This document shows positions 1 to 64,000 of a DNA stretch of 64,000 nt, piece after piece. A program made the position numbers and the translations under genes. Origin of the DNA: Oscillospiraceae bacterium (GTDB taxonomy: Bacteria; Bacillota; Clostridia; Oscillospirales; Ruminococcaceae). The DNA lies in assembly GCA_015067025.1 (NCBI GenBank), contig SVNC01000006.1, positions 1 to 64,000 of the forward strand. Reading direction: 5' to 3'. Under the pieces are notes generated by a model. That model was not told the origin of the DNA, ran no database searches, and saw only the letters and a program-made list of their open reading frames with translations. The first letter of the stretch is position 1, and each line of letters begins with the position of its first letter.

Positions 1-120
1 GCCGCTTTTAGCGGCTGCCTGTGATAGTAATGCGTTGTCAAGCCTTCAATGCCCCTTTAGGGGTTGAGCCTGTAATATGCCCTTCTAGGGCAAGTGCAAA
101 CCACCACTTCAGTGGTGGTT
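1..120. repeat. Cluster of short perfect hairpins (GCCGCT-TTT-AGCGGC, TGCCCT-TCT-AGGGCA, AACCACCACT-TC-AGTGGTGGTT)
   Basis: Inverted repeats read directly at 1-15, 78-92 and 99-120; resembles the hairpin arrays at 5.8, 33.3 and 41.8 kb. Confidence 0.75.
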
Positions 121-181
121 TTGATTTTTTATAGGAATTTAAAATAACATAACTTTTTCAGAAATTTTTCACAAAAAGCTA

Positions 182-240
182 TTGACATTTCATTTTTTGT
201 GGTGTATAATAAAGACAACAAATCAGTAATGATTACTGAT
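182..240 (+). promoter_or_regulatory. Rubrerythrin promoter (TTGACA-N17-TATAAT) with a 19-bp palindrome ATCAGTAATGATTACTGAT just downstream
   Basis: -35 at 182-187, -10 at 205-210, perfect palindrome at 222-240; 7-1-7 core CAGTAAT-G-ATTACTG resembles Fur/PerR-family boxes. Confidence 0.75.
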
Positions 241-286
241 TTTGGGATTCTAAAATGAAATTTAATTACAAAGGAGATTTATAATT

Positions 287-838
287 ATGAAAAAATGGGT
301 ATGTCCTGTATGCGGTTACGTACATGAAGGTGACGAGGCTCCTGAATTCTGCCCTCAGTGCAAGGTTCCCGGCAGCAAGTTCACAGAAATGGTGGCAACA
401 GATAAGTTAGTATTCGCTGACGAACATAAGGTAGGCGTTGCAAAGGCTGTAACAGATGAAGAGATCATCGCAGGCTTAAAGGCAAACTTTGAAGGCGAAT
501 GTACAGAAGTAGGTATGTATCTTGCTATGGCAAGAGCCGCACACAGAGAGGGTTATCCCGAAATCGGTATGTACTACGAAAAGGCAGCATGGGAAGAGGC
601 TGAACACGCTGCAAAGTTCGCAGAGCTGCTCGGTGAAGTTGTAAGTGCATCCACAAAGGAAAACCTTACGTTAAGAGTTGCCGCTGAACACGGTGCAACA
701 CAGGGTAAGCTCGACCTTGCAAAGAGAGCTAAGGAATTAAACCTTGACGCTATCCACGATACAGTTCACGAAATGGCAAAGGATGAAGCCCGTCACGGCA
801 AGGCATTTGAAGGCTTACTTAACAGATATTTCAAGTAA
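287..838 (+). CDS. Rubrerythrin with N-terminal rubredoxin-like domain
   Basis: N-terminal CPVCGY...CPQC knuckles followed by a ferritin-like E..EAEHA..E..H diiron pattern; RBS aaggaga. Confidence 0.93.
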
Positions 839-858
839 TATAAGGAGGATTTAAGAAT

Positions 859-1014
859 ATGGAAAAGTTCGTATGTCCCTGCGGTTATGAATATGATCCT
901 GCGGTAGGCGATCCCGACGGCGGAATTGCTCCCGGCACAAAGTGGGAAGATATCCCTGATGACTGGGTATGTCCCGTATGCGGCTTATCAAAGGATAGCT
1001 TCTCCGCTGAATAA
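859..1014 (+). CDS. Rubredoxin (51 aa), absent from the ORF track
   Basis: Translation [54 protein letters not shown] aaggagg; adjacent to rubrerythrin. Confidence 0.93.
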
Positions 1015-1154
1015 ACGCAAGGCGTTTATTCCGGACTCGTCTATAAGAGTTAAGTGAACGACGGATTTGCAGATTTACGAAATCGTAATAATGTATAATG
1101 AAGCAGTACACCCCGTACCTTTCGGTACGGGGTGTGGTTTGCTATATGTCAGAA

Positions 1155-1817
1155 TTATAAATTTAGCATTTCTTTTTTCTTTGCCTCGAATTCTTCCTGC
1201 GTGATTATTTCATCGTCAAGGAGCTTTTTAAGTCGCAATAGGTTGTCGAGGTTGTCTGAAGCAGATGCTACAGAAGATGGAGAGGTAACGGCCTGTTTAC
1301 CGGTAGCGACAACTTTTTTAGGACTGTTTTTAAATGTAAGACCGGAGAAAATTGCTACAACAACGTATAATAAGATGAATAAAAGAGAGAAAATGTTTAT
1401 GGCTCCCATCATGATACAGATAATTATTTGTATCCCATTAAGTGAAGCAGCGATTATCCCTAAAATCTTTCCTGAATTTTTTTGAACGCTTGCAATCAAC
1501 AACAGAATGTAGAATGCCATTTCGAGAATTATGACAAAGCATGATATAAGGTAGCCTGGATAAATGGGTGGTAGGTAATGGAAAAGGTCTATAAGGCATG
1601 ATACCCCTCCGAGAGCAAAGCCAATGGTACATAAGATATGTTTAGATAAAAGAAAACCAATTGCGGATAGTATTAAGCCGGTAGTAAATATAATGCTGCT
1701 GTAATTAATGCCAAAAAATGAAGTTTCAATGCAATCGAGAACATATATCACAATTCTTATTATTGCACTTAATCCGAAACAACCGCCGGCAATAAATTTG
1801 TATATTTTACTATTCAT
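1155..1817 (-). CDS. Multi-pass membrane protein with C-terminal SHOCT-like motif
   Basis: Hydrophobic segments; C-terminus LLRLKKLLDDEIITQEEFEAKKKEMLNL. Confidence 0.7.
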   Translation of the reverse strand: MNSKIYKFIAGGCFGLSAIIRIVIYVLDCIETSFFGINYSSIIFTTGLILSAIGFLLSKHILCTIGFALGGVSCLIDLFHYLPPIYPGYLISCFVIILEMAFYILLLIASVQKNSGKILGIIAASLNGIQIIICIMMGAINIFSLLFILLYVVVAIFSGLTFKNSPKKVVATGKQAVTSPSSVASASDNLDNLLRLKKLLDDEIITQEEFEAKKKEMLNL

Positions 1818-1834
1818 AAAAAAGTCCTCTCTGA

Positions 1835-2191
1835 TTACATTTTTGCAAGCAATTCGCTTTTCATTTTTGCAAACTCTTCATCCGTTAAAGCACCTGCTTT
1901 ATGTAAAGCTGAAATTTTTTCTAAATTATCATATGGGGTTGACGTTGGCTGTGCTTGTATATTAGGCTGGTATTGTGTAGGTGACTGTGCCATTTCTATA
2001 TAGGGTGAGCCATCAGCAGGACGAAGATTTCCTGTGGCTATTTGTATGATATCTATTAATGAAAGTATCCCAAGACATCCGCCGGTCAGGAGCTTTAATA
2101 CACCCATACCTGTATAACCAAGATAAAAACGATCAACACCACATCCACCGAGGAAGATTGAAAGAATAAGAGCTGTAGTTTTACTTTTCAT
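1835..2191 (-). CDS. TM2 domain protein with C-terminal SHOCT-like motif
   Basis: TM2 pattern ILSIFLGGCGVDRFYLGYTGMGVLKLLTGG; C-terminus LEKISALHKAGALTDEEFAKMKSELLAKM. Confidence 0.85.
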   Translation of the reverse strand: MKSKTTALILSIFLGGCGVDRFYLGYTGMGVLKLLTGGCLGILSLIDIIQIATGNLRPADGSPYIEMAQSPTQYQPNIQAQPTSTPYDNLEKISALHKAGALTDEEFAKMKSELLAKM

Positions 2192-2293
2192 AATATTTTC
2201 CCTCTTTTATATGTTTTTTCGCACCATAAAGTGCATAATCATATTATAAATCGAAAAAAGTATTTTGTCAAGTGATTTTCACCTTTTAATGTG

Positions 2294-2320
2294 TTTATAA
2301 TGTAATCATAACATTATAAA
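2294..2320. promoter_or_regulatory. Inverted repeat TTTATAATG-N9-CATTATAAA upstream of XRE regulator
   Basis: 9-bp perfect arms, 9-nt spacer, between the divergent TM2 and XRE genes. Confidence 0.6.
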
Positions 2321-2330
2321 ATTAGATGAG

Positions 2331-2675
2331 GTGATAAAAATGTACGTTGATTATAAGGCACTCGGACAAAGAATAGCTATGCGCCGTAAGGAGCTTGGCT
2401 TAAAGCAATCAGAAGTAAATGAAGCGGCGGGGCTCAGCGATAAGTATCTTTCAAATATCGAAAGGGCGACCTCTGTACCAAGTATAGACGTTCTTATGAA
2501 GCTATGCGACGTGCTGAAAACGTCACCTGATTATTTACTTTTAGGTACAACACAGAAGGTTTCATCAGAGGATTATATAAAGGTCTTTACGTCAAGACTT
2601 GAAAAAATGTCACCAAAACAAAGGGAAATGCTTCTTTCCTTTATGGAGTGGCTTGTTGAAAAGGATATAAAATAA
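2331..2675 (+). CDS. XRE-family transcriptional regulator
   Basis: HTH_3 pattern LGQRIAMRRKELGLKQSEVNEAAGLSDKYLSNIERATSVPSIDVLMKLCDVL. Confidence 0.88.
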   Translation: MIKMYVDYKALGQRIAMRRKELGLKQSEVNEAAGLSDKYLSNIERATSVPSIDVLMKLCDVLKTSPDYLLLGTTQKVSSEDYIKVFTSRLEKMSPKQREMLLSFMEWLVEKDIK

Positions 2676-2709
2676 AGAAAAAGCGAAGGCTTAAAAGCCT
2701 TCGCTTTTT
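2676..2709 (+). terminator. Intrinsic terminator after the XRE gene
   Basis: AAAAAGCGAAGGCTTAAAAGCCTTCGCTTTTT hairpin with T-tract. Confidence 0.8.
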
Positions 2710-2722
2710 GATTACCAAAATA

Positions 2723-3088
2723 TCATAAAAAAACCGCAACTCCCAGTATCATTAACCCAAAAATCAGGAAAATAAGCGGTACGCTGTAGGCGTCCCCTTT
2801 CTTTATCTGATTCCAGCTGATGCTGTGCGGCGTCATTTTTTTGCGGTATGCATTCTGTTTGCGGTATGCATTCTGATAGGAGCAGTAAATATGCTTCCAT
2901 CTGCATTTGTATCCGACAAAGGACCAGATTGAATAAATAAGCAGAAAAGCACCTGCGGTATAGAATTTATTTACGGGTAGAAACGTTATACATAAAAGCA
3001 TAGCGATAATCCATCCATAGCGGTGGAATAGTGCAAGTAAAATCACCATATCACCCTTCAGATTTGCTTTTCTTTTTCTTCTGCGCAT
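2723..3088 (-). CDS. Hypothetical membrane protein
   Basis: Hydrophobic segments, overlaps the upstream minus-strand gene. Confidence 0.5.
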   Translation of the reverse strand: MRRRKRKANLKGDMVILLALFHRYGWIIAMLLCITFLPVNKFYTAGAFLLIYSIWSFVGYKCRWKHIYCSYQNAYRKQNAYRKKMTPHSISWNQIKKGDAYSVPLIFLIFGLMILGVAVFL

Positions 3089-3564
3089 ATTTCCTCCGTA
3101 GGCAGTTCCTTACTTATTGCCCTTACAACCGATTTAAAGGTACTTGCAGTACCGACTTTAATTATCAGAAAGTTCAGCAGGATTATTACAATAGGGATAA
3201 AAAGGGGAAAAATACTCCTGATACCTGACGTGATGAACAAAAGGAGAAGTAATACTTCTATTATAAGCAAAAAGGCACAGAAGCATATATTGAAGATCCG
3301 TACAGCTTTTACCGGCTTTCCCGTCATCTGTAAAACAGCTTCGTCACCTTTTTCGGTGATAGTAACAGAAAGCTCCGGCACAAAGGAATTCTTGTACGGC
3401 ATATTACGGAAGGTAGGCTTTAAATAACAGCCTTTGTCCGTTATTTCGCAGGAATACTCCCGGTCGGTGTGTTTCAGGATATCCTGAGGGAGAATTTTAA
3501 GACGTTCAGAAATGGGCGAAGTTTTTACACTTATCTCTGTCGCTTGTGAGAAAACGTTTTTCAT
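3058..3564 (-). CDS. Hypothetical membrane protein, start set at MKNVFSQ
   Basis: RBS aggag upstream of ATG at 3564; two hydrophobic helices in the middle. Confidence 0.6.
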   Translation of the reverse strand: MKNVFSQATEISVKTSPISERLKILPQDILKHTDREYSCEITDKGCYLKPTFRNMPYKNSFVPELSVTITEKGDEAVLQMTGKPVKAVRIFNICFCAFLLIIEVLLLLLFITSGIRSIFPLFIPIVIILLNFLIIKVGTASTFKSVVRAISKELPTEEICAEEKEKQI

Positions 3565-3763
3565 AGGATTCTCCTTTTTGTTAATTTCAAGGGCTACAAA
3601 TTCTCTATACTTAATCAGTATATCACAAGAATAATATTGTATCAAGTTTTTTTCGTACAAAAAAAGGAATAATTAATCTGTACAGTTTTTCAAAATCGGT
3701 TGAAATTTATGTCGGATTATGTTAAAATATTAATACATATATTTTAAGGAGAAAAGTATCTCA

Positions 3764-4921
3764 ATGAAAAAGAACCTTGTCGTTTTAAAGATTATATTTG
3801 CCTTTTTGGCGTCAGCTGCATATTTTGCGGTAGCACAGGCGGATTTTGTTTTACATATTATAGTTATTGTGATCGTGGCGGCTACATATATAACGCTTAC
3901 GCTTCTTGAACATTCAAAGATTAAAAAGATTGAAGAAGAAACAGAGCATAGACTTTTCACTTCCGATACTCTTTTAAAATGCATAAAGGCTTTATCGGAT
4001 GATGATAATGTTGATAAGGCAATGGAAGATCTTCTCCGTACAGTTACCGAATATTATGATGCGGACAGAGCCTATACCTTTGAAATAGATTACGAAGGAG
4101 AATCCACCTCCAATACTTACGAATTTGCGGCGGAGGGTATTACAAAGGAGATAGAAAAGCTTCAGGACGTGCCGATAGACTCTATTGACTGCTTCCTTGA
4201 AATGTTCAAGGAAAAGGGTACTTTCTTTATTTCCGATTTAGACGACGATGTGGAAAAGGGTTCAAGCACTTATGAAATCCTCGCAATGCAGAACGTTCAC
4301 AGACTTATTGCCGTTCCCCTTATTCAGAATGATGAAATAATCGGTTTCTTCGGTGTGGATAATCCCAAAGTTAATTACCACGATTTTTCACTGCTTTCTT
4401 CTGTAAACTTCTTTATTATGGAAAATCTCGAAAAGAGAGAAAGAAAGGCTCAGCTTGAAAGAATGAGCTATGAGGATGGGCTTACAAAGCTTTATAACCG
4501 TAACAAGTTCAATCAGACTATCAATAAATATGCGGATGCTCCGCCTTCGTCTCTTGGAGTTGCATATTTTGATTTAAACGGTCTTAAGAGAATGAATGAT
4601 GAATACGGACACGGTGCAGGCGATAGATTTATTCTCAATGCGGCAAGCACTATAAGATACGTATTCGGTGCTGATTCTTATCGTATCGGCGGTGATGAAT
4701 TTGCGGTTATCTGTGCGGATATGTCGCAGGAAGAGTTCACCTCAAAAATGGAAGAAGAAAAGAAGCATCTTTGGGAAAACGAAATAAGCGTAGCTATCGG
4801 ATATTCCTGGAAGGGCGGCGACAACAATATTGACGCTCAGCTCAGAGAAGCGGATGACTTTATGTACGCCGACAAGCGTGAATTCTACGAAAAGTCAGGC
4901 CGTGACCGCAGAAAGAGATAA
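3764..4921 (+). CDS. Membrane-anchored GAF-GGDEF diguanylate cyclase
   Basis: N-terminal TM helices, GAF-like region, DGLTKLYNRNKFN and intact YRIGGDEFAVI. Confidence 0.88.
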   Translation: MKKNLVVLKIIFAFLASAAYFAVAQADFVLHIIVIVIVAATYITLTLLEHSKIKKIEEETEHRLFTSDTLLKCIKALSDDDNVDKAMEDLLRTVTEYYDADRAYTFEIDYEGESTSNTYEFAAEGITKEIEKLQDVPIDSIDCFLEMFKEKGTFFISDLDDDVEKGSSTYEILAMQNVHRLIAVPLIQNDEIIGFFGVDNPKVNYHDFSLLSSVNFFIMENLEKRERKAQLERMSYEDGLTKLYNRNKFNQTINKYADAPPSSLGVAYFDLNGLKRMNDEYGHGAGDRFILNAASTIRYVFGADSYRIGGDEFAVICADMSQEEFTSKMEEEKKHLWENEISVAIGYSWKGGDNNIDAQLREADDFMYADKREFYEKSGRDRRKR

Positions 4922-4923
4922 GA

Positions 4924-5610
4924 ATGGAGCTTTTAAAAGAAGAGTTCAGAGGCTGGAAAAAGTGGGAGCTTATATGGCTTAGCTTTTGCATTGCGGTGAT
5001 AATCGGTATATCCTTATGGATAGGGGATAGCGTTATCGGTATAGTCTGTGCGGTTGCAGGCGTTACGAACGTTGTCTGCACAGGTAAGGGCAAGCTGATG
5101 TCCTACTTTTTCGGACTCATAAACGTCGTGCTTTACGCGATAGTTTCCTATAACGCAAAATACTACGGTGAAGTTATGCTTAACGTCATTTACTATCTGC
5201 CGATGCAGTTCTACGGCTTTTTCCAGTGGAAAAAGAATATGAATTCCGAGACTCACGAAGTGAAAAAGCTAAAAATGACGGTAAAGGGCAGGATTATTCT
5301 TACGGCTGTAATTGTCGCTCTTACTGTGGCTTATGGTATAGTACTGAGCTTGCTTGGCGGCAATATGCCCTTTGTGGATGCTTTCAGTACGGTAGCTTCC
5401 GTAGTTGCATTATACATTGCAATAAAGATGTATATAGAGCAATGGATGATATGGCTGGTCGTGGATATGGTAACGGTCGTAATGTGGGCTTTTGCCTTCG
5501 CAAACGGTACTGACAGTGTGGCAACGCTTATTATGTGGGCACTTTATATTGCAAATGCAGTTGTTATGCATATAAAGTGGTCAAAGGAAATAAAAGGACA
5601 GAAAATATAA
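4924..5610 (+). CDS. pnuC: PnuC-type nicotinamide riboside/mononucleotide transporter
   Basis: Polytopic protein with MSYFFGLINVVLYAIVSYNAKYYGEVMLNVIYYLPMQFYGFFQWKKN and C-terminal QWMIWLVVDMV. Confidence 0.88.
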   Translation: MELLKEEFRGWKKWELIWLSFCIAVIIGISLWIGDSVIGIVCAVAGVTNVVCTGKGKLMSYFFGLINVVLYAIVSYNAKYYGEVMLNVIYYLPMQFYGFFQWKKNMNSETHEVKKLKMTVKGRIILTAVIVALTVAYGIVLSLLGGNMPFVDAFSTVASVVALYIAIKMYIEQWMIWLVVDMVTVVMWAFAFANGTDSVATLIMWALYIANAVVMHIKWSKEIKGQKI

Positions 5611-5640
5611 AGGAGCTGTTTACAGCTCCTTAATTTTTTA
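5610..5640 (+). terminator. Intrinsic terminator after pnuC
   Basis: AAGGAGCTGTTTACAGCTCCTTAATTTTTT. Confidence 0.8.
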
Positions 5641-5650
5641 AAATTGAAAT

Positions 5651-5722
5651 TTGAACGCGTGGCGTTCAATCCAAATTCCGCCTTTTATCAGGTTGTGCGT
5701 TGCGAAGCCTCGTGAACGGCGG
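5651..5722 (+). repeat. Structured repeat family 1, copy A
   Basis: Terminal triloop hairpin TTGAACGC-CAC-type (sense TTGAACGC-GTG-GCGTTCAA), ATTCCGCCTTTTATCA core, closing CCGCC/GGCGG stem. Confidence 0.75.
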
Positions 5723-5785
5723 GGATAAACAATTGTAGTTATTTCAATTTGTTAAATCACCCACAAATGCCGATATAAACGGGGA

Positions 5786-6110
5786 TTTATTGCCCTAAAG
5801 GGCGTCGCAGTCCCTTGGACTGCTGGGGCGGTAGCCCCAAGCAGAGGTCATTGGTCTAAAGACCGTCGCAGTCCGTTGGACTGCTGCAGGGGCGGCGAGC
5901 CTAAACTTTATGAAAATTGCATTTTCATAAAGTCACGCAGTCCTATCGGACTGCTCCCAACCCCAGCAGTTCGCAGAACTGCGACAATTTCGGCAAATAC
6001 TTTTGCCGAAATATATTCCCTAAGGGGGAAGGGGGTCTGGTGGGATATTGCCCTAAAGGGCGTCACAGTCCTTCGGACTGTTGGGGGCTACAATAACCCC
6101 AGCGGAGCGT
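5786..6110. repeat. Array of short-loop hairpins including five GCAGTCC-type units
   Basis: GCAGTCC-type hairpins at 5807-5823, 5868-5884, 5937-5954, 5966-5982, 6065-6081; long hairpins at 5905-5933 and 5987-6012. Confidence 0.85.
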
Positions 6111-6206
6111 CAAATTACAATTTACCCGCCGCCAAAGGCAAAATTTTTGAATCCTATCCGCCTTAGGCATGATTTAATTTTGATATTTGTCTTTGACAAA
6201 TTTCAA

Positions 6207-6380
6207 TTACATATGGAAGGATTCTATAATAGAGCCTACCGCCTTTATCGCTTTTCCCGTTGCTTTTTTTGCAATATATTTCTTTGATGAAGTTACGGCT
6301 TTCGCTGTGGCAAAAGCAATACCGCCTGCTACCATTGCCGCACCGATACATTTCATATTTGCAGATGTTTTTTTAGTCAT
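6207..6380 (-). CDS. Small hydrophobic/basic protein (57 aa), absent from the ORF track
   Basis: MTKKTSANMKCIGAAMVAGGIAFATAKAVTSSKKYIAKKATGKAIKAVGSIIESFHM with RBS GAAAGGAG. Confidence 0.65.
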   Translation of the reverse strand: MTKKTSANMKCIGAAMVAGGIAFATAKAVTSSKKYIAKKATGKAIKAVGSIIESFHM

Positions 6381-6598
6381 TTTTAAAACTCCTTTCAGAA
6401 CTTTTAACGTTCCGTAATTATTTTTCTCTTTAAATAAAGCTATATTTGTTGTAATAATTGCCGATAGTAATTAGCTATAAGTTTGCATTTATTATCTAAA
6501 AGCAAGAAATTAAACTGTTTTTGAGAAATTTCTATCGACTTTTTTAAAAAAATATGCTAAAATATTTTTCGATGTTACTTTACAGAAAGGAGCTTTAT

Positions 6599-7462
6599 AT
6601 GTCACAGCACAAAAAGGTTGTTGCTATACACGATCTGTCAGGCTACGGCAGATGTGCCTTATCGGTTATAATACCTGTTATTTCTGCTACGGGTATTCAG
6701 GTAGTGCCTGTTCCGACAGCAGTACTGTCAACCCATACAGGTGGCTTTGATAATATTGCAATAAGAAACCTCACTGAGCATATTACCGATTGCTATAATC
6801 ATTATAAAGAGCTTAACGTAGATTTCGACTGTATATACAGCGGTTTTTTATCGTCTCCTGAACAGGTTGACGGATGTCTTTTATATCTTGAAGGTTATAA
6901 GGATGCATTAAAGGTTGTCGATCCCGTTTTAGGTGATAATGGAAAGCCTTATAAGACCTGCACGAAAGATCTTATGAAGAGAATGAGAGAGCTTACAGGC
7001 AAGGCGGATATAATCACTCCCAATCTTACCGAGGCGTGTATACTTCTTGATGAGGATTATCCCAAAGGACTTTCTGTAAATGAGGCTAAACAGTGGCTCA
7101 GAAGACTTGCAGATAAGCCGCAGATGGCGGTATTAAAGGGCGTTCCCCTTATAGAAAACGACGATATAGTCCTTTCCAATATCGGTTATGATAATAAGAC
7201 GGACGAATTCTGGAGAGTTGACTGGAATCATATCCCTGCAAACTATCCCGGTACGGGCGATATATTCTGCTCCGTGCTTACGTCGGCACTTATGAAAGGA
7301 CAGACTCTCCCCGAAGCTATCAGCCGTGCGGCAAAGTTTACCGAAATCACTATAAACACCACCTACAAAAACGGCACAGAAGCAAGAACAGGCGTGCTGT
7401 TTGAATATGATTTAGGCTGGCTTATGAGGGATGACGTGATAACGGAATTTAAAAGGATGTAA
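6599..7462 (+). CDS. Pyridoxamine kinase
   Basis: Ribokinase-fold motifs: VVAIHDLSGYGRCALSVIIPVISATGIQVVPVPTAVLSTHTGGF and NYPGTGDIFCSVL; RBS gaaaggag. Confidence 0.9.
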   Translation: MSQHKKVVAIHDLSGYGRCALSVIIPVISATGIQVVPVPTAVLSTHTGGFDNIAIRNLTEHITDCYNHYKELNVDFDCIYSGFLSSPEQVDGCLLYLEGYKDALKVVDPVLGDNGKPYKTCTKDLMKRMRELTGKADIITPNLTEACILLDEDYPKGLSVNEAKQWLRRLADKPQMAVLKGVPLIENDDIVLSNIGYDNKTDEFWRVDWNHIPANYPGTGDIFCSVLTSALMKGQTLPEAISRAAKFTEITINTTYKNGTEARTGVLFEYDLGWLMRDDVITEFKRM

Positions 7463-7533
7463 TGAAACCCCTGAAAAGATATTTCTTTTCAGGGGTTTTG
7501 CTATGTGTTAAATATTATTGCCTTATCGGAAAT

Positions 7534-7602
7534 CTGCCGTTCATCCTTCGTCGCAAAGCAGAAAATGATAAAAGGCAGGAATTGCCCACGGTGGCACACC
7601 GC
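7534..7602 (-). repeat. Structured repeat family 1, copy B
   Basis: Stem CTGCC/GGCAG, core GTTCATCCTTCGTCGCAAAG...GATAAAAGG, hairpin CGGTG-GCA-CACCG; abuts the TAA of the GT2 gene. Confidence 0.7.
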
Positions 7603-8559
7603 TTAGTGCTTGATGAATTTATCAATAATATATTTCGGTCTTGCTTTTACTTCGGTGTAAATCTTTCCTATATATTCACCAACAATGCCCATAGCCATTA
7701 TCTGAATACCGCTTAAGAACCAGATAGAGCACATAAGTGAGCTCCAGCCCGCCTGAGTGTTGCCGAGAATGTTCTGAACTATAGAATAGATTATAAAGCC
7801 TATACTTATAAGGAACACGATAAATCCCACAACGGTTACAAGTCTTATCGGCTTTATTGAAAAGCTGGTGATACCGTCAAAGGCAAAGGCAAGCATCTTC
7901 TTTAAAGGATACTTTGATTCGCCTGCAAAGCGTTCGCTTCTTTCGTAATATACGATATCACTCTTGAAGCCTATCTGCTTTACGATACCTCTTAAAAAGA
8001 GATTTACTTCCTTAAATTCTGACAAAGCTTCAAGTGCTTTTTTTGACATAAGTCTGTAGTCGGCGTGATTATCTACTATGTCAACTCCAAGTAGTTTCAT
8101 AAACTTGTAGAACATACCTGCTGTACCACGCTTGAAGGCGGTATCTGTCTTTCTTGAAGAGCGTACGCCGTACACTATATCACAGCCCTCGTGATATTTG
8201 TCAACGAACTTGTCCACTACGTTTATATCATCCTGAAGATCTGCGTCCATCGAGATGGTGATATCAGCGTGCTCCTTTGCAGTCATAAGGCCTGCCAGCA
8301 GGGCGTTCTGATGTCCTTTGTTGCGGCTTAAACTTATGCCGCCGAACATTTCGTCGGAGTTGTAAAGCTCTTCAATTATCTCCCAGGTTTTGTCACGGCT
8401 GCCGTCGTTTACAAAGATGATACGGCTTTTGTCGGATATCTTACCGTCATTTATGAGAGATGTCATTTTTTCTTTAAGTCTGCCTGAGGTTTCGTGCAGA
8501 ACTTCTTCTTCGTTGTAGCAGGGGACAACTATATAAAGAACGTCATTGTATTTTTCCAA
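7603..8559 (-). CDS. Family 2 glycosyltransferase (GtrB/DPM1-like, two C-terminal TM helices)
   Basis: YIVVPCYNEEEVL, FVNDGSRDKTW, ISMDADLQDD, GESKYPLKKM and C-terminal TM pair. Confidence 0.93.
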   Translation of the reverse strand: MEKYNDVLYIVVPCYNEEEVLHETSGRLKEKMTSLINDGKISDKSRIIFVNDGSRDKTWEIIEELYNSDEMFGGISLSRNKGHQNALLAGLMTAKEHADITISMDADLQDDINVVDKFVDKYHEGCDIVYGVRSSRKTDTAFKRGTAGMFYKFMKLLGVDIVDNHADYRLMSKKALEALSEFKEVNLFLRGIVKQIGFKSDIVYYERSERFAGESKYPLKKMLAFAFDGITSFSIKPIRLVTVVGFIVFLISIGFIIYSIVQNILGNTQAGWSSLMCSIWFLSGIQIMAMGIVGEYIGKIYTEVKARPKYIIDKFIKH

Positions 8560-9004
8560 GATCCGAAATTCCTTTCGATATTATTTATCTTTTAAAGTAT
8601 ACTCCATTTTTAAGGATTTGTAAAGAGAGAAAGGTAAAAACTGTGTGAAAATTCGTCATTTTCTGACAAAATATTATCTTTTTTATTTTTACAGGTGACA
8701 ATTTCCGCTCGAAATAGTATTAAAAAAGTGATATAATAGTTCCTGCTTTTGCTTGTCACCTATATATAGACGACGTTTACAGCAAATTGTCACAGGATTA
8801 TATTTCCTTTTTCACAAACATTTCCGACAAATTTAACAAAAAGGCTTGATTTTTGTTAAAAATTATGGTACAATTTTTATAAACAATATAATCAGGAGTA
8901 GTATGAGCATAAGCGTGTACCGCTATTCAAGGGCAGTTATGCTTTAAAATACATAGTTTACAAATCTGTAAAAATATATTACAGCGGAATATCAACGACT
9001 ATAA

Positions 9005-11611
9005 TTGTTAAAAAAATATCACTACGCATTATCACACAGCCTAAGGAGGCGAAAGAAGTTGGAGCTTGAAACAGGCAATCAGAAGTTTTTAGACATCACT
9101 ATAGATATATCTCCAGACTTTCCTTTCACGATAAATAAAGGTAAGCCCACAGAAAAGAGCTATCCCTCTCTTACAGAGATGATAAACCCTGATGATATAC
9201 CTCCGATAACAGAGATGTTCACCGACGTATCAAATGGTGAAAGAGCAAAATTAGAGGTTCATTGCAGGTTTAAGGTAAAGGGGGATTATCACTGGTTTTA
9301 TCTGTCCTGCGATCCCGTGTATTCAGAATCGGGTAAGGCGATACAGTTTGAAGGTAAGATGGGCGACGTTTCTACCTACATAGAATCAGCAGGAGAGGAC
9401 CTTGTTTATAAGCAGTTCAGAAAGAAAAGCTTTGTAAAGCTGTCTGAACTGAGACAGAATTCAATAGAGCTGTCGGATGTTCTTGAAAAGGAATATCTTT
9501 CAGAAATGCTTATCCCCTTTACAAAAAGCGGGCTTTATTCTGCTATAGTTTCTTCTGACGGTAAGGTGATATGCACTACTGATGCCCAGTATGAAAAATC
9601 GGACAATAAATATCAGTACGTAAAGAAAAAGTCGATAAGAATAAATCATCAGATAAGCGGACACTGGATAATTGCCGCCAAGACAGAAGAACTACTCAGC
9701 CAGAATATAATGTTGTGGGAAACTCTATTCAGCACCGTTTCCCGTATGGCAAATGCTATCGTTGTTGTAATGACTGAGATGGAAAACTCTCAGAATGCAA
9801 ACAAAATGCTTGGTAAAAACGTAGAGGAGCAGATATTGCTAAACAACATCTATGCAATTATCATGGAGAGCAAGACCGCAAAGGACAGCCTGCAATCTGT
9901 AATTTCTCTTGTGGGAGATTACTTCAAGTTGGACAGAATTTCCGTTATAGATCTTTCTGCACTTGATAAGGAAGTTTATATATGGAAAAAGGATAAACAG
10001 GATAGCAGGACCTTAACCTCTGCAATTACCATTACGCCTGACGATTATCCCAATATTATGAGGGATCTGAACGAACTTTCTTCAAGTTTTTCAGATGATG
10101 AAACAAACGACCTTGAAAAGGCGGGAGTAAAGTCCTACGCTGTATTCAAGCTCTATGATGCAGGCGAATTTGACGGACTTTTGGCTTATGAGATACTTGA
10201 AGAAAAGCACACCTGGAAGCAAAGAGAAAAGAAGCAGCTCCGTAATATCGCACAGATAATTTCATCAATTATCATGCAGATGAAGGTCCAGGAAAAGCTG
10301 GAAGAGTCGCAGGATAAAATGCGTCAGCTTGCTTTCTATGACGCTATTTACAATATCCCTAACCGTGCAAGGCTCAACAAGGATTTAGGTACGCTTTTAC
10401 GTAAAGGTACGGAAGGTTCGCTTATCGCTTTCAAGGTTACCAATACGAGAAATCTTTCAGCAGTAAACGGACACACCTATTCGGATATGCTGCTGAGAAG
10501 TGTGGCACAGTATCTTAAAACTCTCCCGATTAAAAATTTAGGGGTGTACTACTTTACCAATGCTATTTTTATGCTGAATTTACCGGGATGTACAGGCGAC
10601 GAGCCGAAACGCCTTACCGAAATGCTGATACATAAATTTTCAAAGCCCTGGAAATTCGGCGGAGATGAGCTTAATATCAACTGTAGCTTAGGTATAGCCT
10701 ATTATCCTCTTAACGGTAAGACCTCTGAAGAAATATGCAAGGCGGCAAGCGTTGCAATGTACAGAGCAAGAGAATTCAAGCGTAACAGCTACACCTTCTA
10801 TTCCGGCAATCTTGAAAAGACCCGCACTTTCGCGGCAACTCTTGAAAATAGAATAAAGGAAAGCTTTGATAATGGAATGAAGGGCTTTTCACTGAAATTT
10901 CAGCCTGCCTTTTCTGCTGATAACGGCAACGTTATATACTGTGAAAGTCTTGTCAGATGGAATGATGAAAAGTTCGGCAATATCCCCAACTCCACCTTGT
11001 TTCCACTACTTGAAAACTTAGGCCTTTCATCACTCATAGACGGTTGGGTAATGGAGCAGTCCTGCCTTTTCTGTAAGAAAATACAGCAAAACGGCAACCC
11101 TGATTTCAAAGTGAGCGTTAATCTGACTGCCAGTGAGATACAGTCAAGTGCTATTGTGGCACAGGTGAAAAAAGCATTGCAGTTAAGCGGACTTTCGGCG
11201 TCATCTCTGATACTTGAAATTCCCGTAAAGGCAAACGTATCTTATAACGACAGTACACATATCCTGACCGATCTTAAAGCTATAGGTATAAGCGTTGCTA
11301 TTGACAGCTACGGCACTGAGGATATATCGCTTAAAATACTTAAAAATTCCTACGTAGATATTATTAATATTCCCTGCGTGCTTCTTTCCACTGAGGAAGA
11401 GGAATTTGACAGGGTGCTTGTAAATTCTATAATCGAGCTTGCCCATTGTAAAAATATAAGCGTCTGCATAAAGGGCATTGAAGATGAAACGATGCTCAAA
11501 GCGGCGACCGATCACAAAATAGACTGGGTTCAGGGCTATTATTGTTCAAAGCCCTTATGGAGTGATGAAGCGGCAAAGATACTTATGGGCAGTATGAAAA
11601 AAATCTTGTAA
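9005..11611 (+). CDS. PAS-like/GAF-like protein with degenerate GGDEF and degenerate EAL domains
   Basis: GGDEF position reads YFTNAIFML; EAL reads ESL and later metal/catalytic motifs are altered (IDSYGTEDISL, DIINIP, KGIEDE); QGYYCSKPL retained; TTG start uncertain. Confidence 0.8.
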   Translation: MLKKYHYALSHSLRRRKKLELETGNQKFLDITIDISPDFPFTINKGKPTEKSYPSLTEMINPDDIPPITEMFTDVSNGERAKLEVHCRFKVKGDYHWFYLSCDPVYSESGKAIQFEGKMGDVSTYIESAGEDLVYKQFRKKSFVKLSELRQNSIELSDVLEKEYLSEMLIPFTKSGLYSAIVSSDGKVICTTDAQYEKSDNKYQYVKKKSIRINHQISGHWIIAAKTEELLSQNIMLWETLFSTVSRMANAIVVVMTEMENSQNANKMLGKNVEEQILLNNIYAIIMESKTAKDSLQSVISLVGDYFKLDRISVIDLSALDKEVYIWKKDKQDSRTLTSAITITPDDYPNIMRDLNELSSSFSDDETNDLEKAGVKSYAVFKLYDAGEFDGLLAYEILEEKHTWKQREKKQLRNIAQIISSIIMQMKVQEKLEESQDKMRQLAFYDAIYNIPNRARLNKDLGTLLRKGTEGSLIAFKVTNTRNLSAVNGHTYSDMLLRSVAQYLKTLPIKNLGVYYFTNAIFMLNLPGCTGDEPKRLTEMLIHKFSKPWKFGGDELNINCSLGIAYYPLNGKTSEEICKAASVAMYRAREFKRNSYTFYSGNLEKTRTFAATLENRIKESFDNGMKGFSLKFQPAFSADNGNVIYCESLVRWNDEKFGNIPNSTLFPLLENLGLSSLIDGWVMEQSCLFCKKIQQNGNPDFKVSVNLTASEIQSSAIVAQVKKALQLSGLSASSLILEIPVKANVSYNDSTHILTDLKAIGISVAIDSYGTEDISLKILKNSYVDIINIPCVLLSTEEEEFDRVLVNSIIELAHCKNISVCIKGIEDETMLKAATDHKIDWVQGYYCSKPLWSDEAAKILMGSMKKIL

Positions 11612-11801
11612 AAAAAGCCGAAGATTTGTAATCAGATCTTCGGCTTTTTGTGTTATATTTTAAAATTTATCGTAATCTGAATATTTGTCATAAATTCGCT
11701 TGAAAATTGACAAAGATGCGGGTATAATAGATACTGTATAATTATGCGATTGATCTTCGGATTTTCTATAGATAAAGGCTATAAGCCTGTCAGGTGACGA
11801 T

Positions 11802-12959
11802 ATGAAATATGTTTTATCACAAGTGAAAACATATATAAAGCGTATTGATAAGATACTATTGCTGCTTGTGTGTGCCATAAGCGGTCTTGCGGTATTTATT
11901 CTCTATACGCTTTATCAGAATAACATAAGTGCGGACGTTACCACATCCCAGTATAAGACTCAGCTTATTGCCGCGTCGGCAGGTCTTGTGGTGGCGTTGA
12001 TAATTGCGGGGATAAATTATAAATTCATAGCGAAGCTATGGTTTATTTATGCTCCTGTGGCACTGATATTTACTGCATTGCTCTTTACTTCTCTCGGCGT
12101 ACAGAATGAGGGTGCAGATGATATAGGCTGGCTTAATTTGGGGTTTATACAGTTTCAGCCCTCGGAAATATTAAAGCTTGCGTTTATACTCTCCTTTGCA
12201 TATCACCTTTCAAAGGTGGAAGACAGACTGAACGAACCGATACACTTTATACTGCTGTGTATCCACGGCGGCGTGCCTACCTTCCTTATAGTTTTAACTG
12301 GCGATGACGGCTCGGCAATGGTGTTCTTGTTCGTATTCTTATGTATGATATTTGCGGCAGGACTTTCCTGGAAATATCTTATCCTTTTCGGAGTTGCAGC
12401 ACCGCCAATGATATACGTGCTATGGAATTATATAATGCGTCCTCATCAGAGGCTTCGTTTCCAGATATTATGGGATACGGCACTGCAGGAGGAGGAAGCT
12501 CTCGGAATATATATGCAGCAAAGGCTCGGTAAGATAGCCTTAGGCTCGGGAGGGCTTACAGGTCAGGGCCTTTCCGGCGGTAATTACACCTATGTACCCG
12601 AAATTCATAACGACTTTATTTTCTCTTATATCGGGATGGCAATGGGACTGCTTGGCTGTCTTCTGGTAATCGGACTGTTAGCGGCGTTATGCCTTAAAAT
12701 ACTGTCATCGGCAAGTGCGGCAAAGGATCTTCTCGGAAGATCCATCTGTATCGGTGTTTTTGCACTTATACTGTTCCATGCGACGATAAACATCGGTATG
12801 GTGCTTGGCGTAGCTCCGGTAATAGGAATACCGTTACCCTTTTTCAGTGCAGGCGGTACGTCGGTGGCCTGTCTTTTTGTGGCTATCGGACTTGTGCTGA
12901 GTGTAGGCTTTCATAACACGAAGAAATATCACATGTTCTATACAGAGCTTGATGATTAA
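11802..12959 (+). CDS. rodA: FtsW/RodA/SpoVE family peptidoglycan polymerase (RodA-like)
   Basis: LNLGFIQFQPSEILKLAFIL, GQGLSGGNYTYVPEIHNDFIFSYIGMAMGLLG, GIPLPFFSAGGTS. Confidence 0.9.
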   Translation: MKYVLSQVKTYIKRIDKILLLLVCAISGLAVFILYTLYQNNISADVTTSQYKTQLIAASAGLVVALIIAGINYKFIAKLWFIYAPVALIFTALLFTSLGVQNEGADDIGWLNLGFIQFQPSEILKLAFILSFAYHLSKVEDRLNEPIHFILLCIHGGVPTFLIVLTGDDGSAMVFLFVFLCMIFAAGLSWKYLILFGVAAPPMIYVLWNYIMRPHQRLRFQILWDTALQEEEALGIYMQQRLGKIALGSGGLTGQGLSGGNYTYVPEIHNDFIFSYIGMAMGLLGCLLVIGLLAALCLKILSSASAAKDLLGRSICIGVFALILFHATINIGMVLGVAPVIGIPLPFFSAGGTSVACLFVAIGLVLSVGFHNTKKYHMFYTELDD

Positions 12960-12995
12960 AATAAGAACGGAAGACAATATAAGGAAGGAAACAGA

Positions 12996-14255
12996 ATGGA
13001 AAAGAAAACTATTCACAATTTAAGTGAGATCTATGGTGCAGGAGCGGTTGATTCTCAGAAGGTAAGATACAAAAAGACCATAGCCGCTTTCAGCGAATTT
13101 TTTGGAGAAGAGGCTGACGGCATAAGACTTTTTTCTGCGCCCGGCAGAACGGAGGTGGGCGGTAATCATACCGACCACAACCACGGTAAGGTCTTAGCGG
13201 CAGGCGTAAATCTTGACGTTATTGCAGTTGTAAAGCCTACGGACGATGGTAAGATCATTCTTAAATCCGAGGGCTTTCCCACAGACGAAATAGACGTAAA
13301 CGACCTTGATATAAGAATGCACGAGAAGAACAGCTCTGTCTCTCTTATAAGAGGCGTTGTGGCAGGCTTTAAGAATAACGGCTACAATGTGGGCGGTTTT
13401 AAGGCTTATACCACGTCAAACGTGCTTAAGGGTTCAGGACTTTCAAGCTCTGCGGCTTTTGAAGTTTTAGTAGGAACTATCCTTTCGGGTTTATACAATG
13501 ACGGAGCTATAAATCCCGTAAGAATTGCACAGATAGCTCAGTATGCAGAAAACGTATATTTTGGTAAGCCCAGCGGTCTTATGGATCAGATGGCTTGTTC
13601 GGTAGGCGGCTTTGTAGCCATCGACTTCAAAGATCCTACAGCACCTATTATTGAAAATATCCCCGTGGATTTTGCAAAGTTCGGTCACGCACTATGTATC
13701 ATTGACACCAATGCCGACCACGCTGACCTTACAGACGAATATGCGGCTATTCCTAATGAAATGAAGTCTATTGCAGAATATTTCTCTGCAAAGGTTTTAA
13801 GAGAGATTGCAAGAGCAGACGTTATACTTAATACTGCTATTCTTCGCCAGAAGTACGGAGATCGTGCAGTACTTCGTGCTCTTCACTTCTTTGCCGAGAA
13901 TAACAGAGTGGACAAGCTGGTTCATTCTCTTAAAAATGAGAATTTTGAAGACTTCTTAGGTTCTATAAACGAAAGCGGTAACTCCAGCTACAAGTACTTA
14001 CAGAATATTTTCGCAGTATCTGACCACACACATCAGGCTGTGGGTATTGCTCTTAATATAGCGGAAAGTGCTCTTTCAAGAAAGGGTGCATGCAGAGTAC
14101 ACGGTGGTGGCTTTGCAGGAACAATTCAGGCATTCGTACCCCTTGATATGCTTCAGCAGTTCAAGCTTGATATCGAAAAGGTGTTCGGTGCAGACAGCTG
14201 TCACGTTCTTTCAATAAGACCCTTCGGCGGTACAGAAGTAACTCTGGCAGAATAA
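12996..14255 (+). CDS. galK: Galactokinase
   Basis: APGRTEVGGNHTDHNHGKVLAAGVNLD, GSGLSSSAAFE, ACRVHGGGFAGTIQAF. Confidence 0.92.
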   Translation: MEKKTIHNLSEIYGAGAVDSQKVRYKKTIAAFSEFFGEEADGIRLFSAPGRTEVGGNHTDHNHGKVLAAGVNLDVIAVVKPTDDGKIILKSEGFPTDEIDVNDLDIRMHEKNSSVSLIRGVVAGFKNNGYNVGGFKAYTTSNVLKGSGLSSSAAFEVLVGTILSGLYNDGAINPVRIAQIAQYAENVYFGKPSGLMDQMACSVGGFVAIDFKDPTAPIIENIPVDFAKFGHALCIIDTNADHADLTDEYAAIPNEMKSIAEYFSAKVLREIARADVILNTAILRQKYGDRAVLRALHFFAENNRVDKLVHSLKNENFEDFLGSINESGNSSYKYLQNIFAVSDHTHQAVGIALNIAESALSRKGACRVHGGGFAGTIQAFVPLDMLQQFKLDIEKVFGADSCHVLSIRPFGGTEVTLAE

Positions 14256-14288
14256 AAACCGCCTGCGTACGCAGACGGCTTAGATAAA

Positions 14289-15539
14289 TTATTCAGTTAC
14301 ATAGGGCTGATATTCGGATAGGTGGAGCTTGTCTACAAGAGCTGTGACAAGTATTCCGCTTTCGCCGTACTCTTCGCTTATTACTTTGCTGTGAGAGTGT
14401 AGAGCCGCCGCAAGTGCTGATTTATCATAGGGAATACACATAGTAAGCTTAGATACTCTGTCGGGCAGATTGTCACAGACAGCCTTCAGCAGTTTATCAA
14501 AGCCCTTTTTCTCCTTTGCGGATATGCAGACGTTTGTTTCGTCTTCAGGCAGTTCGTATTCCAGTCTGTCACATTTATTAAATACGTTCACAACGGGAAT
14601 TTCTCCGCAACCGAGATCTGCAAGGATCGATAAGGTAGTATCAGCTTTTTCCTTTGCTTCTACGTCTGAGGCGTCACAGACGTGAAGGATTATATCAGCG
14701 TTTGCCGCTTCTTCAAGAGTTGATTTAAAGGCTTCTACCAAATGGTGGGGCAGTCTTCTTATAAGACCTACCGTATCCACGAGAGTAAGGGAGCGACCGT
14801 CAGGAAGCTCAATTGCACGAGAGGTCAGATCAAGAGTAGCAAACAGCTTATCCTCGGCAAGCACGTCAGCTCCTGTAAGAGCGTTTAAAAGAGTGGACTT
14901 GCCTGCGTTTGTGTAGCCTACTATAGCACCTACGATGACGCTGTCCTTTTTTCTGCGGCGGCGTGCCTGATCTCTTCTCTTTTCAAGCTCGCGAAGCTCT
15001 TCTGTGAGCTTTTCAATTCTTCTTCTTATATGACGGCGGTCAGTTTCGAGCTGAGTTTCACCGGGACCTCTTGTACCGATACCGCCACCCAGTCTTGAAA
15101 GAGAAGTACCGATACCCATAAGTCTTGGCAGACGGTATTTGAGCTGAGCCAGCTCTACTTGCAGTTTACCTTCGTTTGTTACTGCTCTGCCTGCAAATAT
15201 ATCAAGGATCAGCATTGTGCGGTCGATTACACGCACACCTGTGATATCCTCAATGTTTCTTATCTGGCTGGAGCTGAGCTCCATATCAAATATGATAAGG
15301 TCAGCCTCAAGCTTCTGAGCCATTTCGGCAAGCTCGGCAATTTTGCCTTCGCCTAAAATAGTGGCACTTTCGATGGTGGGACGCTTCTGAATAAGACGGC
15401 AGACGGTCTCAGCACCTGCGGTCTTTGCAAGCTCTTCCAGTTCATCCATAGATATTTCGGCGTCATACTCGCCGGTATCTATTCCGGCAAGTACGGCACG
15501 GGTGATTTTTTCATTTTCGTTTTTAATTTGTTCGTTCAT
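14289..15539 (-). CDS. hflX: Ribosome-associated GTPase HflX
   Basis: RVIDRTMLILDIFAGRAVTNEGKLQVELAQLKYRLPRL, GGGIGTRGPGETQLETDRR, GYTNAGKSTLLN. Confidence 0.95.
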   Translation of the reverse strand: MNEQIKNENEKITRAVLAGIDTGEYDAEISMDELEELAKTAGAETVCRLIQKRPTIESATILGEGKIAELAEMAQKLEADLIIFDMELSSSQIRNIEDITGVRVIDRTMLILDIFAGRAVTNEGKLQVELAQLKYRLPRLMGIGTSLSRLGGGIGTRGPGETQLETDRRHIRRRIEKLTEELRELEKRRDQARRRRKKDSVIVGAIVGYTNAGKSTLLNALTGADVLAEDKLFATLDLTSRAIELPDGRSLTLVDTVGLIRRLPHHLVEAFKSTLEEAANADIILHVCDASDVEAKEKADTTLSILADLGCGEIPVVNVFNKCDRLEYELPEDETNVCISAKEKKGFDKLLKAVCDNLPDRVSKLTMCIPYDKSALAAALHSHSKVISEEYGESGILVTALVDKLHLSEYQPYVTE

Positions 15540-15580
15540 ACGTTTTCCAATCTACTTAAAATATAAAGGTGGTAAATCTG

Positions 15581-17062
15581 ATGCTTTTCAAGGAATATGA
15601 TGTAATTATCGTCGGCAGTGGCGTATCGGGACTATATGCGGCACTGAACTTAGACAGCAGTATGAAGATACTGATGCTTTCCAAAAGAGAGCTTACACTC
15701 TGCAACTCTGCACTGGCTCAGGGCGGTGTAGCGGCTGTAATGGATGATAAAAACGATGATTACGAGTTACATATAAAGGATACGCTTATCGCAGGCGGTT
15801 ACAAGAATGATATGGACAATCTCCGCATACTTGTGGAGCAGGGTCCTAAGGATGTAAAAAATCTTCTTAACTACGGTGTGGAATTCGACCGCAAGGATGA
15901 CGGCTCTATCCATCTCACGTTAGAGGGAGGACATTGCCGTAACAGAATAGCACATCATAAAGACAGCACAGGTTATGAGATAGTAACCTCGCTTATCGAA
16001 AACGTAACAAAGCTGCCTAACGTAACTATACTTGAAAACGCTCACCTTTTAGGTCTTGAAAAGCAGGATGATGATTTTTATGCAGACGTACTTCAGAATG
16101 GTGAGCATACCTATTATACCACAAAAGCGATGATACTTGCAACAGGTGGAATAGGCAGAGTTTACGAATTTACAACAAATTCCGCTATTGCCACCGGTGA
16201 CGGAATACAGTTTGCATATAATTTAGGTGCAGAGATAAAGCATCTTAACTACGTGCAGTTCCATCCCACAGCTTATGCCGACAGGGAGAACAGAGAGTGC
16301 TTTTTAGTGTCTGAGGCGGTAAGAGGCGAGGGTGCATACCTGCTTAATTGCAATAAGGAACGCTTTATGCACAAATATGAGCCTGAACGAAAGGAGCTTG
16401 CTCCCCGTGACGTTGTATCAAAGTGCATTTTAATGGAACAGAAGGCAACGGGTAGTGATAATTTCTATCTTGATATTTCCTATAAGGATAGTGAATTTAT
16501 CAAAAACCGCTTCCCGATGATATATAACAAGGTACTCGAAAAGGGCTACGATATGACTAAAGAGCCTATTCCGATATACCCTTGCCAGCATTATTTAATG
16601 GGTGGTATTGCGGTAAACGGAAACGGTGCTACTAAAATAAAGGGACTTTATGCCGCAGGCGAATGTGCTCATACGGGCGTACACGGAATAAACAGACTGG
16701 CAAGTAATTCTCTTTTAGAAGCTCTCGTATTCAGCCGACTTATAGCAGAGGATATCAATAAGAACTTTACAGCTACTGCCAATGGAGAAAGAGAATTTGA
16801 TTATCCCGCTCCCGAGGGCAAGCCCTTACCAAGCGGTATACGTACAGAGATAAGAAGAATAATGCAGAGATCCTTCTTTGTAGTACCTGATTACGAGCAG
16901 GCGGCTGAGGATATCGGCAGAATAAACGAAATAAAGGATATGCTTTATAACGGTGGATATGAAATAACGCCTGATTTTATAGAAGCAAAATCCCTTGCAA
17001 CAGTAGCTTATATAATTTTAAGTGAGGTAGTTAAGGAAGGAAAGGAAAAGGGAGAGATCTGA
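15581..17062 (+). CDS. nadB: L-aspartate oxidase
   Basis: VIIVGSGVSGLYAAL, SALAQGGVAAV, MGGIAVNGNGATKIKGLYAAGECAHTGVHGINRLASNSLLEALVF. Confidence 0.94.
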   Translation: MLFKEYDVIIVGSGVSGLYAALNLDSSMKILMLSKRELTLCNSALAQGGVAAVMDDKNDDYELHIKDTLIAGGYKNDMDNLRILVEQGPKDVKNLLNYGVEFDRKDDGSIHLTLEGGHCRNRIAHHKDSTGYEIVTSLIENVTKLPNVTILENAHLLGLEKQDDDFYADVLQNGEHTYYTTKAMILATGGIGRVYEFTTNSAIATGDGIQFAYNLGAEIKHLNYVQFHPTAYADRENRECFLVSEAVRGEGAYLLNCNKERFMHKYEPERKELAPRDVVSKCILMEQKATGSDNFYLDISYKDSEFIKNRFPMIYNKVLEKGYDMTKEPIPIYPCQHYLMGGIAVNGNGATKIKGLYAAGECAHTGVHGINRLASNSLLEALVFSRLIAEDINKNFTATANGEREFDYPAPEGKPLPSGIRTEIRRIMQRSFFVVPDYEQAAEDIGRINEIKDMLYNGGYEITPDFIEAKSLATVAYIILSEVVKEGKEKGEI

Positions 17063-17919
17063 TGAAATTATTACAGTTTTATATTGACGATATTATAAAG
17101 ACAGCACTTAATGAGGATATTAATTATATCGACAGCACAACGGATTTACTGATAAGCCCTAAGGACGAAAGCGAGGCGTATTTTGTTTCAAAGGCTGACG
17201 GCGTTGTGGCAGGGCTTGATATAGCGCTCAGAGTTTTTGAGCTGCTTGATTCAGGTATCGAAATCACTCGTCATACCGAAGATGGTAACGAAGTGCGTAA
17301 GGGTGACATTTTAGCCGAGTTTAAGGGCAATACGGCAATGCTTTTAAAGGGTGAAAGAACTGCTCTTAATATTTTACAGCATATGAGCGGAATTGCTACG
17401 TATACTAACAAATGCGTAAAGCTTGTGGAGGGTACGAACGCTTCTATCTGCGATACGAGAAAGACTCTTCCCGGACTTCGTCCTTTACAGAAGTACGCGG
17501 TTGTGATGGGCGGCGGTAAAAATCACCGCTACAATCTGACAGACGCCGCAATGCTGAAAGATAACCACATTGACGCTTACGGCGGTATCACAAATGCTGT
17601 AAAGGCACTGCGTGAAAGAGCAGGTCATATGCTTAAGATCGAAGTTGAAACAAGAAACTTTGATGAGCTTCGTGAAGCACTGAACGTTGGTGCAGACGTT
17701 ATTATGCTTGATAATATGAGCCCTGCCGATATGAAAAAGGCGGTAGAAATAACTGCAGGCAGAGCAAAGCTTGAGGCAAGCGGCAACGTAACTTTAGAAA
17801 ATATCCGTGCAGTTGCCGAAAGCGGTGTGGATATCATAAGTCTTGGTGCACTTACCCACAGCGTAACTGCCTTTGATATTTCTATGAAATGGGGCAAGGC
17901 TACGTTTAACGATATGTAA
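17062..17919 (+). CDS. nadC: Nicotinate-nucleotide pyrophosphorylase (carboxylating)
   Basis: GERTALNILQHMSGIAT, CDTRKTLPGLRPLQKYAVVMGGGKNHRYNL, LKDNHI, DVIMLDNMSP. Confidence 0.95.
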   Translation: MKLLQFYIDDIIKTALNEDINYIDSTTDLLISPKDESEAYFVSKADGVVAGLDIALRVFELLDSGIEITRHTEDGNEVRKGDILAEFKGNTAMLLKGERTALNILQHMSGIATYTNKCVKLVEGTNASICDTRKTLPGLRPLQKYAVVMGGGKNHRYNLTDAAMLKDNHIDAYGGITNAVKALRERAGHMLKIEVETRNFDELREALNVGADVIMLDNMSPADMKKAVEITAGRAKLEASGNVTLENIRAVAESGVDIISLGALTHSVTAFDISMKWGKATFNDM

Positions 17920-17952
17920 TATTCGACAAGAATATTACAAAATGGTGATAAA

Positions 17953-18123
17953 ATGACAAATTGCGATAACTGTGTAAATTACGTCTATGATGAGGATTAT
18001 GAGTGTTATTCCTGCCTTGTCAATCTTGACGAGGACGAAATGAGAAGATTTCTTACGGGGGATAATTATAACTGTCCTTATTTCAGACTTGATGATGAAT
18101 ATGAGCTTGCAAGAAAGCAGTAG
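17953..18123 (+). CDS. Small cysteine-containing protein (56 aa), absent from the ORF track; resembles a conserved clostridial DUF6472-type family
   Basis: MTNCDNCVNYVYDEDYECYSCLVNLDEDEMRRFLTGDNYNCPYFRLDDEYELARKQ. Confidence 0.82.
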   Translation: MTNCDNCVNYVYDEDYECYSCLVNLDEDEMRRFLTGDNYNCPYFRLDDEYELARKQ

Positions 18124-18131
18124 GAGGAAAT

Positions 18132-18908
18132 ATGGCAAAGGTAATGCCGCAGGGTGATACGAGTTATATGGGAAAAAAGGTTACTGTTACTATGGACAGA
18201 CCTATAGGAACAGAACACCCTAAGCATCCCGGGCTTATATATCCTATAAACTACGGCTATATTGAGGGTCTTGTCGCCGGGGACGGCGAAGAACAGGACG
18301 TTTATCTTCTCGGCGTAAGCGAACCGCTCGAAAAGGCTGAATGTGTTATAATCGGTATAATCCATCGTCTTAATGATAACGAGGATAAGTGGGTAGCAGT
18401 ACCTGAAGCACTTGTGGGTACTGATATCTGCTATGAATGCAACATCGTTCACGAAACTTATTTTCAGGAACAATATTACAAGTCTGAGGTCTACGCTCTT
18501 TATGAAAAAACGTCGGGTGCGGTGATCTATACCGATGATAACGGTGAAAGAAAGTATTTTCTTATTAAGAACAAGAGCGGACACATCGGTTTTCCTAAGG
18601 GACATATAGAATATGGTGAAAAAGAGCGGGAAAACGCACTTCGTGAAGTATATGAGGAGTGCGGACTAAATGTTATACTAAACGACAAATTTCGAGCTGA
18701 ATATACTTTCCGTACACTTGAAAACACTGAAAAGACCTCGGTTTTCTTCCTTGGGTACTTTGATAAGGAGGCGGCTGTGACTATTCAGCAGGAAGAGGTC
18801 ATCGGAGACTGGCTTTTAAGCTATAATGAGGCTATGGAAAAGCTCAACTGGGAACAGGATAAGGAAATACTTAAAAAAGCAGAGGATTTTCTGAACGACA
18901 ACACCTGA
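18132..18908 (+). CDS. Inorganic-pyrophosphatase-like N-terminal domain fused to a Nudix hydrolase domain
   Basis: N-term GKKVTVTMDRPIGTEHPKHPGLIYPINYGYIEG; Nudix box GHIEYGEKERENALREVYEECGL. Confidence 0.85.
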   Translation: MAKVMPQGDTSYMGKKVTVTMDRPIGTEHPKHPGLIYPINYGYIEGLVAGDGEEQDVYLLGVSEPLEKAECVIIGIIHRLNDNEDKWVAVPEALVGTDICYECNIVHETYFQEQYYKSEVYALYEKTSGAVIYTDDNGERKYFLIKNKSGHIGFPKGHIEYGEKERENALREVYEECGLNVILNDKFRAEYTFRTLENTEKTSVFFLGYFDKEAAVTIQQEEVIGDWLLSYNEAMEKLNWEQDKEILKKAEDFLNDNT

Positions 18909-18987
18909 CAGATTTAATATAACTATCATGTCTGTGCTTTGAAATTGGCATTTTACAAGTAATTTACAACAAAAAATGACAATAAAT

Positions 18988-19018
18988 GGGGATATCTTTT
19001 AGACGATATCCCCTTTTG
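18988..19018. terminator. Intrinsic terminator
   Basis: GGGGATATC-tttta-GACGATATCCCC followed by TTTTGTTGTTTT. Confidence 0.75.
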
Positions 19019-19040
19019 TTGTTTTAAACTTGTAAAACGC

Positions 19041-19068
19041 TTTACAATCAAGTTTTTTTGTGATATAA
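19041..19068 (+). promoter_or_regulatory. Predicted promoter of the SCP2-domain gene (TTTACA-N17-TATAAT)
   Basis: -35/-10 read directly; a TTTACA-N5-TTTACA pair lies upstream at 18952-18968. Confidence 0.6.
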
Positions 19069-19141
19069 TGCAAATGATTAAATAGCATTCAATGGTTGCT
19101 ATAATGTTTTATTGAAACAGAACACAGAAAGGGATATGAAA

Positions 19142-19741
19142 ATGACCTACGAGAAGATTTTTGAAACCACAAAGAAGACAATTATGAAGAGCGATGTAAG
19201 CAACATCGAAGGCCACCTTGCAGTGCAGGTTGACATTGTAGGTGAGGGTGAAGGCGCATTCTACATTGAGCTTAAGGACAAGCAGCTTTTTGTAGAGCCT
19301 TATGAATACTACGATTTTGACTGCAAGATCGTTGCAGGTGCAGACGACTTTTTAAAGATCGTAAACGGCAAGCTTGATCCCGTTGCAGCACTTACAGACG
19401 GCACGATCAGAGTAGAGGGTGACGCTGACAAGGCTGCTCAGTTCAAGAGCATTATTGACGCTGTAAAGAAGACTCGCAAGACAACAAAGTCAACTGCAGC
19501 AAAGACAGAGAAGAAGCCTGCCGCAAAGAAGCCCGCCGCTAAGAAGACAACAGCTAAGGCTGCTGAAAAGAAGGCAGAAGAAAAGCCTGTAGCAGAAAAG
19601 AAAGCTCCTGCTAAGAAAACAGCTGCTAAGCCCGCTGCAGAAAAGAAGACAACAGCTAAGGTTGCTGAAAAGAAGGCAGAAGAAAAGAAAGCCCCTGCTA
19701 AGAAGACAGCAACAAAGACAACAGAAAAGAAAGCAAAGTAA
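19142..19741 (+). CDS. SCP2 sterol-carrier-like domain with a histone H1-like Lys/Ala/Pro-rich tail
   Basis: N-terminal about 100 aa SCP2-like; C-terminal about 100 aa repeats of AAKK/KKAPAKKTA/EKKAEE. Confidence 0.8.
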   Translation: MTYEKIFETTKKTIMKSDVSNIEGHLAVQVDIVGEGEGAFYIELKDKQLFVEPYEYYDFDCKIVAGADDFLKIVNGKLDPVAALTDGTIRVEGDADKAAQFKSIIDAVKKTRKTTKSTAAKTEKKPAAKKPAAKKTTAKAAEKKAEEKPVAEKKAPAKKTAAKPAAEKKTTAKVAEKKAEEKKAPAKKTATKTTEKKAK

Positions 19742-19804
19742 GCTTTTTGACTTCAAGCCTCCCTTATGGGAGGCTTTTGTTTTTCTTGCTTTTATTTTAA
19801 AAGA

Positions 19805-19893
19805 TTACAAAACGGTTACAAATTTATTACAGTTTGGTTACAAAGCGATTACAATTTTGTAACAATTGTTGACTATGAAAAATTCTGTGATAT
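19805..19893 (+). promoter_or_regulatory. Promoter with six TTACA/TAACA repeats at exact 11-bp spacing upstream
   Basis: Repeats start at 19805, 19816, 19827, 19838, 19849, 19860; downstream TTGACT-N16-TATACT. Confidence 0.72.
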
Positions 19894-19977
19894 ACTAAAA
19901 TTGTAAGATAAGAAATTACCACTACACATCGGATATTTACTTTATCCGAAATACAGAGAAGGGAATGGTGAAGACCT

Positions 19978-20259
19978 ATGAAAAAGTTCTTTAAAAAATT
20001 ATCAGTTGCATTAACAATGACGCTTATGCTTATAATTACGGCTATTCCCGTATCTGCAGAAGCACCCGGCGAAAACGGAAGCCTTGCAAAAGCGGCAATG
20101 CTTGAAGAGATGCAACCTGTACAGTCGGAGGAAAGCAATGCGTTACCCGGTTGGTTGCTTTTCAGCGGTATCGGAGCGGTTGCTGTTATCGGAATTATCG
20201 CAGGTGCGGTAGTACTTGGTGAAAAGCAGGAAGACGTATCTTCAGATACGGAAGAATAA
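19978..20259 (+). CDS. Small secreted/membrane-anchored protein (signal peptide plus C-terminal TM helix)
   Basis: MKKFFKKLSVALTMTLMLIITAIPVSAEA; LLFSGIGAVAVIGIIAGAVVLG. Confidence 0.65.
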   Translation: MKKFFKKLSVALTMTLMLIITAIPVSAEAPGENGSLAKAAMLEEMQPVQSEESNALPGWLLFSGIGAVAVIGIIAGAVVLGEKQEDVSSDTEE

Positions 20260-20402
20260 GAGTACGACGAGAATAACCCTCTGAAAATATAGAAAGCCTC
20301 TGCGGATTTTTCCGCAGGGGCTTTGTCGTTATATATTACTGCTATTGATTTTATTTACATTTTATGTTACAATCTTCTTTGTAAAAAGAAAGGAGAGTCG
20401 CT

Positions 20403-20714
20403 ATGAGAAGGACAAGTCGCAAGGGCAGTTTTTTCCTCTGCCTGTTAATTAATATTCTGATTAATCTTGACGGAGCAATACCTGCCGTACTGCTTCTTAT
20501 CTGCCACTTTGCCTTTGGCTTTCCGCTGTGGCTTACCTTCGTTGCCCTCGGTATCTGGCTCGGTTGGATGATTATATATATGCTCGTTATGGGTTGGTTT
20601 GCAGGGCAGGAAAGCGATCTTCCCGATAAATCGAAAAACATCAACAATCCCTATGCTAAAAAGGGGACTGTTATCAAAGATGGCAGAGTGGTGCAAAAGG
20701 GCGATGAAAAATAA
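20403..20714 (+). CDS. Hypothetical small membrane protein
   Basis: RBS aaggagag; hydrophobic segments. Confidence 0.6.
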   Translation: MRRTSRKGSFFLCLLINILINLDGAIPAVLLLICHFAFGFPLWLTFVALGIWLGWMIIYMLVMGWFAGQESDLPDKSKNINNPYAKKGTVIKDGRVVQKGDEK

Positions 20715-20783
20715 TTATTTCTTTAAGGAATGTTTAAGGTAGCAAAGTTAAAATGTAGAAAATAAAAATTAAGGAGCAATCTT

Positions 20784-22199
20784 TTGAAATATAAAGCAAA
20801 AAGAAAAAGCAGATATTCGCTTACTCCTGTAGGCTGGGTTGCCGTAGGTGTGCTTGCCGTTATCCTTGTGACGGTAATAATAGCTATCATAGCATCAAAT
20901 GCAGGCGGAAATAGTGAAACGTTCTCATCTGCAGTACTTACAGAAAACGATGAATCTTCTGCTGAAAGTGACGTTACGACAGAGCCTGAAAGAGAACTTA
21001 CTGTAAACGTAACGCTTAATAAGGATAAGACTGTAAAATTACCCGATAAGATAAAAACGCTGATAACGGATTATACAAAGGCAAGATATGAGGCTCTCGG
21101 AAATTTAGAAGTGACAGAATTTAATAAGTACTTTGATATGGATAACAAGTACGGCAGAATGTATGCCGCTTTTAACAATGCAACGCTTGATTATCTTATC
21201 TATATAAGACAGAACAGAACTGCCGACCTCAGATTTTATAACGCTGACGTTACCGTGAACGTAACTTCCGTTCAGGTCTATGATGATGAATATATAATTG
21301 ATTATTACGTAAATGAAGCACTGTCCTTTAATTTTACAGAGGAGGTATCCTATTCCTGTAATATGACGGTACAGGCAAGAGCGATAAGAAATGATGACGG
21401 AGAGTTCCTTTTTTCTCAGATGGCAGAGGATACCGACGTAAACTTGCTTTTTGAAAAGCCTATGGTTGAGGCACTTGGTTATGATTTCAGCATCTATTAT
21501 CTTAAGGAACTGACGCTCCCCGATGATTTTGACAGTAAAGCGGTAATCAGCAGTACGTTAAAAGAGCTTAAGGCAAGTGCGGATGAAAATATATTATCTC
21601 ATCGTAATAACCTTTCAGAATACAATGCATCTCCCGATAGCTTTAAAGTAGACATGACCGCGGATAATAAGTATGACAGAGAAAAAGCGGTAGCTTATTC
21701 TTATAAATGGGTGGGCGAAGATAGTGTAGTGCGTAATCCCGATTACAGCAATTATTCCGATTTTGGCGGCAACTGTCAGAATTATGCATCGCAGTGCGTT
21801 TTGGCAGGTGGCGTACCTATGGATTGTAGTGGCGACTACAATGCCCAGTGGAAGTGGTATGGCGATGAGATGAGCTATTACGAAGAGGAATACGGGAGAT
21901 CGGGCTCTTGGTCAGGCACGGAATATTTCTACGAATATTGCAATAATAACACAGGCTCAGGTCTTGTAGCAAAAACGGATGGAAATATTTATTCCGCACA
22001 GCCCGGCGATATTCTTCAGTACGTAGTCGATGGCTGGGCAAATCACAGCGTTGTGGTATCAAAGGTGATATATGACGATAACGGCAACGTGACGGAGATA
22101 CTTATAAACAGCAACACCACCGACAGAAAGGACTATCCGCTTACCGCCTACGGTTATACGGATATAAGACTTATCAGTATAATAGGATATAATGACTGA
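20784..22199 (+). CDS. Membrane-anchored protein with C-terminal putative amidase (Amidase_6-like) domain
   Basis: N-terminal TM helix; YSYKWVG...FGGNCQNYASQCVLAGGVPMD and GDILQYVVDGWANHSVVVSKV (Cys/His pair). Confidence 0.82.
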   Translation: MKYKAKRKSRYSLTPVGWVAVGVLAVILVTVIIAIIASNAGGNSETFSSAVLTENDESSAESDVTTEPERELTVNVTLNKDKTVKLPDKIKTLITDYTKARYEALGNLEVTEFNKYFDMDNKYGRMYAAFNNATLDYLIYIRQNRTADLRFYNADVTVNVTSVQVYDDEYIIDYYVNEALSFNFTEEVSYSCNMTVQARAIRNDDGEFLFSQMAEDTDVNLLFEKPMVEALGYDFSIYYLKELTLPDDFDSKAVISSTLKELKASADENILSHRNNLSEYNASPDSFKVDMTADNKYDREKAVAYSYKWVGEDSVVRNPDYSNYSDFGGNCQNYASQCVLAGGVPMDCSGDYNAQWKWYGDEMSYYEEEYGRSGSWSGTEYFYEYCNNNTGSGLVAKTDGNIYSAQPGDILQYVVDGWANHSVVVSKVIYDDNGNVTEILINSNTTDRKDYPLTAYGYTDIRLISIIGYND

Positions 22200-22376
22200 A
22201 AAATAACGTTTCACTGTTATTATTCAGTTAATAAAAGGGGAGTAAAATATAATCGTAACGAGAGTTACATAGCATAGCACTCCTCGATTTCATATATTTC
22301 CCCAATACGAAAAGCTCCATCGGATGGATTTCCGAGGGAGCTTTTTGTATATGATATTTTATTTTCAGATTGTATT

Positions 22377-23756
22377 TCAGATCTTAGGCATTCTGTCGAT
22401 AGCTTCCTTGATCTCTTCATCAGTAGGAATGTAGTCATCCATAACGCCGTCGTTGAACTTCTGATAAGCGTACATATCAAAGTAACCTGTACCTGTAAGA
22501 CCGAAGAGGATAGTCTTTTCTTCACCTGTTTCCTTGCACTTAAGAGCTTCGTCCATTGCAACCTTGATTGCGTGGCTGCTTTCGGGAGCAGGGAGGATAC
22601 CTTCAACTCTTGCAAACTGCTGAGCCGCTTCAAATACTTCTGTCTGCTTTACAGAACGGGCTGTCATAAGACCATCATCATAAAGCTGAGAAAGAACACT
22701 GCTCATGCCGTGGTATCTGAGGCCGCCTGCGTGGCTTGATGCAGGCATAAAGGTAGAACCTAACGTGTACATCTTCTGTAAAGGACAAACTGCACCTGTA
22801 TCGCAGTAGTCGTAAGCGTAGATACCTCTTGTGAGAGAAGGGCAGGAGGAGGGTTCAACTGCGATAAATTCGTAGTCTGCTTCGCCTCTTAACTTTTCGC
22901 CCATAAAGGGAGAGATAAGACCGCCGAGGTTAGAGCCGCCGCCCGCACAACCTATGATGATGTCAGGCTTTTCGCCGTACTTCTTGAATGCCGCCTGAGC
23001 TTCAAGACCGATAACTGTCTGATGTAAAAGTACCTGAGATAAAACAGAACCTAAAACATATCTGTAGCCTTCCATATTGCTTGCAGCTTCTACCGCTTCG
23101 GAAATTGCACAGCCGAGAGAGCCGTTTGTTCCGGGGAACTGTTCGTTTATCTTTCTGCCCACTTCTGTAAGCATTGAGGGAGAAGGGGTTACGTTAGCAC
23201 CGTAGGTTCTCATAACCTCTCTTCTGAAGGGCTTCTGCTCATAGGAGCACTTAACCATAAATACCTTGCAGTCAAGTCCTAAATATGCACAAGCCATTGA
23301 TAAAGCTGTGCCCCACTGACCTGCACCGGTTTCGGTAGTAACGCCTTTGAGACCCTGCTTCTTTGCGTAATAAGCCTGAGCTATCGCACTGTTCAGCTTG
23401 TGGCTGCCTGATGTGTTGTTACCTTCGAATTTGTAATAGATCTTTGCAGGAGTATCGAGTGCCTTTTCAAGACAATATGCTCTTGTCAGGGGAGCGGGTC
23501 TGTACATCTTGTAAAAATCAATGATCTCATCGGGGATATCAATATAGGGAGTAGTATCGTCAAGCTCCTGACGGGCAAGCTCTGTACAGAATACTTCGCT
23601 CAGTTCCTCTAACGTGCAGGGCTTTAACGTCTTGGGGTTAAGTAAGGGAGCAGGCTTATTCTTCATATCCGCTCTTACGTTATACCACTGACGGGGAAGC
23701 TCACTTTCTTCAAGATAAATTTTGTAAGGGATTTCCTTGTTTGCCATAACAGCCAC
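22377..23756 (-). CDS. trpB: TrpB2-type tryptophan synthase beta chain
   Basis: RPAPLTRAYCLEKAL, KFEGNNTSGSHKLNSA, TETGAGQWGTALS, GCAGGGSNLGG, PASSHAGGLRYHGM. Confidence 0.93.
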   Translation of the reverse strand: MAVMANKEIPYKIYLEESELPRQWYNVRADMKNKPAPLLNPKTLKPCTLEELSEVFCTELARQELDDTTPYIDIPDEIIDFYKMYRPAPLTRAYCLEKALDTPAKIYYKFEGNNTSGSHKLNSAIAQAYYAKKQGLKGVTTETGAGQWGTALSMACAYLGLDCKVFMVKCSYEQKPFRREVMRTYGANVTPSPSMLTEVGRKINEQFPGTNGSLGCAISEAVEAASNMEGYRYVLGSVLSQVLLHQTVIGLEAQAAFKKYGEKPDIIIGCAGGGSNLGGLISPFMGEKLRGEADYEFIAVEPSSCPSLTRGIYAYDYCDTGAVCPLQKMYTLGSTFMPASSHAGGLRYHGMSSVLSQLYDDGLMTARSVKQTEVFEAAQQFARVEGILPAPESSHAIKVAMDEALKCKETGEEKTILFGLTGTGYFDMYAYQKFNDGVMDDYIPTDEEIKEAIDRMPKI

Positions 23757-23799
23757 CTTTTCCTTTCATAAAACTTATGTATTAAGAGTTTTTTCTGTA

Positions 23800-24050
23800 A
23801 TAAACAAAAAACTCCTGCCCCTTTGGGACAAGAGATAATCCTGCGGTACCACCCAAATTGCAGATAAACTGCCACTCGCTACACATACTATCATATGTGC
23901 GACCTGTAACGTAGGTGAACGTCGCCCCTAATAGAATGATCTTTCGGTTTGCCCTCGTGAGTCCATTCGCAGATGTATGTATCGCCGTAATCGCACCATA
24001 TATACGGCTCTCTGTCATACAGGGACAAGTGTTACTACTCTCACTCATCG
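23800..24050 (-). ncRNA. T-box leader with UGG (Trp) specifier upstream of trpB2
   Basis: Minus strand: stem I base gtgag/ctcac, specifier loop GAATGGA (TGG at 23963-23965), T-box GGTGGTACCGCAGG, terminator CTCTTGTCCC-AAA-GGGGCAGGAG-TTTTTT. Confidence 0.92.
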
Positions 24051-24189
24051 GTTTTGTTTATTATGTCAGTAATGATATCACATATTTCTTCTTTTGTCAA
24101 TAGTTTTTTGGAATTTCGGGAAAAATTTCTCGTTTTTTGGTTGACTTTTTCTGATTAATATAGTATAATGACATCATATATGAAAAGGC

Positions 24190-24420
24190 TGTGACAAAGA
24201 GAGTAGGAATGCCTAACGCCCCAGCGAGTCGGAGATGGTGTGAGCCGATGTTATTTAAGCATTTACCGAAAATCACTTTGTAGCTTCCCGCCGAAACCGA
24301 AAGAGAGTAGAACGGGACGGATTTCCTCCGTTAAAAGGAACGCATTTGACGGAATGTCGTAACAGGTGGTTAATAAAGACTGACAGGTCCTTATCCTTTT
24401 ACGGGTAAGGACTTTTATTT
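24190..24420 (+). ncRNA. T-box leader with AUC (Ile) specifier upstream of ileS
   Basis: Stem I base CAAAG/CTTTG, AGATGGTGTGAGCCG distal motif, specifier ATC at 24272-24274, terminator GTCCTTATCC...GGGTAAGGAC-TTTTATTTTT; T-box sequence GGTGGTTAAT diverges from consensus. Confidence 0.82.
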
Positions 24421-24475
24421 TTCCGAATAATGCAAAAGAAGAAGATAAACTATTATTTTTTCAGGAGGTAAAGCA

Positions 24476-27400
24476 ATGTCACTTTACGAAAAAGTACCTA
24501 CCTCTCCTAATTTTGTAGAGAGAGAAAAACAGACAGAGCAGTTCTGGTATGACAACGATATATTCAGAACAAGTATGAATGCAAGAAGCGAGGATAACAC
24601 CTACACCTTCTATGACGGTCCACCGACCGCAAACGGCAAGCCCCATATAGGTCACGTTTTAACAAGAGTTATAAAGGATATGATTCCCCGTTACCGCACA
24701 ATGAAGGGTGCTTACGTACCCCGTAAGGCCGGTTGGGATACCCACGGTCTTCCCGTTGAGCTTGAAGTAGAAAAGCTCCTCGGCCTTGACGGTAAGGAAC
24801 AGATCGAAAAATACGGTCTCGATCCCTTTATCACAAAGTGTAAGGAAAGCGTATGGAAGTATAAGGGCATGTGGGAGGATTTCTCCCGTACAGTAGGCTT
24901 CTGGGCTGATATGGACGAGCCTTACGTAACCTATGACAATAACTTTATTGAATCTGAATGGTGGGCATTAAAGCAGATATGGGACAAGGGCCTTTTATAT
25001 AAGGGCTTCAAGATCGTACCTTACTGCCCCCGTTGCGGAACACCCCTTTCCAGCCACGAAGTAGCTCAGGGCTATAAGGACGTAAAGGAACGCTCTGCAG
25101 TAGTCCGCTTTAAGGTAAAGGACGAGGATGCATACATCCTTGCATGGACAACAACTCCCTGGACTCTCCCTTCAAACGTTGCACTGTGTGTAAACCCCGA
25201 CGAATCCTACGTAAAGGTGAAGACGGCTGACGGTTACACTTATTATCTTGCTGAGGCTCTTTCAGACGCTATCCTCGGCGGTGACAAGCCTACAGCTCCC
25301 TTTGAAGTAATTGAAAAGTATATCGGTAAGGACCTTGAATATAAGGAATACGAACCCTTATTCGACTATGCAATAGATATCTGCAAGAAGCAGAACAAGA
25401 AGGCTTACTTCGTAACCTGCGACAACTACGTAACTCTTACCGACGGTACGGGTGTAGTACACATTGCTCCCGCTTTTGGTGAAGACGACGCTAAGGTCGG
25501 CAGAAACTACGATCTTCCTTTCGTTCAGCTCGTAAACGGCAAGGGTGAAATGACAGAGGAAACAGACTATGCAGGCGTATTCTGCAAGAAGGCTGATCCT
25601 ATGATACTCAAAGACCTCGATGCAAAGGGACTTTTATTCGATGCACCCAAGTTTGAGCATAGCTATCCTCACTGCTGGAGATGTGACACTCCTCTCATCT
25701 ACTATGCAAGAGAATCCTGGTTCATCAAGATGACAGCAGTTCGTGAGGATCTTATAAGAAACAACGAAACGATCAACTGGATTCCCGAAAGCGTTGGTAA
25801 GAACCGTTTCGGCGATTGGTTACAGAACGTTCAGGACTGGGGTCTTTCCCGTAACCGTTACTGGGGTACACCTCTCAACATCTGGGAATGTGAATGCGGT
25901 CACAGACACGCAATCGGCAGTATCGAAGAATTAAAGAGTATGTCCGATAACTGCCCCGATGATATCGAATTACACCGTCCCTATATCGACGCTGTAACTA
26001 TCAAGTGCCCTCACTGCGGTAAGCAGATGACAAGAGTACCTGAAGTTATCGACTGCTGGTTTGACTCAGGCTCAATGCCCTTTGCACAGCATCACTATCC
26101 TTTTGAAAATCAGGATCTTTTTGAAAAGCAGTTCCCCGCAGACTTCATTTCAGAAGCGGTTGACCAGACAAGAGGCTGGTTCTACTCTCTGCTTGCTATC
26201 TCAACTCTGCTCTTCAATAAGTCTCCTTATAAGAACGTTATAGTTTTAGGTCTTGTACTTGACGGAGAAGGACAGAAGATGTCCAAGTCCAAGGGTAATG
26301 CGGTAGATCCCTTTGAATCTCTTGCAACTCACGGTGCAGACGCTATCCGCTGGTATTTCTATACAAACTCTGCTCCCTGGTTACCTAACCGTTTCCACGC
26401 AAAGGCTGTAAATGAAGGTCAGAGAAAGTATATCTCAACTCTCTGGAACACCTATGCATTCTACGTGCTTTATGCAAACATCGACAATTTTGATGCTACT
26501 AAGTATAAATTAGAACCCGAAAAGCTTTCCGTTATGGATAAGTGGCTGTTATCAAAGCTCAATACAGTAGTGGGTGAAGTTGACAACAACCTTGCAAACT
26601 ATCGTATTCCTGAAGCGGCAAGAGCTTTACAGGAATTCGTTGACGAAATGTCCAACTGGTACGTAAGACGTAGCAGAGAACGTTTCTGGTCAAAGGAACT
26701 GACACAGGATAAGATCAATGCATATATGACGTTATATACGGCACTTGTTACTATCGCAAAGATATCTGCTCCTATGACTCCCTTCGTATGTGATGATATC
26801 TACAGAAACCTCGTATGCTCACTTGATAAGGAAGCTCCTATCAGCGTACACCTCTGTGACTTCCCCGAAGTTGACGAAACTCTCGTTGATAAGGAACTTG
26901 AAGAAGAAATGGAAACTGTTCTTACTATCGTTACAAACGGCAGAGCGGCAAGAAATGCGGCTAACATCAAGAACAGACAGCCTATTGCGAATATTATGGT
27001 AAAGGGCGAAAAGACCTTACAGCCTATGTTTGCAGATATCGTTAAGGATGAGCTTAACATCAAGGCTATCTCCTTTGTTGAAGATACAGACGAATTTACT
27101 TCCTACTCCTTCAAGCCTCAGCTTAAGACTCTTGGTGCAAAGTTCGGTAAGAAGATAGGCGAGGTAAGAACTGCTCTTGCAGAGGTTGACGGTACAAAGG
27201 CTATGGCAGAAATCAGAAAGAGCGGCGTTATGACTCTTACACTTTCTGACGGTGACGTTATGATTGCTGAAGAAGATCTGCTTATCGAAGAAAAGCAGAA
27301 GGAAGGCTATGCAGTAGTAACTGACAGAGGTTATACGGTAGTACTTGATACAACTCTTACTCCTGAGCTTATTGAAGAAGGCTTTGTAAGAGAAATCGTA

Positions 27401-27625
27401 AGCAAGATCCAGTCTATGCGTAAGGATGCAGGTTTTGAGGTTATGGATCACATTACTATCTACTGTGATGGTAATGATAAGGTTGCTGAGATCCTTACAA
27501 GAAACAGCGAAGAAATTTCCGATGATACACTTGCAGAAAGCATCGTTACAGGCTCTGTTGACGGATATAATGCCCAGTGGGATATCAACGGCGAAAATGT
27601 AACTCTCGGCGTTAAGAAGATATGA
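24476..27625 (+). CDS. ileS: Isoleucyl-tRNA synthetase
   Basis: DGPPTANGKPHIGHVLTRVIKD, GWDTHGLPVE, KMSKSKGNAVDP. Confidence 0.97.
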   Translation: MSLYEKVPTSPNFVEREKQTEQFWYDNDIFRTSMNARSEDNTYTFYDGPPTANGKPHIGHVLTRVIKDMIPRYRTMKGAYVPRKAGWDTHGLPVELEVEKLLGLDGKEQIEKYGLDPFITKCKESVWKYKGMWEDFSRTVGFWADMDEPYVTYDNNFIESEWWALKQIWDKGLLYKGFKIVPYCPRCGTPLSSHEVAQGYKDVKERSAVVRFKVKDEDAYILAWTTTPWTLPSNVALCVNPDESYVKVKTADGYTYYLAEALSDAILGGDKPTAPFEVIEKYIGKDLEYKEYEPLFDYAIDICKKQNKKAYFVTCDNYVTLTDGTGVVHIAPAFGEDDAKVGRNYDLPFVQLVNGKGEMTEETDYAGVFCKKADPMILKDLDAKGLLFDAPKFEHSYPHCWRCDTPLIYYARESWFIKMTAVREDLIRNNETINWIPESVGKNRFGDWLQNVQDWGLSRNRYWGTPLNIWECECGHRHAIGSIEELKSMSDNCPDDIELHRPYIDAVTIKCPHCGKQMTRVPEVIDCWFDSGSMPFAQHHYPFENQDLFEKQFPADFISEAVDQTRGWFYSLLAISTLLFNKSPYKNVIVLGLVLDGEGQKMSKSKGNAVDPFESLATHGADAIRWYFYTNSAPWLPNRFHAKAVNEGQRKYISTLWNTYAFYVLYANIDNFDATKYKLEPEKLSVMDKWLLSKLNTVVGEVDNNLANYRIPEAARALQEFVDEMSNWYVRRSRERFWSKELTQDKINAYMTLYTALVTIAKISAPMTPFVCDDIYRNLVCSLDKEAPISVHLCDFPEVDETLVDKELEEEMETVLTIVTNGRAARNAANIKNRQPIANIMVKGEKTLQPMFADIVKDELNIKAISFVEDTDEFTSYSFKPQLKTLGAKFGKKIGEVRTALAEVDGTKAMAEIRKSGVMTLTLSDGDVMIAEEDLLIEEKQKEGYAVVTDRGYTVVLDTTLTPELIEEGFVREIVSKIQSMRKDAGFEVMDHITIYCDGNDKVAEILTRNSEEISDDTLAESIVTGSVDGYNAQWDINGENVTLGVKKI

Positions 27626-28218
27626 GCAAGCTGAAGGAATTTTTTCAGAACAAAACGGTTAAATTAATATACACATGGTTGATAGTAATTGCAGTAGGGG
27701 TGACGGTTCTGCTTACGCAGTTTTTGTACCCCCTGCATATCAGCTTCAGCGGAACAACTCTTACCACTTACAGTGGTGAGAGTTTTCAGCTTAATATAAA
27801 GGCTCAGTACGATAAACTTAGTGAGGGCGAGCATAAGAACAGCACGCTTTTAAGCTCTGCCGATTTTGATATGACCAGGGAAGAAGACTTTTTAAGAGTT
27901 GGTCTTTCCTTTAACTTTATCAATATCGGTATGTATAAGATAAATGATATCCAGTTTAAAATAGAGGGTATAGAAAAGTTTGCTGATGCTTTTGTGTATA
28001 AAGAAGCTAACGTAGCCGAAATAAACCGTTTTTCATATAATACAGTTACTCTTTATTTTGTGATATGCCGTAAGGGGCTTACAGATGAAGAGCTTGAGCA
28101 GGCAGTAAATTCTATAAAGCTGTCCTACAGCTTTAACCGTCCTGAGCTTTTCCCCTCAGGAGGAGAAATAAGTCTGCCGCAGATAACTGTGCCACTTGAA
28201 AATATCGAAAAGAAGTGA
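27622..28218 (+). CDS. Hypothetical membrane-anchored protein
   Basis: Overlaps the ileS stop (ATGA); N-terminal TM helix. Confidence 0.65.
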   Translation: MSKLKEFFQNKTVKLIYTWLIVIAVGVTVLLTQFLYPLHISFSGTTLTTYSGESFQLNIKAQYDKLSEGEHKNSTLLSSADFDMTREEDFLRVGLSFNFINIGMYKINDIQFKIEGIEKFADAFVYKEANVAEINRFSYNTVTLYFVICRKGLTDEELEQAVNSIKLSYSFNRPELFPSGGEISLPQITVPLENIEKK

Positions 28219-29113
28219 TATTCTGAGTAAGTTAAAATTATCAGCTATTCCCGATAAGTATAAGGGAATCTTATGTATAATAGCATCAGCCTTCTGCTTT
28301 ACTGTTATGAACAGCTTTGTACGGCTTGCAGGAGATCTGCCCTCGGTACAAAAAAGCTTTTTCAGAAACGCAGTAGCTTTTGTTTTTGCACTGGTTATTC
28401 TGCTTAAGTCAAAATCATCCCTGCTTCCTGCGAAAAAGAGCAACACAGGACTGCTTATAGTACGTGCCGCCTGCGGCACTATAGGAATACTGTGTAATTT
28501 TTATGCTGTGGATAATTTAGTGCTTTCAGATGCTTCTATGCTGAATAAGATGTCACCCTTTTTTGCGGTGGTTTTCTCCTTGTTATTCTTAAGAGAAAAA
28601 ACGACTATTGTACAGACGATGGGTGTTATAATCGCTTTTTTAGGCAGTCTGCTGATTATAAAGCCCACCTTTACCAATATGGAGCTTATCCCGTCAGTGA
28701 TCGGTCTTGTAGGCGGAATTGCCGCAGGTGCCGCTTATACGGCAGTGCGAAGTCTTGGACTTAAAGGTGAAAAGGGACCCTATATAGTGTTTTTCTTTTC
28801 GGGCTTTTCCTGCCTTGTGACGCTTCCCTTCCTGATATTTGATTTTCACACTATGACTATAGAGCAATGGCTTATTCTTATAGCGGCAGGACTTGCGGCG
28901 GCCGGCGGACAGTTTGCCATAACGGCGGCTTACAGATGTGCACCGGCAAAGGAAATATCGGTATATGATTATTCACAGATAATTTTTTCTGCAATATTCG
29001 GATTTTTCCTTTTCTCGCAGATACCGGATATTTTCAGCATAATAGGATATATCATAATCTGCGGTATGGCAGTGGTGATGTTCTTATATAATAACAGGAA
29101 AAAGAATAAATAA
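28196..29113 (+). CDS. EamA/DMT-superfamily transporter (start uncertain)
   Basis: Ten hydrophobic segments; LSDASMLNKMSPFFAVVFSLLFLREKTT, AYRCAPAKEISVYDYSQIIFSAIFGFFLF. Confidence 0.85.
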   Translation: MKISKRSDILSKLKLSAIPDKYKGILCIIASAFCFTVMNSFVRLAGDLPSVQKSFFRNAVAFVFALVILLKSKSSLLPAKKSNTGLLIVRAACGTIGILCNFYAVDNLVLSDASMLNKMSPFFAVVFSLLFLREKTTIVQTMGVIIAFLGSLLIIKPTFTNMELIPSVIGLVGGIAAGAAYTAVRSLGLKGEKGPYIVFFFSGFSCLVTLPFLIFDFHTMTIEQWLILIAAGLAAAGGQFAITAAYRCAPAKEISVYDYSQIIFSAIFGFFLFSQIPDIFSIIGYIIICGMAVVMFLYNNRKKNK

Positions 29114-29165
29114 TAAAAAATCCGCCCGTGAGTAATCACGAGCGGTTACTATTTTTATAAAGCAC

Positions 29166-30737
29166 TTATATCATGCTGTCTTCCCAGCAATCGGGAGCTG
29201 TAAGACCGAACATCTTTACAACTGTGGGAGCAACGTTTGCAAGACCGTAGTTGCCGTCCTTAATTTCAAACTTTGTATCCTTGTCGTAGATGATGAAGGG
29301 AACGGGGTTTAAGGAGTGAGCTGTTCTTACGTTTACTTCACCCTTCTTGTTCTTTTCAAGCATTTCATCTGCGTTGCCGTGGTCAGCTGTGATGAGCATT
29401 GTAACGCCGTATTCATCACAAACGTCCTTTAAGCGTGCAAGACCGATATCAACGGATTCAACACCGATCATTGTAGCCTGCATAGAGCCTGTGTGACCAA
29501 CCATGTCACCGTTGGGGAAGTTGCAACGTAAGAAGTCGTACTTCTTTGACTTGATAGCTTCGATAAGAGCATCAACGATCTCTGCAGACTTCATCCAGGG
29601 TCGCTGGTCAAAGCTTACGTTATCGGAAGGAATTTCAACGTATTCTTCTAATTCTTCGCTGAACTTACCGCTCTTGTTGCCGTTCCAGAAATACGTTACG
29701 TGACCGTACTTCTGTGTTTCGGAAATAGCGTACTGCTTAAGTCCTGCGTTTACAAATACTTCAGATAATGTGTTTGTGATTTCAGGAGGATTTACAAGGA
29801 AACGAGCGGGGAGCTTTAAGTCGCCGTCGTACTGTAACATACCTGCATAGCAAACGTCAGGCTTTGCACCTCTGTCGAAGTAGTTAAATTCGTCTAAATC
29901 AAATGCCATAGACATTTCGATAGCTCTGTCACCGCGGAAGTTGAAGAGGATAACGCTGTCGCCGTCTACGATCTTACCTACGGGTTCGCCGTTTTCAGCG
30001 ATAACGAAAGCGGGAAGATCCTGGTCGCTTGCAACACCTGTTTCAGAAACGAGTGTATCAAATGCTTCTGTAGCAGATGCAAACTGTCTGCCTTCGCCCT
30101 TAACGTGTGTGTTCCAGCCACGTTCAACCATAGGCCAGTCTGCCTGGTAACGGTCCATTGTTATCTTCATTCTGCCGCCGCCGGATGCAATTCTTGCATC
30201 GAAGGCAGCGTCGTTAAGCTCTGCAAATACGTCTTCGAGCTGCTTTATGAACTGACCGCCTGTTAAAGGAGGAACGTCACGGCCGTCAAGAAGAGCGTGA
30301 ACTCTTACCTTAGAAATGCCGTCAGCCTTAGCACGCTTTACCATATTGATAAGGTGGCTGATGTTTGAGTGTACGTTACCGTCTGATAAAAGACCGATAA
30401 AGTGCATTGTGGAATTCTTTGACTTTGCATTTTCAGCAAGCTCCTGCCAAGCGGGAGAATTATACATCTTTCCGCTTTCGATGGACTCGTTTACGAGCTT
30501 TGCACCCTGAGAGTAGATCTGACCGCAGCCTAATGCGTTGTGACCTACTTCGGAGTTGCCCATATCGTCATCTGTAGGAAGACCTACTGCATCACCGTGA
30601 GCCTTGAGCTTTGTCATAGGGCAGTTAGCCATAAGCCAGTCAAGGGTAGGTGTGTATGCTTCGGTTACAGCGTCGCCAAGACCTGTCTTGGAAAAGCCGA
30701 TACCGTCCATTACTACTAATAATACGGGTTTAGCCAT
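29166..30737 (-). CDS. gpmI: 2,3-bisphosphoglycerate-independent phosphoglycerate mutase
   Basis: LLVVMDGIGFSKTGLGDAV, DDDMGNSEVGHNALGCGQI, LLDGRDVPP, DHGNADEML. Confidence 0.94.
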   Translation of the reverse strand: MAKPVLLVVMDGIGFSKTGLGDAVTEAYTPTLDWLMANCPMTKLKAHGDAVGLPTDDDMGNSEVGHNALGCGQIYSQGAKLVNESIESGKMYNSPAWQELAENAKSKNSTMHFIGLLSDGNVHSNISHLINMVKRAKADGISKVRVHALLDGRDVPPLTGGQFIKQLEDVFAELNDAAFDARIASGGGRMKITMDRYQADWPMVERGWNTHVKGEGRQFASATEAFDTLVSETGVASDQDLPAFVIAENGEPVGKIVDGDSVILFNFRGDRAIEMSMAFDLDEFNYFDRGAKPDVCYAGMLQYDGDLKLPARFLVNPPEITNTLSEVFVNAGLKQYAISETQKYGHVTYFWNGNKSGKFSEELEEYVEIPSDNVSFDQRPWMKSAEIVDALIEAIKSKKYDFLRCNFPNGDMVGHTGSMQATMIGVESVDIGLARLKDVCDEYGVTMLITADHGNADEMLEKNKKGEVNVRTAHSLNPVPFIIYDKDTKFEIKDGNYGLANVAPTVVKMFGLTAPDCWEDSMI

Positions 30738-30871
30738 ATTTGTATCTCCTTGTGTGTTATTTTGATAATCAAAAATTATTTCAGTATAACGGGCGACCAT
30801 AGGTTATTGGTCAAAAGATTGTAACTGTTTCTTGCAAAACAGTTCGCTCCTAAATTTTGCTTTGTTTATTT

Positions 30872-30942
30872 CTCGCCGTTCATCTTTCTACGCACAAGTA
30901 TAAAGTTTTAAAAGGCGAGAACAGTCGGCGGCAACCTGCCGC
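30872..30942 (-). repeat. Structured repeat family 1, copy C
   Basis: Stem CTCGCC/GGCGAG, core GTTCATCTTTCTACGCA...TTTTAAAAGG, hairpin GCGGCA-ACC-TGCCGC; abuts the tpiA stop codon. Confidence 0.7.
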
Positions 30943-31716
30943 TTAGCCGTTTTCTGCGGCGTTGATGATCGTTGTGAAATCAGCAGCCTTTAAGGAAGCA
31001 CCACCGATAAGACCGCCGTCAACGTTTGTCTTGGAAACGAGTTCAGCAGCGTTTGCAGCGTTCATAGAACCGCCGTACTGAATTGTAACTGCTTCAGCAA
31101 CTTCTGCACTGTAGAGCTTAGCAAGTGTAGCACGGATAAATGCACAAACTTCTTCAGCCTGATCAGCAGTAGCTGTCTTACCTGTACCGATAGCCCAAAC
31201 GGGTTCGTAAGCGATGATGCACTTCTTTAAATCATCAGCGTTAATGCCAAAGAAGTCGAGCTTTATCTGGCGAGCGATAACTTCTTCTGTGATGTTGCAT
31301 TCTCTTTCCCAGAGAAGCTCGCCAACACAAACGATGGGCTTTAAGCCTGCTGCTAAAGCGGCAACAGTTCTCTTGTTTACAGTTTCGTCTGTTTCTGCAA
31401 AGTACTGTCTTCTTTCGCTGTGACCGAGAACTACGTATTCTACGCCCATTTCAGCGAGCATGTCAGCAGAGATTTCGCCTGTGAAAGCACCTGACTTTTC
31501 AAAGTGGCAGTTTTCAGCACCGATCTTGATGTTTGTACCTTCTGTTACTGCTAAAGCTGTTTCGAGGTTTGTAAAGGGTACGCAAGCTACAACTTCAACG
31601 TTCTTGATATCAGCAACCATAGGCTTTAATTCTTCTAAAAGAGCCTTTGCTTCGGGTCTTGTCTTGTTCATCTTCCAGTTACCTGCGATAACTGCTTTTC
31701 TGACATTCTTGTTCAT
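30943..31716 (-). CDS. tpiA: Triosephosphate isomerase
   Basis: AGNWKMNKT, YVVLGHSERRQYF, IAYEPVWAIGTGKTA, QYGGSMNAAN. Confidence 0.96.
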   Translation of the reverse strand: MNKNVRKAVIAGNWKMNKTRPEAKALLEELKPMVADIKNVEVVACVPFTNLETALAVTEGTNIKIGAENCHFEKSGAFTGEISADMLAEMGVEYVVLGHSERRQYFAETDETVNKRTVAALAAGLKPIVCVGELLWERECNITEEVIARQIKLDFFGINADDLKKCIIAYEPVWAIGTGKTATADQAEEVCAFIRATLAKLYSAEVAEAVTIQYGGSMNAANAAELVSKTNVDGGLIGGASLKAADFTTIINAAENG

Positions 31717-31807
31717 AATTCTAAATTCCTTTCAATTTGTGTCTTTACATATTTAAGGGCGGATATGAACTAACCGCTTATCCGCCCTTTGTTTTTAGTT
31801 TTAACGC

Positions 31808-33028
31808 TTACTTATCCTGGATGCAAGCGATACCGGGAAGAACCTTACCTTCGAGGTATTCAAGAGATGCGCCGCCGCCTGTGGAGATGTGGCTCATCTT
31901 ATCAGCAAAGCCGAGCTGTACAACTGCTGCTGCAGAGTCACCACCACCGATAACTGTTGTAGCGTCTGTTTCAGCAAGAGCCTTAGCTACTGCAATCGTA
32001 CCCTTAGCGAGTGTGGGGTTTTCGAATACGCCCATAGGACCGTTCCAAACAACTGTCTTAGCAGACTTAACAGCGTCAGCAAAGAGAGCCTGTGTCTTTG
32101 TACCGATATCAAGACCCATCATATCAGCAGGGATCTTGTCAGAATCAACAACTGTAACTTCTACTTCACCGTCAATAGGATCAGGGAAGGACTTTGTGAT
32201 TGTTGTATCTACGGGGAGTAAGAGCTGCTTGCCGAGCTTTTCAGCCTTTTCAAGCATTTCCTTGCAGTAGTCGATCTTTTCGTCATCAACGAGAGAAGTA
32301 CCTACTTCATAGCCCTTAGCCTTTAAGAATGTGTAAGCCATACCGCCGCCGATGATAAGTGTATCGCACTTTTCGAGGAGGTTGGAAATAACGTTGAGCT
32401 TGTCAGCAACCTTTGCACCACCGAGGATAGCAACGAAAGGTCTTACAGGGTTTTCAACAGCGTTGCCTAAGAATTCGATTTCCTTGTTCATAAGGTAACC
32501 AACTGCTGTTTCTTTAACGAAGTTTGTAACACCTGCTGTAGAAGCGTGTGCTCTGTGTGCAGAACCGAAAGCGTCCATAACGAACATTTCGCCGTCAACT
32601 AAAGCTGCGAGTTCCTTAGCGAAGTCTTCGCCGTTCTTTGTTTCTTCAGCACCACGGAAACGTGTGTTTTCGAGAACAACGATTTCGCCGTCGTTCATTT
32701 CTGCAACTGCCTTCTTAGCGTTTTCGCCTACAACTGTATCATCCTTAGCGAAGATAACCTTTGTATCAACGAGCTGTGCAAGTCTTTCAGCAGCAGCCTT
32801 TAAAGAGAACTTGTCCTCGGGACCGTTCTTGGGCTTGCCGAGGTGTGAGCAAAGAACGATCTTTGCGCCGTTTTCTACTAACTTGTTGATTGTGGGAAGA
32901 GCAGCAACGATTCTGTTATCGTTTGTGATAACGCCTTCCTTCATAGGTACGTTGAAGTCTACACGTACGAGAACCTTCTTACCCTTTACCTGTAAGTCTT
33001 CAACATTCTTCTTGTTTAATTTGCTCAT
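31808..33028 (-). CDS. pgk: Phosphoglycerate kinase
   Basis: [44 protein letters not shown]. Confidence 0.96.
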
Positions 33029-33261
33029 GGGTCTTATTTCCTTTCGCTTTTTCATTATTTGTGTGAGGATATCCTCAAAATATACTGTAATTTCTACCCT
33101 TTTATTTTACCAAATTGTTCGCTCTTTTGCAAGTACTTTTTTCAATATTACAGCGGTTTGTTAAAAAATCCACAATTTTAACATAAGAAAAGGGTTGAAA
33201 GTTTCATTGTTAGTTGTTTTGCTGAATAGGGCGGGGGTAACAGCACCGTCGGTACAATGAT

Positions 33262-33370
33262 ATCGTGCCTTTGGCACGATGAAATCCGTCTGCGGTGGAT
33301 GAAATATCCTATGTTAAGAAAATCAAAGATAATGTCAACTGCCGTAGTTATTGCCATAGGCAATAACTAC
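33262..33370. repeat. Triloop hairpins ATCGTGCC-TTT-GGCACGAT and GTAGTTATTGCC-ATA-GGCAATAACTAC
   Basis: Perfect inverted repeats at 33262-33280 and 33344-33370. Confidence 0.82.
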
Positions 33371-33509
33371 TTAACTTTGGGCAATGGATAGATTTCAGAT
33401 GTTGGAAAATTGAAATTTATCTCTCTGAACCGAAATATCCCTGCTCCTATCTATAACAAACCCCTCGCTTACCTAATGGTAAAAGAGGGGTTATCATTTT
33501 ATAGCTGAA

Positions 33510-34058
33510 TTATTTTTTAAGATTCAGTACAATGCTTTTACCACAATACTGCTCATCATCAACTACACAATATTTGTCAAACAGATTAAACAATAGGAAA
33601 AGGAAAGGAAACTCTTCGTCAGAATCGGAAATTCTCAATCCTTGCAACTGTAAATAGTCCAAAGAATCCTTTTTCTCAATTTCATAAACAAGTTTTCCGT
33701 TATCAGCATCCCATAGAGCAAAACTTAATTTTTCCAACTGATTGGACGAAATCATTAATTCTGACAGATTGTCTTTATTTGAAAAATCAGCCTCTGACAA
33801 ATTGGTGTCTACACCAAGAACTATATAATATCCGCTACCGTCTGCTGTGTTTTGATTTATCTTGTATTCTGTAGATACTTCGAATGACTTCACTTTTATA
33901 TATTTAGTACCATCGGTGCACTCTTCCATAAATCCATATTCAAAATATGATTCAGGATCTCCCGTATCGTTCAATTGGGACGATTTATCGTTTTTGCAAC
34001 CGAATAAAACAGTTCCCATAATCGTAATAAGCATAATAATTAAAATATACTTTCTCAT
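33510..34058 (-). CDS. Hypothetical lipoprotein
   Basis: Signal peptide with lipobox TVLFGC. Confidence 0.72.
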   Translation of the reverse strand: MRKYILIIMLITIMGTVLFGCKNDKSSQLNDTGDPESYFEYGFMEECTDGTKYIKVKSFEVSTEYKINQNTADGSGYYIVLGVDTNLSEADFSNKDNLSELMISSNQLEKLSFALWDADNGKLVYEIEKKDSLDYLQLQGLRISDSDEEFPFLFLLFNLFDKYCVVDDEQYCGKSIVLNLKK

Positions 34059-34069
34059 AATGTACCTCG

Positions 34070-35944
34070 TTATTTAATGGTGTATGCGTAATTAATATTA
34101 TGTGTATCAGCGTAATTTGAATAAGGCTTTATTTTGATTGTATAATAGCCGCTCTTATTTGCCGTATATGTCAGGATTTCAACATTAGTCATACTGGCTG
34201 TAGAAGAGTCTACCATTGTACCACTGTTGTTATACAGATAAAGATCTAAATCAGCCAACTTGTCTGAAGAGTAAGTTCTTCCTGTTTCCCACCAAAGAAA
34301 GTAGTTTTTAGTTAGCGTAGCATTCCTCTGCCACGCTAATGCAATCTGTACAGTTCTCCCCGAAGCAATATAAATATCCTTTATTTCAATATAGTCTTTC
34401 GAGGTAAAAATCACCTCGTAGTTAAGCAGAGAATTGGAATAATTTAACAAAGCTGTAACATCCAATAATCCTGCACCTGTTCTTTCGCGAGAGCCATTAG
34501 CTTTTAAATTGTTTGTACAGCTTATAGTATTTCCGCTTGAAACATAATTGCCGGTTGAATCAAGTTTTCTCATTGGAACTGTAATCCTTGATTTGTATAC
34601 AGCTGAATCATTTGCAGTAGCAGACAATACTGATAATACAGCCGGCAAATCCTTGACACCGTTTTTTCCAAAGTAAAGTGCTATTGCACCAGTAACAGCG
34701 GGTGTGCTAAAACTTGTTCCAGATTTATTATTGAATCCTCCTATATATCTGTCTGAACCAACTGCTACAATATTCGGGTTGCTGTTAACATCATTTTTCC
34801 TTTTATAACAAGAAAATTCCGACGGTTTACCAGAAGATGTTACAGAACCCACTGATATTACGTTAGCACAAAGTGCAGGCAAAGAAACATATCCACCAGT
34901 TCCTTCTATATTAAGGTTATTTGAAGTACATGCCACCATTATTACCTTGGTTGAAGTGTATATGTAATCCAAATATCCTTCTAGTCCGGTGTTATATTCA
35001 CCATTGTTCATGCAACTGGCAGCGGAGATACTCATGTTAACAATATGGCATCCCTTATTTATTAGTCTTTCTATACCAACGTAACTTGTCTCCGAATTGA
35101 CATCCACATAATATAAACTCGCAGCTGAAGCGTATCCGTATTTTCCCCCTAACACAGAAGCAACCCATGTCGGATGTTGTGCCGCTGATGAAGAATTATT
35201 ATCAGTATAAGTGTCATAAACCGTTTCTGCGGTTATATTTCTAAAATTAGAATGAGAAGTGTTAAATACTCCTGAATCTAAAATTCCTATTTTTATCCCA
35301 CTACCTTTGTGTACGGTCCCTGCTGGGAAATTGTCATAGACTGCTACTCTTGAATCTGTCGAGGAAGATGTTGCTTGAACTACATTCTTTCCTTCAACTG
35401 TGTCCTCTTTGATAACTTCTAATGCTTGCAAATCTAAATTATAAATATCCGACGGGAAAATTCTAATACTATTAATAAATTTATTATTCGATATGCTTTT
35501 GGCGTAAGCAACTACCTTATCTATTGTGCTTTCTTCATGACAATTTATAAATACATACGGTGTGTATTCGCTTACAAATATATCTAAGTCACCAGTGTCT
35601 ATTTTATTCACAAAATCTCGATTTTTATTAGAGTGGTATTTTTTTGAACGAGAGATAAATGATTCCCCTTTAACTCGTTGCTTTTTGTACAGATTATCGT
35701 TATAATGAGCATAATTAAACATAATCTGCATGGAAAAGTTGCTATCGTCAAAATACGCATCATTAGGTATATCATTTACATTATCCACAACCGCAATAGC
35801 TCAACCGCTAACATATTCAAACAAAATTTTACTTTCTTCTGCCGTTTGCGAAGGAATGAAAAGTACGTTTGTAACTAATAGTGAAAGTGTTAATAAAATC
35901 AATAATGAAAATGAAATAAATCTTTTTTTAGTTGTTGTTATCAT
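34070..35944 (-). pseudogene. Secreted S8 subtilisin-like serine protease with in-frame TGA at codon 48
   Basis: ATG at 35944 after GGAGG; signal peptide MITTTKKRFISFSFLILLTLSLLVTNVLFIPSQTAEESKILFEYVSG, TGA (35803-35801), then AIAVVDNVND...; catalytic D (GILDSGV), H (QHPTWVASVLGG), S (GTSFSTPAVTGAIALY). Confidence 0.78.
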
Positions 35945-36254
35945 TATAATCCTCCTATAAAGTTTTGTTCTTAGTGTTAAGATAATTACTTGCGATAAGC
36001 GAGTAAAACTGTAAAAAACTTCTGCTTTTGAATTTAATAATGTTTTATTTTATCATATTGATTATACCACCTTTCGACTTATATTTATGTAATGTTGATA
36101 ACACGATACTATTATAAATCTATTAACATAGTTTTGTCAAGTATTATTTTGCGCAATGTAAATTATTTTTAAGGGCGAGTTTTGTGCATTGTGTATAAAT
36201 GTGCAAATAGTTGCTTTTTAACTTGCAAACAACAATTTGACATACACTTAATGT

Positions 36255-36345
36255 GTGCCCCCGCCGTTCACGAGGTTACGACAATCACAATGATATTTAA
36301 AGGTGGAAATGCCAGCGGCGGCTCGCCGCTAAACAACAATTTATC
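36255..36345 (-). repeat. Structured repeat family 1, copy D
   Basis: CGCCGTTCACGAGGTTACGACAATCACAATGATATTTAAAGGTGGAAATGCC + AGCGGCG-GCT-CGCCGCT. Confidence 0.78.
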
Positions 36346-36395
36346 GGGATGTTTCTAAAAAATCGGGTGTTCACTAACAGCTCTCTTTGTACCGA

Positions 36396-36432
36396 AGATG
36401 CAATGCCCGTATGCAATTCATACGGGCATCAT
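36396..36432 (-). terminator. Intrinsic terminator after the GGDEF-EAL gene
   Basis: TGCCCGTATG-caatt-CATACGGGCA hairpin. Confidence 0.75.
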
Positions 36433-36433
36433 T

Positions 36434-39400
36434 TTATTTTTTCTTTTTAGGGGTCGCCTTTGCTTCAAGATAGCTTTCTGCATCCTGAACAGGCATTGGC
36501 TTTGCGTAATAATATCCCTGGGCTATATCACAGCCGCAGCTTTCAAGGAATTTCGCCTGCTCTATAGTTTCAACACCCTCTGCTATAAGGTCAAGTCCCA
36601 CATCCTTTGACATTGAAATGGTATGAGAAATGATCTTTTTGCCTCTTTCATCGGTCATAAAGCTGGACAAGAACTCTCTGTCGATCTTAAGGACGTCAAA
36701 TCTTGTACTCTTAAGTGTATTCAGCGATGAATAGCCTGAGCCGAAATCATCCATCAGCAGAGTATATCCATGCTCTTTGGCAAGTGCCGTCATACGCATT
36801 GTTTGTTCGCCCTCGACGCTTTCGGTAATTTCAAGCTCTAAATACCGTTTTTCAACGCCATACTTTTCTATAAGCTCGTCAAGCTTTGCAATGAATTCCT
36901 CGTTTTTAAGATGGGCTCGTGAGACGTTGACGGAGATAGGCAGAAGCTTAAAGTTTCTTTCCTGCCAGTCTGACAGCACCTGACAAGCACATTCCCACAC
37001 AAAGTAGTCGAGCTTTGAGATAAAGCCGTTTTCTTCAAATATAGGAATAAATTTAAAGGGCGGGATAAGTCCCTGTTCAGGGTGGTTCCATCTCGCAAGT
37101 GCCTCATAGCCTACTATCTCTTCTCTTGAAATACTGAATTTCGGCTGAAGGTGAATAAGGAACTGACGCTCTTCAAGAGCTGTCTTCATATTGCTTTCAA
37201 TAAAGCGTTTATTTTCCATAGACAGCTTCATATTATCGTCGTAGAACGCCACGTCTGCCATGGCATTGTTTTTGATAGAGCAACGGGCAATGGAGGCTTT
37301 GTCCTCCATCAGTCTTACAGGCTCTGTAATATCTTCAATGAGATATACGCCAAAGGCAAATTCATATTTTATGCCTCTGAAGCCCTTAAGTCTTTCCTGC
37401 AGAGTGGAGGTTATCTCCAAAATATCATCCTTAGTTTCATAGGGAGTAAGCAGGGTGAATATATCGCCTGTTACTCTTGCACTTACCTGATAGGGATTGC
37501 AGTATGTCTTTAATTGTCTTGTTATACTGTACAGAAGCTCCGTACCTGTCTCTTCACCGTAATTTTCGTTTACAAGCTTAAAGCGTTTTATATCGAACTG
37601 TATGAAGGCGTATTTCTTATCCTTGTTGCTGTTTATTTTATAGGAATAAGCCTCGGTCACCATAAGGGGATTTTCCGTCGTGGTGTAGTAGTTGCGAAGC
37701 TCCATCTGCATAATATCTTCAGCTGTGGATAATGCCAGCATACCTGCAAGCTCTTTTAGTCTGCCATCTTCGTCAGGTATCATCTGCACCATAAGGTTAT
37801 ACCAAAGCGGCGTGCCTGTATCGGTAAGACGGAGAGATATCTGAAGTACAGGTTCTGTAAGCTTATTGTTGTATGCTTGTCTTATCTTCAGTGAAAGCTC
37901 CTCAAAGGTCGCCATATCATCCTTGTAGATGTTGCCGCTGAGCCACATTGCACGGAGAGGTCCTACTGTCTTTGAAAGCAGACAGGGAGGCGTATGCTCG
38001 TTTTCCATAACATACCAGCTTGATTCTGAATAGTTAAAATAGAAATACGTTACATCACTTCTTGCAGAGAATATCTCGTGTATACGGGCTTCAAAAGGAT
38101 TGTCAACAGAATAATGTGGCGCTTCTACGTACAGATTTTCCGTTTTTGCTTTTTTAGCACGTTTCTGTACATACATAAGCTGGTCTGTAGCAGTAATAAG
38201 CTCGTTTATGTTAAGAGCTTCATCGTTCGGTTCAGCTTTATAGCCAACACTTACAGAAACCTCATAACCGGCATCCTTATTACTGCGGTTATAAAGGTCG
38301 ATATGGGTCTGCAGTTCGCCTATTATTTTAGGAGCATCACGCTTATCATCGCAGGGAAGAGTGAGTATAAACTCGTCTCCGCCAAAGCGAGCGTAAATGC
38401 CGTTATTTCCGGCAACGTGTTTTATAGCTTCAGCTACTTCTACTATAGCTTTGTCGCCCTCAGGATGTCCGAAGGTATCGTTTATCTGCTTTAAATAATC
38501 CATATCAATGGATAGCATAAGCAGATAAGGAGAGGTCATTTCTTTTCTTTTGCTATCTATTGCCGCAAAGTAGCCTCTTCTGTTGTAAAGTCCTGTGAGA
38601 GGGTCTATGCTGTGAGTTATCGCAATCTGCTCATAAGCTTCTTTAAGTCGGCAGGTATTCTTATAGTTTTCAAGTATCTGATTTGTGGAGGTTACGAGTC
38701 GCTTTGTATCTCTGAAGCTGTAATCAACATAATCCATTACTGCGTAATAATAGCCTATCACCGATTCCTGAAAGCTGAGCGGTGCAAAGAGTATCTTATC
38801 GTAACGCTTTAAGGTCTTGCCAAGCTCAGGGATAAGCTTTTCAGCAGGATATCTTACATCAAGGATATCCGTTTCAATGTCTCTCTGACAGATAGCCACC
38901 ATTTCCTTGCTATATACTGAGTGGTAGCTGTCCTCCTCTTTTCTTTCTGTATGGGATATATAATCTTCGTTTATGCATATACCTGAATAATCGTCTATGT
39001 ATTTTACCATTTCGGTGATCATTTCATTATAATTCTTTTTATCAACGGTATTTGCATAATAGGCAGCCATACGTGTCTCATTATTGACCTGATTTATGTT
39101 GAAGTCGTCCATTTTGAGAAGTCTTGCGGTGACGAATGTATCATCAACTTCCTGACAGCCGCAGCTTTGGGAGAACAGTGACTTATATTTAATCTTTATT
39201 GTATTTTCGATACTTTCACCTGCAAGATATTTGTCGCAGGTGTCTGCAACCGTTTCAGCAAGATAATTTGTATCTAAAAGAGCAGAAGTCGTTTCTGTAA
39301 GAGAGTGTACGGCAGTCTGATATGTAGCGTCAAAGCCTGTTACGATAACGTCCTCGGGTATACGATATCCCTTTTCTCTGAGTAGCTTTATAACCGTTAT

Positions 39401-40036
39401 TGCCATAGAGTCGTTGACACATACAAAAGCTTCGGGCAGAGAGTAACCGCCTTCAAAAAAGCGTTCCATAGCATCCTTGGTAGGCTGACTCCAGAAATCG
39501 CCGTAATCAAATCTTCCCTCTTCTACAAAGGGGAGATCGTTTTCAGCAAGCACCTTCTTATATACTGCTATTCTATCATCGGAAAATTTATTATTACGCA
39601 TACCTGCCATAAGGAATACATCCTTACAATGGTGATGCTCTATAACGTGACGGCACATCATTTCAAATCCCTGCTCATAGTCGTATACAAGATTTGTGGC
39701 ATCCTTATGCTGACCGTCAACGCTTATTACGGGTGTGCCGTGCTTTTTTGCTTCGGATATTATCTTATCTGTCATTTCTGCACTTTTTATGGTTTCAGGC
39801 AGAATTATAAGAATATCTATAAGCTCGTGATTTATAAGGCTGAATATACTTGATTCACCTATAGCGGCAGGTGTTGATGTATAAAAATCGGTAAAGGTGC
39901 TGAATATCAGCGTTTTATATCCTCGTTTATTGAGAGCGTCACATATAGTTCTGGCAGTGTGGGCAAGCGAGTCTTCCTGTATGCTTGCCATACAGATAGC
40001 CGCTATCTTGTATTTGTGAAATCTGCCGACATACAT
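36434..40036 (-). CDS. LacI-type periplasmic-binding-like sensor fused to GGDEF, second degenerate GGDEF and EAL domains
   Basis: Peripla_BP_3-like N-terminus (VIVTGFDATYQTAVHSLTETTSALLDTN) with no DNA-binding HTH; DPLTGLYNRRGYF...ARFGGDEFIL; RVTGDIFTLL; EALARWNHPEQGLIPP...DDFGSGYSSL...DVLKIDREF...AEGVET. Confidence 0.9.
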   Translation of the reverse strand: MYVGRFHKYKIAAICMASIQEDSLAHTARTICDALNKRGYKTLIFSTFTDFYTSTPAAIGESSIFSLINHELIDILIILPETIKSAEMTDKIISEAKKHGTPVISVDGQHKDATNLVYDYEQGFEMMCRHVIEHHHCKDVFLMAGMRNNKFSDDRIAVYKKVLAENDLPFVEEGRFDYGDFWSQPTKDAMERFFEGGYSLPEAFVCVNDSMAITVIKLLREKGYRIPEDVIVTGFDATYQTAVHSLTETTSALLDTNYLAETVADTCDKYLAGESIENTIKIKYKSLFSQSCGCQEVDDTFVTARLLKMDDFNINQVNNETRMAAYYANTVDKKNYNEMITEMVKYIDDYSGICINEDYISHTERKEEDSYHSVYSKEMVAICQRDIETDILDVRYPAEKLIPELGKTLKRYDKILFAPLSFQESVIGYYYAVMDYVDYSFRDTKRLVTSTNQILENYKNTCRLKEAYEQIAITHSIDPLTGLYNRRGYFAAIDSKRKEMTSPYLLMLSIDMDYLKQINDTFGHPEGDKAIVEVAEAIKHVAGNNGIYARFGGDEFILTLPCDDKRDAPKIIGELQTHIDLYNRSNKDAGYEVSVSVGYKAEPNDEALNINELITATDQLMYVQKRAKKAKTENLYVEAPHYSVDNPFEARIHEIFSARSDVTYFYFNYSESSWYVMENEHTPPCLLSKTVGPLRAMWLSGNIYKDDMATFEELSLKIRQAYNNKLTEPVLQISLRLTDTGTPLWYNLMVQMIPDEDGRLKELAGMLALSTAEDIMQMELRNYYTTTENPLMVTEAYSYKINSNKDKKYAFIQFDIKRFKLVNENYGEETGTELLYSITRQLKTYCNPYQVSARVTGDIFTLLTPYETKDDILEITSTLQERLKGFRGIKYEFAFGVYLIEDITEPVRLMEDKASIARCSIKNNAMADVAFYDDNMKLSMENKRFIESNMKTALEERQFLIHLQPKFSISREEIVGYEALARWNHPEQGLIPPFKFIPIFEENGFISKLDYFVWECACQVLSDWQERNFKLLPISVNVSRAHLKNEEFIAKLDELIEKYGVEKRYLELEITESVEGEQTMRMTALAKEHGYTLLMDDFGSGYSSLNTLKSTRFDVLKIDREFLSSFMTDERGKKIISHTISMSKDVGLDLIAEGVETIEQAKFLESCGCDIAQGYYYAKPMPVQDAESYLEAKATPKKKK

Positions 40037-40338
40037 AACAACATCTCCTCTCCGTATATTTATTAAAAGGGCGTAATACCCCTATCATATTTGTACCCCA
40101 TATTATACCACAAAAATGCTGAAAAGTCAATGTTTTATAGCAGTATTGCACAAAAAACGCTTTTAAAAAGTGCACAAATTTATTCAGCATTTTTTACAAA
40201 GAATATTTCAAACTGTATAAAGCACATTTAATTTTAACTCTTGTATAAAAAACTTGCACATTCATTAAAAATATGCTATAATAAATTTACATACTTTACT
40301 AAGCTAATATGAAAAATCAAAGGAAAGGAAGATGATAA

Positions 40339-41700
40339 GTGAAGAACTCCTATTCAGAAGTAACCCCCTACATCGAAGAGCTGGCAAATAAGTCCAATGT
40401 AAACAACGGTATCGAAGCGGATATGTACCCTACATATCATGTAAAAAGAGGACTCAGGGATAAAAACGGCAACGGCGTTGTAACAGGCCTTACTGAAATA
40501 TCGAGAATAAAGGCAAAGGACGTAAACGAACAAGGCGAAGAGATCCCCTGCCATGGCGAGCTTTATTACAGAGGTATCAATGTTAAATCTCTTGTGGACG
40601 GCTTTACAAGGGATAACCGTTTCGGCTTTGAAGAAGCGGCGTATCTTCTGCTTTTTTCAGAGCTTCCGGACAGGGATGAGCTTTCACGCTTTTGTGAGGA
40701 GCTGGCTGAAAACCGTACTCTCCCCACATCCTTTGTAAGAGATATGATACTTAAAGCACCCGGCAAGGATATGATGAACATTCTCTCCCGTAGCGTGCTT
40801 GCCTTATACGCTTATGATGATAACCCCGATGATATTTCTATCCCCAACGTATTAAGGCAGAGCTTAAAGCTCATTTCAATATTCCCTCTTTTAGCAGTTT
40901 ACAGTTACCAGTCCTTCAGACATTATTATCAGAATGACAGTCTGTTTATACATCTGCCAAAGCCCGAATACGGTGCGGCACAGAATTTACTTCATCTTCT
41001 TCGTGAGGATGGCCGGTTTACCGATCTTGAAGCAAAGGTATTAGACTTGGCGATGGTACTCCACGCTGAACACGGCGGCGGAAACAACTCCACCTTTACC
41101 ACCCACGTTGTGACCTCTTCAGGTACGGATACGTATTCTTCAGTTGCGGCGGCGTTAGGCTCTCTTAAAGGACCTCGTCACGGCGGTGCAAATATAAAGG
41201 TAGTAAAGATGTTCGATGATATGAAGCAGAGCATCAACGTAAAGGACAAGGGACAGATAAAGGACTATCTTGTAAAGCTGCTTAACAAGGAAGCCTTTGA
41301 TAAGGCAGGCCTTATCTATGGTATGGGACACGCAGTGTATTCATTATCCGACCCCAGAGCCGACGTGCTTAAGGATTGTGCTGAAAAACTGTCACGAGAA
41401 AAGGGCTGTGATGAAGAATTTGAGCTATACAACACAGTAGCCGAGCTTGCACCTCAGATAATCTCCGAAAAGCGACAGATGTTCAAGGGCGTAAGTGCGA
41501 ACGTAGACTTCTACTCAGGTCTTATCTACAGAATGTTAGAGCTTCCCGGTGAGCTTTATACACCTATCTTTGCGGTATCAAGAATTGCAGGCTGGTCTGC
41601 CCACCGCATCGAAGAGATACAAAATCAGGGTAAGATAATCCGACCTGCGTATATCAGCGTAAAGGATGAAAGACCATACGTTGATATAAATGAGAGATAA
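40339..41700 (+). CDS. Citrate synthase
   Basis: GELYYRGINVKSLVDGF, LDLAMVLHAEHGGGNNSTFTTHVVTSSGTDTYSSVAAALGSLKGPRHGGAN, GMGHAVYSLSDPRA. Confidence 0.92.
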   Translation: MKNSYSEVTPYIEELANKSNVNNGIEADMYPTYHVKRGLRDKNGNGVVTGLTEISRIKAKDVNEQGEEIPCHGELYYRGINVKSLVDGFTRDNRFGFEEAAYLLLFSELPDRDELSRFCEELAENRTLPTSFVRDMILKAPGKDMMNILSRSVLALYAYDDNPDDISIPNVLRQSLKLISIFPLLAVYSYQSFRHYYQNDSLFIHLPKPEYGAAQNLLHLLREDGRFTDLEAKVLDLAMVLHAEHGGGNNSTFTTHVVTSSGTDTYSSVAAALGSLKGPRHGGANIKVVKMFDDMKQSINVKDKGQIKDYLVKLLNKEAFDKAGLIYGMGHAVYSLSDPRADVLKDCAEKLSREKGCDEEFELYNTVAELAPQIISEKRQMFKGVSANVDFYSGLIYRMLELPGELYTPIFAVSRIAGWSAHRIEEIQNQGKIIRPAYISVKDERPYVDINER

Positions 41701-41735
41701 AATTAATTTTGTAGACATAAAGCGATAATAGATAT

Positions 41736-41763
41736 ACCCCGTGATAATCTTCACGGGGTGTGT
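41736..41763 (+). terminator. Hairpin CACCCCGTGATAATCTTCACGGGGTG-type terminator after citrate synthase
   Basis: CCCCGTGA-taatct-TCACGGGG. Confidence 0.65.
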
Positions 41764-41789
41764 TGCATCTAAAAGGTAAATTGTTGTTT

Positions 41790-41936
41790 GCGGGTTGCAC
41801 CCGCGGGCAGTTTCCCATTGTTTTTAAAATCAAAGATTTTAAAAACTGCCGCAGTCCTTTGGACTGCTCCCTTCGGCTCTGTTTGGGGCTACGCCCCAGC
41901 AGTCCAAGGGACTGCGACGCCCTTTAGGGCAATAAA
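41790..41936. repeat. Array of triloop hairpins, near-copy of the 5.79-5.84 kb segment in inverted orientation
   Basis: GCGGGT-TGC-ACCCGC (41790-41804), GTTTTTAAAATC-AAA-GATTTTAAAAAC (41820-41846), GCAGTCC-TTT-GGACTGC (41851-41867), GCAGTCC-AAG-GGACTGC (41899-41915). Confidence 0.87.
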
Positions 41937-41999
41937 CCACCGTGCATATCAAGGCTTGTGGGTTGTTTGCAAAATGAAATTACAACAACATTGTAACAC

Positions 42000-42084
42000 C
42001 GCCGTTTACGAGGCTGCGACAATCTCAATGATTTTTAAAGGCGGAAATGCCTGCGGCGGCTCGCCGCTAAACAAGAATTTATAG
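42000..42084 (-). repeat. Structured repeat family 1, copy E
   Basis: CCGCCGTTTACGAGGCTGCGACAATCTCAATGATTTTTAAAGGCGGAAATGCCT + GCGGCG-GCT-CGCCGC. Confidence 0.8.
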
Positions 42085-42136
42085 TCTCACATCCACACAC
42101 AAAAAAGGCGGTTATAAACTAACCGCCTTTCCTTTA

Positions 42137-42934
42137 TTATTCACCCGCTAATTCATAGGCTCTGTTTGTGCAAGCCTTACAGCAGTTGTCTACAGTCTTT
42201 GTAAGCTCGCCTTCATAGAGCTTTTCAAGTCCTGCTATTGTAGTGCCACCGGGGGAGGATACCTGCTTTATCAGCTCGTCCACAGTCATACCTGAATCGG
42301 TAAGCATCTTTGCAGAGCCTACAAGAGACTGGGCAAAAAGGGATAATGCCGCCTCATCTGATATTCCTACAGACTTTGCATAATCCACAAAGCCCTTTGC
42401 GAAAAGATAGATAAATGCAGGAGAGCTGCCGTTTATCGCAATTATCTCCTTCATCTTGTCAATAGGCACTTCTACTGCAATGCCACAGCTTGCAATAACT
42501 GACTTTGCCACCTCAAATTCGCTGTCAGATACGTTTTCAGCTCTGGAGATCGCACTTGCACCGAGACCTAACATCATAGGTGTATTGGGCATTACGAGAA
42601 CTACCTTCGCGTCTGCAATGGTACGGTTTCTTATAAAGGTTTCCGAAACGCCTGCACAGATTGAGATAATAACCTTATCGGATGTTATTTCGTCCTTTAT
42701 CGTTTCTAAAACCGAGGGGAGTATCTGAGGCTTTACAGCAAGAAGAATATAGTCAGAGCTTTTTACAAGCTCCTTTTCGTCCTGGCAGGCTGTAACGCCG
42801 TACTGAGAAAGAGCAGACAGCTTTTCTTCGTCTTTTTCATAAGCGTATATGCTTATATCCGTTTTCTTTGCTGAAAGACCTTTTATAATAGCGCCGCCCA
42901 TATTTCCGGCACCTAAAAATCCGAGAGTTATCAT
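42137..42934 (-). CDS. proC: Pyrroline-5-carboxylate reductase
   Basis: LGFLGAGNMGGAIIKGL, LAVKPQ, MPNTPMMLGLGASAI, GSSPAFIYLF, QVSSPGGTTIAGL. Confidence 0.95.
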   Translation of the reverse strand: MITLGFLGAGNMGGAIIKGLSAKKTDISIYAYEKDEEKLSALSQYGVTACQDEKELVKSSDYILLAVKPQILPSVLETIKDEITSDKVIISICAGVSETFIRNRTIADAKVVLVMPNTPMMLGLGASAISRAENVSDSEFEVAKSVIASCGIAVEVPIDKMKEIIAINGSSPAFIYLFAKGFVDYAKSVGISDEAALSLFAQSLVGSAKMLTDSGMTVDELIKQVSSPGGTTIAGLEKLYEGELTKTVDNCCKACTNRAYELAGE

Positions 42935-42947
42935 AATATTTTTTCCT

Positions 42948-43535
42948 TTATGCACGATTTGTTTTTACTACTAATTTGTTGTAAGCTAACTTTACAGGGA
43001 AAAGTATTGCTATCATCAGCGGCACACTTACTGCAAAGCTTATTGCATTTGTCAGAACCCTTGCACCGATAAGGACGATTATACTGTCGCCTACGATAAA
43101 GCCGTAGCTGTACAGAGCCAGAGTGTTGAGAATGAGATTACACACTACACAGACTATCGCTCTTGCGATGGTAATTCTTATAAACTGCTTGTAGGTCTTT
43201 TCCGGCTTTAAGTTGTAAAGCACAAGGCCGTATATCATACCCTCAAGTCCGGATATAAGCATAAGCCAGGGTATAAAGGTGTTTACAGGGTTTACAAGGT
43301 AACCGATCACGTCCACGAGTATTCCTGAAAAAAGTCCTACTGTAGGTCCAAAAAGAATACCGATAAGAGCAAGGGGTAGATAAACGAAATTTATTTTTAT
43401 AAAGTCGCCTATTCTGATAGTGCCAAAGCCATCGAGAACTACTGCCAGTGCAAGAAATATACCCACTACCGCAATGCAGCGGATGCTTTTAAGCTCCATT
43501 GCGGATTTTTTGAAACTGTTAATAAAATAAGCCAT
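42948..43535 (-). CDS. folT: ECF transporter S component, folate family
   Basis: Small polytopic protein, RIGDFIKINFVYLPLALIGILFGPTVGLFSGILVDVIGYL; downstream of a THF riboswitch. Confidence 0.88.
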   Translation of the reverse strand: MAYFINSFKKSAMELKSIRCIAVVGIFLALAVVLDGFGTIRIGDFIKINFVYLPLALIGILFGPTVGLFSGILVDVIGYLVNPVNTFIPWLMLISGLEGMIYGLVLYNLKPEKTYKQFIRITIARAIVCVVCNLILNTLALYSYGFIVGDSIIVLIGARVLTNAISFAVSVPLMIAILFPVKLAYNKLVVKTNRA

Positions 43536-43620
43536 ATTTACCTCCTTAAAATAAAGCTGATGCTGATAAACGCAATCGCATAATCCGAAGATAAATATGG
43601 CAATTATCTCATATATGCAA

Positions 43621-43720
43621 CAGCGAGATGCGGAATAACGTACCGCCACCGATTTTACGATGTTCGTCCGAAGGGCAACTCCCCGTCCCTTTGGCACTTA
43701 ACGCACGTTTTCCTACTCTG
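43621..43720 (-). ncRNA. Tetrahydrofolate (THF) riboswitch
   Basis: Minus strand: AGAGTAGGAAAACGTGCGTTAAGTGCC...GGGACGGGGAGTTGCCCTTCGGACGAA...GGTGGCGGTACG...CCGCATCTCGC. Confidence 0.9.
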
Positions 43721-43763
43721 TCGATTGATAGCAGAGTTTTAAACTCTAAAATTTATTACAAAA

Positions 43764-44723
43764 TCAGAAGCTGATTTCGTTTGCAATTTCATACAGCTTG
43801 TGTTCAAACTGCTTTTTCATCTTGAGTGCTTCCTGAATATCATAGTCAACTACCTGATTATCCTTGAAGCCTACAACACGGTTGCCGATGCCCTTTTCAA
43901 GAAGCTCAACCGCATAGTGACCAAGCTGGCTTGCTGCAACTCTGTCTCTTAACGTGGGGCTGCCGCCTCTCTGAACGTGACCTAAGATAGTTGCACGGGA
44001 TTCGATACCTGTTTCCTGTTCGATCTCCTTTGCAATCTGTTCAGAATTGCCGATACCTTCTGCAACAACAACGATGAAGTGATGCTTACCATTCTTTTTG
44101 CCTTCGAGTATCTTCTGGATAACGTCATTCATTGTGTAGGGCTCTTCCTTTGTGATAATGTAGGTAGCACCAACTGCGATACCTGCATTAAGAGCGATAT
44201 AACCTGCATTTCTGCCCATTACTTCAACAACGGAGCATCTGTCGTGGGACTGAGCTGTGTCACGGAGCTTGTCAACCATTTCAACAACTGTATTCATAGC
44301 TGTATCGTAGCCGATAGTGTATTCTGTCATAGAAATATCGTTATCGATAGTACCGGGAACGCCTACTGCTAAGATACCCTTTGCAGATAAGTCGGCCGCA
44401 CCTCTGAAGGAGCCGTCGCCACCAACAACTACAAGACCCTCGATGCCATTTTCGATGCAGGTCTGCTTTGCCTTTTCAACACCCTCATCGTATCTGAATT
44501 CAGCACATCTTGCGGTGCAGAGCATTGTACCGCCTCTCTGGATGATATCTGATACGCTTCTTGCATCCATAGGAATAATGTCGCCGTTGATAAGACCGTT
44601 GTAGCCTCTTACAACACCAACAACCTCCATACCTCTTGCAATGGCTGTTCTTACAACAGAACGGATAACGGCGTTCATACCGGGAGCGTCGCCACCGCTT
44701 GTCAATATAGCAATCTTCTTCAT
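43764..44723 (-). CDS. pfkA: ATP-dependent 6-phosphofructokinase
   Basis: IAILTSGGDAPGMNAVIRSVVR, GGDGSFRGA, PGTIDNDI, GRNAGYIAL, ILGHVQRGGSPTLRDRV. Confidence 0.96.
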   Translation of the reverse strand: MKKIAILTSGGDAPGMNAVIRSVVRTAIARGMEVVGVVRGYNGLINGDIIPMDARSVSDIIQRGGTMLCTARCAEFRYDEGVEKAKQTCIENGIEGLVVVGGDGSFRGAADLSAKGILAVGVPGTIDNDISMTEYTIGYDTAMNTVVEMVDKLRDTAQSHDRCSVVEVMGRNAGYIALNAGIAVGATYIITKEEPYTMNDVIQKILEGKKNGKHHFIVVVAEGIGNSEQIAKEIEQETGIESRATILGHVQRGGSPTLRDRVAASQLGHYAVELLEKGIGNRVVGFKDNQVVDYDIQEALKMKKQFEHKLYEIANEISF

Positions 44724-44845
44724 AATAATATAATACATCCTTTCCCGAGGTTTCCCTCTCGTGATTTATTTACACACAACTTAGTTTACTCCAAATCGAC
44801 CTTTAAGTCAAGAGGAAAAACGGTAAATGTTCACTTTATATCCCT

Positions 44846-47800
44846 TTATTTGATAATTATATTACTATTTCCGCAAATTTCGGTCAATTTTTGTATAAAA
44901 TTATCAGAAAGGGTAACATTTTTTGACAAAGGCGCGCTGACTGTTTCACGGGTGTCCTCAAAGCAGACCTTTACGTGGCTGTTTCCGAGGTTTTCGCTAA
45001 GCAGTTTTTTGATAAAAGGCAGTCTTTCGTCACTGCGGCTTTTTACTTTGATATAAAGAGTTTTTACCGTTTCTTTGCTTTTATCCTGCACAGTAGCAAC
45101 ATTCTCCTTTATATCAGGTAATTCGCTGTCTTTTTTAGCTTTTGTTGCATTGTTTATGAATATGACAGGGTCTTTTTCGTCCTCGCAGGAAATCGTACCA
45201 TCAATAAGCATAACTTCGCCCTCATTTAAAAGATGGAATAACGCTTCGTGATTTTTAGGGAATAAAAGACCTTCGATCTCACCGCTGACGTCTTCAAGCA
45301 CTGCAAAGCTCATAGTTTTACCTTGCTTTGTGGTGTGAATTCTTTTTGATGATACCATAGCGACAATACGTATTTTCTGTCCGTCGTTTCTGTCATTTAT
45401 AACAGATGCGATGTGAGGGCAAGCGTACTGCCTTATAGTCTTTCTGTAGCTGTCTGTGGGATGACCTGAAATAAATATGCCGAGCATTTCCTTTTCCATC
45501 ATCAGTAGCTGTTGCTTTGGATATTCATCAGCGTGGGGGATTTCATAGGGCTGGTTGAAGCTGCCCTCAGACGTCGAAAAAAAGTCCAGCTGACCGTCTA
45601 TATCCCTGTTTCCCGAAAGGGTATCGAGAAGAGTTTCGTAGGATAAAAGCATCTCCTTGCGGTTTGCGTCAAGATCATCAAGAGCACCGCTTTTTATAAG
45701 TGCTTCAATGGCTCTTCTGTTTACCATTCTGCCGTTTACTCTTTTACAGAAATCATAAAAGCTTGTAAAGGGCTTTTCTTTTCTTTCCTGCAGAATGGTA
45801 TCAATCATATTCATACCCATTGATTTTATACCGAGCAGGCCAAAGCGTATGCCGTTTTCCTCGGCAGAAAATCCTGCATAGCTCTTATTTACGTGAGGCG
45901 GTAAAAGCCTTAAGCCGTGCTGGGCAAGATCATCAATATATTCGGCAGTCTTACCGCTGTTACCTATAACGCTTGTCATAAGTGCCACCATATATTCCTT
46001 ATAGTGATGGCATCTTAAATATGCGGTGCGATAGGCAAGTACCGAATAAGCGGCGGCGTGGGATTTGTTAAAGGCGTAGGATGCAAAGCTTGACATATCG
46101 TCGAATATCTCGTTTGCGATATTTTCAGCTACACCATTCTTTACAGCACCTGCTACGAATATTTCTCGCTCTTTTTTCATTTCCTCGTGTTTTTTCTTTG
46201 CCATTGCACGACGGACGATATCCGCTCTGCCGTAGGAATAGCCTGCAAGCCTCTGACAGATAGTCATTACCTGCTCCTGGTATACGATACAACCGTAGGT
46301 CACGTCAAGGATATCCTTTAAAAGCGGATGCTTATAGCGTATTTTTTCGGGGTGCAGACGGTTATCTATATATTTGGGTATAGAATCCATAGGGCCCGGG
46401 CGATAAAGAGAAAGTGCCGCTGTAAGATCTTCAATGCTCTGGGGCTTCAGCCTTGATAAAAGGCTTGTCATACCTCCGCTTTCAAACTGGAATATACCGA
46501 GTGTACCACCCTTTGACATCATTTCATATACCTTTTTGTCATCAAAGGGGATCTTTTCTATATCAAAATTTGTATCCCGTCTTTTTATCAGCTTACAGCA
46601 GTCGTCAATTACCGTGAGATAACGCAGTCCTAAAAAGTCCATTTTGAGAAGCCCGAGGCGTTCGAGCGTCACCATAGTATACTGGGTTACGGTTTCATCT
46701 CCGTTTTTATACAGCGGTACGTATTCGCTGACCGGCTCTCTTGTAATTACGATACCTGCCGCATGGATAGAGGTGTTTCTTGGCATACCTTCTATCTTTT
46801 TTGCGGTATCCATAAGCTTTGCTATTTCATCATCGGACTCGCAAAGCTTTATAAGCTCCTTTTCGGTGCTCATAGTGTATTCAAGACTGACAGAAGAAGA
46901 TGGGATAAGCTTTGCCACCATATCTACTTTACTATAGGGCATACCCATTACTCTTCCTGCGTCTCTTACCGCCGCTTTAGCGGCAAGAGTACCGAAGGTG
47001 ATTATCTGTGCCACCTTGTCACGACCGTATTTTCTTATTACGTAGTCGATGACCTCCTGCCTTCTCATATAGCAAAAGTCGATATCAAAGTCGGGCATAC
47101 TTACTCTTTCGGGGTTTAAAAAGCGTTCAAAGAGGAGATTGTACTTTATCGGATCTATGTCGGTTATCTTAAGGCAGTAGGCGCAGACGCTTCCTGCACC
47201 TGAACCACGTCCCGGTCCTACGGGGATATTGTTTCTTTTTGCATAGGAAATAAAATCCGCAACGATAAGAAAATAATCCACATAACCCATTTTCTTTATT
47301 ACAGAGGCTTCGTACTGAGCACGTTTTATAACGTCATGGGGAACGTTATCTCCGTATCTTTCCCGCAATCCTTTTTTAAGCTCGCTGTCAAAGAATTCAT
47401 CATTGTTGTCATAACCCTCAGCCTTGAAATAGGGGAGTACCGTCTGACCGTAGGTAAAGGTTACGTTACATTTATCTGCTATTCTGACCGTATTTTCTAT
47501 TGCGGCAGAAGGGAAAAGGACTGACATTTCTTCTTCTGACTTTAAATAGAATTCATCGGTAGGAAAATGGAGTGCGTTTTCATCCGACAGGGTAGTGCCC
47601 GTCTGTATGCAGGTCAGCACCTTTTGTACGTAGCTGTCCTCTTTTTCAATATAGTGGGCATCGTTTGTGGCAACGACGGGGGTATTTGTATCCTTTGCAA
47701 GACGGATAAGGTAGGGCAGTATTCTTTTTTGCTCCTCTATTCCGTGGTCCTGCAGTTCTATATAATAATCATCCCCAAAGATGTTTTTATATTCATTTAC

Positions 47801-48274
47801 AACGGCTACAGCGTCTGTATATCTTCCTGCAAGTAAAAGTCTTGGGATCTCACCCGAAAGGCAGGCGGAAAGGCAGATAAGTCCCTTTGAATATTTTCTG
47901 AGCACCTCTCTGTCAATTCTGGGCTTATTGTAAAAGCCTTCTGTAAAGCCAATAGATACAAGCTTTGCAAGGTTATGATAGCCTTCGTTATCCTTACACA
48001 AAAGTATCAGGTGATAGGGCTTCATATCCTCCTTTGAGGCTTTGTCAAAACGGGATTTTGGTGCAACGTAAACTTCACAACCAATGATGGGCTTTATATC
48101 GTTTGCCACACATTCGTTGTAAAAATCCACACAGCCGTACATAACTCCGTGGTCGGTTATGGCTACGGCTTTCTGCCCCAGTTTTTTTATATGGGAAATC
48201 AGCCCTCTTAAACGGCATGCACCGTCAAGAAGGCTGTATTCGCTATGAACGTGTAAATGGACAAATCCACTCAT
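44846..48274 (-). CDS. dnaE: DNA polymerase III alpha subunit
   Basis: FVHLHVHSEYSLLDGA, GPGRGSGAGSVCAYCL, PDFDIDFCYMRR, YRPGPMDSIPKYI, FNKSHAAAYSVLAY. Confidence 0.96.
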   Translation of the reverse strand: MSGFVHLHVHSEYSLLDGACRLRGLISHIKKLGQKAVAITDHGVMYGCVDFYNECVANDIKPIIGCEVYVAPKSRFDKASKEDMKPYHLILLCKDNEGYHNLAKLVSIGFTEGFYNKPRIDREVLRKYSKGLICLSACLSGEIPRLLLAGRYTDAVAVVNEYKNIFGDDYYIELQDHGIEEQKRILPYLIRLAKDTNTPVVATNDAHYIEKEDSYVQKVLTCIQTGTTLSDENALHFPTDEFYLKSEEEMSVLFPSAAIENTVRIADKCNVTFTYGQTVLPYFKAEGYDNNDEFFDSELKKGLRERYGDNVPHDVIKRAQYEASVIKKMGYVDYFLIVADFISYAKRNNIPVGPGRGSGAGSVCAYCLKITDIDPIKYNLLFERFLNPERVSMPDFDIDFCYMRRQEVIDYVIRKYGRDKVAQIITFGTLAAKAAVRDAGRVMGMPYSKVDMVAKLIPSSSVSLEYTMSTEKELIKLCESDDEIAKLMDTAKKIEGMPRNTSIHAAGIVITREPVSEYVPLYKNGDETVTQYTMVTLERLGLLKMDFLGLRYLTVIDDCCKLIKRRDTNFDIEKIPFDDKKVYEMMSKGGTLGIFQFESGGMTSLLSRLKPQSIEDLTAALSLYRPGPMDSIPKYIDNRLHPEKIRYKHPLLKDILDVTYGCIVYQEQVMTICQRLAGYSYGRADIVRRAMAKKKHEEMKKEREIFVAGAVKNGVAENIANEIFDDMSSFASYAFNKSHAAAYSVLAYRTAYLRCHHYKEYMVALMTSVIGNSGKTAEYIDDLAQHGLRLLPPHVNKSYAGFSAEENGIRFGLLGIKSMGMNMIDTILQERKEKPFTSFYDFCKRVNGRMVNRRAIEALIKSGALDDLDANRKEMLLSYETLLDTLSGNRDIDGQLDFFSTSEGSFNQPYEIPHADEYPKQQLLMMEKEMLGIFISGHPTDSYRKTIRQYACPHIASVINDRNDGQKIRIVAMVSSKRIHTTKQGKTMSFAVLEDVSGEIEGLLFPKNHEALFHLLNEGEVMLIDGTISCEDEKDPVIFINNATKAKKDSELPDIKENVATVQDKSKETVKTLYIKVKSRSDERLPFIKKLLSENLGNSHVKVCFEDTRETVSAPLSKNVTLSDNFIQKLTEICGNSNIIIK

Positions 48275-48286
48275 ACCCTATACCTT

Positions 48287-49153
48287 TCACTTAGCTGTGT
48301 GTTTGTTTTCGATCCTCAGCTTTTCTGCAATCTCGCTTATCTTTTTCAGACGGTGATTTACACCGCTTCGGCTTATTGGTGGCTCTAACATTGCACCTAT
48401 GTCGCTGAGAGACAACTCAGAACCGTTTATTCTTATATCCGCTACCTGCAAAAGCTCGTCCGATAAATAGCTCCTGCCCTTTGTTTCAAAGATATATCTT
48501 ATATCATCCGCCTGCTTATTTGCGGCGGCTATAGTCTTGTTGAGATTTGCCGCTTCACAGTTTACTGAGCGGTTTACGTTGTTTCTGACTTCTTTAAATA
48601 TCTTGATGTTCATTATTTCCATCGCCTGCATCATTGCACCCATAAAGGTAAGAATATCAGATATCTTTTCACTTTCTTTTATATATAAAAAGCTGCTTCC
48701 TCGTCTTGTAGAAAGCTTTGCACTCATTCCATGCTCTTCGATAAGGGATAACAGCCTTCTGCACTTTTCCTCGCTATGTAAGAATATCTCGAGTTGATAC
48801 CCTTTTTCAGGATCAGCCGCACCGCCGCAGACTAAAAACACGCCCCTTAAAAACACACCGAAGGCGTCGTCATCGGAGCAATCGGGAATTTCTGACGGTA
48901 AAGCATCCTTTGAAAGCTCTACACCGTAAAGGGTAGTACCTCTCATTTCGTGCTTTATTTTTCTGCAAGGGATTTTAAGCTGTGACATAGTCTGCTCTAT
49001 ATAGTCAGCCGCCTTTTTACATTCAGTTTTAAAATAGCGGGAGTCTTCGTCTTCACTCATAGCAAAGGCGGCACCCATACAAAGTAAACGGAGTTGATTT
49101 TTGTCACTCTCGTTTTTGCAAAGTTCAATTTTGATATCCGATGCAAATGACAT
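48287..49153 (-). CDS. whiA: DNA-binding protein WhiA
   Basis: MSFASDIKIELC N-terminus, NCEAANLNKTIAAANKQ, C-terminal SRSGVNHRLKKISEIAE. Confidence 0.93.
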   Translation of the reverse strand: MSFASDIKIELCKNESDKNQLRLLCMGAAFAMSEDEDSRYFKTECKKAADYIEQTMSQLKIPCRKIKHEMRGTTLYGVELSKDALPSEIPDCSDDDAFGVFLRGVFLVCGGAADPEKGYQLEIFLHSEEKCRRLLSLIEEHGMSAKLSTRRGSSFLYIKESEKISDILTFMGAMMQAMEIMNIKIFKEVRNNVNRSVNCEAANLNKTIAAANKQADDIRYIFETKGRSYLSDELLQVADIRINGSELSLSDIGAMLEPPISRSGVNHRLKKISEIAEKLRIENKHTAK

Positions 49154-49176
49154 TTAAATCACACTCCGTTTAAAAT

Positions 49177-50049
49177 TTATTTTGGTTTATCCTTGTCTAT
49201 ATCTCTGTGCAGTATTCTTGCCTTTAAGGATTTTTCACTTATATGTGTGCGGAGATTTTCCGCAAAGGTAACGCTTCTATGCTTGCCGCCCGTACATCCG
49301 AAGGCTATTACGAGCTGACTCTTACCCTCGTGCAGATACTGGGGGAGCAGAAAGTCTATGAGGTCAAAAAGCTTTGCTTCAAGAGTTTTAGAGCTTTCAA
49401 ACTGCATTACGTAATCCCTTACCTCTTTATCAAGACCTGTTTTTTGCTTTAATTCAGGTATGTAAAAGGGGTTGGGCAGACAACGAACGTCAAAAACCAA
49501 GTCCGCCTCATTAGGCACACCGTATTTAAAGCCGAAGGAAATACAGCTTATTGTCATACTGTCTGAGGGGTTTTCGAGGAAAAGATTGAGTATATTTTCC
49601 TTTAAGGTAGAAGTAGACATAAGTGTAGTATCAATGTAATAATCTGCCTCATTCTTGATTGGCTCAAGCATATTGCATTCTGCTTCGATAGCCTTGTCAA
49701 TATCGCCGTTTGCTACGTCAAAAAGAGGGTGACGGCGGCGGGTCTCCTTATATCTCTGCTTTATAACGCTCTGCTTTGCGTCGACAAAAAGGAGTTTTAC
49801 GTCAAGGCTAAGCTTCTTCAGCTTTTCGAGATTTTCATTGAGGTGTAAGAACATAGTTCCGCCTCTGATATCGGTAACGATGGCGATCTTTGAAATAGCA
49901 TCGTTTTCCTGACATATTTCAGCAAACTGAGGTATAAGTTGTGGCGGCATATTGTCAATACAATAATATCCGATGTCCTCCAGTACGTTTACAGCACAGG
50001 ATTTGCCTCCGCCCGAAAGACCGGTAACTATAACAAATTCTTTTTTCAT
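49177..50049 (-). CDS. rapZ: RNase adapter RapZ/YvcJ-type P-loop protein
   Basis: VIVTGLSGGGKSCAVNVLEDIGYYCIDNMPPQLI, FDVRCLPNPFY, AFGCTGGKHRSVTFAE. Confidence 0.95.
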   Translation of the reverse strand: MKKEFVIVTGLSGGGKSCAVNVLEDIGYYCIDNMPPQLIPQFAEICQENDAISKIAIVTDIRGGTMFLHLNENLEKLKKLSLDVKLLFVDAKQSVIKQRYKETRRRHPLFDVANGDIDKAIEAECNMLEPIKNEADYYIDTTLMSTSTLKENILNLFLENPSDSMTISCISFGFKYGVPNEADLVFDVRCLPNPFYIPELKQKTGLDKEVRDYVMQFESSKTLEAKLFDLIDFLLPQYLHEGKSQLVIAFGCTGGKHRSVTFAENLRTHISEKSLKARILHRDIDKDKPK

Positions 50050-50081
50050 ATACAGTCCTTACCTTTCGCTTTAAAGTCCCA

Positions 50082-50996
50082 TCATTCCATAATAAGAACT
50101 TCGCACTGAAGCTCTACGCCAGTTTCTTTTTTCACTTTATCCTTAACTATGTCAATAACACCCAATACGTCGGAAAAGGTAGCGTTATCCTTGTTTATAA
50201 CAAAACCGCTGTGCTTTGTGCTGACTTCGGCACCGCCGCAGGCTGTACCCTTTAAGCCGCACACTTCGATAAGTCTGCCTGCAAAATCACCCTCGGGTCT
50301 TTTAAAGGTACTGCCGGCACTGGGATAATCCAGCGGTTGCTTATCTTTTCTTTTCTGCATAAGGGTATCCATCATACTTTTGATTTCAACCTTGTCGCCT
50401 TTTTTAAGACCTATCTTTACAGAGGTTATACAGTAATTCTTTTCTGAAAAGATACTGTGACGGTAGGAAAGCTCCATTTCCGATAAGGGAACTTCTTTTA
50501 TCTTTCCGTCATCAATATATTTGCAGGAGATCACTACGTCCTTCATTTCTCCGCCGTAAGCACCTGCATTCATATATACCGCACCACCTACAGAACCGGG
50601 GATGCCGTAGGCAAATTCAAGTCCTGTAAGACTGTTTTCAAGAGCCACCTGACAGACTGCCGAAAGTGATGCGCCAGCCTTACATTCGATAGTTTCTCCT
50701 TCTACACGTACAGAGGAAAAATCACTGCCGATAAGAAGTACAACACCCTTAAGTCCGTTATCGCTGACTAAAACGTTACTGCCTCTGCCGATGACGTAGT
50801 ATTTTATTCCTGATTTTTCGCACTGCTCTATAAGCTCACATAAGAGAGCTTCGCAGTTTATTTTTACCATAACATCACAGGGACCGCCTATTCTGAAGGT
50901 GGTGTGATGCTTCATTTCTTCGTTATACAGTACCGCCGCTCCGTATTTAAGGGCGGTCTGCTCGATTATAGAGTAATCGTTACAGCTCAAATCCAT
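50082..50996 (-). CDS. murB: UDP-N-acetylmuramate dehydrogenase
   Basis: HTTFRIGGPCDVMV, IGRGSNVLVSDNG, GIPGSVGGAVYMNAGAYGGE, PSAGSTFKRPEGDFAGRLIE. Confidence 0.95.
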   Translation of the reverse strand: MDLSCNDYSIIEQTALKYGAAVLYNEEMKHHTTFRIGGPCDVMVKINCEALLCELIEQCEKSGIKYYVIGRGSNVLVSDNGLKGVVLLIGSDFSSVRVEGETIECKAGASLSAVCQVALENSLTGLEFAYGIPGSVGGAVYMNAGAYGGEMKDVVISCKYIDDGKIKEVPLSEMELSYRHSIFSEKNYCITSVKIGLKKGDKVEIKSMMDTLMQKRKDKQPLDYPSAGSTFKRPEGDFAGRLIEVCGLKGTACGGAEVSTKHSGFVINKDNATFSDVLGVIDIVKDKVKKETGVELQCEVLIME

Positions 50997-51020
50997 TGTC
51001 TCCTTGGTTTATTTTCAGGA

Positions 51021-51977
51021 TTATGCCTGCTTTAAACGATAGAGGTTAGCCGCACCTACGATACCTGCATCGTTACCCAGCTTTGCAATGCCGAGCTTTG
51101 TGGACTTTTCGGGGTTGATGCAATAGCTTTCTCTTGCAATATATTCTTCAAGAGGCTTTGTGAGGTATTCGCCTTCCTTGCAGATACCGCCGCCGATGAG
51201 TAACATTTCGGGCTGGAAGGTGTTTACTACGTTTACAAGACCGCAGCCTAAGTAGTTGAGGTATTCTTCGACTACAGCTTTACCTGCAGCGTCGTTCTTT
51301 CTCATAGCGTCGAAGGCTGTCTTGCCGTCTACGTTTTCGATAGAACCGGCAATTTCCCACATAGCACTGTCCTTGTTTTCTTCCATTGCACGCTTTGTAG
51401 CGTTGATGAGGGCTGTAGCAGAGCTGTATGCTTCAAAGCAACCCTTTCTGCCGCAACCGCACTGCCTGCCGTTGTACTCGATAACAGAGTGACCAAGCTC
51501 ACCCCCGCAGAAGTTAAAGCCTGTATAGATCTGACCGTCAATGATGATGCCACCGCCGACGCCTGTGCCGAGAGTGATTACGACTACGTTCTGATAACCC
51601 TTGCCTGCACCGTTTATAACTTCGCCGTAAGCGGCAACGTTTGCGTCGTTTTCAACGTATACGTCCTTGCCGAGTCTTTCCTTTAAAAGTCCGCCGATGT
51701 TTGTGTTGTTAAAGCCTAAGTTGCAGGAGTAGAGAACTACGCCTGTATTTCTGTCGGCAACACCGGGAGTGCCAATACCGATGCTTTCGATCTCATCTAC
51801 GGAGATCTTTGCATCCTCGCAGGCAAGCTTAACCCCTTCGGCAATGCTGTCTGCAATCTCTTCAGCAGGACGGGGGAGGTTAGTCTTTATATTTGACTTG
51901 CCGATGATCTGAAAATTATCGTCTACTACGCCTACCTTTATATTTGTTCCGCCTAAATCAATTCCTATATTGTACAT
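51021..51977 (-). CDS. glcK: ROK-family glucokinase
   Basis: GIDLGGTNIKVGVVD, ENDANVAAYGE, TLGTGVGGGIIIDG, CGCGRKGCFEAYSS. Confidence 0.93.
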   Translation of the reverse strand: MYNIGIDLGGTNIKVGVVDDNFQIIGKSNIKTNLPRPAEEIADSIAEGVKLACEDAKISVDEIESIGIGTPGVADRNTGVVLYSCNLGFNNTNIGGLLKERLGKDVYVENDANVAAYGEVINGAGKGYQNVVVITLGTGVGGGIIIDGQIYTGFNFCGGELGHSVIEYNGRQCGCGRKGCFEAYSSATALINATKRAMEENKDSAMWEIAGSIENVDGKTAFDAMRKNDAAGKAVVEEYLNYLGCGLVNVVNTFQPEMLLIGGGICKEGEYLTKPLEEYIARESYCINPEKSTKLGIAKLGNDAGIVGAANLYRLKQA

Positions 51978-52023
51978 TTTTCTGTTTTCCTTTCAAGATT
52001 ATTTTATTCTTTGTTTTTACGTT

Positions 52024-52761
52024 TTATTCTGCTGTTAAAAGAGCATTGGGTTTAAGTCCCTTAGAGCTTATAAATTCTTCAAAACGCTTTAAATCTGCGT
52101 TTATAACAAGCTCCTCGGGGAAATCAATTTCACTCAGTAAAAGCTCTGCCTGAGTAAATGCACCCACCTTATCGTGAAAATGTGCATCAGAGTTTACCAT
52201 AATTCTGCAACCGTTCTTTGCACAGGTGGGGAGAATGATGTTTTTAAGGTTTTCAATTGACCTTTTGCTACGAAACCTGCTTACGTTGAATTCCATAGCT
52301 ACGTTCTTTTCCTTGCACGCCTTTGTGACTTCGTCCACGTCATAGGGATAATCGGGAGAATCGGTATGACCGAGTACAAATACCTTAGGGTTATCAAGCA
52401 CCCCTAAATATGCACTTGTGTGCTGTGCTTCAGTACCGTAGGGCATACAACCGCCGTGCATTGACGCCACCATCCATTCCACGTTGCCGTAGATATATTC
52501 GTTTACGTCAAGACTTCCGTCAAAATCAATGATATCGGCTTCAATACCCTTTATTATTCTGACCCCGTAAAGAAAATCGGGGATCACTCTCATATTGCAG
52601 AAATGCCATTCGTGAGGACTGTCGGGCATATTTACAGAGTGATCTGTCATTGCAAGATAACTCAGTCCTCTTTCTGCCGCCGCCTTTGCGTTTTCCGTAA
52701 TGGTGGAATAGGCGTGGGTGCAGGCAATGGTATGCGTATGCATATCCGCTACAAATTTCAT
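52024..52761 (-). CDS. PHP-domain phosphatase (YcdX-like)
   Basis: ADMHTHTIACTHAYSTI, GIEADIID, VNSDAHFHDKVG. Confidence 0.88.
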   Translation of the reverse strand: MKFVADMHTHTIACTHAYSTITENAKAAAERGLSYLAMTDHSVNMPDSPHEWHFCNMRVIPDFLYGVRIIKGIEADIIDFDGSLDVNEYIYGNVEWMVASMHGGCMPYGTEAQHTSAYLGVLDNPKVFVLGHTDSPDYPYDVDEVTKACKEKNVAMEFNVSRFRSKRSIENLKNIILPTCAKNGCRIMVNSDAHFHDKVGAFTQAELLLSEIDFPEELVINADLKRFEEFISSKGLKPNALLTAE

Positions 52762-52795
52762 TTTTCTGTTCCTTCCTGTTGTTCTGTCTATGTAA

Positions 52796-53749
52796 TTATG
52801 ACCAGCTTGTTATAGTGTCAGAGCCTTCCATATTAAGACCTAAATTGTCAAGAAGCTCCTGTGCCGCATTGTAGCCCATCTTCTTCTGTCTGTTGTTCAT
52901 AGCGGCAACCTCTAAGATTACTGCTAAGTTTCTACCGGGCTTTACGGGAATAGTGAGAGAGGGAACCTTTACGCCGAGTATTGAAACGTAGTGGTTATCA
53001 ACGCCCATTCTATCGTAGATCTTTTCAGGATTCCAAAGCTCAAGCTCTACTACCATATCTATCTTTTCATTTACCTTTACAGCGCCCATACCGAAAAGCT
53101 GACGGGCATTGATGATACCGATACCGCGAAGCTCTAAGAAGTGTCTTATGTTATCAGGTGAGCTGCCGACTAAAGTGATGTTGGACGCCTTTCTGATCTC
53201 AACCGCATCGTCTGCAATAAGACGGTGACCACGCTTTACAAGCTCGATTGCAGTTTCAGACTTACCAACGCCGCTTTCGCCCAAGATAAGCATACCTTCA
53301 CCGTATACTTCGATAAGTACGCCGTGTCGGGTGATACGGGGAGCAAGCTGAAGGCTTAAATATGCAACTAATTTTGATGTAAAGGTAGACGTACTTTCTT
53401 CACTTCGGAGCAGAGGAACACCGTAGGTTTCGGCGTATTCCTTCATTTCGGGGATTATTTCAAGACCTCTTGAAATAATGACTGCCGCAGGCTTTACGCT
53501 GAAGAATTTCTTAAGACGCTGAAGTCTTATTTCTGCACCGCACTGACCGAGGTATGCAGTTTCTGAGTTGCCGATTATCTGTATTCTGTTATTGTCAAAG
53601 TATTCATAAAAACCCGCAAGCTGAAGTCCCGGTCTGTTTACGTCAATATCTGAAATAAAGATGTTTGCAGGGTCATCGGGAGTATGGATTACTTCCAGCG
53701 AATGTTCGTCGATTATCGCCTTTAAGGATACGGTAAATTCCTGTGCCAT
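52796..53749 (-). CDS. hprK: HPr kinase/phosphorylase
   Basis: GEGMLILGESGVGKSETAIELVKRGHRLIADDAVEI, ELRGIGIINARQLFG, IPVKPGRNLAVILEVAAMNNRQKKMGYNAAQE. Confidence 0.95.
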   Translation of the reverse strand: MAQEFTVSLKAIIDEHSLEVIHTPDDPANIFISDIDVNRPGLQLAGFYEYFDNNRIQIIGNSETAYLGQCGAEIRLQRLKKFFSVKPAAVIISRGLEIIPEMKEYAETYGVPLLRSEESTSTFTSKLVAYLSLQLAPRITRHGVLIEVYGEGMLILGESGVGKSETAIELVKRGHRLIADDAVEIRKASNITLVGSSPDNIRHFLELRGIGIINARQLFGMGAVKVNEKIDMVVELELWNPEKIYDRMGVDNHYVSILGVKVPSLTIPVKPGRNLAVILEVAAMNNRQKKMGYNAAQELLDNLGLNMEGSDTITSWS

Positions 53750-53948
53750 AGTGTTTTTCCTTTCGGTTTTAGGGATTTTGGAGCATTGTATTTTACCCTC
53801 AGAAAAAGATGATAAATAAAAGCTCTCATACATATTCAATTATACTACATTACAGTACTTATTGCAAGCGAAAAATGAAATAAAGGACAAAAAATAACCG
53901 CCGCTGTGGCATACGCCACAGCAGCGGAATTTTAATTATCATCTGTGA

Positions 53949-54611
53949 TTATTTCTTGGATGCGAGGAACTTGTAAACTACAGCCGCTAAAGCACCGCCA
54001 ACGAGGGGAGCTACGATGAATACCCATACGTTTGCAAGAGCGTCGCCGCCTACGAATAAAGCAGGACCGAAGCTACGTGCAGGGTTTACGGACGTACCTG
54101 TAAAGGAGATACCTAAGATGTGTACAAGTGTTAATGAAAGACCGATAACAAGACCTGCAACGGCACTGTTTTCTGTCTTTGACGTAACGCCTAAAATAGC
54201 GATTACAAATACAAAGGTGAGAATAATTTCAACGAGGATAGAAAGAAGAATATCGCCCTTGAAAAGCCCGTTTGCACCAAGACCGCTTTCTACACCTACG
54301 AGTGCCATAAGAACTGCTGCACCTGCTGTAGCACCTGCAAACTGTGCTATAACGTAGCCGACAAAGTCCTTTACAGACATCTTGCCGCTGATGAGCATTG
54401 CGATAGATACCGCAGGGTTGATGTGACAGCCTGAAACGTTACCGATTGAATATGCCATAGCAACGATAACAAGACCGAATGCGAGAGCGGTTAAAAGATA
54501 ACCTGTGCCGTTTGTTGCTGAGCAGCCTACTACTGCGGCTGTTCCGCATGCGAATAATACCAGTACGAAAGTACCGATAAATTCAGCAATGTACTTTTTG
54601 ATTGATTCCAT
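53949..54611 (-). CDS. MIP-family aquaporin (AqpZ-like)
   Basis: GCHINPAVS and SVNPARSFGPALF NPA motifs. Confidence 0.92.
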   Translation of the reverse strand: MESIKKYIAEFIGTFVLVLFACGTAAVVGCSATNGTGYLLTALAFGLVIVAMAYSIGNVSGCHINPAVSIAMLISGKMSVKDFVGYVIAQFAGATAGAAVLMALVGVESGLGANGLFKGDILLSILVEIILTFVFVIAILGVTSKTENSAVAGLVIGLSLTLVHILGISFTGTSVNPARSFGPALFVGGDALANVWVFIVAPLVGGALAAVVYKFLASKK

Positions 54612-54696
54612 TGTGATAATTCCTTTCGGGTTTTATTTTGACCGCCTGAGGCGGCTGAGTCCATAGCCTTATTATACAATATGAAAGGGTGTTTTG

Positions 54697-55023
54697 TCAA
54701 ATGACTCCTGCAAAGGAAAATAAAAGCTCCGACAGATAGACCGATACGCAGGAGGCTATTGCAACTATGGTAAGATCCTTTTCAAAGATTGCAAATATTA
54801 CCGCAACCAGCAAGCCCACAGCCGCTGATGCAATACTTCCCGTAGCGTAAAGTGCTGCAGGAAAGGTCATTGCCGTAAGTACCGTATAGGGTATGTAGTA
54901 AAGGAATGACTTTACGAAGGTGTTTTTTATTTTCTTTCTTACTGCCGCAAATGGGATGGCTCTTATAAGGTAAGTAGAGCCTGACATTATAAGCAGATAT
55001 ATTAAAAACTGTCCGTTATCCAT
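54697..55023 (-). CDS. azlD: AzlD-like branched-chain amino acid exporter small subunit
   Basis: Small four-TM protein SGSTYLIRAIPFA next to azlC. Confidence 0.85.
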   Translation of the reverse strand: MDNGQFLIYLLIMSGSTYLIRAIPFAAVRKKIKNTFVKSFLYYIPYTVLTAMTFPAALYATGSIASAAVGLLVAVIFAIFEKDLTIVAIASCVSVYLSELLFSFAGVI

Positions 55024-55726
55024 CTATCGCTTCCTCCTTTACAGGGAAAACTATTGCGCCGATAACAGCGGCAAGGATAGCACAAACGCTTATTGTAATA
55101 CCTGAGGAAATTTCCTTTAATACGGGTGTGTAATAGAAGATACAGCTGAGTGCAAGAGCTATAAAAACTACGATAAGCAGTGATTTTGATTTTTTCGCCT
55201 TTGGTGCAACTATCGCAACGAACATTCCGTATATCGCAATGCAAAGTGCTGACATCAGCGAGTCGGGCAAAACGTTACCAAGCAATGCACCAAGTAAAGT
55301 ACCCATTGTCCAGCCAAGCCAGGGGATAAGGGATAATCCCGTGAAGAAGGAACGGGATACGCTTTTCTCATTTGATGCAACGGCAAAAATCTCATCAGTT
55401 ATGAAAAATCCCAGTAACCAGCGGTATAATCCTCTGAATTTACCGTCCGTCTTTTGTGAAAGGGATATTGCCATAAAGGAATATCTCACGTTTACAGTAA
55501 GCTGAGAAATCAGCATCTCTATATATTGTCCGGGGTTTATCATTATTCCGACTCCTGCAAGCTGTCCTGCAGAGGTTACTGTCACCATTGATATTATTAC
55601 AGCCTGCCACCAGTGAAGTCCCTTTGACACAGCCATAATACCGAAGGAGAATGAAACAGACAGATATCCCAGTCCTATAGGTATACCTGATTTCAGTCCC
55701 CTTAAAAATGAATTTTTAATCTTCAA
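55016..55726 (-). CDS. azlC: AzlC-like branched-chain amino acid exporter large subunit
   Basis: GLKSGIPIGLGYLSVSFSFGIMAVSKGLHWWQAVIISMVTVTSAGQLAGVGIM. Confidence 0.92.
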   Translation of the reverse strand: MKIKNSFLRGLKSGIPIGLGYLSVSFSFGIMAVSKGLHWWQAVIISMVTVTSAGQLAGVGIMINPGQYIEMLISQLTVNVRYSFMAISLSQKTDGKFRGLYRWLLGFFITDEIFAVASNEKSVSRSFFTGLSLIPWLGWTMGTLLGALLGNVLPDSLMSALCIAIYGMFVAIVAPKAKKSKSLLIVVFIALALSCIFYYTPVLKEISSGITISVCAILAAVIGAIVFPVKEEAIDG

Positions 55727-55753
55727 AATTGTCCATCTCTCTTTTTTCTGTTT

Positions 55754-56161
55754 TTAATTTCCGTTCCAGAGGTTGTAGTATCTTAAAGCGGTTTTCATAA
55801 AATCTTCGGTAACGCCGAAATGCTCCGCCAGCTCCCAAAGCTCGTTTACTCCGCTTTTAAGAAGCTTTACAACTACCCTTCTCGGAATGGTATTTCTTAT
55901 CGCCCAGACGTCGGCTCTGCGTTCTATCCTTCCTCTTGGTACGATGGGACAATCCTCATCGTAAAAGGAATTTGTAATGCAATGCCCAAGCTCATGGGCG
56001 GATTTTACTTTATAATCAGCGTGACTTTTTACTTTGCGGCGGTCTATTGCTATCATGCAAAAGCCGTTTATACTGTGACTCATAGCCTCTTCATTTCCGT
56101 ACATCCTCATATCAATAATGGGGATGTCGTTTTTCTGTGCTATCTTCATAAGATTTTTCAA
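55754..56161 (-). CDS. ImmA/IrrE-family metallopeptidase (prophage)
   Basis: HELGHCITNSFYDEDCP metalloprotease motif; directly downstream of the phage-type repressor. Confidence 0.85.
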   Translation of the reverse strand: MKNLMKIAQKNDIPIIDMRMYGNEEAMSHSINGFCMIAIDRRKVKSHADYKVKSAHELGHCITNSFYDEDCPIVPRGRIERRADVWAIRNTIPRRVVVKLLKSGVNELWELAEHFGVTEDFMKTALRYYNLWNGN

Positions 56162-56201
56162 AATTCACGCCTCCTTACGTTTAAAACTTGTTTAAAGGTC
56201 C

Positions 56202-56546
56202 TTAGTTATTCTCCTGTTCCTTTTGTTTCTGACGGTATTTTAAATGCTCCATAGCAAGTCTTTTAACGTCGTCTAAAACGTCATCGTCAATTTCTGTATC
56301 ACCGAAAAGTGCAAACTTCAGCTTGCTGTCAGAAATTGATACAGTGTCGTATTCGCTGAGAAGAAAATCCGTATCTGTACCGAAAAAATCTGCAATTGCT
56401 TTTAACGTGTCGAAATCAGGTTCACGCTTGCCCAGCTCGTAAAGACTGTAGCCCTGCTTTGTCATGCCTAAATGCTCCGCTACCTCAGCCTGGGAAAAAC
56501 CCTTCTTTTTACGGAGAGCTTTGATATTTTCTGAAAAAATACTCAT
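56202..56546 (-). CDS. XRE-family phage repressor (ImmR/cI-like)
   Basis: ENIKALRKKKGFSQAEVAEHLGMTKQGYSLYELGKREPDFDTLKAIADFFG. Confidence 0.9.
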   Translation of the reverse strand: MSIFSENIKALRKKKGFSQAEVAEHLGMTKQGYSLYELGKREPDFDTLKAIADFFGTDTDFLLSEYDTVSISDSKLKFALFGDTEIDDDVLDDVKRLAMEHLKYRQKQKEQENN

Positions 56547-56592
56547 AGCTTAAGACCTTCCTTATTTTATTTTTACATTTTACTGTGCTTAA

Positions 56593-56776
56593 ATTATATC
56601 AACGATATGTTGATAAGTCAACATAGTGTTGTAAAATTCTACGTTTTCCACAACAAAAGCAACAAACTGTTGACGCTTTCTCTATATTTCTCACAAACTT
56701 TAAAAAATTATCAACAAACTGTTGACAAATCTGTTTCTTTGTGATATCCTTGTGTCAAAGGACAACAAATCGTTGA
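56593..56776. promoter_or_regulatory. Bidirectional lysogeny switch: five TCAAC-N5-GTTGA operators and two sigma-A-type promoters
   Basis: Operators at 56599-56613, 56618-56632, 56659-56673, 56711-56725, 56762-56776; minus promoter TTGACT-N17-TATAAT (56621-56593); plus promoter TTGACA-N17-TATCCT from 56722. Confidence 0.85.
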
Positions 56777-56854
56777 CTTCGACAAACGGCTTACATCCCT
56801 TAAACAAATAATAACACGAGCTGTGTACGATAAACTGTACAGAAAGGAGGATGA

Positions 56855-57007
56855 ATGTACACCTGTACAAAATGCAAAAACAAATTTCAGACAGAGGACT
56901 TAGATTATATTTCGGTACAGTACGGAGAGTGCTGGGGATATCCTGCTTATAAAAGAGAATGGTGCTGTCCTATATGCAAGGGAGAAGTAGAAGAAAATGA
57001 AGAGTGA
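56855..57007 (+). CDS. Small zinc-ribbon-like phage protein (50 aa), absent from the ORF track
   Basis: MYTCTKCKNKFQTEDLDYISVQYGECWGYPAYKREWCCPICKGEVEENEE; RBS AGAAAGGAGG. Confidence 0.8.
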   Translation: MYTCTKCKNKFQTEDLDYISVQYGECWGYPAYKREWCCPICKGEVEENEE

Positions 57008-57465
57008 CCTGTCTTTTGAAAGGAGGTGATAGTATAAACAGCAAATATCAGGAATATCTGACTGAAAAGGGACAGGAAAAGCTAAGCTCCTTCAGCTTAA
57101 TGGGTTACGATACTTCACAGATCGCAAAAAAGATAGGCGTCAGCGAAAAAACACTTTTAGCCTGGTGCAGTAAATATCCTGAAATAAATAAGGCTGTCCA
57201 TAGCGGCGATGATATGGCTGACAAGCTTGTGGAAAAGGCTCTTTTCAAAAGAGCGGTGGGATACGTTCAGACTGAAAGAGTTCAGCAACTGAGCAAGGAG
57301 GGAGATATGGAGCTTGTTAAGATCGTTGAAAAGGAGGTCATGCCCAGCACCACGGCACAGATATTCTGGCTTAAAAACCGCTGTGGCTACGAGTGGGACG
57401 GCAGGACAGAGGACGAGGAAGATGATGAAAGCGGAGTTGTGGTATTACCGCCGATAGAGAGGTGA
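57004..57465 (+). CDS. Phage terminase small subunit-like protein (start codon ambiguous)
   Basis: HTH MGYDTSQIAKKIGVSEKTLLAWCSKYPEI; immediately upstream of the terminase large subunit. Confidence 0.8.
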   Translation: MTCLLKGGDSINSKYQEYLTEKGQEKLSSFSLMGYDTSQIAKKIGVSEKTLLAWCSKYPEINKAVHSGDDMADKLVEKALFKRAVGYVQTERVQQLSKEGDMELVKIVEKEVMPSTTAQIFWLKNRCGYEWDGRTEDEEDDESGVVVLPPIER

Positions 57466-57469
57466 CAGA

Positions 57470-58918
57470 ATGAAAAATAAAAGAAATATATGCTGGTCGC
57501 CTCAACCGAAGCAGATACAGTTCTTATGCCGCCCTGAATATGAAGCCTTATACGGCGGTGCGGCAGGCGGCGGTAAGTCGGATGCATTACTTGCAGAGGC
57601 TCTTCGTCAGGTACATATACCCCATTACAGAGCGATCATATTCCGTAAGACCTATCCGCAGTTATCGGAGCTTATTGATAGGTCAAGAGAGATATATACG
57701 GCGGCATTCCCCAAGGCTACCTACAACAGTACCAATCATTGCTGGACGTTTCCTTCAGGTGCAAAAATCTACTTCGGTAGTATGCAATATGCAAAGGACA
57801 AGACGCAGTATCAGGGTAAAAGATATGATTTTATCGGCTTTGACGAGCTTACGCACTTTACTTTTGAGGAGTACAGCTATATGTTCTCCCGAAACAGACC
57901 TGGTGGAGAAGGAACAAGGGTGTATATAAGAGCTACCGCAAACCCCGGAGGAATAGGGCACGGCTGGGTAAAGCAGAGATTTATAACCGCCGCAAAGCCT
58001 ATGACTCCCATTGTAGATACGTATACAGTTTACGACCCATCAGGAAAGCCGATAAAGATTGAAAAAAGTCGTATATTTATTCCTGCAAGCGTTTTCGATA
58101 ATCAGAAGCTACTCAGCAATGACCCTGAATACCTCGCATCTCTTGCAATGCTTCCCGAAGCGGAAAAGAATGCTCTGCTCTACGGCGATTGGGACAGCTT
58201 TTCAGGTCAGGTATTTTCAGAGTGGGTAGATGATAAAGCACATTATGAGGACAGACAATGGACTCACGTTATAGCTCCCTTCAGGATACCGTCCGACTGG
58301 ACGGTAGTACGTGGTTTCGACTTTGGTTATGCAAAGCCCTTTTCGGTAGGCTGGTATGCGGTCGACCGCAGAGGATGTATATACCGCATAGCAGAATATT
58401 ACGGCTGTACTGAAACGCCAAACACGGGGCTTATGATAAATCCTGTAGAGATTGCGGCAGAAATAAAGCGGATAGAAAGCGAAAACGAAAATCTTAAGGG
58501 CAGAACCATAACGGGTATAGCAGACCCGTCAATATTTGACCGCAGCCGTGGTGAAAGCGTTGCAGATCTTATGTCAATGCCACCTAACTTTATTCTGTGG
58601 AGTGGTGGTGACAACACGAGAATAGCAGGAAAAATGCAGTATCATTATCGGCTTATGTTTAATAAGGACGGACTGCCGATGTTCTACTGCTTTAACACCT
58701 GTAAGCATTTTATCCGTACCATTCCTGCTCTTGTATACGATGACAAGAAGGTTGAGGATATCAATACGGATCAGGAGGATCATATCTACGATGAATGCAG
58801 ATACGTGCTTATGGCAAATCCTATGACCGCTCCGAGAGAAAGAGCAGAGCTACCATACACAGACGATCCCCTTGAGCAAAGAAAGAAGAAAAACGATTAT
58901 TCGTTCTATAACATTTAG
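57470..58918 (+). CDS. terL: Phage terminase large subunit
   Basis: Walker A YGGAAGGGKSDALL, Walker B-like FIGFDELTHF, TANPGGIGHGWVKQRF, nuclease-type GFDFGYAKPFS. Confidence 0.95.
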   Translation: MKNKRNICWSPQPKQIQFLCRPEYEALYGGAAGGGKSDALLAEALRQVHIPHYRAIIFRKTYPQLSELIDRSREIYTAAFPKATYNSTNHCWTFPSGAKIYFGSMQYAKDKTQYQGKRYDFIGFDELTHFTFEEYSYMFSRNRPGGEGTRVYIRATANPGGIGHGWVKQRFITAAKPMTPIVDTYTVYDPSGKPIKIEKSRIFIPASVFDNQKLLSNDPEYLASLAMLPEAEKNALLYGDWDSFSGQVFSEWVDDKAHYEDRQWTHVIAPFRIPSDWTVVRGFDFGYAKPFSVGWYAVDRRGCIYRIAEYYGCTETPNTGLMINPVEIAAEIKRIESENENLKGRTITGIADPSIFDRSRGESVADLMSMPPNFILWSGGDNTRIAGKMQYHYRLMFNKDGLPMFYCFNTCKHFIRTIPALVYDDKKVEDINTDQEDHIYDECRYVLMANPMTAPRERAELPYTDDPLEQRKKKNDYSFYNI

Positions 58919-58927
58919 GAGGTAATT

Positions 58928-60562
58928 TTGAATCAAAAGAGAAAAATAGGCAGGGATCAGCTTATCCGTGCCGAACAGACGTTAAAGAAATATAAGGCGG
59001 GCAAGGCAAATCTTGAAAACCGCATTATATCCAATGAGCAGTGGTGGAAAATGCGTCACTGGGGAGAGATAAGCGGAACGGAATACGACGTAAACCGCCC
59101 CCGTCCTGCATCGGCGTGGCTTTTCAATTCACTGGCAAATAAGCATGCAGATGCTATGGATAATATTCCTGAGCCTTCCGTTCTCCCAAGAGAGCAGGAT
59201 GACGAAATAGCGGCAAAGGGACTGTCAGAAATGCTCCCTATCGTGCTTGAACGCTCAGGCTATGAAAAGCTGTACAGCGATATGTGGTGGTACAAGCTTA
59301 AAAACGGAACTGCCTGTCAGGCGGTACTGTGGGATCCCGTCCTTGATAACGGCAGAGGAGATATAGCAATAAAGAATATAGATCTGCTTAACCTTTTCTG
59401 GCAACCGGGTATCAAGAATATTGAGGACAGCAGAAACGTGTTTTACGTAAGCCTTTACGATAACGATCTGCTTTGTGATATGTATCCCGAACTTCAGGGA
59501 AAGCTTGGCGGTGATACGGTAAACGTGGCAGGCTATAAATTTGATGACAATATTGACGTATCGGAAAAATCAGCAGTTATCGACTGGTATTACAAGGTAA
59601 GAACTGCATCTGGTGATATTCTGCACTATTGCCGTTTTGTCGGCGATACGGTGCTTTATGCAAGTGAGGATGACGAGCTTTGTGAAAAGGGCTTTTATGA
59701 GCACGGCAGATATCCATTTGTTTTGGATCCTCTTTTTATGCAGGAGGGCACGCCCTGTGGCTTTGGTTATATTGATATTATGCGAGATGCCCAGATGTAC
59801 ATAGATAAGTTAGGTCAGGTGATTTTAGAACATACCGTACAGATGAGCAGAAAGCGATATTTTATAAAGCTTGGCGGTGCGGTGAGAGAAGAGGAATTTG
59901 CAGATTTCCGAAAGCCCTTTGTACACGTGGCGGGAAATTTATCTGATGATGATATAAGAGAAATACGTCTTGATCCTCTTGACAGTGCCGTGATGACCGC
60001 TATGAACAATAAGATCGAAGAACTTAAGGAGACAAGCGGCAACAGAGATTTCTCTCAAGGCGGCACTTCAGGCGGTGTTACTGCCGCCAGTGCTATTGCG
60101 GCACTTCAGGAAGCAGGCAACAAGCTCTCCCGTGATATGATAAAGGGCAGTTATTTTGCCTTTACAAACGTCTGCTATCTGATAATCGAGCTTATAAGAC
60201 AGTTTTATAACACACCGAGAAGTTATCTTTTATCAGGAGATTTTAAAAGCTTTGATAACAGTCTGCTGAAAAGTAAAGAAAGATACTTGTTCGGAGAAGT
60301 AATTGAACCGCACAAACCTGTTTTTGATGTTATATGCAAGGCGGCGAAGAAATCTCCCTTTTCAAAGGCGGCACAGAATGAGCTTGCAAAGGAGCTGTTT
60401 CATATAGGCTTTTTCCGTCCCGAGCTATCAGAGCAGGCTTTAGCGGCAATTGAAATAATGGATTTTGAAGGAAAGGAAAACATCAGAGATTCCATTTCAA
60501 AAATTGCTGAAAGCTATAAAGCTATGCAGGCTGCACTGCAATCAGGCGGTGATCTTCTGTGA
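58928..60562 (+). CDS. Phage portal protein
   Basis: Position directly after terL; size 544 aa; portal-like sequence WLFNSLANKHADAMDNIPEPSVLPRE. Confidence 0.85.
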   Translation: MNQKRKIGRDQLIRAEQTLKKYKAGKANLENRIISNEQWWKMRHWGEISGTEYDVNRPRPASAWLFNSLANKHADAMDNIPEPSVLPREQDDEIAAKGLSEMLPIVLERSGYEKLYSDMWWYKLKNGTACQAVLWDPVLDNGRGDIAIKNIDLLNLFWQPGIKNIEDSRNVFYVSLYDNDLLCDMYPELQGKLGGDTVNVAGYKFDDNIDVSEKSAVIDWYYKVRTASGDILHYCRFVGDTVLYASEDDELCEKGFYEHGRYPFVLDPLFMQEGTPCGFGYIDIMRDAQMYIDKLGQVILEHTVQMSRKRYFIKLGGAVREEEFADFRKPFVHVAGNLSDDDIREIRLDPLDSAVMTAMNNKIEELKETSGNRDFSQGGTSGGVTAASAIAALQEAGNKLSRDMIKGSYFAFTNVCYLIIELIRQFYNTPRSYLLSGDFKSFDNSLLKSKERYLFGEVIEPHKPVFDVICKAAKKSPFSKAAQNELAKELFHIGFFRPELSEQALAAIEIMDFEGKENIRDSISKIAESYKAMQAALQSGGDLL

Positions 60563-60879
60563 CAGATATAACCGTAAAAAAGACAAGTCTTGGCAGAGAA
60601 ATTTATATAAAAGGTCACGCAGGTGACGGAGTGCAGAAAGAAGGCAGTGTAGTGTGTGCGGCAATCAGCACTCTGGCCCAGACTTTAGCTCAGAACCTTT
60701 TTGATTATGAGGATGAGGGAGAAGTGGATATTATAGGGGTTTCTCTTAAAAGCGGCGACGCGTATTTTAACTACGTTACCGATAATGAAGACGTAAACAA
60801 AGTCGTGGACGGCATCTGCAAAGGATTTTACCTTGTCAGCGACAGCTTCCCCGAAAGAGTTGCGTTTGATATTATATAA
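60559..60879 (+). CDS. Prp-type (YsxB-like) cysteine protease within the phage head module
   Basis: KGHAGDGVQKEGSVVCAAISTLAQTLAQNL matches the GHAG...VCAA.S.L His/Cys signature; overlaps the portal stop. Confidence 0.88.
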   Translation: MTDITVKKTSLGREIYIKGHAGDGVQKEGSVVCAAISTLAQTLAQNLFDYEDEGEVDIIGVSLKSGDAYFNYVTDNEDVNKVVDGICKGFYLVSDSFPERVAFDII

Positions 60880-60887
60880 ATTTTTTA

Positions 60888-61559
60888 ATGAAAGGAGGTG
60901 ATAAATTGCTTGATCTGACACTTTTTGAAGAGACTGCAACGAATACCGAAGCTGTGACAGGAGCTACAGAGGTATCAGAAAATGTATCTGACTTTGCAGA
61001 AAAGCCTGATGATAGCCCTGCTTCTGCTGATGAATTTTACCGCAGGGTAAAGGAAATAAAGGCACGTCAGCATACCGCTGAAAAGGAAATAGTTTCTCTT
61101 ATGGCAAAACGCTTTGGTGTGGCAAAGGGAGATTATGAGGGTATAAAAGCGGCAATCGACATTGATATCGCAAAAAGCGAAAAATCCGATGACATTTCCG
61201 ATAAGCTGAAATTATGGCAGGAAAGAGAAGCGGAAGTACAGAAATTATATCCCGGTTTTGTTCTGGCAAACGAGCTTCAGAACAGGGACTTCTTCAACCT
61301 TTGTTACAATGGCGTTGACATTATGACGGCGTATCAGGTACTGCATTTTGATGATATTCTAATGGCGGCTATGAGCTATGCTATATCTGAAATGCGAAGG
61401 GCAGATACGTTGCGGGGAAATTCAGAAAATCAAAGAGCAAGAGAAGGTGCGCTGGATGACAGTTCACGAAAAATGCGACAGGAAAAACCAAAGCTCACGA
61501 GAAAGGAAAGAAATGAGCTTATAAGAAGAGCCGAAAGAGGCGAAACGGTAAGACTTTAA
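60888..61559 (+). CDS. Candidate phage scaffolding protein (start may be TTG at 60906)
   Basis: Charged helix-rich protein between protease and capsid genes. Confidence 0.6.
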   Translation: MKGGDKLLDLTLFEETATNTEAVTGATEVSENVSDFAEKPDDSPASADEFYRRVKEIKARQHTAEKEIVSLMAKRFGVAKGDYEGIKAAIDIDIAKSEKSDDISDKLKLWQEREAEVQKLYPGFVLANELQNRDFFNLCYNGVDIMTAYQVLHFDDILMAAMSYAISEMRRADTLRGNSENQRAREGALDDSSRKMRQEKPKLTRKERNELIRRAERGETVRL

Positions 61560-61578
61560 TTAAGAAAGGAAAAACAAA

Positions 61579-62577
61579 ATGAAAAAGTATTTTAATTTTA
61601 AGATCGATCTTTTTGAAACACAGACAACATCTCAGGATTCTTTATCCGCAGAGATGAAGACGTTTTATGAGAACACTCTCATTGATATGGCAGAGCCGAA
61701 GCTTGTACACGACCGCTTTGGCGACAAGTACCCCATTCCTAAGAACGGTGGTAAGACTATAGAATTCAGAAAGTACAGCCCTCTTCAGAAGGCGACTACA
61801 CCTCTTGTTGAAGGTGTTACCCCTGCGGGCAACTCCCTTTCTGTATCAAACGTAACAGCAACGGTAAATCAGTACGGTGACTACATCAAGCTTTCCGATA
61901 TGCTGGAGCTTACTGCAATTGATAATAACGTGGTGCAGTCCACTAAGCTGCTTGGCAGTCAGTCCGGCAGAACTCTCGATACTATCACAAGAGAGGTTAT
62001 AAACGCAGGTACAAACGTAATTTATGCCGCAAAGGCTGACGGTACAGAAGTACTTTCAAGAGAAGACCTTGATAACACCTGTGCTCTTACAGTTGACACT
62101 ATCTTTAAGGCGTCGGCACAGCTTGAGCTTATGAACGCCGACGGTATTGACGGTGAAAATTACGTAGCTATCATTCATCCTTACGCGGCTTATGACCTTA
62201 TGAGAAGCAAGGAATGGATCGACGTACATAAGTATGCAGAGCCTGAAAACATCTTTAAGGGTGAAATCGGTTCTATCGGTAACGTGCGTTTTGTAAAGTC
62301 CACAGAAGCAAAGATCTGGAAGGATGAGACCTGCCCCGAAGGTCTTGCAGTATTCTCAACGTTAGTGCTCGGTGCTCACGCCTATGCGGTAACAGACGTT
62401 ACAGGCGGTGGACTTCAGCACATTGTAAAGCAGCTTGGTTACGGTGACGACCCTCTTAACCAGAGAGCGTCAGTGGGCTGGAAGGCTACAAGAGTGGCAG
62501 AAATTCTTTCCGATGAATATATGGTAAGAATTGAAAGCTGTTCTCCCGTTTATTCAGCAAAGGCGAATGCCAACTGA
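61579..62577 (+). CDS. Phage major capsid protein, N4-gp56-like family
   Basis: DRFGDKYPIPKNGGKTIEFRKYSPLQKATTPLVEGVTPAGNSLSVSNVTATVNQYGDYIKLSDML. Confidence 0.88.
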   Translation: MKKYFNFKIDLFETQTTSQDSLSAEMKTFYENTLIDMAEPKLVHDRFGDKYPIPKNGGKTIEFRKYSPLQKATTPLVEGVTPAGNSLSVSNVTATVNQYGDYIKLSDMLELTAIDNNVVQSTKLLGSQSGRTLDTITREVINAGTNVIYAAKADGTEVLSREDLDNTCALTVDTIFKASAQLELMNADGIDGENYVAIIHPYAAYDLMRSKEWIDVHKYAEPENIFKGEIGSIGNVRFVKSTEAKIWKDETCPEGLAVFSTLVLGAHAYAVTDVTGGGLQHIVKQLGYGDDPLNQRASVGWKATRVAEILSDEYMVRIESCSPVYSAKANAN

Positions 62578-62593
62578 TAACAACATATAACTG

Positions 62594-62630
62594 AATATAC
62601 CCTCAGGCGAAAGCCTGAGGGTAAATATAT
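62594..62630 (+). terminator. Hairpin TACCCTCAGGC-GAAA-GCCTGAGGGTA after the capsid gene
   Basis: 11-bp perfect stem with GAAA tetraloop; no long T-tract. Confidence 0.65.
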
Positions 62631-62649
62631 AAGAAAGGAAAATTCTATT

Positions 62650-62901
62650 ATGACAAAGAAAGATAATAAGCTCTCAGAGCTTGTAACAATAAAGCTTTTC
62701 AAGGACGGAGAAAAGTATAACGACGACGTTTTCGTAGCGGTAAACGGAAATAGTTATCAGATAAAAAGAGGAGAAACGGTGCAGGTGCCTATGTTTATAA
62801 AGCTCCAGCTTGACAGAGCAGAGGAGCAGAGAAAAAAGGCTGAATATTACCGCGATGAGGGCTGGAAGCAGTCGCTTATAATTCAGGAAGGAAAGAACTG
62901 A
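62650..62901 (+). CDS. Hypothetical small phage structural protein
   Basis: RBS gaaaggaa; position between capsid and connector genes. Confidence 0.65.
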   Translation: MTKKDNKLSELVTIKLFKDGEKYNDDVFVAVNGNSYQIKRGETVQVPMFIKLQLDRAEEQRKKAEYYRDEGWKQSLIIQEGKN

Positions 62902-62923
62902 AAACAAGCAGAAAGGAGAATTT

Positions 62924-63286
62924 ATGACAATAAAAGAAGCGATAGAGAGATCTGACAGATTAAGACCGAACAGCTTTTCGGCAGATGAAAAAATCGGTTG
63001 GCTTACCGATTTTGAAAACCGTGTATATAATGAGATCTATTCTACTCATAAGTGCGATATTCCCTTTACTGTAGTTGCTGACGCAACGGAAGAAACAGAG
63101 CTTTTTGTCACCTCTCCCTATGATGAAATGTACCTGCTTTATCTGTGCTCAATGATAGATTTTGCAAATGCAGAGTATGACCGTTACAACAATGATATGG
63201 CAATGCTTGAAAGCGTTTACGGGGATTATGAAAGGTATTTCAACAACACCCACGAATATGCCCTTGGTACGCTGATAAGTGGTTAG
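62924..63286 (+). CDS. Candidate head-tail connector protein
   Basis: Position and size; RBS gaaaggag. Confidence 0.55.
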   Translation: MTIKEAIERSDRLRPNSFSADEKIGWLTDFENRVYNEIYSTHKCDIPFTVVADATEETELFVTSPYDEMYLLYLCSMIDFANAEYDRYNNDMAMLESVYGDYERYFNNTHEYALGTLISG

Positions 63287-63294
63287 GAGGAGGT

Positions 63295-64000
63295 ATGAAA
63301 TATAAAAAGCTAAGAAGACTCGGGAATTCCGTAATCTATCAGACCCGGTTCTCCGGCATAAACAACCTTAACGGTACACCGCTTGGTGAATGGGAAGAGA
63401 TGCACAATATGACGTCAGACAGTTATCCTGCGGTACGCAATATGCCTTGCCGCAGATATAAAAGTCTGCCTATTGATATGACAGGCTTTATGTTTAAAGA
63501 CGATATGCTTGTGTATACCGTGTCTGACGGTATATATATCGGAGATACAAAGATCGACCTTGAGCTTACTGAAACAAGAAAAAAGCTTGTATCTATGGGT
63601 GCATATATTGTTATACTTCCTGACTGGATAGTAATAAACACAGAGGATATGACGAATATCGATAGCTTAAGAGTAACGATTACAGGCGGTACGCTTTATG
63701 AGAAAAATATAAATCAGACATCTCCTACAATCGATATACGCAAGCTGATGTATTATGAAACAGATTCCTCAAACCTTTCCCTTTCTCTTTTGCAGGTGGG
63801 TGACAGAGTCACACTTGAATATGCGTATAAAAACAGAGCTTATTCCATCAGAGCTTACATAACCGCTATAAGCGATGATGAGGACTACCTTCCCGAAGGG
63901 AAAACTGCAATAATTTTTGATACAACAGGCGATTTATATCAAAGTACCCGATATTTTTACACAGAACAAAGGGATATGACCGGGGGCAGAACGGTTGCAA
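63295..64000 (+). CDS. Hypothetical phage structural protein, truncated by the window edge (absent from the ORF track)
   Basis: ATG after aggagg; open frame MKYKKLRRLGNSVIYQTRFSGINNLNGTPLGEWEEMHNM... to the window end. Confidence 0.75.
   Translation, partial: MKYKKLRRLGNSVIYQTRFSGINNLNGTPLGEWEEMHNMTSDSYPAVRNMPCRRYKSLPIDMTGFMFKDDMLVYTVSDGIYIGDTKIDLELTETRKKLVSMGAYIVILPDWIVINTEDMTNIDSLRVTITGGTLYEKNINQTSPTIDIRKLMYYETDSSNLSLSLLQVGDRVTLEYAYKNRAYSIRAYITAISDDEDYLPEGKTAIIFDTTGDLYQSTRYFYTEQRDMTGGRTVA

Follow-up and report, generated by a model that had tools for sequence, protein, structure and literature searches.

Prp is an essential ribosome-maturation enzyme and an antibiotic target in Firmicutes, and its discovery arose from a phage borrowing the host enzyme. 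The 64,000-nucleotide stretch of DNA analysed here (the window) carries a gene for a Prp-like protein among phage head genes. Inspection of the letters alone (the sequence-only reading) had placed a Prp-like cysteine protease at 60559-60879 and had taken it for the prohead protease.

A Prp gene in the head operon

The head genes are all encoded on the forward strand, in the order terminase small subunit (57004..57465), terminase large subunit (57470..58918), P22-like portal (58928..60562; PF16510, phrog_156), Prp (60559..60879), scaffold (60906..61559; phrog_13908) and N4-gp56-family major capsid protein (61579..62577; TIGR04387 at 1e-91, phrog_1357), both terminase subunits being assigned by Pfam/PHROGs matches. 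The neighbours that the sequence-only reading had named, a portal upstream and a scaffold and an N4-gp56 capsid downstream, were thereby confirmed by Pfam, PHROGs and TIGR04387. The capsid gene is followed on its 3' side by two small ORFs without known function and a match to an internal-virion-protein family and, further downstream, by genes for a tail-fibre-like protein, a 315-aa protein without match, a holin and an endolysin. The claim of the sequence-only reading that no classical S14/S49/U35 head protease is present also held among the prophage's predicted proteins that were scanned, in which the sole further peptidase, an ImmA-like metalloprotease, adjoins the repressor.

The scaffold ORF is open from an ATG at 60888; its start is probably the TTG at 60906, since the Shine-Dalgarno sequence before this codon, AAAGGAGGTGATAAA, is kept in relatives.

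The prophage-like element (L004) spans approximately 13.7 kb, from 55754 to 64000 of the window and onwards to contig position ~69425, and contains genes for head, tail and lysis functions besides those for the ImmA-like protease and the repressor. Neither an integrase nor a replication gene was seen within it, and a search of its borders gave no att-like direct repeats; the element may be a very small phage, or else a satellite or a remnant. A repeat, CAACAAACTGTTGAC, occurs three times at 56660-56777, in the interval that separates the late operon from the divergent repressor gene; the third copy reads CAACAAATCGTTGAC, and these repeats look like repressor operators.

The encoded protein belongs to the Prp superfamily

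The prp gene starts with GTG, overlaps the portal stop by 4 nt and encodes a 106-aa protein with the motif GHAG...VVCAAIS. This protein matched Pfam PF04327 (Peptidase_Prp) with 37 bits, against a curated cut-off of 27 (E=4e-9), and phrog_4478, annotated as 'peptidase', at 4e-20. An AlphaFold2 model, for which an alignment of 41 phage homologues served as input, reached a pLDDT of 95.2, its least confident block being residues 21-30, a loop known to be flexible in other Prps. When this model was used to search the PDB, the top 14 matches were all Prp-family structures, including 2g0j, 1s12, 2idl, 4peo and 7kld, the last being S. aureus Prp with a bound peptide; query TM-scores were 0.61-0.75 (2g0j, 1s12, 7kld and others). 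A phmmer search of the PDB had returned a designed repeat protein as its sole match, which was judged spurious, a matter that the fold search settled.

The catalytic region comprises G19, His20 (60616-60618) and Cys33 (60655-60657), and the Ser at C+4 (S37) is retained. Both His and Cys are invariant among the 41 phage homologues. Comparison of the gene with three relatives gave a dN of 0.10-0.22 and a dS of 0.9-1.4, i.e. purifying selection, from which it follows that the gene is maintained. By profile, fold and catalytic residues, 60559-60879 on the forward strand encodes a member of the Prp superfamily (PF04327/MEROPS C108, clan CR), and the coordinates, GHAG...VCAAIS signature and portal overlap originally reported for it stand.

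As the sequence-only reading had suggested checking, a host copy was sought near rpmA and was found: the same genome carries, flanked by rplU and rpmA, a canonical prp distinct from the phage copy, together with a long L27 that begins MIKISLQHF|AHKKG (here and below, the bar marks the known or putative cut). The phage copy is thus a second Prp. When Prp proteins were placed in a tree, the 14 host genes formed a single clade (support 96) with the phage genes outside it, many forks not being resolved because the protein is short. The window gene thus falls outside the host clade, lies away from rplU/rpmA and lacks the loop Asp of L27-processing Prps, its loop reading EGSVVC, with Ser at the position of S. 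aureus Asp31, where the host copy reads GQDIIC.

Putative cut sites in the head proteins

From the TTG start, the scaffold begins MLDLTLF|EETA, with a predicted cleavable leader at 60906..60926, while the capsid protein begins MKKYFNFKIDLF|ETQT (site FKIDLF|E), with a predicted leader at 61579..61614, both on the forward strand. The two sites are Prp-like in having a hydrophobic P4 and Phe at P1, lack Gln at P3 and Ala at P1', and have an acidic P1' residue. Under shuffling, each of them alone is only mildly unlikely (~0.11 and 0.07), and the comparison was therefore extended to relatives. An 83-aa ORF after the capsid gene was also considered as a substrate (TIKLFKDG) and rejected, as this motif is no better conserved than its surroundings and would place Lys at P1'.

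Scans with a capsid alignment yielded 45 genome loci and 80 viral loci, in which the pattern [LIM]xxF[ADEGSV] was scored ahead of the conserved capsid core. Related N4-gp56 phages also have prp between portal and scaffold, and a capsid site is present in 70 of the 74 dereplicated relatives in which a phage prp is adjacent, against 7.2 expected from residue shuffling; most of the exceptions carry LQLL|A. The Prp motif which the sequence-only reading proposed to look for at the scaffold and capsid N-termini is thus present in the window and across these relatives. Whether P3 is Gln or not agrees between capsid and scaffold in 60 of the 62 genomes with both sites (Fisher p=1e-12, kinship ignored), and private variants are paired within a genome, LHLF occurring in both proteins of one locus (L119) and LRLF|D in both proteins of another (L107). 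The scaffold site is absent in two close relatives (L041, L042) and in L008, L015, L020 and L040, so that the capsid protein would be the constant substrate.

Similar arrangements were observed at a greater distance. One locus encodes a highly divergent Prp-like protein (L073:4641-4934; EHADDPIIC) with a Pfam score below the cut-off, its capsid and scaffold carrying LNMF|D and LSMF|D. In other head families, a Prp is found near a phrog_172 scaffold and a phrog_840 or phrog_544 capsid with LQLF|A sites, and in one phage with a different head family, L009, which likewise encodes a Prp close by, scaffold (6344-6919), capsid (6928-7851) and major tail protein (9695-10219) each start with an LQLFA site. 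Phage proteins labelled 'Cysteine protease' and 'YsxB-like' in BFVD share the Prp fold.

The substrate-binding loop and the P3 residue

The P3 Gln of the substrate is hydrogen-bonded by Asp31 and Gly29 of S. aureus Prp, of which Asp31 is essential, the D31A variant being inactive (PMC9405229). Among phage Prps with the loop Asp, P3 is Gln in 47 of 50, and in none of the 23 lacking it (p=5e-16, kinship ignored); the three exceptions, which keep Asp and have another residue at P3, have a loop that is one residue shorter (PGNDIVC). The window Prp sits in the group without this residue. Mapped on the capsid tree, the Asp state requires 4 changes and the P3 state requires 6, with too few independent pairs for significance; strong as the pattern linking them is, it therefore depends on a small number of evolutionary events. 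Conservation suggests that the window enzyme would be active despite the loss of this residue. Given that loss and the lack of P3 Gln and P1' Ala in its putative sites, the window Prp probably does not act on L27.

Phages without a Prp of their own

Thirteen dereplicated loci with enough upstream sequence lack prp. Nine of these have a site, in all nine cases of the host type, with P3 Gln and P1' Ala (L/I-Q-x-F|A); no site was detected in the other four, one of which (L091) may have a misassigned start. In a further locus (L077:4856-5158), the gene between portal and scaffold encodes a Prp homologue that has lost both catalytic residues (GRS, no Cys), and the capsid protein of this locus retains a host-type LQHF|A site. 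The prp-less loci and L077 are consistent with a scheme in which a phage relies either on the host enzyme or on one that it encodes itself, only phages of the second kind being able to depart from the host site.

Fusions of Prp and scaffold

After dereplication, there are 21 loci in which Prp and scaffold form a single ORF; they come from genomes of Faecalibacterium and Ruminiclostridium and from IMG/VR contigs. These fusions are the most novel part of the findings. A site is present at the junction in 21 of 21, being MMDLQLF|AEGE and alike in the Faecalibacterium group and VDLCRF|DGE and alike in the Ruminiclostridium group. In the AlphaFold model of one Faecalibacterium fusion (L053), the Prp domain is followed by a disordered linker that contains the site (pLDDT <50) and by a helical scaffold domain. 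With a cut site at its own junction, such a protease would free itself.

In the majority of the fused loci, an ATG or GTG lies directly 5' of the site; the ribosome-binding sites look weak except in L030, where an ATG with a GAGGTG Shine-Dalgarno sequence directly precedes it. By analogy with lambda C/Nu3, free scaffold might in that locus also arise from an internal start.

Discussion

The gene under study lies in a head operon, and head proteins of this phage carry matching sites that are conserved across relatives, as would be expected of a head protease. The best explanation, to which we assign a probability of roughly 0.85, is that the window Prp is the phage's own head-maturation protease, a His/Cys enzyme of Prp fold that would remove short N-terminal leaders from the capsid protein and, in this phage, from the scaffold during procapsid assembly, and that probably does not share the substrates of the host Prp, since loop and sites have both changed. 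The prohead-protease reading originally advanced is thereby supported by the sites in the window, in the relatives and at the fusion junctions, as a prediction of cleavage. The cleavage itself, the exact bond, the timing and the orthogonality of the phage enzyme to that of the host are what we infer from these sequences. The further notion of a private specificity, in which Ser in place of Asp31 and sites with a non-Gln P3 and an acidic P1' would constitute an enzyme-substrate pair orthogonal to host Prp and L27, with the fused relatives being self-freeing, appears to us somewhat more plausible than not.

Three other readings were weighed against this. The protein could be an assembly factor or chaperone of capsid and scaffold that has no catalytic role and for which recognition of the leader rather than cutting matters; staphylococcal phage 80alpha requires its scaffold leader but not the cleavage of it (PMC5744158), and the absence of an Asp31 of the S. 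aureus type could mean low activity. The invariant His and Cys argue against such a role, as does the fact that the sole homologue without both residues, L077, retains a site predicted to be host-cleavable, and we regard it as improbable. Slightly less probable still is processing of the phage proteins by host Prp, with a phage copy that is redundant or in decay: several related phages without prp do carry L/I-Q-x-F|A sites, and 80alpha uses host Prp (PMC5744158), but the window sites have neither the P3 Gln nor the P1' Ala, and the phage gene is under purifying selection.

Least probable, and very much so, is a phage Prp that is directed chiefly at a protein of the host, be it L27 or some other protein with the site, and thereby controls the ribosome or host physiology. 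L27 is the defining cellular substrate of the family and the host has a long L27 with the site MIKISLQHF|A; the phage gene, however, is situated in the head operon, the sites are on capsid and scaffold, scaffold fusions exist, the window sites differ from that of host L27 at P3 and P1', and the host genes form a clade of their own. The head-maturation protease is therefore the reading we retain.

A literature search of incomplete coverage retrieved no paper on a phage-encoded Prp family, on scaffold fusions or on changed sites. The findings imply that many gut phages carry their own Prp with putative substrates that can be read from sequence, a natural data set on Prp specificity that includes protease-scaffold fusions and an enzyme loop that apparently co-varies with the cut site. 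Many small, unannotated phage genes can now be named as likely head proteases, and the reason for capsid-leader trimming in these phages becomes directly testable.

Protease-scaffold fusions or nested genes are known from lambda C/Nu3 and herpesvirus assemblin which, like the Faecalibacterium and Ruminiclostridium relatives, have the protease in cis with the scaffold and a release site between the two. The lambda and herpesvirus proteases have unrelated serine-protease folds, however, and in the window protease and scaffold are separate genes. A further comparison is offered by orf13 of Streptococcus phage Cp-1, which is taken here to be the capsid protease of that phage, and which hhalign related to the phage Prp family with a probability of 95% (E=3e-8), its Pfam score being below the cut-off. 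Like the window phage, Cp-1 encodes a small protease of the Prp clan (clan CR), which trims the N-terminus of the major head protein by 48 aa (PMC12445089, citing Martin et al. 1998); in contrast to the window prp, orf13 is highly divergent, belongs to a phi29-like phage, goes with a 48-residue leader and lies away from portal and scaffold.

The Prp of S. aureus and other Firmicutes (YsxB, MEROPS C108), which trims L27, has the same fold, His/Cys dyad and Ser at C+4 as the window protein, and its substrates share with the putative window sites a hydrophobic P4 and a Phe at P1 (PMC9405229). The window copy differs from cellular Prp in its head-operon location, its loop Ser in place of Asp, its separate clade and putative substrates without P3 Gln and P1' Ala. 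The S. aureus L27 site is LKLNLQFF|A, and those of 80alpha are KFNLQFF|A and KLNLQHF|A (PMC9405229, PMC5744158). As in the window phage, the capsid and scaffold of 80alpha both have N-terminal leaders with Prp sites; 80alpha differs in having no protease of its own, both proteins being cut at an L27-like site by host Prp (PMC5744158, PMC9405229). Uncleavable capsid and scaffold mutants of 80alpha are viable (PMC5744158), and cleavage may therefore not be essential in the window phage either. The use of Prp on phage heads is thus already known from 80alpha and Cp-1, and the window Prp would be a re-targeted version of it.
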